From assembly GCF_021130785.1 (NCBI RefSeq), contig NC_060207.1:195477501-195541500 (forward strand): a DNA stretch of 64,000 bases, in the 5' to 3' direction. Below are positions 1 to 64,000 of the stretch, piece after piece. The position numbers were made by a program, and so were the translations under genes. Source of the stretch: Homalodisca vitripennis. Taxonomy: Eukaryota > Arthropoda > Insecta > Hemiptera > Cicadellidae. The notes beneath the pieces are model-generated. The model worked only from the letters and a program-made list of their open reading frames with translations, was not told the DNA's origin and did no database searches. Numbering within the stretch: the first letter of the stretch is position 1; the number at the start of each line of letters is the position of its first letter.

Positions 1-1966
1 TGAAGTAATTATACTTTATCGGAAGTAGTGGGGATGATAAATTACAATTATAAAAAAGAAATAACCAATCATACGTTTGTGATGTTTCGGAAGAGGATAC
101 CCTTTCTATCAAAAAGCTTCACAAAATAATATTTTTTTAATATTGGATATTTTGATATTTCAATGTTGTAATAACCTTAATAAAATCACTATAAGCTCCA
201 GCTAGTGAGTACAAATTTTATATAGTTTAAATAGGCCTTCAACTTATAAAGCGTAATTACAAATAATGTATGTATTGTTATCTTTGGAATCATTTAAATG
301 AAAACAACTTCAAATATTTATTTGCAAAGTGTGTAAAACAAAGAAGAGTAAACAGGCTTTGTATACAACATCCCAGCAACAAGTCGCGATAAAATTCCAT
401 TGATCCCTTACATAAAGCGAGCAACAATGGCTCACTTTACTTCCTGTGTTGTTCTTTTGTGAGCACATTCTTAGCGGAATGCTTTCAGGCGAGATTTCAA
501 CTTCTTTATCCAAACAAAAAGTTATTTCTTCCCAAGAAATACATGTTATGTTTTTAAAATAAATAATAAATTAAGATTAAGAATTTACTAATATACTTAT
601 ATATCCAAGATTTTTCATTTCGTAAATAAAATTTATAAATTAAATATTATCATTCCGGAATAATATTAACCATTTAAGAACATAGACCAATTGTTGCACA
701 CCTCATATGTGGCGTATTTTGGGCTGTAAACATCACTCTTAGCAATTAAGACGGTTATTTCGAGGGTATAAGTGGATTAAGAGAGAGCTTTAGGAATAAA
801 ACCAGTGGTTTAAGCACGCTAGAAATAAAACTTTCTTACTTGAATGTGATGAGAATGTAATCTCTGTTTATTTCTTAAAATTGCTTTTGTATATTGTCTT
901 TCACATAATTGAAGTGCGTTGTTACATCTCATTAGGTGTTGTGCGCTGACTAGGAGGTTAAGATGAACAGGGAGTTGAATTTACAAGGGTGTGAAAAGTT
1001 TGGCAGTAGCAGCAATTTCAATTATAATGGTAAACTATAAAAAAATTAATCATATATTTTACAAGGCAAAGTAAGGTTAAGAAGCCTCGTCTAACACTTG
1101 GTATATATGAAATAGTAGTTATACAAATCAACAAAAGCAGTTTTATGTTGACTTCTTTCAACAAATTCTCACAAAAGTATAAATCTGAACTGTTTCATAC
1201 GACTTATCATGTGTTCACTCTACCTTGAATATAGACTGATTGAATATAGCGCAATCAAGAAATCATTAGTAAATACTCAAAACTAGTATCAAGTTTTGTT
1301 TTGTACCAGTAATATGATTTTATATTAGAGTGCATTGCTGAACTACCTCAAACTACAGTGCCAACGCTGATTATATGAACTCCACCTATTTATTAAATTA
1401 AAATTATGGTTGAGTCTTAGTTGTCAACAAATTAGAAATTAAGAAACACTTTAAATATGCAAATCAAGTGTAACAGATTTAATTTTCTAATACATCTACT
1501 ATTAAAATAATGTAACACTCATAGTTCATTGTTTAATTAAATTATCTGAAAATGTTCGAAAAATTCACGGGGTATTTTAAACTTTATTATTAAAGTACAT
1601 TAGAGACGAGGATTCCATAAAAGGGCCAAGAGCTAGGCGGGTTGTTCTGGAATCCGAGTTGGTTTATCTCATTACTACAATCGGAATTTTTTAAGTTTTC
1701 ATTTATTTTACACTTTTTTAGTTTTCACTAATGTACATCATAATATTGTGCAAAGTATTTTTATTCCTACAGAATAGCAAAAATCTACTACATTACCTTT
1801 AACACTTCTTTAAGAGATCACGATAGCCCTGTACGTTTTTACTATACATTTTTATTTCCGGATAATGCAGTCCCAAATACGAAGTTTTTCCAGTATATAG
1901 GCTTAGTAATATTTGGATAAACATAATAAACAGTCTCAGTATTTAAGTATGAATGTGTTGACATTT

Positions 1967-2017
1967 CCGGATCTCTCACATTCTGGGTGAATGAGCTACC
2001 ATTACACCACAGAGCCC
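1967..2017 (-). repeat. tRNA-like SINE head, partial
   Basis: Read on the minus strand, this matches the 5' half of the tRNA-like unit at 2202-2271: the A-box region TGTAATGGTAGC is recognisable as a variant and the anticodon-arm region is kept, but the match stops before the T arm. There is therefore no B box, and the copy should be transcriptionally dead. Confidence 0.7.
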
Positions 2018-2125
2018 TCACTTTTTACGATTCAATTATTTTTTGTATTTGGCCGTATCTGTCACATATGCGTTTAAATAACCAAACTAACATATGATTG
2101 GAAGACCAAATACCTGTCAAATGAC

Positions 2126-2271
2126 TTTTATTTACATTAAATTTGTATAAGTGGCAATATCCTTATTTAATTTCAATAAATATTGAATTGCAAAAAGTAC
2201 TTGCTCCACCGGGACTCGAACCCGGATCTCTCATTTGCCGGGTGAATGTGCTACCATTACACCACAGAGTC
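2126..2271 (-). mobile_element. tRNA-derived SINE
   Basis: On the minus strand the unit opens with a tRNA-like head (2202-2271) and continues into an AT-rich body (to about 2126). The head has an A box (TGGTGTAATGG), a perfect B box (GGTTCGAGTCC) and a T stem CCGGG/CCCGG. The anticodon loop would read CCGGCAA. The acceptor stem is poor: only about 5 of 7 positions pair, counting wobbles, and loop position 33 is C instead of U. Head plus the same body recurs at 16298-16407, in an unrelated context, which marks it as a dispersed SINE and not a tRNA gene. RNA polymerase III control is implied by the two boxes. Confidence 0.8.
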
Positions 2272-3164
2272 TTCACTTTTTTATACATATATTTGATAGT
2301 AGAAAACAAAAAAAATAAACAACAATTATGTAGGCAAAGCATAAAATTATTTTTAATTGTTATAAAAAATAAATAAAAATATGGAATGATATATTTTTAA
2401 CCTATAATTTTATATAATTAATTGTATAACGAAACCTTAGAAAGATCCTTTAATATTTAACTAAATTTACGAACGTTCTAGCTAAGGAAAAATGTTTTAT
2501 TTAAACTTCAGCAAATTACTAGAAATTAAAAACATTAAACGATAACTAAACGCACAACACTCTTTATTGCGCTGAAACATGTCACTGAATGTTATATAGA
2601 AAGAAAAATGTATCCTAGTCAAATAATTTGAAATGAAATGTGTTCCACATTACACTTGTACATTACGTTTCTAAAATGTGATAAAAAACTACGCGTATAG
2701 ACCAACACCTATAGCCCTTTGTCGTCCTTTTGTAGCGGCTAAATGACATTTTATCGCGTTGCTGTTGCAGCACTTTATCCACAAAGCCACCAGTCCATGG
2801 TTGAGTGCTCCTTTGTTACACGGCCAGAAAATACAGTTGGGCGTTTATGTGATAAAAGTTTACTTAGGATTATTTATTTTGTTTCGCTCACTTTATAAGT
2901 GCTAGCAATTTAAATAATTGCGTGTAAAACAAATCTTTGTAGTTTAAACATTGATTTAATAACCTTAACCAAGTTGTAAATCAAAACGATAGCGTTCCAA
3001 TTTACAAAATTGCTAACGGTTGCCATAATTAACTAATTTTTTTGCTTTGAATGTTTACTGACGCAAAGTAATAATCTATTGGTGATGATTAATGATTTTA
3101 TGAAGAATATTTTTATTATTATGTAATATGATTTATCATCATTCTGGAATAAATTTCATTAAAT

Positions 3165-3300
3165 AAATATCCCTTTCGGTTCAGTCGGAAGAAAGGTTGA
3201 TTTCACATGAGTCTCTCATCTCGATGTTTTAAGTGTCACACAACACTGATGGGATAAAAAACATAAATCTTGCTATGTTAGTATAATCGTAGCCATTCAA
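3165..3300. repeat. Dispersed repeat, left part
   Basis: The stretch containing GTCGGAAGAAAGGT is found again at 7385-7510 and, more diverged, at 30365-30440 (plus the duplicate at about 42305-42440). Together with 3690-3780 it appears to be one older repeat that the TIR element at 3326-3665 interrupts: the copy at 7385-7640 has both parts without the insert. Confidence 0.6.
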
Positions 3301-3325
3301 CCTAAAATAGTATCTATTTTAGAAA

Positions 3326-3665
3326 GGGTTGATTCAATGTGAATGTTGAGTTTAGGTCCAGTTCACCTTCTTTGTAGTGCAGCTTCTAAAGTCTTACCTG
3401 ATGAAATAATTATGTGATGAGACAATGTGACACACATATTGCACTATAATGTGTAGTTTAGGTGTCTCTGATGACGAGAAACGTAAGAGTTCATTCTTAG
3501 CTTCTTCATTGGAGACGTTTTTATCTCTTCTGATGAACACGATTCCAGATTCCAGGATTCAAACCGTGTCCCCGTGTTTTTCTAAATGTCAGAAGTGAAG
3601 TGAGTGACTGCATCAGATTCCACTAAGGCGAACTGGAACTAAACTCAACATTCACGTTCAAACAT
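3326..3665 (+). mobile_element. TIR (MITE-like) element with decayed hammerhead core
   Basis: About 340 bp bounded by imperfect inverted repeats of about 45 bp. The left end has ATGTGAATGTTGAGTTTAGG and the right end has its complement. Inside, GTA followed by GTGC (3374-3380), CTGATGA (3398-3404), a second GTGATGA then GACA (3414-3424), TGTC (3463-3466) and GAAAC (3478-3482) occur in the order expected for a hammerhead ribozyme. However, 11 extra bases separate TGTC from GAAA and stem I is lost. It is homologous along its length to the elements at 33150-33450 and 45275-46160 (minus), which keep better cores. No protein is encoded. Confidence 0.75.
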
Positions 3666-4008
3666 GTATAAAGATCATATTCTTGAAGCCTCACTGCTCA
3701 TAAATTATTACATATGATTTTCTTTGTAAAAATAATCCGAAATTATGTTTGTAAACATATTTATTAGTTTCAGTCAAATTCTATAACTTTGATCGGCTAT
3801 CACCTGAGAACCTAAAAAGTTAATAGGAAAACCGTTATTTGGAATTATTTAAGAATTTTACAAATAAAAACATAATTTTGTTTTTCGTGTGAAATACCTG
3901 AGATAAACATTTTGCCCAAATGTGGTTGATCGCCATCTTGAAACGATTTTTTGTGAGTCTGACTAACGAAATTATCCAAACCATATACTTTATTTGAAGC
4001 TTATTTAT

Positions 4009-4690
4009 TGTACCGATTGTATTAAATTGTAATTCTGGGGTAGCTGGATTATCGGTGGAAGGAGTAGGCCCAGAAGAATGATAAGGAATGGACAGTACAA
4101 AAGAGGCTGCTGTCAGCGAGGCGCGCATCGCAGATGGCAGTGTTTGATAACGAAATTGAGAGGTGGGGTGAGGTAGACGTGCCGTACCTCCCGTCTCAGT
4201 TGATCGGAAGTAGTAATAACGAGTAGTCTTTGAAAGTGCTTAGAGTTAATTTTTTGCTAATCGTCATCGAAGCTGCGGAATGCTTTCAGCAATATATAAA
4301 TTCTATCACTGAAAAGAAGTAATAGTTAAAGTAAAGTAAAGAAAATTAGTAACAAAATAAAATTGAATTTTTAAGATAAATTAAATTGAAGAATTGCCAG
4401 ATCAGATTAGAGTGTGAAATTTTTGAATTTTGAAAATTGAATAAAAGACAAGCTGTAGAACTTTGTACATTTTTTGAGTGACGAATATATTACTAGTTTG
4501 AATTTAAAAGTTATCAAGAAGTTTTTATTTTAATTTTAAATCCAGTAATTATTTTCAAGAAGAAGTTTTATTTTAGTTTGTACTTTATTTATTTCAGAAG
4601 ATTTTCGTTTTCCTTTTTTTAAACCTTTACAAACATTTAAATTTCAAAGCTAACCCCTCATGTGCCAGTAAAACGGTACACGGTAAAACG
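4009..4690 (+). repeat. Block present only in duplication copy A
   Basis: Absent at the matching point in copy B (about 43180). It opens with TGTACCG, and CGGTACA stands near its right end (4675-4681), i.e. TG...CA termini with a 7-bp inverted repeat, as in a solo LTR. A TATA-like ATATATAAATTC is near 4293. I find no target-site duplication and no match elsewhere in the window, so an LTR is one reading and deletion from copy B is the other. The small minus-strand open frame overlapping its start is not supported. Confidence 0.5.
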
Positions 4691-5259
4691 GGATGAAGGA
4701 AGGATGGACACAGGATTTCTTCCAGACATTTACCATCTTTCAGTGATACAAAAAATCAGTTTCAAGATCTGCAATCTGATCTCTTCTTCAGTTAATAACT
4801 AACCTAACACATAATTACAAAATAAACAAATCAAACCAAATCGCTGTGACATGCGTAACTCAGGAATCACAGCCACCATATTGTGTGTCAATTTCGCTAA
4901 CTCTAAAACATGCTGTTAATAAAAAAACAAAATACAACACTAATTATTTGAACTTACTACAGAATACAGGTCACAATAGGTCTGCATATGCCGACCAACA
5001 CCTACGACTGACCAGGGACCAAAAGAAGGGAACCTTGAATCAATAACAAAAAAGGCCTACTCCTGTTCCCCTTTTTTGCCGCCATCTTGTTTCTGCCATG
5101 ACGATTGCCATTTTCTTTTTCCCCTAAAAATTTATTTTTTTGTTAGTGAAAGATGGAAAATGTCCGGAAAATCCTGTTTCTTTCACAATCCTTTCCCAGA
5201 GTAATAGATAATAGATCTTTCTGAGTAATAGATATTTTTGTTTGTCAGACCTGACTCAA

Positions 5260-5980
5260 TATTCCTGGGATCATCTGAATATTCTCTCTGAAGATTTTTA
5301 TGATCATACCTGACCCTAGGCAAGACTGGTAGTATCTCGATTTTCTCTCTATTCTGGGAATTTTCATGACCATAACTATTTCAAGGCAAAACCGACGGTA
5401 CCATCTGGATTTTCGCTCCTTTAAGGGATTTTCCATGACCATAATTATCCTATGGCAAGACTGATGTTGCCATCTGGATTTTCCATTATCATAACTATCC
5501 CAAGGCAAGACTGATGATACCGTCAAGCTTTTCTCTCCTTTCGGTGATTTTCTCAGATCCTAACTGACCCAAGGCAAGATTAGTACCATATCGATTTTAT
5601 CTATATTCGAGTATTTTCTATAATCATAACTAACCGAAGCTAAGAGTTTTACCATCTCGATTTTATCGCTATTCGAGGATTTTCCATGATCATAACTATC
5701 TACAGCAAATACTGGTGGTATCATCTGGAATTTCTCTCCTTTCGGGAATTTTCTGAGATCATAACTGACCCAAGGCAAGATTAGTACCATCTCGATTTTA
5801 TCTCTATTTGAGAACTTTCCATGTTCATAACTATCCAAATGCAAGACTGGTGGTACCATCTGGATTTTATCTCCATTCGGAGATATTTCATGATCAATAC
5901 CCGACACAAGGCAAAACTGGTACCATCTTGATTTTCTCTCTATTTGGATATTGTCCATGAACATAACTGATTCAAGGCAT
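5260..5980. repeat. Minisatellite, about 11 units of 66/69 bp
   Basis: The anchor GGCAAGA and its variants recur near 5319, 5385, 5454, 5504, 5573, 5637, 5704, 5774, 5840, 5909 and 5975, so spacing is mostly 65-69 bp with one short 50-bp unit. Two unit types alternate: one with CTCGATTTTATCTCTATTCG, the other with TCTGGATTTTCTCCTTTCGG-like sequence, giving a higher-order period of about 135 bp. Both lengths are multiples of three, so long minus-strand frames (5245-5526 and 5560-5964) stay open and encode a 22/23-residue repeat with DKIEM and LPWVSYD-like motifs. I read this as satellite DNA and not a protein gene. Confidence 0.88.
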
Positions 5981-7384
5981 GCCTAGGAGCAACTCGATGT
6001 ACTCGACAGTCATGATACCAAAGGCGTCACATTAGAGAGCGTCTCAATGTTTTTGTTATTAGGCGATTTTGGATGGTCATAATCGACTTATTTGTGTTTA
6101 TGTATGTTTAAGTTATTTATAAAAGGCTTTAAATGAAGATCTATTAGATAATAATAGTGGAGCCTTGAAAGAGGCTGTACTTTAGTACAGCCCCCACCAA
6201 TATAGTCCAATGGTAGGTTGCATTTCAATCCCACCTCTACACTGTTACTAGTTTTACAGTGACCAAAAAAATATTGTTCCGTGTTAAAATCTGTTGGAAT
6301 AAACAAATACATCATTATCATATAGTAAGATAAACGTCATACTAAGACTACGTTTGATTTCATCTATGTGTTTTAAGACGACATTTAAATCAAACAGACA
6401 TTATTTTAGTGATCACATATTGTCATTGTGGGAACATCTGGTAGTCATCAGCGATATGGATATGACACTTTTTCAAATGTCACGGTGAAGAATCTATGAA
6501 TCTAATTTCAAAGTTGTGGCTGTGAAGAATTTGCCTGTGATTTAATTGGAGTAAAGACTACTTCTGTAGCATTGACGTAAATAATTTTTTCAATGACTCG
6601 TATATTCACAAATACGTAAATTATTGTAAATATCCCTCGTAAAATATTGAATATCAAGTTGTATTAAAATTTAATTTTACATGATTTTACATGAAGTCTC
6701 TCCAAAGCTTCAAACTTTCAAAGCGTAAAGGAACGTTCTGCTTTCTCAAAGTTGTCAGATCCCTTTATATTAAACAGCTACTTACAAGGAATCTCGGAAA
6801 TATATCTCTTGGAGACTTTACTTTGGGCAAATCCTTTAGAGCAACTTGTACGTTATTAGTTAATTACATTATCCGTCCGAGTTTATAATTAGAAAGATAA
6901 TTACTATGAATAGATGGGACCGCAAATTATTAATAATGAAATGCGTAATGTTTTGACAAAGCCTTATGAAAACATAAAACTTACTTAAGTGATAGCTAAA
7001 ATAAATTAAAGTAGTGAATAGTTTTAATGTTGGTCCTCCATTACTGGATGATGGTAGTAGCTGGATGGTGATACATACGTAAATAGTTATGGTTTACTTT
7101 GTGAATAAATATTTTATTTATATTCGCTAAGTCGGTAATTATAAACTATTACTGATACAAATATTTTTATAGTATATCAACATAAGGAAATTTATATTAG
7201 ACCGAATTAACATAAATTGATTCGGAAGCAAGCGGTAACAGGTTCTAGAAGTCCACACAGCTCGTCGGAACTTTCATTGTATACTGCGTTCTAATATCTC
7301 AGCAGCAAACCGGATATTGAGATGATTTATGTATTCTTAAAGAATAGTATTTATTATTTATTTATTTTTACATAAGTTATTGAA
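5981..7384. other. Unrecognised AT-rich stretch
   Basis: No protein similarity, RNA gene or long repeat seen. The small open frames at 6088-6321 (minus) and 6691-6888 show no family motif. Confidence 0.5.
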
Positions 7385-7640
7385 ACCAAACATAAATACT
7401 CCTTCTGACTTAGTCGGAAGAAAGGTAGGTTTCACATGTGACTTTGATATCCCAATGTGAAAATATTGATGAATTACTAGTTTAATGATTAATTTACACA
7501 ACACCGATGTCACGATAATTCACGTAAGTGTACTCATAACACATTCAAATATTAAAAAAAACACCAAATATCTTAAGCATTAATTTTATTTAGCTGCAAT
7601 CAATCAGAAATTATATTTGTAAACATATGCAAACGATTCA
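7385..7640. repeat. Dispersed repeat, uninterrupted copy
   Basis: It shares GTCGGAAGAAAGGT and the ACACAAC-ACTGATG-like segment with 3165-3250, and the ATTATRTTTGTAAACATAT segment with 3735-3765. It looks like the pre-insertion form of the locus disrupted by the TIR element at 3326-3665. Confidence 0.55.
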
Positions 7641-8800
7641 ATGTTACAGTTCGCTTAAGAATTGTTTATACAGTCGTTATCTTAACACTTTTTAAAAATA
7701 ACAATAACTTCGTAAACACACACTTCCATTAAAATTATTTCAGCGTTAAAAATATATATTTTTTTAGTCAATGATGAATAACAACGATTTATTTTCCAAA
7801 ACGTGAACAGCCACTATATTAAAACCTTAATAACTAAACACTAACATACATATTTTGCTTGTATCTGAGAGATTATTATTGTTTTAAATACATAAAGAAA
7901 TATAAAGTAAAAATCCCTTTATTGACATAATGATAGCACATGAAACAAACCTTTGAGATGTCTAACTAAAAACCACAAGTTTATTAAAAAATTCTTGTGT
8001 CGGCGGAGGTAAAGCTTCAATTCGTGATCATCATCTTATCAACATTTAAGAGAGCTCATAATATCCTATGATTTGTACTAGATAAGAGAAAATAAAATAA
8101 CACTGAATCAGGGTCTAAACTTTGTTGCTTTCAGAAAGTGGTAAGATCTAGCTTCCTTACATGAGTTTTCGTACCTGGCTGGATTCCTGCAATGACAATG
8201 AATAATAATGAAAACTTGTTTTAAAAAGAATAATAGAAACATTCACTAACTCAACGCGATGATACATATTATATTTGTAACTCATTAGCTTTTTAAAATT
8301 AGAATTTTTGTTCCGTTGGCAATATAACGTAAACCAATATAGACTTAGTGCTTATCAATAATTTATTTTTCTTTACAAGGTAGTACAAGCTAATAGTACC
8401 GTATGCAAAATTTTAATATGCTGTAGACACACAAGTAAGACGCACGGACAGCTATCTGACTAAAAATAAATTTTTACATGATGCAGATAGAGAGATTGTT
8501 TTCAACCTAATAAGATGGCTTCAACGACGCTGGCCAAACTCCGTGATCAATCCATGCAACACCATATAATTCATTCTTGTCTGTGGATAAATGAGCTTTC
8601 ATGCACAATTTAAAGTCTGTAGATAACCTAAATCTTACCACATCATACATTCACATTTTATTTATTCACTTAGGTTTCAAAGCATATAAATAATAAAAGT
8701 TCTGGTGACATAGTGTGGTTAGTACATTTTAAGAATGTGCTGAAATTAAATGTTGTCATCAGTTATTTAAATGAACTTGTCAGTCTAATCTTTTCCTGTT
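7641..8800. other. Unrecognised AT-rich stretch
   Basis: Nothing supported: no frame with a known domain and no clear repeat structure. Confidence 0.5.
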
Positions 8801-9135
8801 GATTACTTGAATAATCTGTTACATATCTCCATATGTCATGTTGGAATCTCATAATATGATTATACTCAGCTTCTTTACAAATGTATTTATTCTCATATTT
8901 TCTTGTTGCCATGATGGTTACCATTAAAACCAATATAAAAATGTTTCCGAACAATCAGCCAAATCCCATGGCGTTATATGCATCATCATCAATCTCGTTG
9001 TTGTTTATATACAGATGAAGGGTTTTGCAAAATTCAAAGTCCTTAAGTCGTTTTTTCGTTTTTTAGGTATCGTGCAGAGACAGACAGACATAAATTAAAT
9101 GTTTTCAGCCCCACGAGTGATATGCTTCGCTAACG
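8800..9135. repeat. Dispersed repeat with CAGACAGACA / GCTAACGCTCAGC end
   Basis: The ordered landmarks CTTGTTRCCATSATGGTTA, CAGCCAAATCCC, ATCGTGCA, GACAGACAGAC and CGCTAACGCTCAGC recur wholly or partly at 14040-14335, 23190-23345, 33880-34020, 45120-45170 and 56700-56960. A constant end (the CGCTAACGCTCAGC region) with variable length points to a non-autonomous retroposon or an old MITE; the family is not identified. Confidence 0.65.
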
Positions 9136-12100
9136 CTCAGCTATTAAATAAATAACACTATTATTATCCATTTTAACAAAGTACCATAATATTACAAAAA
9201 TACACTGATATACAGTATATAGAACCTGTTATTAATTTGTATACGAGAAGATATATAAGAGCTTTATTAGTAAACAGTTATGATGAAAAATTGCAACGCT
9301 GTCTAGTTATATGTTATATAAGGCAATATCAAGCTAGCAAGTTTGCTCGAAGTAAGCATGAAAAATTACGTCATTATGATAAGAGGATTGGATGCCACAC
9401 TGTGACTAATGGGGTGAATATGTCACCTTAGGCTCCATTGAATCCTTCACACCCTAACGCTGGTGTTAGTTCAAAGCCTAGCCTGTGAGGTTACCCAATT
9501 GTACATGAGAGATAGCGTTACATGCACCCTTTGAATAATTTATTCTTTCACATTTGTTTAAAAAGGTTTTACATTGAAATACGTTTAGAAAAATTGTTTT
9601 TTGTATTTATTTTCATAATAAATAGAAAGGGCAAATTCACAACGATTTTTATAAATAAATAAATAATGTTCTAATTAAATATCAAGTAAATCGTAAATTA
9701 ATTAAATTTAAATAAATCCAGTAAGATAATTTTAAAATTATATTTTAAACATATGTTTTAAAATGGTGTCTGAATGTCCTGGCCTTGAAAAGCTAATAGT
9801 TCAGTTTCCAAATTTTGATATCGGTGTATTAGAAAGTCTAAGCTTTCAAAACTGTCATTTTGATTGATCGGTTATTGTTTTATGCCTCCAAAAGGAAGTG
9901 ATATTGGCGATAAGGAGGCAACCCTATATCTGGTTACTATTTTTTATTAGGCTATATAAGTAGGTACATAGGTGTGCATGTATTATAAACATAAAGTCTT
10001 AAAAAACTCACAGCTTAAAATTAAGTACATCTCAAGTGATTTTTATCTATTTTCGCAAGATTGTCAAACGTGATGTGGCGTCGGAAAATTTGGAAGATCT
10101 GGGTCGTGATCTGAGGTCGAGAGAGTCCCGATTTGAAATGACCCTAACCATCCGTAAGGCTACGGAGACCACTGAATTCTGGTGAAATAAAAAACCTCCC
10201 TCGATAGTACCTTAATTCACGCTCAAAGTTACGTGAGCGCTCCTAGAAGTTATCTTTAACTTACTAGTTAACATTTATGATACCATTTAAATTTACCAGT
10301 ACATCTATTTATGTACCTAGTGAAAGATTTATGATAACCTAATCTAATCCCACTTAAGTACAAATAAATAACACTAATAAGTACCAATAGTATATAGGGA
10401 CAAAGTGGCCTCCGTCTCACCGGCATTGCACAGATAACAAAAAGCCGTTCTCTCTAACAATACTGTTTTTAGGTACCCGGTATGAATACCTCTTCCGTGA
10501 ATAGTGGCCTCCACATAATACCAAAGTACCAAATTGTTCATATAGATCAGTATGCTCGAAATGTATTGTAAATATAAAAATCACGGCTAAACTTCACTTG
10601 ATGAGTTACTATTGTTAAATATTAATTAATATTGAGTTAATATCGGTAAATTACTTGATGTTACCATCAAAGACATGGAAACTTTCTAGGTATTGCCATA
10701 AAAGTAAAAAATGAATCAACGTTTGATTAAGTTGGTTCGTTAGACTGGGTTTTTTGGGTCATTAATATCGTAAATACTTCAACTAGTTTTCTTAAATACA
10801 CTCTTTTTTATTTCTAGTGGTATTAATAATGTCAAGAGTCTAAAATGTAAAACTATATTTTTAAAGGGAGTTATAAAGCCAGAGATATCATTGTGATTTA
10901 CAGTACTGTAAAATAAAAAAATGTGATTATAATTATTGGAAACTCAACCGATCATAATGTATAATGACAGAAAATATCAAATAAAGAGAGCAAAGTGATG
11001 GAAATTTAAAATTTTAGAGTGTTCATAACAAACCTTATAGTATCTTTAAGTGAGAAGTATTTACTTTTGGGAATTTTCCTATCGTTAAAAATGTTACTGT
11101 TATTATGGGCTTAGTTCCGAAACATGTCAGTACAACAAAATAAATACAATTTTTCAAGTGCCCTCGTTTTATTGAACATGCATATAATAATATATTGATG
11201 GAATTCTTATTTAGTGCATTTTCAATATCTTCATATGAGATAAGTTATAATCAGAAGATAATTTTGAGAATAATATATTATTACTTCGATATTAGGCTGT
11301 ATATGTAATACAGAGTGTCTCGTAAATGTCTTGTTAAAGTAATTCAAATTATTGCTCTGTTCACCCACTCTCATGTCACCCATAAACATAGGTCTTCTGT
11401 GTTTATTTTAATTTCTGCATTGAATTTACATAAAAAATAAGATATTAATAAGGAATAAATCAAATCCTACAAAATTTGGATCAAATGTTTATAGTAACAA
11501 GGCCAATTACTTTTTGTACGGTTTATCACTAATCCAATTACACTAATGATATTTAAATCTAATATTGAGCTGAAGCTATTCGCTGAGAATATTAGTGTCA
11601 ACCTTGTCTTGTCACAGTAAATCAGCACTAAACATGTTATGTATTATTTAGTTACTTTTAATACAATACACTAAACATTACATATTATTCTTGTAATCCT
11701 TAAGTTTGTAAACAGGTGTTTTAGATAATAAAGTTAAATTGTTTTAGTGGTCACCATTTTGAAAGTACTAAATATAATACCATAATATTCTTTTAGTAAT
11801 TAGCTTTGTTAGCATAAACGTTGAACCGAAACTTTGTACAATTTAATGTGTTAGTTTAAGATTTTAAATTTTTACTTTGAATCATCCTAAATTTTCTGGA
11901 GTGACACATCATTAACTGCGAATTTTTAATTGTTGGAGTAAAAACAGCTAAGTGATAAGTCTACTTGATTGCGGAGGATGACTGTTAGAGTGAGTGGGGA
12001 TTCATTAATATTAAAGGTTCTGAAAGATTAAACATTTTGGAGGATATGGTTTCCACCGTCCAATTTGATAGGAAGAGACTTAAATAGAGCTAGTCCCTTT

Positions 12101-12421
12101 TTCTGTCTAGTTGGCATAACTGATATACAGCTTGCTATCCTTCTTCTTGGATTTCAATAGGAGACGGCCTCTGCTTCCAACTTGTATATCCTGTAACTCC
12201 GGAAAGAGATCCTTTAAGGATGAGGTGAAACCTTATTGAACAATGAAAATACAGAGTTAATGAAATCTAAATGCTAAGTAAAAATAATCAAAAGAAAACA
12301 TATGAATAAACGGTAAAGAATAAACGCAACGTTATCGACCGTAAAATGATTACGTACTGTAAGAGTTCCAGCTTTTGCTTGTGAAATCTTTACAGATTTA
12401 TGAATGAAACTCTGCCATGTA
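9136..12421. other. Unrecognised AT-rich stretch
   Basis: No supported gene. The frame 9237-9431 has no recognisable domain, and the slightly GC-richer patches near 10070-10250 and 10390-10520 show no coding or RNA signature I can name. Confidence 0.5.
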
Positions 12422-12629
12422 AGCTTCTCAGCGCGGTATAAGTCACAAGAAAGTCGACATCATCACTCATATACTCACAAGCAATATATTTCTAAAACAG
12501 TTCTTCAAGCACCCAGAAAAGTTTCAACGCTCTTTTAAGTATTCAACCCACATATATTTATATTTTATCGATAGTTATATAATAATTGATGAAAATGTTT
12601 ACGTGTAACATTGTTTGTTTTAAAATATA

Positions 12630-13052
12630 AAGGGCGAACCACACCACCTGCGCCACTGAATGTATGGGTATAACAAGTGAAGATATAAACTCCATTTCAA
12701 CTGTAGCCCCGTTAAGACAAAAATCTGATAAATCTAGTTATTTAGATTTTAACACATTTAAATTTACAACATGGTGTATTAAAAATATTTTTTATTTCAA
12801 ATGATCTTTGTCAAAAGACCTTTAAAAAAGAGGTACCACGCGCCCCACTTTAAAATTTAAAGATTCCCCAAAAATAAGCTCCCACTAATCCATAAATACT
12901 CCTGACAGGTTTGTTGGGGGGTTCAAAATAACTTTATCGAACTCTTTTGCAACAAATAGGGAGGGGTTTGGGTTCACTTGATACGGAATTTCTATCTTCA
13001 CTTGTTAAACCGCAACAATTAGTCGCCCAGGTGGTCTGCTTCACCCTGTAGA
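12630..13052. mobile_element. MITE-like TIR element in arm 1
   Basis: Imperfect inverted repeats of about 60 bp face each other. The left side runs from AGGGCGAACCACACCACCTG to AACAAGTGAAGATA; the right side has TATCTTCACTTGTTAAACCG and ends CAGGTGGTCTGCTTCACCCTG. The interior is non-coding and holds short C- and G-runs. The matching unit in arm 2 is at about 57998-58425. Confidence 0.7.
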
Positions 13053-14039
13053 TTATAACTGTTCATTATTCAATACAAAATTTATTTTAATTTTATTAAT
13101 CTTGTAGGTTTGTTTTTAAATCACTTTGAAACCTATTATATGGCCTGATCCAAATTTAATTTGTGCATATTAACACTTTTACTATCACGTCATTGTTAGC
13201 TTTTATAATATTATATCATTTATCAGCAAAGCATTTGATCATACTCCTTTTATATGTTTTGTTATATAACTAATTAACGAAGACGTGCTTTTAAATTTAA
13301 CAATGTAAAATGTAAACCACGCAACACATAAGGCTGCTTTGTATAAAAAGGTTTCATGGTTTTATTACAGGTTCAACTGGCAGCTCTGAAAATGAGTTGA
13401 GGTTATTAGATTACGGCCACCAAGTGACAGCAATAATTGCACGCCGCAGTTCAAATTGCGTCGAGCTCATCTCCCCCCCCTTGATAGCCACGAGATGATC
13501 AACCCTCGCTGGTTTTCCAAATATTCTTATAAAATTAATATTACATTTACTTTTGGTTAAGTTTGATAAAATAGGTTCTGTGTATTTATGAAACACAGAC
13601 TCAATACACAGTATACCTTCTGAATATATACTCATAAAATAAAGAGGAAGGGTTTTATGGATGAAAATTAAACTCAATTTCTATTATTTAGATTGAATTC
13701 TAATTTTTGAAATTTTAAGTCTATCGCTAATTTTATTATCGAGATGTCCTACTGAAAACAGATAGAAAGACGTATAGCAGATATAATATCCTATCCTTTA
13801 AGCAAAAAATACATTTTTCACCCTATGGATAGCCTTCACTGACGCTCAAGAAATTCCATGATTGCATAAGCTCCATCATTGATCTTATTTTTTTATGTAC
13901 AATTAAAGTTTAATTCAAATGTTATAGTCTACGGATTAAGTATTTCTCGATAAATGTTTATGAGTGTTACATAATTATTTCTTTACACTTAGTTGGATTT
14001 CATAGTAGTGTTAAAATAATAACATTCAACACAACAAGT

Positions 14040-14335
14040 CACCAAAAGACGAGTTGGAATTGTTTATCTACATGTGTTAACATGTCACGTGGTAATACAT
14101 CATATTATTTTCTTGTTACCATCATGGTTACTCATTAGAAGAAAGTGATGTTCGATAACGATCAGCCAAATCCCTTGGAGTTACGTACATCATCAAGTTC
14201 AGTTTTTCCCTATATAAAATGGAGGTTAATGAAAAATGTAAAGTCTTTATGATTGTTAATTTCTAAGATATCATCGTGCATACGAACAGGCCTATAGACA
14301 GACGGACAGACACAAACGATATTTTCCTGGTCCAT
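14040..14335. repeat. Dispersed repeat copy in arm 1
   Basis: Same family as 8800-9135: it shares TTCTTGTTACCATCATGGTTA-like, CAGCCAAATCCC, ATCGTGCA and GACAGACGGACAGACA landmarks in order. Confidence 0.65.
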
Positions 14336-15780
14336 AAAATAATACTTGTAGTATCCTTTAACACTGTTCTAATTATTTATGTTTGATCTATTTAATATTT
14401 TACATTCTTAATATTAGTTTTGACTGTGATATTTGTTTTAAGTGCTGATAGAATCCCTGATTTTTATCAATGATAAAAAATGCATATTGTGTCATATTTA
14501 GTTGCATTTTTTATTTATAAAGTAATTTTAGGTCTTTATGTGAGTTATTAAATGGCCTATAGCGTTATGCAACCAGGCACAGTGAAGGACATAAAACATT
14601 CTCCAGCAGACTAATGATTGAATAATCCAAAAATGAATAATCCTTGACCCTACACGCACCTTACAAGGGGCCTGGGCCATTATTATATTTATTTAAAACG
14701 TTTTGATCAGTAAAGACATTTTGACTTGTGAAAATTAATACAGTTATTATATGAAGGTTAAAGTTATTATATACCCGTGGGTTATTAAACTTAGCGCTGA
14801 TATTATGAAAGAGATGCAGTTTGTTATAGTGGGTATTATGAGCTAAATTCCTAATAATGTGGTTCTCGGTACACTATAAGCTCGAGGCCCCTTAATTTAT
14901 TTTCATTCATTACAAATATGATTTCTGAGAAATATTGTCAGAGAATGGTTAATATTTATTTATACCCACGGCCACGGACTTTAATATTGAAACATACCTA
15001 AACTATAATTTAAAAGGTATTTTAATATTGAAAAGTTTCTAAATATACCTGAACTGAAAATATGATAAGTGAAACCCAATTGGCGTCATTTTGCATTCTC
15101 TTTAATAATACAAAGCGACAACAAATGTGGTAAAATTATTTTTTTTAATTGCATGTTACAATGCGATGTCCAATACATGTGTTCACTCTTCACTAAAAGA
15201 GTATTTTATAAAACCTACCTTGTGGAGTCGATTAAAAATTATAATCAGATGTACTAAAACATTATATTTTAATTAAATAAATTTTCATGAATATAAATGA
15301 AACTATTAGAATAGGAGAACTGACGTAAAATTAACGTCCTGAAAATATTTGATTTCAATAATGTATATAAATATAAATAAACATAGCATTGCTTAATGGA
15401 CCAATACCTAATGCAGATCGTTATGAAAGATGTAACCTAAAAAATAATTTTTAATATCTTCATTAAGATTTATATACTCATCAGTTTTGGGTAATGTATA
15501 TATTCACAAATCAGATATCTCAAGAAAAATAGCCTTATACATTAAACCTGGTAGACTAATACTGTAAAGGTACTCAATCAAACGTTTTCCATAGTATCTA
15601 AGTTGAATTATTATCATGGGAACCCTAGAGTGCTTTACAGTCTAGAGATATCAGGCTCCATGTCAGCTGTTACATTTTTTAAGCCTCAGCTTAGCTATTC
15701 TGGCTTCGAAGTACAATGTGTTATTATGATTATTATTTTTTATTTGCAAATTACACTATTTATTCGTGTCTATGCATGAT

Positions 15781-15858
15781 TGGCCCTCCCCGGGATTTGA
15801 ACCCGTGATCTCTCAGTTAGAGAGCCGAGACTATATCCATTAGTCTACGGAGAAGGAC
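15781..15858 (-). repeat. tRNA-like unit in arm 1
   Basis: On the minus strand, GTCCTTC and GGAGGGC can form a full 7-bp acceptor helix (two wobbles), there is an A-box-like TAGACTAATGG, and the B box GGTTCAAATCC is good. The anticodon-region loop CTCTCTAA is 8 nt long, one base more than the 7-nt loop of a UCU-type arginine tRNA, and the spacing between acceptor and D stem is too long. I read it as a tRNA pseudogene or SINE head. The arm 2 partner (55229-55307) has an extra T in the B-box region. Confidence 0.6.
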
Positions 15859-16052
15859 AGCTGATATATAGTTGGTAACAGGTAACCACACACGTGGCCT
15901 GACTGATCATGTTTTGAGCACTGTTTCTTATGCGCTGGGCCAAACTGTCAAAACATGGATACCAAGAATAAACATACTATATGTTATTGTTTAATCAATT
16001 CAATGCAAAAATGTTTTATTTTTTAGAGTAGAATCTAAAAACAACATAAAAT

Positions 16053-16237
16053 ACAGGGTGTTCCATAAAAGATTTTAAAGTTGGCCACCATATTGGAAAA
16101 TGGTGACCATCTTAAAAAAATTTTAAAGTGTATTCCTGAATGAAACTTAAAATTGAGCAAGTTCCAAATTTAAAATGTGGTGCTAAGTCGTGTAATTAAA
16201 AAGTTAGCTATTGGATCACTTTAAAAAAAACTCACCC

Positions 16238-16242
<5 letters not shown>
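16053..16242. mobile_element. MITE-like unit at the end of arm 1
   Basis: It starts ACAGGGTGTTCC and ends CTCACCCGGTAT, giving a short terminal inverted match (AC.GGGTG), with an internal hairpin around GGCCACCATATTGG/AAATGGTGACCAT. The same unit ends arm 2 (about 54845-55040). Confidence 0.5.

Positions 16243-16290
<48 letters not shown>
16240..16290. repeat. (AT)n microsatellite
   Basis: An uninterrupted AT run of about 48 bp directly at the outer edge of inverted arm 1. Confidence 0.98.
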
Positions 16291-16294
<4 letters not shown>

Positions 16295-16297
16295 TCA

Positions 16298-16407
16298 TTA
16301 AATTTGTGTAAATGGCAATAGCCGAATTTAATTTATTTCAATAAACATTGAATCGCAAAAGTACTTGCTCCGCCGGGACACGAATCCGGATCTCTCACTT
16401 GCCGGGT
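16298..16407 (-). mobile_element. tRNA-derived SINE, truncated head
   Basis: Same body as 2126-2271 (GTAAATGGCAATAGCC, TTCAATAAACATTGAAT) and the 3' half of the tRNA-like head (TTGCTCCGCCGGGAC...CCGGATCTCTCACTTGCCGGG). The 5' half with the A box is missing, and the T-loop TTCG is altered by one base. Confidence 0.75.
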
Positions 16408-16443
16408 TTTCAATAAATAAAATTTATTGTAAGAAATTATATG

Positions 16444-16514
<71 letters not shown>
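16444..16514. repeat. Compound (TA)n(GT)n microsatellite
   Basis: About 20 bp of TA followed by about 50 bp of pure GT. The frame running through it (16365-16604) is a chance product of the repeat. Confidence 0.98.
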
Positions 16515-16519
<5 letters not shown>

Positions 16520-19500
16520 CATAAATTTTATTTTCCGCATTTATCTTAATTTACTAAATTTACTTCTAGAAAATGTACCAAAAGAACAGGTAGGTAACCT
16601 TTAGAGGAAGATTGTTGTTATATTTGGTTCTATCACACCATTTCTATTAAATTCAGTATTAATATATTATATTTTAAACTGTTTCAATCAAGCTCAATCC
16701 TTGTTTATAAAATTCTATGTAAGTTTAGGTCACAATAGATTGTATACAAGTAAAGTGTTTAGATATTAAGCATTACCCTAAAATTAAAATATCTCACATT
16801 TAAATAAGAGCCTGCTACTTTAAAATAGCGTAATCTATGTCAGAAGTTTCTTTGAAGTGTGCATGCTTTATTGCCTGACTCTCGCTTTCATGAACGGGAT
16901 ACGTTGCGGTTAGTTGGGATATAAATCTGCCTCAGAGACATACACGTGACACCCAAGTTCTTTGATAAATCTGCAGCACAATGCTTGAGAGGCTGATGAA
17001 GCACATTGTGCTTTAAGCCGTTAATTATAGTGACATTATCCCTGAAAACTCAAAGCTGTCGTTAAACTTCGTGAACAATCAACAATTGAGTTTGTTAGAA
17101 AAGACACAACAATTATTTTGTTTGATTCTGAACTTATGTGTAATTCAACATATTCTTCGGATATGTAGTGGTCAATTTAACTGAGAAAAAATATATATAA
17201 TAACTAATGAGTAGATTTCTGAATTTTAGTAAATTATTTTAATAACTAAAATTATTTTAAATGTATATGGATATATGTCAAGGCCGTTTTTTTTTAAACA
17301 ACGAAGACAGATTTAAAAACTAAGTACTATAAGGATTCTTCCATTGCAAAATTCATGGTTTATATTTAAAATTGCTAATTTTAGATCCTAACAGAACTTT
17401 TGAAGGAATTCCTGCAAATATTCTATTATTTTCCAACATTAGATACGAAATTCAACAAGGAAAACCATGCAAAATTACTAACAGACCGCCCACACACTAT
17501 AATTCCTGATAATTTCTGCAAACCACAGGTATCCCACTGTACGATACAAGGGAGAGTTCAGGTAATCAACAAGTTATGTCGATAAGTGGTTAACAGGCAA
17601 CTTCACCATTGTTCAGAATAGGGATGCCAAGCCTGACCACCTCTGGTCCAGTTTATAAACTTAATCATCCTTCTAGTTTGCGGAAAATAGCAATGTGATT
17701 CCAGTAGATCACGTGAAGTGTTGGTCTACCTCGAAAATTTACTTTGTGCTACAAGCTTTGTATTAATAGAGTTATATAATCATCTATACTAATTTTAGTT
17801 TCTTTACAATTCATATTAATAAAGTGTCTAAAATAGTATATTGTAAGAAATAGTCCTACATATATTTTCTGATCAAACATTGGTTATGTTAACAGTAAAA
17901 ATCACTGAAGAAAACGTATTTTTTGCCAATTCCTTCCAAAGCTCTTATCTGATCGTGGATTAGTAAGTGTCCAATCTGTTCTATCATTACAGCCATTGGC
18001 CAAATCAAACAGCAGAAAATGTTAACGGCAAATGTTCATTTACGCCTACAAGCATTCAATATGCTCTTTTAAGGATTTCACTACAAAATTTTTATAATTC
18101 CATATTTTTTCTACGTTTATGAACTATTCACGATCTGTTCAACTGCGAAGTTATAATTTCAAAACTGTTTCAAATATTCAAAAAGGTTCAAAACTATTGT
18201 TGTGTAAATAGCTGAAGGAGGAAAGAAGTATAAATTGGTAACTATATTACAATTTTAACTGGTGTTTAATATTTATTTATCTTCGCATTTAAAAATCGTA
18301 TCACTTTAAAAACAATGTATTTTTTATTTTCAAGCCAAATCTACGAAAAAATATGTAAGAAACGAAAATAAAAACACTTAGCTGTTGAAACTATATACAA
18401 ATTTGCCTGTACAAGGTATAGGGTTTATCATACCTACGTACGAATATATTTTCTTGATTAGGGCATCAATAAACATGGTACTACGGAATCAATAATTACC
18501 TTGGACTACGCCATTTAACTGACGTGGGCGTTCAGAACTACGCATGTGTATTTTTTAGCGCGATAACCTCTTATTCATTCGTTCCATGTGAAAACCTCGA
18601 ATAAGAGCCACTCTCAATTATGTTTAGTTTTGAACCTCTTGATCACGAACAATGAAATTCAGTAGACCATAAATACAGTTCCGATTCAAAACTATTATAT
18701 GACTTAATCATATTACATGGAAGCATTTGCCTAAGATAATTAAGTTGTTTTAAATATTTTTAGAGAAGTTTATTAAATTATTATTGAATAGTGCAAAGAA
18801 ATTTGTGTATTTACTTGGTACTAGTATGGATTGATTCTTTCTCCGACTTCAGGGTCCCAAAACACTGTCCTTAAAAATTTTTCAGAAGTGTTTATTATGC
18901 TATTAAAAATTATATCTAATTACGTACCTGCTATTCAATATGAAACTCACCTGCAGAGCCTGCGGGTAACTGCTAGTAATAGGATTAAACTTTTTATAAA
19001 AATAGAAATCGTAAATATTTCAATGGCAGGTGATGTAGAGGATTTTACAATTACATGTCCGTTACCTATCTATTACGTTGCCCACCCCATTTATCAGAGT
19101 GGCTGCACTTCCGTTTCCGATGAGGGTGGAGAGAACATCCTAGTCAGCCTAATCTGATATCCTTCACTTTATGTCCGCAACATTAAACACATAGCCTACA
19201 ATTTATCATTTTACTGTTCATTTTTTAATAAATTTACATATTTTAATGGTGTGTTTTATTTAGTGCAAGAAATTTAAATCTTTACAAAATAAAACAAATA
19301 TATAACAATTAATCATAAAATATTTTAAGATTATGACTCATAAACAATATGCAATGTTTTATTACTCATTTTTATTTTAAATTAAAACTTCGTTTATATT
19401 TTACGATGATAAAAACAGTTTAATCAGTATATTCTATCTCTATATATAAAAGGCAATCTATATATGTTTAGTTGGCGGAAAGGCTAACAAGGTTTATGCA

Positions 19501-22500
19501 CACTGTCCACCTGTACACATTGCACGCTGTATTGATCTTTATTACCTAAAACTGTTAGTTATTCATATGTTATAACTTATGTTGACTTAAATATAGAGAA
19601 CTTGCACATACCTTAAGTATCATTTTTGTAATGATGCTCAAACCTTACATCACAAATTCTAAGGATACCACTATTGTTCAAGGTAATGGTCTGAGAGACA
19701 TCCCTATCGGAGGTAGTATCAAAAATCCATCTTGTGGCGATGAGCAAGGATTAAGTGTTGGAGATTGGGGTCTTCCCAACCATTATTAGTCACATAGGAA
19801 TTGCTGGGGGAAACGTTTTATTCTACATAATGGTCCCAGATAATAGTTCTATAAAGGACACATGAAACGGAGTAACGTGTTGAAATAAGATGACGAGTTT
19901 TGGTTTTTTCTTAGAATGACCATAGCCTACCTAAAAAAATGCTAGGAAAGCTATCTTTGTTCTGAATAACGGTCCTAGTCCTATCCCTTTTAGACTCAAT
20001 GTAAAATCCGTCTGGATCAATGATATGGAGTGAGTAGTAGTGAGATTATAAATTTTAAAATTACCATTTGATACCTTAGAGTTATAAAATGGTATATTAT
20101 TAGAGTTATATTAATTGTATATTTCTCTTAATTACCATAACTTGATGCTTTTTAACTCTGAGATAATAGGTAATACACCGTCAATTATAAATACTAATCC
20201 TTTGCGTGACATCTCTATTAGAAGCGATGTGAAGTATGTCTAATAATAATAAGGTAGAAGAGAGTCTAGATTGTAAAACTTTTCAAATAAACTTGGTTTA
20301 CCACACAGATATTCGGGATATATTTCTACTTCTATCAAAATTCCTCCAATAGGTCATTTGAACGTGACAAAGACCAACAAGATGCAATACCTGAGGAATC
20401 ATTTACCTCAGGTGTGCCAATAAATATTTCAGCACAATGGTTTGGAATACGTCAAGGTTCTTAGCCTTTATGTTGCCTAGGAAATAACATATATGGCGTC
20501 ACCAACTTTTAAATTATCCCTGAATATCGTAATGTGTATTCGAAATCACAGAAGAGATTATAACTTTAATTATAACGTTAATTCACTAAAAGTTAAAAAT
20601 ATGCTTATTTTAAAATAAAAATAAACCAATTTAAATAGCAGTAAAAAATTATTTTAATTTTAAAAATTACTGTTACTCAAAATTATAATTAAAATTAATA
20701 TCATAAAATTTTTGAAGGCGGTACCAAAATTAAATATACTGAAAGTAGTTATGTGGTACAAAAATATGCTAAATTTTAAGATAGAACTCGCTTATTTAAA
20801 AGTTTTTAATAATACAATTTTCTTAGAAAATGATCGATTTTTCTATAGAAATATCGAACAGGTTTTACAAAACAGGAATTGGTGTTGGGTTAAGATTTAT
20901 AATATTCCACTACAATATTACCCTCAAGAGTTGAAAAACGTCTTTATGTGCTTATGATTGTGTAGTGATGTTACAGTTTATTACACAAGTCCTTGTAAAA
21001 CCATTCATTTTCCATATTAATTTTCAGCTGGCTTATACCTCTATCACCCAATAAAATTGTTCGAACCAGAGTTAAAGAGTTTGTTCGATCTTAGAGAAAT
21101 TAAGATAAATAAAAGAATCTTAATAAACTCTTTTGTTGTATGAGCAAAGAGTTAAAGTCTGACAGAAACATTCTCTACTTCTTCTCTGACAAAGACATCG
21201 CAGTGAATTGTCTCATGGAAATGCCGAGCGAGTGTCAAAGACAAATGTACACCAGTTGACTCCCAGGCTGTTGATGGCTCCATCTCTCCTGTCTGAAAGG
21301 TAAAGCTTGTTCATTTGTTGCCACTGACCCGTCCTGACATACCACATCTAGAAGTTACCGTTCAAATCCCAGATGAGAATACAAGGACAGGAAACTGGTA
21401 TTACGGATAAAATATTGTCTCGTAACTCAGTATCTTATATTTGATAAGAACAAATTCGGAGATATATGGGCTAGTTATGGGTATTATCGAGTTTTTTGGT
21501 ATAATATAACCCCAGCGGATTACTGATAAGCAATATGCAATAGATAGATTAATTTTGAATGATAAAAAGCTATATACCTGTATGTGGTAAATGAGTTCAA
21601 ATATCCAAACAACAACTAGAACTAGTGAACTAGTGTTTGTGGTGAATACTAGTTCAGATTTATACAAATAGAATACAATTGGATTTATAAGTCAAAATTT
21701 GAAGGGTATTGGGATTTGGATATATAACAGCACCAAGAGGATGTTGAAAAAAAAGAGGAAGGTTTTGAAAACAGGTTGCCAAAACTGAATAAGGGGTTCT
21801 ATTGAATTGTAAAATATGAGAGTAAAAGATCTTGACATATTGTTTTGTCAAAATAATAAACTTATTATTTGTTATAGTGGACATTTTAAACGTATATTGT
21901 TTGATTTGGTACGGAGATATAAAATTAATTTATTATTTAGTGAGTTCTTTGTTAAATGCTATAACCTTCGAAGCTCAGTTTATAATACGGAAATGGGAGT
22001 TTTGTTTTTATGAACGGATTTAACTATGACTACATTTAACATCAGATACGCTGTATCAGAGATAGTTTGTATTTATGAATATTTCCTGACAGCCATTGTT
22101 TAAAGAAAGAATATAATGATGGCTTTGTTAGTGAGTAGAAGTATCTGACATTGATGAAGAGATATGAGAACATTTGTGTAAACATAGATGTTTTATAGTA
22201 ACTATTACAAATTTTAGGTATCTTTAATAGTACTTTAGCGTACAGATCCATGATGTCATAACATCCAACCATACCATTTGTTGAAGGTATCACGATTTCG
22301 GACATTTGACATCGCTCTATGTTACAAAAATAAAACTATACGTTTTCCCTCTTCCTCAGGTGTTAAAAAAATTAATACGTAAACATGATGTAAAAAATTA
22401 AAGAAACTATGTACTAATATAGACTAGATATTAGAGTACATAGGTCAAAGAAATAATTAGATAGTCTGATTTTGTTTTCTTTACAATGATTACCATCGAA

Positions 22501-23189
22501 TATTTTATTTTTATTAACTATAATATTATATAATTATAATATAATATATAATTTTAATTATTATTATATAATTATAATAAATTTGGTTAAAATATAATAC
22601 CTCCAAATTAAAATGTTGGGGTACTGGTACAAAATTTAAATATTGGAATTAAAAATATAGATAGATAAAACATTAATACATATTAAAGAAACCATTGCTC
22701 CTAGAACCATACGGTCTTATGCAACATAATAAAAGCTTTTCAACACGATAATTGCCGTAATCTTTTAATTATCCAGACTTTACTTGAAAAATAAGCTAGT
22801 TATACATAGCTTTGATGGGTTTGTTAGTCGGTCTCAAAAAATGAAAAGTCTTAATGGCCGCAATCCATTAACATTTAAGCAAAGTTTTAAATTATAAAAA
22901 TGCCCAGCATAGACCAAAAGGTATGTTGTACTATAAGACATGCTAAGACATTTCTACATATATTAAGTGTTTATAAACAATCTTATTTTTTTAATATTTT
23001 AATATCTCTTAAGGTTTCAATATGGCGGTTTTTCAAATTTTCAAAAAATAATAGTGAAATACAAACTATTTTTCATTATAAGATAAAACAAAAACTGTTT
23101 TAGAATTCTCGGTTCATTTGCAATAATAGTTGTTGCCACGTGCTATTCAATGTTGCCGATGGTTTAACAGATAGCGAAATAATTTCAAT
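16515..23189. other. Unrecognised AT-rich stretch
   Basis: No supported gene. The longest frame (18831-19157, 108 codons) has no recognisable domain. A decayed hammerhead-like half site is noted at 16993-17010, and a low-complexity ATAATTATAATA tract at about 22500-22580. Frames at 20712-20957 and 21401-22305 overlap on both strands and look like noise. Confidence 0.5.
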
Positions 23190-23345
23190 CCATGTCACCG
23201 TTATCAAGCTTTACATCGCTTATCATGCTTAGTGTCACACTAAACCTCAAGTCTATAGATCGAGTCGTTTTCAATATATCGTGCAGGCAGATAGACAGAC
23301 AACAATGAAATTTTTTCCAGCCCTTCGCTAACGTTCAACCAAAAA
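23190..23345. repeat. Dispersed repeat copy
   Basis: It carries ATCGTGCAGGCAGATAGACAGAC and TTCGCTAACGTTCAACC-type landmarks of the family at 8800-9135; the upstream part is diverged. Confidence 0.6.
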
Positions 23346-25477
23346 GTATAGTCAAGTATAGATTCAAATGAATTTTTTGGTAGAGATTGTTACTTTTGTA
23401 TTAGATGTACTTGCCCTCTACAACAATCCATCTCCTCGCAGCATACATCAATGTCAGTGGCACCTTTCTGTTCTTGAGAATAGCTAAACAGTTTTTGTTT
23501 CTGAGAGTACTATCGGTACTTTATTATATCGCCGTCTCAAAAGCTGCAAAAAGAGAGAACATAAGTAGTAGAATATAACACTGTTTATAATTTTACTTAT
23601 AAGCTAACTGAGGGAAAAGAACTGAGTGGTAAGAAACTGTTTAACGCAGAATAAGCTTACGCTGCTTGTTAAAATACATGAAACACATTTATAGTTTCAG
23701 GACTATTTTTTCGCGAATTAATTGTGTAATGCTTCTCTGTTTGCTAAGGTAACTCAAATGTATTACTAGTGGAGATATACTCTATAAACTAATTTAATGA
23801 TTTGTAAATATATGGAACTATTGAAGTGATTTATAAAACAACAATGCGGCTGAATATCAGAGTAAACATCATGATGATACAATACTGTAGGTCCTCTCTA
23901 AACCGGGATGAGAGTGCAAATCCAACATCGTGTGTACTTTTAATTAACGTTCACCACAAAAGGGCGTGTGTTTACTGGAAATTTGATTTGTGGCAAATAT
24001 CACTTCAGTGGGGCAGGCCCTGTTCATCTCTAGAAGTTATGATATATCACTGGAAAAAATATAATGTCCTTCTTTAGTGTTAAGACGGTAAAGTTAAGTA
24101 TGCGTAAGTTTCTAAAAAAAGGCTTGAATTAATATTCATCTTTATCTCTAACGGCTCAGGTGCAGATGTTTAGAGATACATCCTTTAGCAATCTGCTGGA
24201 CGAGTTAAAATAAAGTGCAACCTGCAGAATATTTATAAAAAAAGTATCGATACATCAGTAGTATTATTCGAAGAAACTGTAAGCCTGGGTAAATATAAGT
24301 GATGCTAAGACGTGTAAGTAATCATAAAAGCCTGAATATAGTTATAATATTAAATATGTAATAAATGTACTTATAAGAAAAGTTATTATAAGTAATTTTT
24401 CATTTAATATCATAGGTAAAGACAGCATTAATCAAGAAAGCTATATATTACAAGGAGTACTGCAATCGTTATGAGTTTATACTGTATATTTGGCTGGAAG
24501 TAAAAAAAAAAAACAAAAATAGGTAAACTTATTCTTTTTTGGTGCTCTGATTTAATTGAAATGAAAAATCTATTTATGAATTTCGGCAAAGTAGCTTTTT
24601 CACTTAGACGGGTTTTATATACGCAATACAATATAATTTTATTTAAATTGAGTAAGCAATATCAGGAACTATATAACTTAATCCCAGTTATTTAAACTTC
24701 ATAACCCTTGTTCAGTGGAATTTAGTAGAAAATCCTGATAAACAACGTTTTAATTCCATTCTCAACTTGATATTTCACGAATAAACTGTAACTTATTCAA
24801 TGATGTATCGATAAAGTTTAAATATTTAGCAGTGTGATTTATAGTATTATATTATTATTAATTTACATTTATTATCTGTTTGGTATTTAACTTTCAATTA
24901 TAAATCGTATATTCTGTTCTGGTACACTTTTAAATATATTTAATATTTTATTGCTTAACATATATTTTCCTTTTCATATATTTTTCCTTTTACCCCGACC
25001 AAGAAAACCCGATCAGGTCTAATTCGGGTGTAATTCGATCAGGTGTAATTCTGTTATAAAACGCCTAATTTCGCCCATTTTAATTTACTTACAAAATGGT
25101 AATTGAGTTTGCTTTCCGGCACTGATCAAGAAGAAATATACATAAGCAGAAATAAACATTAGAAGCTTCCGGTCAAAACACAACTAAGATGAATTTATAA
25201 CAATCTTTAAATTTATATTAAAAGTTATATAGTATTAGATATATGCAGTCACTTTTAATTTGTGTGCCTGTGTACACAATTAGATTAGAAATATATGTGT
25301 TAATATAACAGAATGTAAAATTCGTCTATAATGTAATGTTATAAAATGACTGTAAGTATAATTTGAACCGTGATTTATGAGAGTTTATAACAAGAAATTC
25401 TGAGATACGCCAAACGGGATCAAATATTAAACGTTTACATTGCAAAAAAACAAATTAGATTTTATTTAATATTGCGT
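23346..25477. other. Unrecognised AT-rich stretch
   Basis: Nothing supported. The open frame 23826-24077 has no family motif. Confidence 0.5.
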
Positions 25478-27498
25478 CCTCTACTCAGCCAAGATTTAAT
25501 TTCCGGACGCGACGACGCTCGGCGAACTTGAATTTCTAGGGGATATTTGACGTTTCGTGTCTTATGATCTCAACTCGTGTTTACAACGTTTAAAAATTAA
25601 AGTATGTTTCATCACATCGTTAAAATATTTCCAAATTAGAGAAACATCAAACATAAGATTAGGCAGGATTGACTGTGAAAAACTTAATTTATATAATTAG
25701 ATAGATCAATGTCAATGCCGAACTTGTTTGAGAACAGGTTGAATCTTGTAAGACAGATATGACTAAAATATGGAGTTCAAAAAAGGTTTAATTTTAATAT
25801 TTTTTATTTATTACATTGAGCGTTTACAAAACTACTCTCTGATAATCAGAACTGATTGTAATCTGCCATTATAACATAATATTTCTTAACTATTGTCTTG
25901 CATTATAGAGATCTTTTCCTTATTCCAGTATGAGGGTAACGTTCTGTGCTGATATCACGTTTAATGCTCTACTAAATTAAAGTTTTTTATGGCTTTATCG
26001 TTACTTAACATCATTAAAATAACAAATTCGATAATTCAATATCGACATACAGTGTGAATTAAAAGTATGGATACACTCTGTTTATTTTTTTATGGATAAA
26101 GATGGAGTGATAGAACTCTGGGTACCTTTCTGTTGTCACTGTTATAACTTTGCCATTTCCCCAAAATGGGATGTTGTGGGGGCGGCTGAAATTTATTAAA
26201 TGTAAGACCCAATCTACTAGAACCAAACTTCGTTACATTTTTTGGTTCCTAGTTGAATAGCTGGATAAACCTGATTTTGTAACATTACATTACGGACTCA
26301 GAGAAAATCTTTCTTAAAAAAGAATGATTTATTGCGTAATTCATTCAATAAAAATCGTGTAGAAATCGTTTTTTTAATAATATTTAAAGCTAAATCGGGC
26401 TTTCTAAGTAAAAACTTTAGTTTCTTATTCGTCCCTTCGTTAATATCGAACTAGAACTGTCTGACTACCTAAAAGACAGAGATGAATAGAATTTTAAACG
26501 ATCCAATATCCTTGGCTTGAGCAATAAAGTTAAATTTGGCAGACTTAAACGTTACCCTCAGATAATTTGAATTGCTTTACAAAATCCGTTGTAACTTTAG
26601 TTTATTGATCTTGCTCATTAGATTTTAACATTTCCTTCAGAACCCAGGTATATTCAGACAAAGTTATAGAGACAGGAATTTTAATTTTATAGTGAAAAGG
26701 TACTCTAATATACGTGGGAAATAATAAGGCAGCTTTATATTTCAATACATAACACAAATTTTATGAAACTCTGGAGGTACCCCAGTTACTGGAACTGTAA
26801 TATTTTCAGATAATATTCTCACCTAAGAATCTGTAGAGTCAGGGGAGAATAAACCTTTTGGAATAGAACCCTCTGAGCCCAGCTTCCACCAGATCCTATG
26901 AGTCCCGTATTTTGGTTCTTTAGCTTTAAAAACCTTCCAGTCACTTGATACTGCCCCGTATTTTTGAATATTTTGTACTTTGGAACTTGCTTATGAAAAC
27001 ATTGGCTTTTGTAAATATCCTTTCCTGAAATTAAGCACTGCAACCCATAGCCTTTGAAGGGATTTACCAGATTATCATCAGTATCTTGCTTCTTCTGCTA
27101 TTTTCAGTGCTCGGGTCATCAACAGCTCTTGTCATCTTTCTAAAAATGTACAAATTACTTTATATTCTAATATGACAAAATAATAATAATTCAGTTAGCT
27201 ATTTTAAGCTTAGGATACTGTTTTACTCTTTTCATCGGATGTCTGAGAGGAAGACCTTTGAGTTTGGAAAAAGGCATACGAATCACCTTAAAAAAACGCG
27301 TTTTTAAAAGCTCAACCGTATGAACCACAAGGATATAAGTAGGCTGCCCCTATAAAAGGTGAGCTTAGAATGATCCATGACTGGTATTACCAGTTATTAA
27401 AATGTGTTACCTTTTCTCTAGTTCCTTGGTCTCCATAGTTTTTTACATTTTTTTAAAAACACTAGTTTATGTACTGCTAGATATACATTTCTCACCTG
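25478..27498 (+). repeat. Tandem duplication, unit 1 (about 2.02 kb)
   Basis: It begins CCTCTACTCAGCCAAGATTT and recurs immediately downstream as unit 2. The two units align end to end. Most differences are one- or two-base insertions or deletions, many in homopolymers, with fewer substitutions. No protein domain was recognised in either unit; the minus-strand frame 26819-27043 is broken by indels in unit 2. Confidence 0.96.
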
Positions 27499-29541
27499 TC
27501 CTCTACTCATGCCCAAGATTTAAATTTACGGACGCGACGACGCTCAGCGAACTTGAATTTCCCAGGGGATATTTGACGTTTCCGTGTCTTATGATCTCAA
27601 CTCGTGTTTATAACGTTTAAAAATTAAAGTATGTTTTCATCACATCGTTAAAATATTTCAAAATTAGAGAAAACATAAGATTAGGCAGGATTAAACTGTG
27701 AAAAACTTAATTTATATAATTAGATAGATCCATGTCAATGCCGAACTTGTTTGAGAACAGGTTGAATCTGTAAGACAGATATGACTAAATATGGAGTTCA
27801 AAAAAGGTTTAATTTTAATATTTTTGATTTATTACATTGAGCGTTTACAAAAACTACTCTCTGATAATCAGAACTGATTGTAATCTGCCATTATAACATA
27901 GATATTTTCTTAACTATTGTCTTGAATTATAGAGATCCTTTTTCAATTATTCCAGTATTTATAGATAATCACGTTTAATGCTCTAATAAATTACAGTTTT
28001 TTATGGCCTTTAATCGTTACTTAACATCATTAAAATAACAAATTCGGATAATTCAATATCGACATACAGTGTGAATTAAACGTATGGATACACTCTGTTT
28101 ATTTTTTATGGATAAAGATGGAGTGATAGAGACTCTGGGTACCTTTCTGTTGGTCACTGTTAGGAACTTTTGCCATTCCCGAAAATGGGATGTTGTGGGG
28201 GCGGCTGAAATTTATTAAATGTAAGAACCAATCTACTAGAACAAATCTTCGTTACATTTTTTGGTTCCTAGTTGAATTGCTGGATAAACCTGATTTTGTA
28301 CATTTTAAACCCAAATTTTTTTTACGGGGGGAACCTCAGAAATAATCTTTCATTAAACAAGATTGATTTATTGCGGTAACTTCATTCAATAAAAAATCGT
28401 GTAGAAATCGTTTTTTTTTTTTAATAATATTTAAAGCTAAATCGGGCTTTTCTAAGTAAAACCTTTAGTTTTTTATATCGTCCCTTCGTTAAAATCGAAC
28501 TAGAACTGTCTGACTACTAAAAAAGACAGAGATGAATAGAATTTTAAATGGTCCAATATCCTTGTCTTGAGCAATAAAGGTAAATTTTGCAGACTGAAAA
28601 CGTTACCCTCAGATAATTTGAATTGCTTTACAAAATCCGTATGTAACTTTAGTTTATTGATCTTGCTCATTAGATTTTAACATTTCTTCAGAAACCCAGG
28701 TATATTCAGACAAAGTTATAGAGAACAGGAATTTTAATTTTATAGTGAAAAGGTACTCTAATATACTTGGGAAATATTAAGGCAGCTTTATATTTGAATA
28801 CATAACACAAATTTTATGAAACTCTGGAGGTACCCCAGTTACTGGAACTGTAATATTTTCAGATAATATTCTTACATACGAATCTGTAGAGTCAGGGGAG
28901 AATAACACCTTTTGGAATGGATCCCTCTGAGCCAGCTTCCACCAGATCCCTATGAGTCCCGTAATTATTTTGGTTCTTTAGCTTTAAAAACCTTTCCAGT
29001 CACTTGATACTGCCCCCGTATTTTGAAATATTTTGTACTTTGGAACTTGCTTATGAAACATTGGCTTTTGTAAATATCCTTTCCTGAAATTAAGCTCTGC
29101 AAACCCATAGCCTTTGAAGGGATTTACCATTATCATCAGTATCATTGCTTCTTCTTGCTATTTTCAGTGCTCGGGTCATCAACAGCTCTTCGTCATCTTT
29201 CTAAATGTACAAATTACTTAGTCTAATATGACAAAATAATAATAATATCAGTTAGCTATTTTAAGCTTAGATACTGTTTTACCTCTTTTCATCGGATGTC
29301 TGAGAGGAAGACCTTCCAGTTTGGAAAAAGGCATACGAATCACCTTAAAACGCGTTCTTAAAGCCAACCGTATGAACACAAGGATATAAGTAGGCTGCCC
29401 TATAAAACGTGAGCTAAGAATGATCCATGACTGGTATTCCAGTTATTAAAATGTGTTTGACTTTTTCCTCTAGTTCCTTGGTCTCCATAGTTTTACATTT
29501 TTATCAATAGTTTATTACTGCTAGATATACACTTCTCACCT
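27499..29541 (+). repeat. Tandem duplication, unit 2 (about 2.04 kb)
   Basis: It begins CCTCTACTCATGCCCAAGAT and ends TTCTCACCTA, directly abutting unit 1. It differs from unit 1 mainly by single-base indels. The frame 27402-27620 spans the junction and has no support as a gene. Confidence 0.96.
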
Positions 29542-32100
29542 ATCGCATTGTGTTATTAATTTTAAATGCCTTATGTATATTTGAACAGTTCTGCGTGGAT
29601 ATTGTAGCTGTGGTTATTTTACCATAATGATGTTAAAGAACAGTTAGTAACAAAATTGGTTCGAAGAGCATATACATATATATTGGATCATATAATTTAC
29701 TGAGGCATCGTTATAAAATAACTTGTAAACGCCTTCTTCTATCTCTACAGTTTTTCTTCTATCCTTTGCGATAACTACAATATGATAATTTGGTACATTT
29801 TCTAAATGACACTGTACAGTAATTTCTTTGCCATTTGTATTCAGTATAAATTAGTATGAAATTTTATCTTAGAAGTAAACATCATAAAATATCGTAAAGT
29901 AGTAAATACTTTGAAAATTATACTTTAACCGAAGCACTTTTTTAGCTCAATATGTAAGTTCAGTCCAGGTTACACAAACCTATACCGTACTGCCTGGGAG
30001 TCAGGCAAAGAGCAATATACAATAAATGGTTTTGTTAAACCAATTATTGGTTTGTTAAGCAAGTGAACAAGTACACGAAAATAGCATTAATATACAAGGA
30101 TCAGGAGCACGAACACCTAGAAATAGAGCAAAACGGAATTACAATATCCTGAGTTGTCTAGTGTTTGTTTCAGAAGTGAGTCAAGCGTAACTAATAAAGC
30201 AGGATAGCTTGGTAATAGAAACGACAGTTTCAGGACGCAAAGTCGTTTGCCAGCGTAGTAAAACTGTTTGAGACATTGCTGTGTAGAATTAAGCACATGG
30301 CTGATATAGGTATTGTCGTTGAAATTAAGTATAAAACTCGTTCTTACTGTAAATCTTTACGAATTGAAGTATCCCTTCCGGCAAAGTCAGAAGAAATATG
30401 TATATATTTTACATGTGGCCCTCATGTGTAAATGCCATACAAAAGATGCGTTTTTAGTTCAGGTATTTAATTTAAACAACTCAACGAACAATTACTGTCA
30501 ATGTTACGAATTCTAACTAAAGAATTACAATTTATACTTTTTAAATACAAAGTTGCCCGTTTCTTTTCTCCAAATGCATTACAAAATCGAACATAGTAGG
30601 TTTAAAATCATATTTAAACTTTACAAATAAATAATGAAAAATTATTGGTAATATCATTTCATAATAAATATTTATTTATACCAAAAGAGCAATATATTCA
30701 TCAAATATTATATCGATGAATCGGATGGTTTCATACTTTCACCTAAATTCTTTATTCCATATTTAATTAAAATTTTACAAACTAAATATCAATACATTTT
30801 CATCTGTTATAGCCGTCATCTTTTTTAGTAATTACTTCTTTATCCAGTTTTAAATATTTTTATCAATGCAAAGAGAAATTATAGAACTACATCTACCAAT
30901 TAAAATACGTATTTACTATTGTTATGTTATATTTCTGCACCTGATATAAATATCAGATCACACTAAATATCCAACTTTTTAAACTCATAGTATCATATTT
31001 GGATTATATGAGTCTACTGTATTACCTTACTACTATTTCGTAATGTAACAGGTAATGCAGTAATGTAACTCAACTCTAGTATTCGTTCAATAAGTTTATA
31101 TGATTATCTATTTGTAAGCAATCATACCTACATGTACAAAGCGATTTTCTAGAACATTTTGCATATGTTCACCAACGAACATTAACTACCAGATAAGTCT
31201 CGTAATCCGTAATTTTTATTTAATTTTAGCAATAAATAATCTCATTATTTTGTTCTTTTTTAATTAATCTTTTTAAATTTTGTATATTTATGGATATTGA
31301 ATTTGGTTAAAAGATGGGTTTAAGGCGACTAATAAGTACAAGAAGCAAAAATTAGATAACAATACAAGTATTTTCGAATTGTCCTGGTGTTTCAAAATTT
31401 TATAATATTTTACAATACACATATACTGCGATTATTTTCTACAGTCTTTAGAGAATTAACTCAGCTTCAGAGCATGGTGTAAATGAATGGAATAAAATTC
31501 ATATTCCAACTCAGCTTTAGAGTCGTCTTTAATACTTCATTAATATACTTGAGATAAGAGCTATGTACGTAAAATTATTGCAAATCCTATTAAGCTGAGT
31601 TACAGATTACATTGGAGGAAATAAATCCATGTACTGCTCAACATCATCAATCGTAACCGAGAAACGAGAAACCACAAATGCGAATAAACCACATATTGAA
31701 AACTCCAACTACTACAATTGCTGAAACATTGTTTATCGACCACAACGATATTGAGCTTTCGAAATTTTCATCATTTCACTATTATGCAATATGAATTAAA
31801 AATTTTGTTCAGAGCTTTGAAGTATATGTTTTTTATTTATCTGTGACGTTAACGATAGTTGTTTATAAGGCTGTGTTAACTTTTTAGTTTCGTATTTGTA
31901 TAAACTGAATACATATTTACCTGTCGTTATTGACTGAGATATGAGTGTTGAAACAGGGATCAATATCAATTCTTCTTTGTCTTTTAAAGCAATGGTGGCA
32001 GCCAGAAGAGATGCCAGGTGATCGTGGGAATTTCTCACTGAGTGAGATCTTCCAAAGTGACAGCGGTGGAGCAACCGAATTTTCTGGACACAGCTTAGGT
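29542..32100. other. Unrecognised stretch with one dispersed-repeat fragment
   Basis: The only recognisable item is a diverged piece of the 7385-7640 repeat at about 30365-30440 (CCCTTCCGGCAAAGTCAGAAG). Minus-strand frame 31796-32146 shows no known domain. Confidence 0.5.
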
Positions 32101-32107
32101 ATAGTGG

Positions 32108-32156
32108 GGAGGGTTGAATCAATGTGAATTTTGAGTTTAGTCCCATTTCACCCTAT
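32108..32156 (+). repeat. Solo end of the hammerhead-bearing TIR family
   Basis: AGGGTTGAATCAATGTGAAT and TTGAGTTTAGTCCCATTTCACC match the left terminal inverted repeat at 3326-3372. No interior or second end was found nearby. Confidence 0.6.
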
Positions 32157-32435
32157 AAAATTCGCACTAATTCAACTCTTTTCTCCATAGCTATGTTATT
32201 TGTAGAAAACTCGGTTGCTCTGTGATGTGCCATTGTCTTGCAAAACTGTATCGCGTAGACTCATGTGACAGTAAAGTATTGGCACTTTTTAGTAGCCTGT
32301 CTAATTGTTTAAAATTATTTAGTATACAATTATTGAAAATTTCTATCGCTTCTGCATAAGTGCGCTGTAAAATAAACACCCTGTAACACTGTAAGATGAA
32401 GTGTTTGTTCTCACAATTTTGAACAACTTCAGCCC

Positions 32436-32506
32436 TCATTGTTCGGCGTTTCACTGTGTGAAATCCCCCACGCGTTACGATAATCCTAATCTGGTTTACT
32501 CAGTAG
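32436..32506 (-). repeat. Left member of a widely spaced inverted repeat
   Basis: Its reverse complement matches 36218-36285: GTAAACCAGATTAGGATTAT, then GTAACGCGTG, then CAGTGAAAC, about 63 bp at high identity, 3.8 kb apart. Confidence 0.8.
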
Positions 32507-33149
32507 ACTCACTGAAAATATTAATAACGGTTTCTTAACTATTTCTCTCTAAACATGTCTCTGAATAATGGGTTTGTTTGGGTGTTGTACCAAGTGAAAG
32601 TAATGTAGTGTTGTACCGTACACATTTTGGCGATGCTCAACTAAGATTGTAATTCATACAAAACGATGTATTCTTAAAAAAATATATTATTTAAAACTCT
32701 TGTTTTATTTGTGAGTGGTGTAGTTCCACTTCAACATGGAATTTATAAAGTTATATACAACTTTGTAAACAGTTTCTTTAAACACCGTTTTTCAACAAGC
32801 ATCTTAAAAATCTTAGTTTACCTTCAAGTATATAGATGCTGGTATAATAACTCGACCGATCATGGACGTCTCACCTCTGTACTCAAAATGAGGATTTCAG
32901 TTTGCATCGTCTCTGACCGTATTCATTGAACGAGGGTGCATGCGAGAGGAGGGTCAGATGACCCGCTTGTGGTAGGCTGCTTCAGCGTTATTTCGTCTCT
33001 TCAGACACAGATAGGCAACAAATTTTAGTTGCCACTGTGTTACAGCTTTCCCAGTTTAAGCTTGAGGGATTTATAGCAGTTTAAACTCGACTACAGAAAT
33101 AAAATGGAACAATACGGCTTTTTTGACATAGACCACCTATAGACAATAT

Positions 33150-33450
33150 GACATTGGTAAAGTGGGAAGGGTTTTATGGGCGTGCACAGGTCTGCTGTAC
33201 TTTGAAATCGTGTCCAAAACATTGTAGTGCACACAATTGTGCACCTGATGAGACAATAGGAACAGCTACATCAGTAGCACTTGCCTTTGTATTCTATGTA
33301 CCTTTGGTGTCGAAACGATACATAAAGTTAATTTTGATCTTCTTTATCGTCGACTTATTTTAGATCCAATCACACGGACGCGTACTCCAGATTCCTGACG
33401 TCAAGTTTGTTATAGCGTCAGATTTCAGGCGGTGCACTAAGTGGAAGCAC
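33150..33450 (+). mobile_element. Diverged copy of the hammerhead-bearing TIR family
   Basis: Downstream of the ribozyme core it follows the 3326-3665 element in order: TCTTCTTTATCGTCGAC, then CCAGATTCCTGACGTCAAG, then GTGCACTAAGTGGAAGCACC. The terminal repeats are eroded, so its edges are approximate. The frame 33148-33363 has no domain. Confidence 0.6.
33221..33319 (+). ncRNA. Candidate type III hammerhead ribozyme
   Basis: All core pieces occur in the canonical order. Stem III 5' strand is ATTG (33221-33224). The cleavage triplet GUA is at 33224-33226. Stem I is GTGCAC/GTGCAC (33227-33232 with 33239-33244), 6 perfect pairs closed by a 6-nt loop. CUGAUGA is at 33245-33251. Stem II is GACA/TGTC (33252-33255 with 33308-33311), with G-C next to the core. 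GAAA is at 33312-33315, then stem III 3' strand CGAT (33316-33319). A15.1 pairs U16.1, and three Watson-Crick plus one G-U pair follow. The stem II loop is long (52 nt) but contains its own perfect hairpin GCTAC/GTAGC. Stem III is short, so in-vitro activity may be modest. The homologous core at 45401-46021 supports it. Confidence 0.7.
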
Positions 33451-36217
33451 CTGGACTAGATATCCGCATTGAATATTTATTGAATATTTCATTTTTTAAG
33501 GTATTCCTGAATATTTCTAATGTTTATCTAGACATCTTAACCTTACATAATAGGGGGCTTTTGCAAATATTTTCGTTTTGTCAAATTTCTTTATTTGGAT
33601 TGAAAACTGTGTTTGCTACAGCAGAGTTTCCATGCTTTGACGTTTCCAAAATTTTGACATATACAACAGGTGAGTTTACTGAACTTTATCGTGATTGATA
33701 AAAGCCCAACCCACCGCTTAAATAACCAACAGTGATCCATGTGGCTTTTTACTACAGGCCGCCCATCTTTTGACGATATGGCTTTGCTTTTTTATTTACT
33801 TACTTTCTTGACTACTTTTAAGTGTTTATCTTATTATAACAGGGTTACAATTTATTTATCTCCTAACAGGCTTCGCTGAGGTTTTATGCAAGCTTTAAAG
33901 TCTATAACTCATTTCACTTTTGAGCTATCAAACATACAGATACGTAAACAATTCTACAGACAACACGTTTTTCCATCTTCTCCAGTTGCAGCCTTTGCTA
34001 ACAATCAAACAATTAAACTGGGACAGTAGGATATTTATGTAAGCTTCTTACGTAAAGTTCTATTGCGTATTTAGTTTGGAAACTGTATTCAAATACTTAT
34101 TTTTCCTAGTTTTCCTTATTTTAGCGTCTCAATTGCTTGATGTGTTCACTTACACGTATTGCCATCCATGAACAAAATATATTATGTTGTTAACTGGGAG
34201 ATAAGCAACGAAAACAAACTTGTTTAAAGTCAAACTATTTGCGTTCAAAAATAATAAAATTTTCGGTTTTGGAAAGCTTCCCCTTTACTTTATTTTATTT
34301 CAAGATATCTTATTTTACATTACATGCTGATAATCGTTACATTACAAATATACATTACAAGTATCGTTAGAATCCAAACTTATCGATAAGATCAATCTTA
34401 TGAGAATTTATTAATGTTTAATGTTTAATATATTAGTGTATTAATGTTACACTAGGTTTTGGTTAATTTTCTTAAAATAGAATATCTTTAATAACTTGTG
34501 AGCAAATAATAAGTACTTACAGTATACACATTAAACCGTTGTTGTGTAATAATGCATTCATAGTGGATGAACAGTTACTAAAACAGTATTTTCAAAAGTA
34601 ATGGAGACCCTAATAGCTATGTTGTAAAACTTTTAAATGTGTTTACATGTTATTATCTTTTAATAATAATTCTATTACAATATCAAATACTAAATATATA
34701 GGATTACGCCAAAGTAGTTTTGGCCCTGTGCTTCGTCGACATAAAGTTTTTAGATCAAACTAAAACATGATTTAATTGGTTAATGCGCCTGCGTTTTAAT
34801 TGAATCATTGATTAGGCGTAGATGATGTTTAATCCTATTACTATAGTAACTGTACTTTAAGCTGATTACATACGGGATTAATTAATAATGACATATCCTC
34901 TTCATTGACTCACATTTCTTAATCTCGTATCAAACAGATTAGATACCCAAGTTTGAAAGCTAACCCCAAATTAACCCGTAGAGCTACTATAACGGGAGTT
35001 ACATGAAAATATAGCGTTTTTATTTTTGCATTCAGGCATATAAAACAAATATTTTCCAAACAATTAATTCTAGTTTTCATGTAAATAGCAACGAAAAGAG
35101 CTATCGTTTTTTTGGCACAATCAAACTGTAATTTGAATACTCATAACTTAGAGTCTTGTGATCCGTTAAGAGCACATTTTTATAAAAGTTTTTTTACAAG
35201 TGTACTATATTTTAGTAAAACATTTTAGCATTAAAAAAAATATTTTTTATCGATTTATTATCTTAACTTTTATTCTTGACCGGGTGGTTAAAAATATTCT
35301 GCAATGGTCTTGTTATAAAGCTTATAGAGTCATTATCTTGGTAAACATTTTCAAACCACTTTTTAAAATATTTAATTATTATTAACCATATATTCAATTG
35401 AAAACCTTTTGTTAATTGTGCAGTTGCCGGCACTCATTTTAACATGAGAGCCGCTTGACTGGCGAGGTAAACCAGTTTGTAAAACTACCCGTTCACTGTA
35501 TCACTAGTATCACTGCTTTCAAACAACAGTTCTTTCAAAAACGAACCATTTTTTATGTGAATTGGTAGTCAAAACGAATTATTTTAAGATATAAAGAATA
35601 AAGAATTGGTTACAGTATAATTTTACAAACATTCTGAATACCGGGATTCTAAAATGAATAGTTTTCAGATCTAGTAAAGTGTCATTCTACTAAAGACAAA
35701 ATAAACAAAGCAATAATTGAAATGTAAATCAAAGTTCCTGCAAGTTAGCAAAATATTATCGTGATAGTACTTGCGCATATACAGTTTATATATAATTTGT
35801 CGAATTTTGAATCAGAAACAAAATATTGTTTCCAATTGAATTTTTTTTTTTATTTAAAGTTATTTAAAGGCAAATGTCATATGTATTAGCAATCTAAACA
35901 GCGTGATTCTAATGAGGAGTTCTTATCTGTATAAAGTTTGCGATCTCGATGTTGAATTAAGATTAGATTGAGGGGAGTACAATGTAAGAATGGCATAATT
36001 ATTTGAAAATATGCGGTACATAAAAACAAGTATTTGAAATATTTCCAGATCCCACTACAAACAATTATTTATGAACGAATTGGAATCCTCGCAGTTTATC
36101 AACAAAAATGTTTAATGCTTGTGGCACACAATACAGGCATTACTGAAATACTTTCCATACACCCAACAAAAACATTGTTTAGAGAGAAACTGTTTATTAT
36201 TGTTGTTTATAATTGTA
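33451..36217. other. Unrecognised stretch with one dispersed-repeat fragment
   Basis: A diverged member of the 8800-9135 family lies at about 33880-34020 (TCTATAACTCATTTCAC, then GCAGCCTTTGCTAACAATCA). Otherwise nothing is supported. Confidence 0.5.
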
Positions 36218-36285
36218 CTCTGTAAACCAGATTAGGATTATTGTAACGCGTGATGAATTTTAAACAGTGAAACACCGGACATATA
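36218..36285 (+). repeat. Right member of a widely spaced inverted repeat
   Basis: Inverted partner of 32436-32506. Either two independent copies of one short repeat or the eroded ends of a 3.8-kb DNA transposon; no transposase was recognised between them. Confidence 0.8.
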
Positions 36286-37029
36286 TGAGGCCATATGTGT
36301 TTGATAACAAATACGAGAACTGTTCAACATTTAACGTTACAAGAGTGTTTTTATTCCAGAATGCTTATTTAAGAGGATTAGTATATCATAATTTATGTAA
36401 TATGTTTTTATAAAGTTAAATATGCGATAACAAGTATTAAAACTTCATTGCCAAACACACGATACATATTTCTGGCAGTTTCAGTGGCCTTTTTACTCCA
36501 GAACGGAATATTATTTCATATTGGACAAAAAATACCTTTATTTAAATGTTATATAAAAATGACGATAGTTATTTAGTCCAACAGTTCAAATGCAATATGA
36601 AAATAAACTCAAAATTAAGAGAATAAATTGGTCATATGAAACTGATTCTGATAGGCTCCCCTCTACAGAGATTGGTTGCATGCAACCAACACTAATGTTA
36701 TCTTTGGTAAGAAAAGTCCGGGATTTATCACTGAGACTCGTAAATTTCTTGAGATCTTCAACTTTTTCTAAAGATTTGAACACATTCATTCATAAACTGG
36801 CATATTTAAAAGTGTCAAACCATGGCATTATCAAAATAGGAACAGAGTGGACTTTGAAAGAACCTGCCAGCAATTGGTTTAAGTGTTTTTTATAGTACTC
36901 GTATTATAGCCTGTTTTTATAACTAGTTGTGAATGATTTACACATCTGGTAGTCGCATAGTCGTACAAAGGATGGAACAAAGATGGCTATTCAGGAATTA
37001 TATGGTCCAAACTATAAATAACCATCCCT
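36286..37029. other. Unrecognised stretch
   Basis: Two opposing frames overlap at 36586-36895; neither has a domain I recognise, and the overlap suggests chance. Confidence 0.5.
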
Positions 37030-37104
37030 AGCTCTAGTTCACCTTCGTTTTAGTGCAGAGTATCTAATCTGACGCAGCACAGACTTGACTCCTGGGATCT
37101 AGAG
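37030..37104 (+). repeat. Fragment of the hammerhead-bearing TIR family
   Basis: TAGTTCACCTTCGTTTTAGTGCAG resembles the family terminal repeat, and AGACTTGACTCCTGGGATCT matches the segment at 45310-45331 (GACTTGACTCCTGGAATCT). Confidence 0.6.
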
Positions 37105-37199
37105 TTATTTTGGTATGAATAGATCCAAAAAATTGAACTATTTACATCGTTACTCTCTGATATTGATGATAGTAATTATTGTAACCTGTTTCTTATGAA

Positions 37200-37835
37200 G
37201 CTCTCCAGAAATTAATGTTTGCGCATGATCTCCACAAAACCTCTCCGTAGGTAGCATTTTAGATATATTATATCATAATACCCCAATATCAATATAACAA
37301 ATGGGCAGCATTTGGCTAAAGATCCCATTACACTTACAGAGACTAATTTGGTGCGAACTGAATTAATGTAAACATTTCAAGTCAACCCTCGATCAAACTG
37401 TAAACCAGGAATATTACAGAATGGACTCCAAGTATGGATTTTGCCACAATGATGGCCGGCCCATTTGCTGAAATCATTGGCCGAAAAGCTACATTTAACA
37501 CGTTTGATATTGAAGAGGTCGTTTTGAGATTGCAGCTGTGGAAATATTGCATTTTGTTGTCCAGGTCAACAAAAGCCTTTTATTCCAAAACTTTCTTTCC
37601 TTTTTACTTTCCTTCAGAGAGTCGTATTATCAGCACATTGCACAATGTCCCCGTGTACATATTCAATTTGATTTAAATAGACAAGAAAAAGAAGCGGGCT
37701 GAGAATGGAACCTAGAGGGACCCTATAAACTCATTTCAATTGGGCTTGAAATTTGATGTTGTTGTTTGAATAACCCTTATGTGGCTTAGAAAAAAGCTGT
37801 AGGACCACGCCTCGAATACCAAGCAAGGATATTTT
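37200..37835 (-). pseudogene. Non-LTR retrotransposon reverse transcriptase fragment
   Basis: Conceptual minus-strand translation across several frames gives the LINE reverse-transcriptase series. GIRGVVLQLF comes first, then a stretch around 37610-37720 reading VPLGSILSPLLFLVYLNQIE (family: GVPQGS.LGPLLFL.Y.ND). Next is CADNTTL in place of the FADDT box, with the second catalytic aspartate changed to asparagine. NLKTTSSISNVLNVAFRP follows at about 37470-37540, then DRGLTWNVYINSVRTKL at about 37350. Frameshifts and stops interrupt it throughout, so it is dead. The style fits the CR1/Jockey superfamily, but the clade is uncertain. The plus-strand frame at 37434-37676 is its shadow. Confidence 0.82.
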
Positions 37836-39158
37836 ATTTTTTATTTTTACTTATTTATTTACTTATGCAATTTATAGGAGGGATGGGGAATCTTCTGTCT
37901 GCGTGTTAACTCGCGACAAACATTAACAAATATTAAAATGCTCATCGAGAATCACTAAAGGTTTATTTAATTTAGATTTCAAACATCTTACACCAAAAAT
38001 ATTTTACACAGCAGACGTAGAAAAGTAATAATGCATGTGCAATGTCCAAACGTTGTTTCTGTGGCCTAATATTAAAATTTCTGCTAGTGTCAAAGTTTGT
38101 TAAAATTTACTGGAATATTTCATTTCATCATGGAATGCTTCAGGAAAGAAATCATGTTTTCCAATTAAATCAAGAAACTAAAAGCCCCTTCATTAAACTT
38201 AGTCCTAAACAGTCCTTTGATCTTGCTTCCGGAGTGACAGGATATTCTGGATGGGCAGTTGGAGACGGGTGGTCAAGATCCCTTAAGAAGGGATAGAGGG
38301 CTGTATCTCAGTCATACTACTACGATATTCGCAGTTGACGATGTGCCGCTCCTGGATATCCTTATTGCTGCCCAGACATAAGGGACTCATCGGTTTTTGC
38401 TGTACCCAGTGTAGGTTTTACCGAAATACATAAGATATCCAGAAGTAAAATACAGCTCGTAGGAAAGTACTAAAAGAATAAAGTTAAAAATAGGATATAG
38501 AAGAAGAACATAGGTATTATCATTTGGTAATTTGACTGTACTATTCCTGTGTAGGATACAATATGGAACCTGGACTTCATTCTGTGTAAAATAAAATTAC
38601 GCTTTGGTGGTAATCCACTGACTTTTTTATCCTTACAGCTACTTTGTATACTTCTAATTGTAATCCTTAAAAACGTCACCAAATAATGGAACCCAACGTC
38701 AATCTGTGTCAAGGAGATGAGACAAGATAGAGTTACATCTAAACAGATCATTGGGTTCGACGTAAGAGATTTGTTTGAGGGTAACGCTGACAAATTCAAA
38801 TACATTTTTGCTACCCGATAATTTAAAGTACAATTCCGTTTAAGTATAACCAGTTTTAATACCCAGCGCTGTAAATTACATTATGTACCAAATTTTATTT
38901 TTATATTTCATAAAAACACATTTCCCTTGTTATATAAACTAACAATAATTACTACAAAATAAATACTAATATTTTTTTTAAAACTTAAGTAAATATAGAT
39001 CTTATATGGATAATTAAAAGCAGGTTTTAAAATATAAATGTATTACGTTTTTAGGGAATACAACAACAACATAGATTGAAAGCTACATTTTAAATCACAT
39101 AGTTCTAGTATAAATCTATCAATGTAAACCTTAAATGTAAAATAGTAAATAACTTCCC
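37836..39158. other. Unrecognised stretch
   Basis: The minus-strand frame 38470-38805 (111 codons) and plus-strand frame 38042-38296 carry no recognisable domain. Nothing else was seen. Confidence 0.5.
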
Positions 39159-41118
39159 TGAAGTAATTATACTTTATCGGAAGTAGTGGGGATGATAAAT
39201 TACAATTATAAAAAAATTAAACCAATCATACTTTAGCGTTTGTGATGTTTCGGAAGAGGATACCCTTTCTATCAAAAGGCTTCACAAAATAATTGTTTTT
39301 TTATATTGGATATTGTGATTTTTCAATGTAGTAATTAACTTAATAAAAATCACTATAAGCTCCAGCTTCAATATTGAGTACAAATTTTATATAGTTTAAA
39401 TAGGCCTTCAACTTATAAAGCGTAATTACAAATAATGTATGTATTGTAATCTTTGGAATCATTTAAATGAAAATAACTTCAAATATTTATTTGCAAAGTG
39501 TGTAAAACAAAGAAGAGTAAACAGGCTTTGTATACAACATCCCAGCAACAAGTCGCGATAAAATTCCATTGATCCCTTACATAAAGCGAGCAACAATGGC
39601 TCACTTTACTTCCTGTGTTGTTCTTTTGTGAGCACATTCTTAGCGGAATGCTTTCAGGCGAGATTTCAACTTCTTTATACAAACAAAAATTTATTTCTTC
39701 CCAAGAAATACATTTTATGTTTTTAAAATAAATAATAAATTAAGATTAAGAATTTACTAATATACTTTTCATTTCGTAAATAAAATTTATAAATTAAATA
39801 TTATCATTCCGGAATAATATTAACCATTTAAGAACATAGACCAATTGTTGCACACCTCATATATGGCGTATGTTGGGCTGTAAACATCACTCTTAGCAAA
39901 TAAGACGGTTATTTCGAGGGTATAAGTGGATTAAGAGAGAGCTTTAGGAATAAAACCAGTGGTTTAAGCACGCTAGAAATAAAACTTTCTTACTTGAATG
40001 TGATGAGAATGTAATCTCTGTTTATTTCTTAAAAATTGCTTTTGTATATTGTCTTTCACATAGTTGAAGTGCGTTGTTACATCTCATTAGGTGTTGTGCG
40101 CTGACTAGGAGGTTAAGATGAACATGGAGTTGAATTTACAAGGGTGTGAAAAGTTTGGCAGTAGCAGCAATTTCAATTATAATGGTAAACTATAAAAAAT
40201 TTAATAATATTTTACAAGGCAAAGTTAAGGTTAAGAAGCCTCGTCTAACACTTGGTATATATGAAATACTAGTTATACAAATCAACAAAAGCAGTTTTAT
40301 GTTGACTTCTTTCAAAAAATTCTCACAAAAGTATAAATCTGAACTGTTTCATACGACTTATCATGTGTTCACTCTACCTTGAATATAGACTGATTGAATA
40401 TAGCGCAATCAGGAAATCATTAGTACTCAAATACTCAAAACTAGTATCAAGTTTTTTTTGTACCAGTAATTTGATTTTATATTAGAGTGCATTGCTGAAG
40501 TACCTCAAACTACAGTGCCAACGCTGATTATATGAACTCCACCTATTTATTAAATTAAAATTATGGTTGAGTCATAGTTGTCAACAAATTAGAAATTAAG
40601 AAACACTTTAAATATGCAAATCATGTGTAACAGATTTAATTTTCTAATACATCTACTGTTAAAATAATGTAACACTCATAGTTAATTGTTGAAATTATCT
40701 GAAAATGTTCGAAAAATTTACGGGGTATTTTAAACTTTATTATTAAAGTACATTAGAGACGAGGATTCCATAAAAGGGCCAAGAGCTAGGCGGGTTGTTC
40801 TGGAATCCGAGTTGGTTTATCTCATTACTACAATCGGAATCTTTTAAGTTTTCTTTTATTTTACACTTTTTTAGTTTTCACTAATGTACATCATAATATT
40901 GTGCAAAGTATTTTTACTCCTACAGAATAGCAAAAATCTACTACATTACCTTTAACACTTCTTTAAGATATCACGATAGCCCTGTACGTTTTACTATACA
41001 TTTTTATTTCCGGATAATGCAGTCCCAAATACGAAGTTTTTCCAGTATATAGGCTTAGTAATATTTGGATAAACATAATAAACAGTCTCAGTATTTAAGT
41101 ATGAATGTGTTGACATTT

Positions 41119-41169
41119 CCGGATCTCTCACATTCTGGGTGAATGTGCTACCATTACACCACAGAGCCC
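41119..41169 (-). repeat. tRNA-like SINE head, partial (copy B)
   Basis: Duplicate of 1967-2017. It keeps GTGCTACCATTACACC, closer to the intact SINE head than copy A, where one base differs (GAGCTACC). Confidence 0.7.
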
Positions 41170-41281
41170 TCACTTTTTACGATTCAATTATTTTTTGTAT
41201 TTGGCCGTATCTGTCACATATGCGTTTAAATAACCAAACTAACATATGATTGGAAGACCAAATACCTGTCAAATGACTTTT

Positions 41282-41423
41282 ATTTACATTAAATTTGTAT
41301 AAGTGGCAATAGCCTTATTTAATTTCAATAAATATTGAATTGCAAAAAGTACTTGCTCCACCGGGACTCGAACCCGGATCTCTCATTTGCCGGGTGAATG
41401 TGCTACCATTACACCACAGAGTC
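41282..41423 (-). mobile_element. tRNA-derived SINE (copy B)
   Basis: Duplicate of 2126-2271 with A box TGGTGTAATGG and B box GGTTCGAGTCC unchanged. The head occupies 41354-41423. Confidence 0.8.
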
Positions 41424-42471
41424 TTCACTTTTTTATACATATATTTGATAGTAGAAACAAAAAAAAAATAAACAACAATTATATAGGCAAAGTATAAAAT
41501 TATTTTTAATTGTTATAAAAAATAAATAAAAATATGAAATGAATATATTTTAAACTATAATTTTATATAATTACTTGTACGAGTATAACGAAACCTTAGA
41601 AAGATCCTTTAATACTTGTAACTAAATTTATGAATGTTCTAGATAAGGAAAAATGTTTCATTTAAATTACTAGAAATTAAAAACATTAAACGATAACTAA
41701 ACGCACAACACTCTTTATTGCGCTGAAACATGTCACTGAATGTTATATAGAAAGAAAAATGTATCCTAGTGAAATAATTTGAAATGAAATGTGTTCCACA
41801 TTACACTTGTACATTACGTTTCTAAAATGTGATAAAAAAACTACGCGTATAGACCAACACCTATAGCCCTTTGTCGTCCTTTTGTGGCGGCTGAATGACA
41901 TTTTATCGCGTTGCTGTTGCAGCACTTTATCCACAAAGCCACCAGTCCATGGTTGAGTGCTCCTTTGTTACACGGCCAGAAAATACAGTTGGGCGTTTAT
42001 GTGATAAAAGTTTACTTAGGATTCTTTATTTTGTTTCGCTCACTTTATAAGTGCTAGCAATTTAAATAATTGCGTGTAAAACAAATCTTTGTAGTTTAAA
42101 CATTGATTTAATAACACAAGTTGTAAATCAAAATGATAGCGTTCCAATTTACAAAATTGCTAACGGTTGCCATAATTAACAAATTTTTCTGCTTTGAATG
42201 TTTACTGACGCAAAGTAATAATCTATTGGTGATGATTAATGATTTTATGAAGAATATTTTTATTATTATGTGATATGATTTATCATCTTTCTGAAATAAA
42301 TTTCATTAAATAAATATCCCTTTCGGTTCAGTCGGAAGAAAGGTTGATTTCACATGAGTCTCTCATCTCGATGTTTTTTAAGTGTCACACAACACTGATG
42401 GGATAAAAAACATAAATCTTGCTATGTTAATATAATCGTAGCCATTCAACCTAATATCGTATCTATTTTAG

Positions 42472-42815
42472 AAAGGGTTGATTCAATGTGAATGTTGAGT
42501 TTAGGTCCAGTTCACCTTCTTTGTAGTGCAGCTTCTAAAGTCTTACCTGATGAAACAATGATGTGATGAGACAATGTGACACACATATTGCACTATAATG
42601 TGTAGTTTATGTGTCTCTGATGACGAGAAATGTAAAGATTTAAATTCTTAGCTTCTTCATAGGAGACGTTTTTATCTCTTCTGATGAACACGATTCCAGA
42701 TTCCAGGATTCAACCTGTGTCCCCGTTTTTTTCTAAATTTCAGAAGTCAAGTGAGTGACTGCATCAGATTCCAGTAAGGTGAACTGGAACTAAACTCAAC
42801 ATTCACTTTCAAACA
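42472..42815 (+). mobile_element. TIR element with decayed hammerhead core (copy B)
   Basis: Duplicate of 3326-3665. CTGATGA is at 42548-42554, then a second TGATGAGACA and a GTGTCTC...GAGAAATG segment; the core is as degenerate as in copy A and the last stem position differs (GAAATG against GAAACG). Confidence 0.75.
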
Positions 42816-43034
42816 TTTATAAAGATCATATTCTTGAAACCTCACTGCTCATAAATTATTACATATGATTTTATTTGTAAAAATGTGGATTTGTTTTAGT
42901 AAAAATAATCCGAAAATTATGTTTGTAAACATATTTATTAGTTTCAGTCAAATTCTATAACTTTAATCGGCTATCACCTGAGAACCTAAAAATTTAATAG
43001 GAAAAACGTTAATTGGAATTAGTTAAGAATTTTA

Positions 43035-43790
43035 CAAAAAATACAGAATTTTGTTTTTCGTGTGAAATACCTAAGATAAACATTTTGCCCAAATGTGGTT
43101 GATCACCATCTTGAAACGATTTTTTGTGAGTCTGACTAACGAAATTATCCAAACCATATACTTTATTTTAAGCTTATTTATGATAAAGTAAGAATTGAGA
43201 AGGACACAGGATTTCTTCCAGACATTTACCATCTTTCAATGATACAAAAAATCAGTAACTATGTTTCTAGATCTGCAATCTGATCTCTTCTTTAGTTAAT
43301 AACTAACCTAACACATAATTACAAAAATAAACAAATCAAATCAAATCGCTGTGACATGCGTGACTCAGGAATCACAGCCACCATATTGTGTGTCAATTTC
43401 GCCAACTCTAAAACGTGCAGTTAATAAAAAAATAAAATACTACACTAATTATTAGAACTTACTACAGAATACAGGTCACAATAGGTCTGCATATGCCGAC
43501 CAACACCTACGACTGACCAGAGACCAAAAGAAGGGAACCTTGAATCAATAACAAAAAAGGTCTACTCCTGTTCCCCTTCTTTGCCGCCATCTTGTTTCTG
43601 CCATTTACTTTTTCCCCTACAAATTTATTTTTTGTGTTAGTGAAAGATGGAAAATGTCCGGAAAATCCTGTTTCTTTCACAATCCTTTCCCAAAAAAAAT
43701 CTTTTTAAGATGGCGATCAACCTCATTTGGGCAAAATTTTTATCTCGAGTATTTCACACGACAAAACAAGATTTTCAAAATACTGCATCT
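43035..43790. mobile_element. Fold-back element with long inverted arms
   Basis: Two blocks appear in mirrored order. Block A at 43040-43135 (GTGTGAAATACC...CATTTTGCCCAAATG...GATCACCATCTTGAAACGA) matches the reverse complement of 43693-43775. Block B at 43198-43240 (CACAGGATTTCTTCCAGACA, then TTACCATCTTTCA) matches the reverse complement of 43640-43682. The centre is unrelated. This gives a non-autonomous element of about 750 bp. In duplication copy A the right block A is missing, because homology between the copies ends at the border between the two right-hand blocks. Overlapping frames 43647-43907 are chance products. Confidence 0.8.
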
Positions 43791-45214
43791 GTACGAATTT
43801 TGTCTGTACCTATTAAGAACTACCGTATTTTTTGTTTTAACGATCATCCCCGCAATGTTGTATACTACTTAAAACTATGTACGCCGCTATCTGGAAACCA
43901 TACGTAATATCAGAAACACATAGGATCAAACATTATCATAAATTACCTGAGAACTATAAAACACTTTTATAATGCACGCGCTATAATGCATTATAATTTG
44001 TATATGACCACTCCTTTCCAAATTTTGAATAGTCGCCATCTTGAAACCTTAAAAGACATTGAAAAAGTTAAAGAATAAAAGTTGTTACATAATTAATTAC
44101 GCAATGTATGTAATATGAGTATTAATTTGGATCTATGTTGGGAATTAGTTAAATAAAAACATGTGCTCGAAGGTGAATGACTGCTATCATGACAATTTTC
44201 ATTGGTTGAAACTTATGAACTCATTCAAGCTATGTGCATTTACTGTTTTTATCAAATTAAGTCTTAATATTTTTAATATTACAGCAGTTATTGTGTTTTT
44301 AATCATGCGTTATATTGCATACTCTCATATACGTTTTTTATTACGGTGGTTTTGGAACGGGTCAAAATCCAAAAAGATCACCCGGAATTTCCGTGATGAG
44401 GGCAATTGCAATAGGCAGAGTTCCATGAAAGGGTCATGATCGGAGAAAATCCAAAACATCTCTCGCAATGTCCGTTAAAATTATTCACTCATTTATTCAA
44501 ACTTTGAGTGAGTAAACACTTTTTTCATGGCGAACGCTAATAAAGTGTAAAGTACAGCAAGCCGACACCGATCTTTGAACTGAAGGGGGCGAAAGGGTAT
44601 ACTATAGTTAATGTTAATTAAGTTTCGAACACCACGTGTCATTTCATTAACACTATGTCCTCGATTATGTGATTAGTTAACTAGATTCAAGGTGATGACG
44701 GGATATTGAAAGCTAATGGACTGGGGAACAGCTCAACTAAGCAAATTCAATAACTCGTGCTCTTGGCTTGTCTTTGGGTCAAAGACACGGTGTTATTACA
44801 CCTCAAAGCATCTGGCTGATAGGTACGTCTCGTCGGGTGTATTAACGATCAAATATTTGAACTTGGATAGTGCAGTGTTATTGGCAACCAAAGATATTCA
44901 GTTATAATTCGCAATATATTAATGATACGGTTAATTACAGTATTTAAGGTCCTCAGTAATATTTAGGCGACAGATAAAAAGCAATTTATTGAATTAAACA
45001 AAAATATGTTTGTTTATATACTAATAATTTGTAAAATTGGTCGATAAGATTTTCGTTCCTTTTTTCTGGACCTTAAATATTCCGTTATATCCGTTTACCA
45101 CATAGACGAGATAGAGTTTGATTATGTTGCATATCACTCCGTAGGACTTGGCTGATATGCTCAGGGTGATATTTTAATTGAGCTATAAATTTCAAATTTG
45201 GTATATTTCTGGTG
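43791..45214. other. Unrecognised stretch
   Basis: Only a short member of the 8800-9135 family (ACTCCGTAGGACTTGGCTGAT) at about 45130-45160 is recognisable. Frames 44161-44439 and 44716-44907 carry no known domain. Confidence 0.5.
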
Positions 45215-45400
45215 GATATCACTGAATTTTCTGGCAAAACTTCTCTTCTGTCTGCCTCTATATCCTTTTATTTCCTTTTATTGCAGTGTCTGGTATCTGA
45301 CGCTGTCTCAGACTTGACTCCTGGAATCTGGATTTCATATTCGTCTGAAGATGCCCGAAGAAATTCGATGACGAAGAAGTTAAAAAAAACACTTACAGCA

Positions 45401-46021
45401 TTTCGACATCACAGACACCTATAAATAGGTGAAGTAGTATTCTCATTGTCTCATCAGGTACACAATTGGGTAGGGTACGATAAGCGGACCCGGTTTTTTA
45501 TATCGAAATTGGCAAAGGATATTACTTAATCTTAACCATCGATATAATGAATCGATACTGATTATTTATTTTGAATAATTAACTTAAATAATCTATATCA
45601 ACAGCTGTAAACACTTTCAAATAATACACGTAAGGTAATATTGCAATTTTACATAATTAACATTTTATTATTAAAAATAGCAGCCAATTTTAGAAAACTA
45701 CACCACATTGCTTTGAAATAAGATATATTTTTGGTGGCTTCAAAATGATGCATTCGTACCGAAAAACCCATTATATGAAATTTGTGGGAAAGAAACAACT
45801 GTAACTGTGAGAGTAGCAAATATGGTCGTCTTCAGGTTTCCTAATTTTAGTTATAATAATTTGTTTGAATACTTTAAATATTAAATTAATATTCATATAG
45901 GCCTATAGATACTTTTATATCGATTGATAGTCTCTGATTTGAGATGCGAATATTAGATATCGATGGTTACATTCTTCGATATAAAAACCAGGTCCGCTTA
46001 TCGTACCTTATCGTGCACTAC
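45401..46021 (-). ncRNA. Candidate hammerhead ribozyme, interrupted in its stem-I loop
   Basis: On the minus strand the order is as follows. GUA cleavage triplet at 46021-46019; stem I 5' strand GTGCAC at 46018-46013; the loop holding the nested MITE; stem I 3' strand GTGTAC at 45463-45458 (six pairs, one G-U). CUGAUGA at 45457-45451; stem II GACA/TGTC at 45450-45447 with 45408-45405; GAAA at 45404-45401. The stem II loop contains a perfect hairpin CACCTA/TAGGTG. Stem III can form A-U, one wobble, G-C, then a mismatch followed by three more pairs. Without the insertion the stem-I loop would be about 20 nt. The RNA is unlikely to fold with the 530-bp insert in place. Confidence 0.55.
45476..46005. 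mobile_element. TA-flanked MITE, Tc1/mariner-like
   Basis: It has near-perfect terminal inverted repeats of about 29 bp beginning CGATAAGCGGACC, with one mismatch and one indel between ends, flanked by TA on both sides (45476-45477 and 46004-46005). The interior is AT-rich and non-coding. TA target duplication and short perfect ends are the signature of Tc1/mariner-driven non-autonomous elements; the high TIR identity suggests a recent insertion. Confidence 0.87.
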
Positions 46022-46165
46022 GATGTGACAGACACGATCTCTAAGCACGGAGTTTTTCTACACATGAAATAGCTATGGTAGGAAGGGTTGGTTCTCTATT
46101 GATAGGAAGGGTTGTAGAAGAATCTTGCAATAAGAGGAAGGTGAACTGAATTAAAATTAAAAAAA

Positions 46166-46964
46166 CTCCCTAATGTCTTAAAATATTCTCTTCCCTCGAA
46201 TAGCTTTCTTTTCTATACGAATCTGGTCAAATAATAAATAAGCGATTGATAGTTTATAAATATTCTGTAAATACACAAAAACAGCTTTTATTATTTTATT
46301 TGGCCACGCCATATATATACTGTTCAATACATATAGGTTCCAATGAAATGAGTAATACTGAAGTGAAATATAGTGTCTCACCAGTAAACAAAAGCAATTG
46401 GTTAAAGCAACGCTTACTGCCTCATTTGTAAGTAAAATGTACGCTTTGATTAACAACTCATTACAGCCAACTCCTGCCATCGTCTAAAGGTCTTTAGCTT
46501 TTGTTACTGAGAAGTATATATACTGATTCTAAAGTCTTCAGTGCAATTTAATAGCTTCAGTACTTCAATATACTGTTACTGTATGATATAATACTCATTA
46601 TTTAGATTCAGTTTAGATTGAAACAACTTTTCAAAATTAAGCTAAATAAAAAAAAACATGATTTTAGTAGCAAACAAAATGAACTTTCTAAATTTTTCAA
46701 TTTGCCGTTCAATATATATAAAAAATTCTATTCCCCAAGGTTCATCTATACGAGCCAAGAAGCTATGCAGCATTGATATAGACTTTTTAATTACTTTACA
46801 AACCGAAGCAACACTTTAAAACATTTAATTACCCTGACAATGTTTTTAGTCAAATAAAAAGATAAAATATCAACCAAGTAACTTCAATTATAAAAAAACA
46901 ACCATAATATATTACACAATTATTTTCTTGACTCACAAAAAATACGTATTATGAACATTTCCCA
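46166..46964. other. Unrecognised stretch
   Basis: The minus-strand frame 46178-46480 (100 codons) and opposing 46246-46431 show no domain; nothing else was seen. Confidence 0.5.
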
Positions 46965-47560
46965 TAGCATTTTACTTTCCTTCCAGATACCCAAAATGTT
47001 ATAGCTAAAGCACCAAGAGTAATATTTCGCAAAGCTCCAAATTTGAGAAACAAATTTGTCCAACCTAAATTAACTAAAGTACAGCAATTCATTACTAATA
47101 TATGTGAACCATGCAATAAACCACGTAGTGGTTCTTGCAAAATTATACAAAACCTCGAGGGAATTAAAAAGCATCGTAACTAGTTTAACAAATTCCATCA
47201 TTGGCAAAGTAAATTATGACTCCAAGAATGTATATTATCAAATTAACTGTAAATTGTATTACAAACAATGCATTGGACAACAATCAGAATAACAGGGCAC
47301 AGAGTTGATAATTTTCATAAAGACAATGAGAAGCCATTAGCAAAACATGCTTCTGAACACAAAATGGAAGAGTTTTATGACCTTAAAGGAATTAATAAAG
47401 TCTACCCTTGTCCTGAAGAAAATTTAAATCGGTTAAAGTTATAAAACTTTCGAACACACCCATCAGTTAATTCCACATTTGAAATACCAAATTGGTTGAA
47501 ATTTGAAAGAAATATAACTTTTCCTAATTTCCTTCTATGGTACTAATGATATAATAGCTG
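46965..47560 (+). pseudogene. Penelope-like element, GIY-YIG endonuclease region
   Basis: Translation across frames gives the linker and endonuclease typical of the C-terminus of Penelope-like retroelement proteins. FRKAPNLRNKFVQPKLTK is at about 47022-47080 (family: frkaPNL...LV..KL). A Cys-rich CEPCNKPRSGSCKI follows at about 47107-47150. Then comes SKNVYYQINCKLYYKQCIGQ at about 47222-47282, the GIY-YIG-type core of the form viY.I.C..C...YIGQT. After a frameshift, VDNFHKDNEKPLAKHASEHK lies at about 47305-47366, the conserved LA.Ha..H segment. Several frame changes and a stop show it is inactive. The reverse-transcriptase part that should precede it is not visible upstream. Confidence 0.82.
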
Positions 47561-47660
47561 GGGCTTTGAAAGTTTTAGTGTGGGTATTTTTGAACCCTTT
47601 TTCTTTCCCTTCTTTACTTCTTTCTGTTCGTTATTTTTTATTTATTAATACCTCTCCCAC

Positions 47661-47697
47661 CTGACGAATAGGATAGATTCCAACCCTCAAAACGTTG
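47661..47697 (+). ncRNA. Decayed hammerhead-like motif at the Penelope 3' flank
   Basis: CTGACGA (fits CUGANGA) is followed by a short AGG...CCT hairpin region and then AAAACG where GAAACG is expected. Penelope-like elements are known to carry hammerhead motifs in their terminal repeats, so position and form fit; the G of GAAA is lost, so it should not cleave. Confidence 0.4.
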
Positions 47698-48130
47698 TAT
47701 TATATGTTTTATAACCTGTATCGATGGCAAATGCCTGAAATTCGGCTATCCTTTCAATCCTTCCATCGTCAATAACAAACTTAAACAAAGAAGTTTAAAG
47801 TAGTTTTGGGCTCTGGGTGTCATATGTTAGGTGAAGTTATACAGACATTTGTCTCAATTGCAGTTATTGTATTAGATTGGATTTGTATACATACAATACT
47901 GGATTTATTGCACTTCATAACATTAATTAATTAGTAATTAAGTCATAAAGTTCGCACCAAAACCATTTCCATGGTTATATCATCCATATTTAGGATTCCA
48001 ATTTCTAATCTTTCACCACTGATTGTTAGTTTTTAAAACTTAAAATGTTTCAGGTTTACCGATAAAATTGTCGTATTACTAGATTATTATAATGTTTTGT
48101 ATTGTACTATGGTGTTTATATAAAAAATAA

Positions 48131-48345
48131 AACCTTGTAGCTGAAAGGAAGAAAACATACCAGTTTCTCGGTAAAGTTTACACTGATTTTGTTGTCATGC
48201 TATTAGAGAAGTGTAATGTTATTTATTTTAGTGCTTGTATTTTATTATGTCTTTTTTATCACTGAAACTGTTACAAAATTACATCGAGCGTTCATGATAA
48301 AACCTGTAGCTGAAAGGAAGAGAGAAAACACCCGATTCTCGTTAA
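48131..48345. repeat. Short local duplication (two partial units about 170 bp apart)
   Basis: AACCTTGTAGCTGAAAGGAAG (48131) recurs as AACCTGTAGCTGAAAGGAAG (48301), each followed by a CAGTTTCTCGGTAAA / CGATTCTCGTTAAA variant. It could be a tandem remnant of a retroelement terminal repeat. Confidence 0.55.
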
Positions 48346-48829
48346 AATTGACACCGCTTTCTGTCTCTAATGAATTACACTGGCTTTTACCTGAGTTGAT
48401 AAATTGGCTCTCTTAGTGCTGAAGATGCCTTCATGAAGCAATTTCAACACGTTTAAGAGAAAATTCAAATCATATAATTAGGATTCAGTAAGTTGAGTCA
48501 TAAATCAAATTACATAACACTTTAGTGGTCCTTTAAGAACCCACAAACGTTGCAATTAAATTCTTGGCTGTTTTAACGAACTAAATCATTCAGCCTATTG
48601 ACCTCGACCGTTGTTAAGTATTATTGCCTTAAATAACTTGTTTTTTATTGCCTAATATGAAAAGGCTACTTTTATTGAACAATAATTATGTATATTTTTT
48701 TGGGGCAATTTATACTCTATATTTGCTTTTATTTTACTAAACTGTATATACTGCATTAATTCTATATCTCTTTCTGCGGCCTAGTGCCTACAATACCATT
48801 CCTTACTGGATTAAAATATTCACGTACAG

Positions 48830-49350
48830 TGACAGACCAATGAACCATTGTTTTACGAATCAGCTGTTTACTGTACACTCACCAACCAATCACAACGGTT
48901 GACTTATCAATTGCCCACCTTGCAAGCGACTGCACGCTTGCTCAGTGTACGCTCAGTCCCGCCTGGGGCACTTATATAGCACTCTAGCCACTGCTGACCA
49001 TACTTACTCAACACGTGACTTTGTGCCCCATGTGTTACTCTCTCACTTAAATATTAGTTTGTCTCTATTTGTTGTACATTTACATTAACATTAAAGTCAG
49101 TGCTCTGGATTGGCAATCTCTACCAGAACGTCTCTGTTCCCGGACACCCGCGTCTACCGTGCTCTACAGGACTGGCCACAGTGTTATGAACTATTCGTTT
49201 GCGGTTGTATTGTGCGTGAGTGAATCCGTGAAGGACATCTTCCGTCTTCACGCCTGCCTACAAGACAGCAGCCTATTTCCACACTTCCTGATCACAACCT
49301 GGCCCCTCAACAACAGCAGACTATGGTTACCCCTCATGAAAAACAAAGGT
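48830..49350 (+). promoter_or_regulatory. Promoter-like island with a candidate first exon
   Basis: This stretch is clearly richer in G+C than its surroundings. Two CCAAT boxes (GACCAATGAA near 48836, AACCAATCACAA near 48885) precede a TATA-type CTTATATAGC (48970-48979). About 370 bp further on, AACAAAG followed by GTAACT is a good splice-donor match (about 49347/49348). The open frame 49069-49395 runs through the donor and has no known domain. An old LTR promoter is an alternative; I find no second copy in the window. Confidence 0.4.
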
Positions 49351-51122
49351 AACTGTTTATTTTCTGCACTTTATTTGAATATGCACTGTTCATAAACTCA
49401 TTATGTGTAACCTAGTGAACTCTTGTTAAAATCAGTGTGTTCGGCGTCTTCACTGCCTAGTGTAAAGTGGTCCTTCTTAATCGAGCCTCTAAAATCTTAT
49501 TTCGTGGTTCTCATAACCAAAATCCATTTTTTTCAGCCGTAATTGCCCTGTTTTGTCATTACATTGTTATTTGGACTGGTTCTGTTTCTGTTAAAGTTTA
49601 CAACCCTATACATAAAATAAACCTCGTTTTAAATTTTATACGTTGCTATTTTCTCTTTATTTATCAGTATCACTTAGTTTTGTAAAAATAATTTGACACA
49701 ACTTAGTTGCATTTTTTAAGTAATAGCCTACATCTTTTAAAAATTGTAAGGATAGGTCAATTTTTTATAGACTACACCCTCTACTCCTCACCTCCATCTC
49801 ACCGGTATTACATGATTACTTTGTGATTATAAGGAGATATGAATTTTAACTCCTTTCCACAAGGAAGATTCAAGTCTCTAGAAACTCTCTAATTTTTTTG
49901 ATTTCAACCTCACTGTCGATCTGTGCTAGTTGGAGAATTAACCGAGAGTGTGGCATAGAGTTTTATGAAATATATTTTAAATTAAATAATCAAATTCAGT
50001 TATATTTTGAGAGTTTCGCTTATATTTCCTATCTTCTTATTTTAGCTGTCAGAGAGGAATGCTATAAAAATTAAAAGAGAATAAAATTTTTACCAGATAA
50101 AAATTAATGTAAGATAAAATAATACGCAAAATTATCTCCAATCCATGAAGTTGTAATCATTCGGAGCATTCTTAACAATAATTTCAAATCTACAAAAATA
50201 TATTCAAAGTCTTATGTGTTTTCCTATCAACAAACACTCTTGAGTGTAAACCTTGAATAGAAATCTGCCAACTGCGAATGTACTTATGAGGGAATATCCG
50301 GGAGACATTTTGAATTTTCCTCAAGATTTTTTTTCGAAGATCGTCAGGGAATGCTTTAATTTTATAATAATAAGTTTAAGCAATACAAAACTGCTGATGA
50401 TGGCATCTTTGATGCTGAAAATTCAGGTAATATAAATTTAAAATTACTTCACAATTGTGAATTTCCTTAACACCAATTTTTTTCAGTGAGAGGAGCTCAT
50501 CCTTCAATACAATAAAGACTCCTTACACATCAACAATATTTTAGCCGTTTTAAGATATCGGTCTATAAAAAGTTCAACATTTATTGTTATATCCCGGTTA
50601 AAATTATACTAATAAAGAAGAGAAAGCAAGTAAAGTGTAATCACTTCCAAAAGATTTTTAAAAGCTTAGCAACTTCTTGTAAAGTTTCAAATTTTCCAAA
50701 AATACAAGAATAGCGTAGCATAGCAGCAATTAGAATCGCCGGGAAACTACTGCAACTTTTAACTAATATCAGATATGCGGCACGATTCCATTTAATATTC
50801 CATGAGCGCATTTCCAGGCCATCTCTAATTAATTAAAAGTTTAGGTAAGATAGCTACATATATTATTATTACAACCGGTAAACATTTACTTTAAAGCACT
50901 TTAGTTATTTCCCAATAAATACCAACAAATTTTTATAATTATATTTAACACAACTATGATTATATAATAAATTATATTATATTATTGCCTTATTTTTTCG
51001 TTTTGAAATTGCTGTACATGTTCACGATCGCATTTATAGTGAAAAATAATGCGTTACATTTCTTACAAACTATATTTTTGTCTCTAATTAATGTCTTAGA
51101 TACCTGTTGGCTATTTAAATAT
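49351..51122. other. Unrecognised AT-rich stretch
   Basis: No supported gene or repeat; frames at 49467-49685 and 50253-50435 have no domain. Confidence 0.5.
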
Positions 51123-51221
51123 CCCCCCCCCCCCCCACCCCCCCCCCCCCCCACCCCCCCCCCCCCCCACCCCCCCCCCCCCCCACCCCCCCCCCCCCCC
51201 ACCCCCCCCCCCCCCCACCCC
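51123..51221. repeat. Perfect 16-bp array (C15A), about six units
   Basis: Single A residues interrupt a C run at exactly 51137, 51153, 51169, 51185, 51201 and 51217, i.e. every 16 bases without a slip; a short terminal CACCCC variant follows. The minus strand is G15T, strongly G-quadruplex prone. Proline- and glycine-rich frames through it are artefacts of the repeat. Confidence 0.97.
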
Positions 51222-51239
51222 ACTATGTTTCGATTGCAA

Positions 51240-54070
51240 CCCCATCGCTCTGACATGCGATATAAAACAAATGTATCGAGCCATAAAAGTTGCTCCTTCT
51301 GACCGCAAATACCAACATTTGTTTTGGCGTTCTGACCCTTCTGGCCCTGTCCAAGAATGGAACTTCAACGATTAACTTTTGGTCTCTCATCAAGCCCTTT
51401 CATCGCCCTTCGAACTTTGAAGCAACTAGTTCTCGACGAAGGTCCTAAAACTACCCCAATGCTGCAGAAGTGCTAAACTCGTCCTGCTACATCGATGACA
51501 TCGTCTGTGGTGCCTCTTTTCGGAACACGCAGCCCTTCAATTGTTTGATGAACTCAATCAACTCTGCGTATCTGGTGGGTTTCGAACTTCACAAATGGGC
51601 TAGTTTCAAGTGTTTCCGTTCTCAACACCATCCCTTCTGACCACAGAGAAAGACCACATCCCCTTGGATCCATTCACTCCATAAAAGTACTAGGACTTGA
51701 ATGGGACCCTTCCACGGATTGTTTTCACTACGCTATTGCCCCTGTAAATAAAACTCCGAACCAAAACGAAATGTCCTTATCTCAAGTTGCCCGAGTGTAT
51801 GATGTCAACGGTTTCATCAGTCCAGTTATCTTCACACTAAAACACATGCTTCAGCAAATATGGGTTGGAAAACTAGACTGGGACGATCCACTCCCAAAAC
51901 ATCTACACATTGTTTGGGATAAAATTTGTCAAAGAACTTCCACTTATGTCACAAATAAATATCCCTCGCGCTATATCCTCAGTACGTACATATCCGTCCA
52001 ACTCATAGGTTTTTCAGACTCTTTTCAGAAAGGCATGTGCTCGGTATTGTTATCTAAGAGTCGAATGTGAAAACAAAACTACCGGATGTAGCCTATTGCA
52101 TTCTAAAACCAAAGTTGCTCCACTCAAACCACTAACGATACCCCGCTTGGAATTATGCGCAGCGTTGCTCCTCTCCCAACTGGTCAAAGCTAACCAGAAG
52201 CTTATCACCAAACTACAGATTATCAGATATCTTTTTATTCACCAGACTCAATGAATGTTCTTGGTTGGATAAGAACAACCTCCGCACCTTCTAGAAACTT
52301 TCGTTTCAAACCGTGTTTGTAAAGTAACGGAAATCACGTCTATTGATGTTTGGCGTCACATTTCAGGAGACAACAATCCCGCAGATTGTGGCACTAGAGG
52401 TCTGATGCCCCTCTGGGCTTACTTGATCACCCGCTTTGGTGGCATGGCCCCCCTCTTTTCTACTAAATGAAATTTCCTCTTGGCCTGTATCACCTGGAAA
52501 AAGCTCCTCTGAAGTAATTGAGATCAAGAAAACACCATTTAGCAATACACTAACAACTAACGTTATACCACCAAACGATCTGTACCAGTGGATAAATCGA
52601 TTTTCTTCACTCACTAAACTACAAAATGCAATGAGTTATGTACTAAGATTCATTCATAACATCCGATCCAGACAGTCTGCTAAACGTTTTGGTCCTTTAT
52701 CTGTAAATGAACGAACCGAAGCCCTTGCTCAATGTGTAAAACTCGTTCAAAAGCAACACTATTCTCCAGAAATAAAAGCAGTCAATCAAGGAAAGCCATG
52801 CTCTCCTTCGCTAAGAAAACTCACAACACCATTTTTATCAATCTGATACCCTCATGGTGGGGGTAGACTGAAGTTTTCTCCCTTGCCTGAGTCATTCGAA
52901 GCACCCTGTTTTGATTCCTTCTCAAAGTCACTTCGCAACTCTATTGTGGTGATCACTATCACCTGTACTCTCTTCATGGTGGTACCCAAAATAGTTTCAA
53001 TCTCTTATTCCAACGCCGCTACTGGATTCCGGGTGCGAGAAATCTCATCCGAAAACGCATTTTTCGATGTCCTCACTTGCTTTAGAATGAAAGCAAAAAC
53101 CCACACAACCCCTAATGGCAGACTTGCCCCCCTCTCGCTTCAAGCAAACGCGATGCTTCACCAACGTTGGATTGGATTTTGCTGGTCCCTTTCTTGTTAA
53201 AGAAAGTACTAGAAAGAAACGCAAAATTGTCTAAATGCTACATTGCTCTTTTGTATGCATGACAGTCAAGGCTGTTCATCTAGAAACTAGTCCACTCTCT
53301 CAATACTGAATCTTGTCCTAGCCGCAATCGACCGTTTTATTGCTAGAAGAGGTTTATGCCGCAAAATATTCTGATCAAGGCCGCAACTTCATTGGTGCTG
53401 CTCGTCAGCTTCAAGAAGTTTATTCTCTACTCAAGAACTCCACGCCACTGATCTCAGACCACTTAGCCAAGAACGAAAATCCATTGGAACTTCAATCCAC
53501 CCTGTGCTCCGAACTTTGGTGGTCTCTGGGAAAGCTGCAGTGAAGTCTACCAAGCATCATCTGAAGAGAATAATAAAAAAACCACCACTTCACTTCAGAA
53601 GAATTCTCGACATTCTTATGCCGCATTGAAGCTGTTCTGAACTCCAGGCCGCTTCTGCGCACTTCCATCATCACCTGACGACGACTTCAACTACTTGACT
53701 CCAGGCCATTTCCTCACTGGAGATCTTCTGCTGTCACGTCCAGAAGAGGACATCACTTCCGAGCCACTCAGTCCTTCTATCTCGTTGGGCAACAAGTGTC
53801 TCGCGCCACTCAACACTTCTGGAAGAGCTGGAAGAAAGAACTACCGTCCACTCGCAAATCCAACGCCCAAAATGGACTGAACAAACTACAAATGTACAGG
53901 AAAATGACCTAGTATTAATGTACTCTAACAATAGTGATCCTCTAACTTGGCCCCTAGGTAGGATTATCAAAGTGTTACCTAGCTCTGACAACATTGTTCG
54001 TGTGGTCCAAGTGAAAACCCCGTCAGGTATTGTAACCCGTCCTGTAAATAAGTTGGTTGTTTTACCCTAA
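51240..54070 (+). pseudogene. pol: BEL/Pao retrotransposon pol, 5'-truncated and frameshifted
   Basis: The following domains read across changing frames. Reverse transcriptase: CDIKQMYRAIKVAPSDRKYQ near 51255-51315, FGLSSSPFIALRTLKQL near 51379-51430, and YIDDIV near 51490-51510. The Pao-type connection follows: SLSQVARVYDVNGFISPV and KLDWDDPLPKHL, 51771-51905. An RNase H-like segment with PRLELCAA-type remnants lies near 52140. Linker and zinc-binding region: SPSLRKLTTPFL, about 52799-52835. Integrase: AVHLETSPLS then RFIARRGL near 53270-53355, and SDQGRNFIGAARQLQEVY at about 53370-53423. C-terminal domain: TPGHFLTGDLL at 53695-53728, and VLMYSNN...LTWPLGRIIKV...VKTPSGIVTRPVNK at about 53910-54055. 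It ends at a stop at 54068-54070. Gag, protease and the start of the reverse transcriptase are missing; the element abuts the C15A array. Confidence 0.94.
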
Positions 54071-54238
54071 TGTTTAGTCATAATCTCCTTAGTGTACATA
54101 TAACTCCATTTTCTATTCATATTTAGCTCTTAATTAATGATAAATTGACTCAGGTATGTTTTCATGACGAATGGTAAATTTTCTTCAATCATAACGTTTT
54201 TCTTTTTTCTTATTTGGGTCAAAAAATGTCCTTTTTTT

Positions 54239-54250
54239 GGGTGGGGGGAA
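54239..54250 (+). other. Candidate polypurine tract
   Basis: GGGTGGGGGGAA lies directly before a TGTT start, the arrangement used to prime plus-strand synthesis in LTR elements. Confidence 0.6.
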
Positions 54251-54699
54251 TGTTCAGTATTTATTTCGTAATTAACGGCTGGTGTTGTTACTGGCCCGAG
54301 ATGACGTCACCGACTCGCAGCCCCTTCTCCAACCCCTTCAAGATAAGAAGACGCAGAAGAGGCGGCGTACTGGACACACTCGCTTGCTGCCCGCATTCCA
54401 CCCCAATACATGAAACAGTTTCACGTTTTATACAGCTCTATTTTGTTTTTATGTATTTCAAGTCAATATAGTTACTTTATTTACCCTCTCGGAGTGAATT
54501 AATTCCCCTTGTTGTCCCACCGCTCTCCATCTACAAGACCTACCCAAGACTTCTGGTGATCCTGGACTCCCCGCTGCCGCTGCCCTGGCCGAGGACCTCG
54601 ACGACCCCGTTCTACTACGAGACTCCCCCAAAGGTACATCACCAGTCGTTTTTTATTTCGGCTATACCGCGGTTACGGCTCTTCCTCAAAGACCGTACA
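54251..54699 (+). repeat. Candidate 3' LTR of the BEL/Pao element
   Basis: It starts TGTTCAGTATTT right after the polypurine tract and 180 bp past the pol stop. A TATA-like TTTTATACAG lies near 54427. The proposed end at GACCGTACA (TG...CA rule) is tentative, because a TA-rich microsatellite follows and the 5' LTR is absent for comparison. Confidence 0.55.
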
Positions 54700-54748
54700 T
54701 ATACATACACACATATATATATATATACACATACATATATACGAGTAA

Positions 54749-54789
<41 letters not shown>

Positions 54790-54836
54790 GTATATACATA
54801 TATACGAGTATATATGTATATATAATATCATAACTT
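54700..54836. repeat. Low-complexity TA/CA-rich microsatellite
   Basis: Interrupted TATATA with ACATAC and ACGAGTA interruptions; it separates the BEL element from inverted arm 2. Confidence 0.95.
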
Positions 54837-55228
54837 TTATTTTATATATACCGGGTGAGTTTTTTAAACTGATCCAATTGCTAACCTTTTAATTACACGA
54901 CTTAGCACCACATTTTAGATTTGGAACTTGCTCAATTTTAAGTTTCATTCAGGAATACACTTTAAAATTTATTTAAGATGGCTACCATTTTCCAATATGG
55001 TGGCCAACTTTAAAATCTTTTATGGAACACCCTGTATTTATCTTGTTTTTAGATTCTACTCAAAAAATAAAACATTTTTGCATTGAATTGATTAAACAAT
55101 AACATATAGTATGTTTATTCTTGGTATCCTTGTTTTGGACAGTTTGGCCCAGCGCATAAGAAACAGTGCTCAAAGCATGATCAGTCAGGCCACGTGTGTG
55201 GTTACCTGTTACCAACTATATATCAGCT

Positions 55229-55307
55229 GTCCTTCTCCGTAGACTAATGGATATAGTCTCGGCTCTCTAACTGAGAGATCACGGGTTTCAAATCCCGGGG
55301 AGGGCCA
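55229..55307 (+). repeat. tRNA-like unit in arm 2
   Basis: Counterpart of 15781-15858. An extra T in the T loop (GGGTTTCAAATCCC) spoils the B box, so this copy looks less able to be transcribed than the one in arm 1. Confidence 0.6.
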
Positions 55308-56699
55308 ATCATGCATAGACACGAATAAATAGTGTAATTTGCAAAATAAAAAATAATAAACATAATAACACATTGTACTTCGAAGCCAGAATAGCTAAGC
55401 TGTGGCTTAGAAATGTAAAACAGCTGACAAGGAGCCTGATATCTCAAGACTGTAAAGCACTCTAGGGTTCCCATGATAATAATTCAACTTAGATACTATT
55501 GAAAAACGTTTTGTTTGAGTATCTTTACAGTATTAGACTACCAGGTTTAACGTATAAGGGTATTTTATTTAGATATCTGATTTTTGAATACATACATTAC
55601 CCAAAACTGATGAGTATATAAATCTTAATGAAGATATTAAAAATTATTTTTTAGGTTACATCTTTCATAACGATCTGCATTAGGTATTGGTCCATTAAGC
55701 AATGCTATGTTTATTTATATTTATATACATTATTTAAAACAAATATTTTTAGGACGTTACTATTACGTCAGTTCTCCTATTCTAATAGTTCCATTTATAT
55801 CCATAAAAATTTATTTAATTAAAATATAATGTTTTAGCACATCTGATTATAATTTTTAATCGACTCTCCACAAGGTTGGTTTTTATAAACTCTTTTAGTG
55901 TAGAGTGAACAAATGTATTGGACATCGCATTGTAACATGCAATTAAAAAAATGAATTTTACCATATTTTTCTCGGTGTGTTTTATTAAAGAGAATGCAAA
56001 ATGACGCTAATTGGGTTTCACTTATCATAATTTCAGTTTAAGTATATTTAGAAACTTTTCAATATTAAAATACCGTTGTCGTGGGTATACATAAATATTA
56101 TCTATTCTCTGACAATATTTCTCAGAAATGATATTTCTAATGAATGAAAATAAATTAGGGGGTCTCGAGATTATAGTGTACGGAGAAACACATTATTAGG
56201 AATTTAGCTCATAATACCCACTATAACTAACTTCACCTCTTTCATAATATCAGCACTAAGTTTAATAACCCACGGGTATACATATATTAACTTTAACCTT
56301 CATATAATAACTGTATTAATTTTCACAAGTCAAAACGTCTTTACTGATCAAAACGTTTTAAATATATATAATAATAGCCCAGGCCCCTTGTAAGGTGCGT
56401 GTAGGGTCAAGGATTATTAATTTTTGGATTATTATTCTGCTCGAGAATGTTTTTATGTCCTTCACTGTGCCTGGTTGCATAACGCTATAGGCCATTTAAT
56501 AACTCAAATAAAGACCTAAAATTACTTTATAAATAAAAAAATGCATCTAAATATGACACAATATGCATTTTTATCAATGATAAAAATCAGGGATTGTATC
56601 AGCACTTAAAACAAATATCACAGTCAAAACTAATATTAAGAATGTAAAATATTAAATAGATCAAACATAAATAATTACGGAAGTGTTAAAGGATACTAC

Positions 56700-56960
56700 A
56701 AGTATTATTTTAATGGACCACGAAAATATCATTTGTGTCCTGTCCGTCTGTCTATAGGCCTGTTCGTATGCACGATATCCTTAGAAATTAACAAACATAA
56801 AGACTTTACATTTTTCATTAACCTCCATTTTATATAGGGAAAACTGAACTTGATGATGTACGTAACTCCAAGGGATTTGGCTGATCGTTATCGAATATCG
56901 TTAATTTCTCCTAATGAGTAACCATGATGGTAATGAGAAAAATAATATGATATATTACCA
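56700..56960. repeat. Dispersed repeat copy in arm 2
   Basis: Counterpart of 14040-14335 (GTCCGTCTGTCTATAGGCC, ATGCACGATAT, GGGATTTGGCTGATCGTT). Confidence 0.65.
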
Positions 56961-57997
56961 CGTGACATGTAGATAAACAACTCCAACTCGTCTTTTGGTG
57001 ACTTGTTGTGTCCAATTTTTATTATTTTAACACTACTATGAAATCCAACGTAATGAAAAGAAATAATTATGTATCACTCATAAAGATTTGTCTAGAAATA
57101 TTTAATTCGTAGAATGTAACATTTGAATTAAACTTGAATTGTACATATACAACAATAAGATCAATGATGGAGCTTATGCAATCATGGAATTTTCTTGAGC
57201 GTCAGTGAAGGCTATCCTTAGGGTGAAAACATGAATTTTTGGCTAAAAGATAGGATATTATATCTGCTATACGTCTTTCTATCTGTTTTCAGTAGGACAT
57301 CTCGATATAAAAATTAGCGATAGACTTAAAATTTCAAAAATTAGACTTTAATCTAAATAATAGAAATTGAGTTTAATTTTCATCCATAAAACCCTTCCTC
57401 TTTATTTTATGTGTATGTATTCAGAAGGTGTACTGTGTATTGAGTCTGTGTTTCATAAATACACAGAACCTATTTTATCAAACTTAACCAAAATTAAATG
57501 TAATATATTAATTTTTATAAGAATATTTGGAAAACCAGCGAGGGTTGATCATCTCGTGGCTATCAGGGGGGGGGGGGAGATGAGCTCGACGGCACTTTTA
57601 ACTGCGGCGTGCAATTATTGCTGTCACTTGGTGGCCGTAATCTAATAACCTCAACTCATTTTCAGAGCTGCAAGTTTAACCTGTAATAAAACCATGAAAC
57701 CTTTTTATACAAAGCAGCTTATGTGTTGCGTGGTTTACCTTTTTACATTGTTAAATTTAAAAGCACGTCTTCGTTAAATTAGTTATATAACAAAACATAT
57801 AAAAGGGGTATGATCAAATGCTTTGCTGATAAATGATATAATATTATAAAAAGCTAACAATGACGTGATAGTAAAAGTGATAATATGCACAAATTAAATT
57901 TGGATCAGGCCATATAATAGGTTTCAGAGTGATTATAAAAACAAACCTACAAGATTAATAAAATTAAAATAAATAATAATGAACAGTTATAATCTAC

Positions 57998-58425
57998 AGG
58001 GTGAAGCAGACCACCTTGGCGACTAATTGTTGCGGTTTAACAAGTGAAGATAGAAATTCCGTATCAAGTGAACCGAAACCCCTCCTTATTTTGTTGCAAA
58101 AGAGTTCCATAAAGTTATTTTAAACCCCCCATCAAACCTGTCAGGAGTATTTATGGATTGGTGGGAGCTTATTTTTGGAGAATCTTTAAATTTTAAAGTG
58201 GGGCGTGTGGTATCTCTTTTTAAAGGTTCTTTTGACAAAGATCATTTGAAAAAAAAAAATTCAATACACCATGTTGTAAATTTAAATGTGTTAAAATCTA
58301 AATAACTAGATTTATCAGATTTTTGTCCTAACGGGGCTACAGTTGAAATGGAGTTTATATCTTCACTTGTTATACCCGTACATTCAGTGGCGCAGGTAGT
58401 GTGGTTCGTCGCCCTTATATATTTT
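57998..58425. mobile_element. MITE-like TIR element in arm 2
   Basis: Counterpart of 12630-13052, with ends CAGGGTGAAGCAGACCACCT and the AGTGGCGCAGGTAGTGTGG side. Confidence 0.7.
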
Positions 58426-58630
58426 AAAACAAACAATGTTACACGTAAAAATTTTCATCAATTATTATATAACTATTGATAAAATATAAATATATGTGGG
58501 TTGAATACTTAAAAAAGAGCGTTGAAACTTTTTTGGGTGCTTTGAAGAACTGTTTTAGAAATATATTGCTTGTGAGTATATGAGTGATGATGTCGACTTT
58601 CTTGTGACTTATACCGCGCTGAGAAGCACG

Positions 58631-58942
58631 TGTGTCCCCCTGTTCCCCGACATTAATATTTTTATGTTTAAAGTTATATCATATTTTTGTACCATTTTTG
58701 TACCTTTTTGTAATACCAATAAATAATTTTGTACCACAATACTTTATTAATAAAGTACTATGTATAAACCGGGGAACAGGTGGACACTTGCACCATTTAA
58801 CATTTTTAAGTTAAAGTTACATCATATTTTTCTACCATTTTTGTACCGTTTTGTAACACCAACTAATAATTAATGTACCACATTTATTTTTTAATAAAAT
58901 ACAATATATAACCGGGGAATAGGTAAACACTTGCACCCGACA
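58631..58942. repeat. Two related units of about 150 bp with inverted GTGTCC ends
   Basis: GTGTCCCCCTGTTCCCCG at 58631 faces its near-perfect reverse complement CCGGGGAACAGGTGGACAC at about 58768, enclosing about 155 bp. A diverged second unit follows (ACATCATATTTTTCTACCATTTTTGTACCG...), ending in CCGGGGAATAGGTAAACAC at about 58912. One reading is a small TIR element that duplicated in tandem. Confidence 0.7.
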
Positions 58943-59339
58943 TTAAACCGCGGGAACTCGCGCTATTAGGTTGAACCTAACATTTTTAGTTGTTTGTTAA
59001 AGAAATATTTTAATGTTCGTTGTATGGGCCTCAGTTATAAATATGCTATCTAGAGTATATTCGGCAGCTTTCCCCTTTTTTCAAGAATCTATAATGAGGG
59101 AGGGGAAGTGGCAGGTGTGAGGAATGTCTGGGCCCACGCCTTTGTTAGTTTTGGCCCTAACTATGCGAGCGACCCCGTCAGTGTGTGTTAAGTCGACCCT
59201 AACGCGCGCGAGTGATCACGGACATTCCATTCTAGTTTTATTATTGAATGTGGTTTTAGTGTTTTGGTTGTGTTGGGGTTTTTGTTAATGGATTTTCACT
59301 CGTAAGCTCCATTTCTCATATGTTTAGTGAATGGAGAGA

Positions 59340-59879
59340 ACAAATAACAACGAAATTCGGCGCTGGCTTGAAGAACATGATGTAAGTGAGGTGATATGTC
59401 TTTTCAAGGACATTTATCAGATACCGATAATGAGAGTGAACATGACATTGATAACGTGCACACAGAACAGGTCTTGATGACGATAGCCCTTGTTATGACA
59501 CCGTTGATGAACAAATAAATATTGTAACAATCAATTTTCTGTAGATGTAAACACTGTGCAACCAGGACCTTCTACACAGAAAGGTTCTAAACAGCCCTTG
59601 AGCGGTTTCTGCACTTTACACATATAAAGACGGAGTTTACTAACTGGGATGTTCACAAGCTACAAATAACGGAAAAAGAGCAAGACAACATATTTTAAAG
59701 AAACTCCCTTCTGTTAATCGGTCATTTAGAGAATTGAACTACCCAGTTGATTGTTAGAAGATATTTTTCCCTAACGACATGATATCAGACATTGCACGTT
59801 ATACAAACCAGCAGTTACAAGAAATGCGTCCAAATTACACAAGAGCGCTAGGCTGCAACGACACTGATGTTTTGAAATG
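59340..59879 (+). pseudogene. piggyBac-type transposase, N-terminal part
   Basis: From an ATG in GTGAATGGAG (59331-59333) the translation runs NNNEIRRWLEEHD, then after frame changes SDTDNESEHDIDNVHTEQ, the acidic serine/aspartate-rich N-terminus typical of piggyBac transposases. A WDVHKLQITEKEQ-like and a YTRALGCNDTDV-like stretch follow near 59645 and 59840. The gene is cut at about 59879 by a minus-strand LINE and resumes at about 61611. Stops and shifts make it non-functional. The upstream 59000-59330 is GC-richer and may be its leader; I could not identify terminal repeats or a TTAA target pair. Confidence 0.75.
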
Positions 59880-61610
59880 AAAATGAAAAAATGACTTTAT
59901 ATAGAGGCGAAGTTAGGACTATAAAGTCCTCTCTACCACTTAACCTCATTAAAAAATTAAACTAACATATATATATACATTTATAACTAAAACTTAGTCC
60001 ATTTATTTACACTACATATTAAATGAATCTTAAAATAAAAACAATCATCAATAATTAGTGTAACTATATACAAATTACAATAATATCGCAAGACACACAC
60101 TCGCATTCATTCAACTTGCATGTAATTGCCCCTAAGTACCGCACACCAAAGCCGCCAACCGCTACACCCCCTGAGCCCCCAGCATCAAGGCCCTGACCTC
60201 CGCCCCAAAGTGAGCGCGCTTATCGAATGGCTCTGATGTTCACGGGTAAAGCATTCCACAATCGACAGGCAGAAACCGTAAACGATTTGCTAAAGGTAGT
60301 TGTTCGATGAATTGGCATAGATAATAAGGATGTACCCCTCTTGTACTTCGTTCACTTATTTCAGACATAAATAAATCGAAAGTTGTTTGAAAGATAAGTA
60401 GGACAATTTGTATTTAAAAGAGCGTGCAACAGAATAAGTGAGTGATAGTCTCGAAGGTCCTGTAATTTTAAGATAGATAATTGATTGAAGTAGGGCGTTA
60501 CGTGATCATACACGTCTGAGAATTGAAAATGAACCTAATGCAAAAGTTTCTGAGCACGCTGGAGTCTATTTGAAAGCTCTACAGTCATGTCATTAATGAC
60601 TATGTCACAGTAGTTGAAGTGAGGTAGTACAAGAGTCTTTATCACATATATTTTAACTTGCTGTGGTAGATATGAAGCCAGCCGCTTAAGGCAGTGAACA
60701 CCGGCAAAGGTATTACATGTCAAAGAAGCCTGTTCAGTCCCATTTCAAGTGTTTGTCAATATAATAAGTCCTAGCTTTTTAACTTTCCCAGAGTATTCTA
60801 GCTCTTGATCATTTAGTTTTTAATTTGGGAGCCGTAGTAAAGTCAATTTTACGAACAAGCTTTGGATGACCTATCATAATACACTGAGTTTTGTCTACGT
60901 TTAATTTTAGTCCATGTTTCCAACTCCAGTGAGTAACAGCGTCAATATCGGAATTCATGAGAGTCACACAAGTTTTGCATTTCTGTTAAGGAAAAGTGGC
61001 GGTATATTTGTAAAGTCATCTGCATATAAGTGAAAACTGGAATGGGTAATTTGAGTAGTAATGTCATCGATGTACAGTGAAAATAGAAGTGGCCCAAGGA
61101 CTGAACCCTGTGGAACTCCCACGAGTGACTGGTCTCCATCTCGAACTGCTTCTCACCTGATCTGACACAACTGGCGCTGTGCCGAAAGGTAAGACTCAAC
61201 CCACTTGAACACTACCATCAGAGAAACCATCCTTCCTAAGTTTGATGAGGAGAAGGGGATAATAAACACAGTCAAAAAGCCTTTGAAAAGTCGAAAAGGG
61301 TTTAAAATGGTTACCTGACTCTTATGAATTCCAAGGCGTATATCATCAACTATTTTTAGAAGTGCAGTAGTAGTGCTGTGGTTGGAGCGAAAACCAGATT
61401 GAAAATTTGATAAAATGTTATTACTTTTCTAGATATATTGAAAAACTGCTGATGAACAATCCGCTCCAAACACTTTGATAAAGCAGGGAGTATACTTATT
61501 GGCCTGCATTGCGAAGGGATTCAGTGGAGAGGAACACTTCTGAAGTGGGCGAACCAAAGCAGACTTCCATGTCAGTGGGAACGTTGAAGTAGCCAGAGAC
61601 CCACTTTTAG
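59880..61610 (-). mobile_element. Nested CR1/Jockey-type LINE, 5'-truncated
   Basis: The minus-strand translation gives most of a LINE reverse transcriptase. FPLTWKSALVRPLQKC comes first, then FQSGFRSNHSTTTALLKIVD near 61370-61430. Next is an FDC-type block with shifts, then VESYLSAQRQL near 61180-61210 and [20 protein letters not shown] at about 61065-61125. [10 protein letters not shown] lies near 61010-61040, with the catalytic YADD box intact. The C-terminal segment LKRLASYLPQQVKIYVIKTL, LVLPHFNYCDIV, LQRAQKLL is at 60535-60690. FTVSACRLWNALPVNIR lies at about 60220-60275. The 3' end (lowest coordinates) carries TAAAGTCATTTTTTCATTTTC, a short CATTTT-type tail as in CR1-like elements. The endonuclease domain is missing. 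Confidence 0.92.
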
Positions 61611-62560
61611 TAGAATTTCAAGCATTTATTGGGCTCTTACATCTTATAGGAGTGAAAAAGCTAACCACTTGAAACACTTATGAACTTTGGTCCAATGATG
61701 GAACGGAACCTGAGATCTATGCAGCAACTATATCCAAGAGACGGTTATTACAGGCTATTATATTTTACGACAAACTTACACGATCTCAAAGAAAGGAAGT
61801 TGACGAATGCAGCTCCAATACGTGAGGTCTTTCAACGGTTTATAAGTTTGTGTAAACTAAGTTATAATGTGGGAGAATTAGTAACTCTCGATGAAATGTT
61901 GGAAGGTTTTCAGGCCGGTGTAAATTTCGGCAGTATATACGCGAATAAGCCGGCGAGATATGGCCTTAAAATCTACGCACATTTGTAGACGCAAAAACAT
62001 TTTTTTACCTCTAACATGGAACTCTATGGTGGAAAGCAACCCCCAGGTTCCTTTGCTACATCTAACGATGCTACAAGTGTGGTTCTAAGGATGATAAAAC
62101 CCATTGATAACAGTGGGATAAACGTAACTAATGGACAACTATTTCACGAGTGTCCCATTATTGAATGACCTTTACACTAATCACAGAATTACTGTCGTTG
62201 GTACTATTCGAAAGAATAAGCCGGAACTAACCTCAAGAACTCTTGGCCATAAAGGACAGGCAAAGGTGCAGCTCAATGTTTGCGTGTTTGGAAAACCACC
62301 AAATAGGTCTACCATTGTATCCTACTTACGAAATAAGAAAACCAAGAAGAATGTTTCTTCTTGAATCGACAATGCATAACGATGATGAGACACTGAAGAT
62401 GCTGCAAAACCCACCATTATAATATGACAAAAGGTGGGGTGGATGTTGTTGACAGGCTAAAAAGCGAGAATTAGCAATAGATGGCCGTTAACTGTGTTTG
62501 GTTGACTACTCAATGTTGGGGCAATAAATGCAACAAATAATATATAAGACTAATACAGGT
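61611..62560 (+). pseudogene. piggyBac-type transposase, catalytic part
   Basis: It resumes exactly where the LINE ends: EFQAFIGLLHLIGVKKAN, then a frameshifted YELWSNDG block. KLTNAAPIREVFQRFISLC, YNVGELVTLDEMLEGF and NKPARYGLKIYAHL follow (61797-61985), where family members have LAPIR..F and Y.PGE.LTIDE. A frameshift leads into VDAKTFFY near 61988. MDNYFTSVPLLNDLY...VVGTIRKNKPEL lies at 62131-62235, and YNMTKGGVDVVDRL near 62418-62458. The three catalytic aspartates (TLDE, MDNYFTS, GGVDVVD) are all still present, but in different frames. WPLTVF follows near 62480; the C-terminal cysteine-rich domain is not seen. Confidence 0.92.
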
Positions 62561-62593
62561 GAGCTCAAACTGCGAAGGGGTATTTTTGTCTAT

Positions 62594-62690
62594 ATATATA
62601 ATATATATAATATATATATTATATATATATATATATAATATCCATATTTATATATTATTATAATATAATAAAATAATATATAACAAATAA
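62594..62690. repeat. (TA)n-rich low-complexity tract
   Basis: Nearly pure A/T with TATATAATA periodicity just past the piggyBac remnant. Confidence 0.95.
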
Positions 62691-63689
62691 TATATGTTTT
62701 AATTAAATATGTTTAAAATAGTTATAAAATATAGTTTGAAACTTATAGATTAATATCCCTAACTAAAATTTGTAACTTATAGGTAAATATTACTAATACA
62801 ATTTAAAACTTATAGGTAAATATTACTAAAATAACGCTGTTTAAAACCCCGTCTGTTAAATCTTTTTTGCCCCTCCTACTCCTTAGTTTCACTAATTATT
62901 AAGATGTATGTACTCACAATAACATGCACTACATCCAATGTTAGTTAGTTGTATAAATTAATGTCTTTAAACTTAAAACTAATATTGATGATTATTTTCG
63001 TATTTTTTCGTTAATGGGTGCCTTTGTCCAGCGGCACGGTCGCGTCGGCCGTCTTGGGCCTTGGTTGGATTTGGCTTTTGCAATAATTTCACACAGTTGT
63101 GTTGAAGTGTGTGGATATCGATATATTACATATCTCCATTACCTCCTTTTTATGAAGTATAGAGCAAGTTCTATGTTTGCTTTTTAGATTTTAACTAGGG
63201 ATAATATCTAATACTATATGAAAATGGATAGCTAAAATGTGTAGGTAAGCGTTAATCACGAGATCGGCTGGACCCATTTGACTAATTATGTTTTTTATAA
63301 CATTCGCTGGAGTCCAAGAATGGTTTAGGAACAAAAGAGAAGCTAAAACCATTGCCCAAAATATTGAAGAATTGGGTGAATGAAAATAGTTAAAATATTT
63401 ACGAAACGCAATCTAAAGTGAATTAAAAAATTGACAGCTATTATCATTTTCATATGAAGTTCTACAATTAGGCTGAAACGTCGATTTACATTTAAATATC
63501 ATAAAATAATTAGTTTTAGATATTTTCTAGACGGTGAAAATAAAAGCTGTTTCACACCCACCTCTTGGATCAAATTTTCCAGTAACCATCACAGGAGACT
63601 TGAGAGTACGCATTTTTAATAGTATATGCTCATGGCATCTCTGTTATTCAGCAGGAAATTGAGTGCGAAACCGAGGGTAACATGTTTAA
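62691..63689. other. Unrecognised stretch
   Basis: A near-repeat AACTTATAGRTWAATAT(C/T)(A/C)CTAA recurs three times at about 62738-62825; otherwise nothing was recognised. Confidence 0.5.
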
Positions 63690-64000
63690 GTGAAATTGGT
63701 TACATCAATAGTGGAGTACAACCTAGGGTCAGTTTTAGGAGCCATTCTTTTTTTAATTTACAAGAATGATCTTTGTAATTCAAATTGAAATGGAAAATTA
63801 TCATTTTCTGCGGACGCGACAGCTTTTTGTTTACGTAAAAATAGGTGGGTTGAAATAGAGCAAGTCATGAATTCAGACTTGAACGCCATTATATGCTGGT
63901 TTATAACAACAAAAAATGTTTAATATTGCAGAAGGACCCTCTCAACGCAGGCGTTGACTTTGAGGCCCTATGTTTTTTTTAAGTAAAATCTATATTGGAT
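63690..64000 (+). pseudogene. LINE reverse transcriptase fragment, runs off the window
   Basis: Around 63728-63775 one frame gives SVLGAILFLIYKNDLC (family: GSvLGP.LFLiYiNDL). The next block reads FSADATAFCLRKN where the FADDT box is expected, so the second catalytic aspartate has become alanine. QVMNSDLNAIICWFITTKNV then matches the L..I..WF..NKL segment. The GVPQG start lies in another frame. The sequence continues past base 64000. It is in the same broad superfamily as the nested LINE at 59880-61610, but not an obvious copy of it. Confidence 0.83.

Follow-up and report, generated by a model that had tools for sequence, protein, structure and literature searches.

What does a hammerhead-like sequence do in the genome of Homalodisca vitripennis? 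One plus-strand site in the window (the whole 64-kb stretch of DNA analysed here) raises the question of whether it is a self-cleaving RNA, what kind of element carries it and how that element was copied. Its relatives elsewhere in the genome address two wider questions, namely which enzyme moves the retrozymes of animals and whether a ribozyme cuts in living cells during their cycle. The site is, with a probability of roughly 0.75 as judged from sequence, a decayed copy of a non-autonomous, retrozyme-like element that would cleave its own RNA and be copied in trans by an enzyme of the Penelope type.

The hammerhead core and its long helix II

Direct reading of the bases in 33221-33319 gives all parts of the type III consensus on the plus strand and in order (Table 1): CUGANGA, GAAA and a UH at the scissile site are accompanied by stems I to III in their proper succession. 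Helices I and II are closed and helix III is open toward the flanks, which is the topology of type III. The preliminary description had listed every invariant hammerhead piece in order on this strand, with a perfect 6-bp stem I, a 6-nt loop and a GACA/TGTC stem II, and all of this is borne out base for base. The two strands of stem I (33227-33232 and 33239-33244) form six of six Watson-Crick pairs around the loop at 33233-33238, and each of these pairs is standard in 64 to 70 of the 71 aligned family copies. In stem II, GACA at 33252-33255 pairs with TGTC at 33308-33311 and encloses 52 nt (33256-33307). Stem III consists of T33225-A33315, G33224-C33316, T33223.G33317, T33222-A33318 and A33221-T33319, beyond which C/A and then A/C mismatches follow. 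The H. vitripennis site is thus a predicted ribozyme, a type III hammerhead with a long helix II.

Table 1. Parts of the predicted ribozyme and copies of the element, in window coordinates
Feature	Position	Strand	Basis or remark
Stem III, 5' strand ATTGT	33221..33225	+	5 pairs left; 7 in commonest family form
GTA triplet	33224-33226	+	direct reading
Predicted cleavage bond A33226/G33227	33226..33227	+	core position; 5' ends of copies gather just downstream
Stem I hairpin, 6 bp, loop ACAATT	33227..33244	+	direct reading
Catalytic core CTGATGA	33245..33251	+	direct reading
Helix II, GACA/TGTC and 52-nt extension	33252..33311	+	reading and family pairs
Catalytic core GAAA	33312..33315	+	direct reading
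Stem III, 3' strand CGAT	33316..33319	+	direct reading
Element copy 1 (locus L048)	33192..33470	+	unit profile, unit positions 66-351
Element copy 2	45271..46064	-	same core; model R1 63.2 bits
3' fragment of element	37027..37151	-	sequence and profile match
Old degraded copy, inverted 5' piece 3397-3330	3330..3662	+	R1 30.8 bits
Old degraded copy, inverted 5' piece, inside duplicated 4-kb segment	42478..42813	+	R1 35.2 bits

A chance origin had been called improbable, and for one window this holds, as a relaxed type III descriptor finds a single site in the 64 kb and only one match in total in 349 first-order Markov resamples (16 paired positions at the window site, 14 in the lone resampled match). 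Over 2.3 Gb, however, a motif as loose as this descriptor would recur by chance, and the motif alone proves nothing.

The stretch inside stem II had been described as a 52-nt loop with a hairpin of its own. The length is correct, but the stretch looks like an extension of helix II. Past the first 4 bp, the helix continues in the family with an internal loop AU/UGA, a GAGAC/GUCUC helix, an unpaired stretch and an apical hairpin of variable length; the last GAGAC/GUCUC pair is found in a short subfamily only, in which about 38 nt, as opposed to 52 nt in the window copy, lie between GACA and TGTC. A search with Rfam 15 near 33221-33319 gave no hammerhead match at E≤10, and the same was true of the whole window at gathering and relaxed thresholds and of ten family loci. 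We infer that Rfam misses these hammerheads owing to the helix II extension. A covariance model built from 71 family copies (R1) scores the window copy, which is part of the model's own alignment, at 89.8 bits and matches the second window copy, which lies outside the 71, over 45390-45489; weak R1 matches at 37437, 10284, 49891 and 40565 (E 0.14 to 1.7) were taken as chance. The lack of a covariance-model match had been proposed earlier, alongside a lack of magnesium-dependent cleavage, as a refutation of the ribozyme, and taken by itself it would have been misleading, with Rfam silent on the ten family loci and the family-built model matching. Type III hammerheads whose helix II is extended can escape the Rfam models, and elements of this kind may therefore be more widespread than is known.

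Among the 71 aligned copies, the most frequent form has an exact hammerhead core, with 7 paired positions in stem III, 6 in stem I and 4 in stem II. In free folding, the minimum-energy structure contains at least 15 of the 17 core pairs in 8 of the 71 copies, and a forced hammerhead fold lies within 3 kcal/mol of the minimum in 23 of them. Left to fold freely, the window copy has a minimum-energy structure other than the hammerhead. This copy is probably weak or dead as a ribozyme, because its stem III has two mismatches and its forced hammerhead fold lies 4.9 kcal/mol above the minimum.

A dispersed family of decaying copies

The preliminary description had also proposed a short and dispersed element, and this is confirmed by further copies in the window (Table 1) and by a large family genome-wide. 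Copy 1 begins past the linker/tail part and has a 3' end without a tail (tail score 9); a first profile places it at 33189-33475. In copy 2, an insert that spans about 45471-46010 and has 37-bp inverted ends interrupts stem I. The mitochondrial COX1 of this genome is 100% identical to that of H. vitripennis. A strict pattern composed of stem I, CTGATGAGACA and TGTCGAAA occurs 34 times in the 2.3-Gb genome, with 0 occurrences of the reversed control, and 0 occurrences were found in a collection of bacterial and archaeal contigs; a related core pattern likewise gave 0 in a collection of viral contigs. The ribozyme region used as a query yielded 831 first-look candidates, of which 40 were scored and all matched, and two queries from the 3' half yielded 2495 and 3232 first-look candidates, with 40 scored for each. 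Copies of the element in this genome thus probably number in the thousands. Inserted copies simply decay, and copy number by itself is no proof of function, because a repeat multiplies whatever it carries.

The window holds other repeats. Positions 1-4008 and 39159-43181, which are 95% identical, appear to be blocks of an approximately 39-kb segmental duplication in tandem, and the ribozyme locus has a 99% copy (L047) 39,055 bp upstream, beyond the window; the duplicated blocks hold minus-strand tRNA-Ala-like sequences (2201-2271 and 41353-41423), perhaps part of a SINE. Blocks of about 3.9 kb at 12423-16298 and 58627-54788 form an inverted pair, 92% identical. A C-rich 16-mer tandem array of 6.2 perfect copies (51123-51221) stands shortly before the remains of a Pao-type retrotransposon at 51552-52070 (Peptidase_A17) and 53699-54070 (DUF5641); a search for BEL-like proteins found nothing. 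Elsewhere in the genome, loci L020, L063 and L135 contain arrays of a repeat of about 50 bp, built from a small part of the element within or beside the cleavage-site region, and a sub-threshold Rfam mir-279 match at L089:934-1010 appears to be a head-to-head inverted end of the element.

Covariation was assessed in an alignment (A2) of 71 of 74 copies, from which L012, L077 and L090 were dropped as near-identical partners; 30 of its rows come from strict-pattern loci, 2 are the window copy and its duplicate, and 39 are others. The core is intact in 45 of the 71 rows (24/30, 2/2 and 19/39, respectively). For the three core helices, the observed value was equalled or exceeded in 55 of 500 shuffles for the paired share, in 22 for doubly changed cells and in 25 for the covariation score, and two further measures were reached in 310 and 231 of 500; for all helices minus pair 95-129, the first three measures gave 57, 24 and 20 of 500. 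Compensatory change in the hammerhead stems is weak, and the case for the stems rests on their form itself. Weak covariation is what copies decaying after insertion would be expected to give.

Three lines of apparent support were set aside. The stronger covariation of a first count depended on pair 95-129, which is sterically doubtful (a 2-nt loop in the short subfamily). A contrast with slid strands, 86% against 25-50%, would be shown by any structure derived from the sequences. Conservation of the core above the rest of the element is absent in a ribozyme-blind sample, in which the 3' half alone served to pick the copies, so that the ribozyme itself was not selected for, and their 5' ends were then located; there, core columns are 0.81-1.00 conserved against a mean of 0.938 for the 3' half, which leaves the core no advantage. 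In the query-chosen set, the greater conservation of the core is therefore at least partly selection by the query. Of the 53 blind copies that extend as far as the ribozyme, 38 have an exact CTGATGA and 19 an exact TGTCGAAA.

Ends of the copies and the cycle they suggest

A single unit of the element is non-coding and measures roughly 320-340 nt. Two units adjoin in phase at 18 of 74 loci, with periods of 317-337 in profile coordinates, and in 28 of 74 the direct sequence exceeds one unit, although the surplus is sometimes tail alone and L020 is inflated by its 50-bp array; both counts include a few near-identical locus pairs. This in-phase joining of short non-coding units makes the element retrozyme-like.

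In the ribozyme-blind sample (72 of 75 loci, with the duplicates L118 and L128 and the tandem array L135 dropped), the 5' ends of 20 copies lie 0 to +13 nt past the predicted cleavage bond (11/36 and 9/36 in the two samples that make up the set). The other ends are found at -35 to -1 (3), -49 to -36 (5), +14 to +98 (19) and -50 or farther upstream (25). For the 49 ends between -60 and +98, an equally dense 14-nt window arose in 0 of 20000 uniform simulations. A second, anchored method of placement put 19 of 55 ends in 0 to +13 and 6 in -35 to -1, and the two methods concur on 15 loci. Most of the clustered ends are at +5 to +9, which is inside loop I and not at the bond itself; ends exactly at the predicted bond are found in L113 and L109, and in L079 of the pattern-chosen set. 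As far as genomic ends can tell, the cluster is likely to be a footprint of cleavage in vivo. It could be explained by a reverse transcriptase (RT) reaching the ribozyme-made 5' end, with a few bases lost at junction formation; such loss may be favoured within the loop by the stem I hairpin that terminates the cDNA.

The 3' ends fall at two places about 40 nt apart. Of 69 loci (of 74; L013, L047, L058, L077 and L090 were dropped for end counts and for the mismatch-tolerant test of target-site duplications, TSDs), 37 end without the tail, 20 with it, 11 are truncated and 1 is inverted. A head-to-head inverted 5'-side piece is present in 34 of the 69, and 27 of these 34 pieces end at one of the two 3'-end sites. 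The position of the tail follows a simple rule. At a tail-score cut-off of 20, the 22 assessable loci of the 69 carry the tail at the 5' outer end only (12), the 3' outer end only (8), both (0) or neither (2; p 1.4e-4). The corresponding numbers in a second, independent sample of 37 of 39 loci (L118 and L128 dropped), 16 of them assessable, are 7, 8, 0 and 1 (p 0.0014). Pooled, exactly one outer end bears a tail in 35 of 38 loci (19 five-prime, 16 three-prime), both ends in 0 and neither in 3 (p 8.7e-8), and of these three, L102 scores 19, just below the cut-off, and L037 scores 16. TSD-like repeats at the outer ends show a modest excess, with a score of at least 8 in 8 of 69 loci against 1.5 expected; these eight best repeats are 10-15 nt long, and one of them (L081) takes in the element's own end. 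Exact TSDs of at least 9 nt were found in 5 of 74 loci and in 0 of 217 shuffled pairings. The AT-richness of the targets, 0.69 versus 0.65, shows no clear excess (54 loci, near-identical pairs dropped). The two 3' ends, the head-to-head inverted pieces and the single tail together make up the signature of Penelope-element insertions.

According to the published excerpts on purified Penelope protein, the enzyme cuts and extends both strands and starts copying inside the RNA, and the optional genomic tail of 30-40 bp spans the interval that separates two RT start sites; the start site is alike on both strands, and Penelope's own ribozyme is dispensable for insertion in vitro (PMC11167929). An earlier paper describes, in the part available, Penelope insertions with inverted pseudo-LTRs (pLTRs), a tail at one of them and TSDs of 8-10 bp (PMC3846280).

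A cycle can be proposed on this basis. Once folded as a type III hammerhead whose helix II is extended, the transcript of the element would cleave itself after GUA, and multimeric or read-through transcripts would give unit-length RNAs, some of them perhaps circularised. A Penelope-type enzyme with RT and GIY-YIG endonuclease, acting in trans, would open the target, and copying of the RNA would start internally, at one or the other of two positions separated by about 40 nt. Where the insertion is inverted, one strand would be primed at the outer site, leaving the tail, and the other at the inner site, as the ends and the published Penelope work jointly suggest. Copying would proceed to the ribozyme-made 5' end or onward into the next unit. 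We lean, by a little over even odds, toward this full account of an animal type III retrozyme, in which self-cleavage makes the 5' end and a Penelope-type enzyme copies in trans with the strands primed at two sites. If true, the genome itself would give direct evidence that retrozymes and Penelope elements are linked, as has been suspected but not proven. In this one insect, the ends of many copies seem to preserve traces of both cleavage and Penelope-type copying, and each step is therefore testable from sequence and by mapping of RNA ends.

Penelope elements, rival readings and known systems

Penelope elements are present in the H. vitripennis genome, where 150 of 2668 first-look candidates were scored and 137 of them gave GIY-YIG matches. 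Tandem Penelope copies on contig C7 (54953370-54961519; L096 and L100) have a period of about 2631 bp and open frames of up to 809 aa; GIY-YIG is confirmed in L096, and RVT_1 in L100 lies, by coordinates, in the frame of the next GIY-YIG match. In the UTRs of Penelope elements at four loci, which represent two types, a minimal type I-like hammerhead was recognised by eye; Rfam reported no hammerhead in the Penelope loci. Compared with two Penelope UTRs, the unit is no more similar to them than shuffled sequences are. A search with one Penelope protein found an RT piece at 1 of 74 element loci, L081, about 400 nt from the element, whereas the C-terminal GIY-YIG part and the N-terminal part were each found at 0 of 74.

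These observations bear on an alternative in which some autonomous Penelope lineage outside the sample has the unit as its pseudo-LTR, so that the hammerhead would belong to Penelope and not to a separate retrozyme. The insertion anatomy is Penelope-like, only four junction loci were read out of the 2668 candidates, and there is the RT piece beside L081, but the units abut directly in 18 of 74 loci with no ORF between them, the terminal parts of the query protein are missing from all 74, and the UTRs that were read hold a different, minimal hammerhead and no match to the unit; we regard this origin as improbable. Somewhat less improbable, though still unlikely, is that the hammerhead is real and the cluster of 5' ends arose otherwise, either because the RT stopped at the stem I hairpin of uncleaved RNA or because a truncated master copy was amplified. 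The mode within loop I would suit such an origin. An RT coming from the 3' side should nevertheless halt before stem I (about +18), and +14 to +24 holds just 4 of 72 ends; furthermore, the clustered ends are spread over the whole of 0 to +13 with mostly unrelated flanks, some of them exactly at 0, and the three that fall in the 35 nt upstream are shifted to +3, +4 and +8 by the second method.

The remaining readings are far less credible. Inverted ends in 34 of 74 loci and short, non-coding copies could point to a palindromic DNA transposon (MITE) or a SINE with a hammerhead-like stem by accident, yet the inverted pieces vary in length and are missing from 35 of 69 loci, the best TSD-like repeats range over 10-15 nt, units are joined in phase and 5' ends are clustered at the ribozyme. 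The constant inverted ends and fixed TSD of a DNA transposon with terminal inverted repeats were not found in the family, and this reading, to which we give very little weight, is already largely refuted. Scarcely any weight at all is left for a functionless chance motif multiplied along with its repeat; the silence of Rfam, the different free fold of the window copy and the weak covariation of the core would agree with it, but it has to contend with the exact core and the 7, 6 and 4 paired positions of the commonest family form and with the gathering of ribozyme-blind 5' ends at the predicted bond.

The preferred reading, a retrozyme-like element copied by a Penelope-type enzyme, can be placed among known systems, with the published side drawn from excerpts of the papers cited. 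In the portions of the hammerhead and retrozyme literature covered (insects, Hemiptera, Homalodisca, Penelope), no report of this H. vitripennis family was found, and a report elsewhere is possible. The element resembles Penelope-like elements in its optional tail of 30-40 bp, inverted copies, partial tandems and short, variable TSDs (PMC11167929, PMC3846280), but differs from them in that no ORF was found in it and in having a complete type III hammerhead instead of Penelope's minimal type I form.

Type III hammerheads are known from HDV-like RNAs and, in insects as here, from termite and fly genomes, and the present ribozyme, with its 6-bp/6-nt helix I and the 4 bp that open helix II, fits the type III dimensions reported there (PMC7936874). 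In those ribozymes, however, helix I is enlarged and loop-loop pseudoknots occur, and the ones in termite genomes stand as isolated motifs (PMC7936874); the same source, in the text available, states that hemipterans were searched for the HDV-like type III architecture and that no similar ones were found. Plant LTR retrozymes share with this element the type III hammerhead and the non-autonomous state (PMC4918200). They differ in their length, given as about 700 nt against the 320-340 nt of the unit, and in their TSDs of 4 bp (PMC4918200) as opposed to TSD-like repeats of 10-15 nt in the best cases here, a contrast that rests on the longer repeats, as a 4-bp TSD could not stand out in our test.

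The closest counterparts are the metazoan non-LTR retrozymes, in which a hammerhead likewise sits in a non-coding unit a few hundred nt long, units occur in phase and no LTR is seen (PMC7229834, PMC7761336). Animal retrozymes have been described with type I hammerheads, type III being mostly of plants, and Penelope elements were proposed in 2020 as their mobilising partner, as far as the consulted parts of these papers go (PMC7229834, PMC7761336). The H. vitripennis element departs from them in that its hammerhead is of type III and has an extended helix II, and in that the insertion footprint itself suggests both the Penelope machinery and cleavage in vivo.
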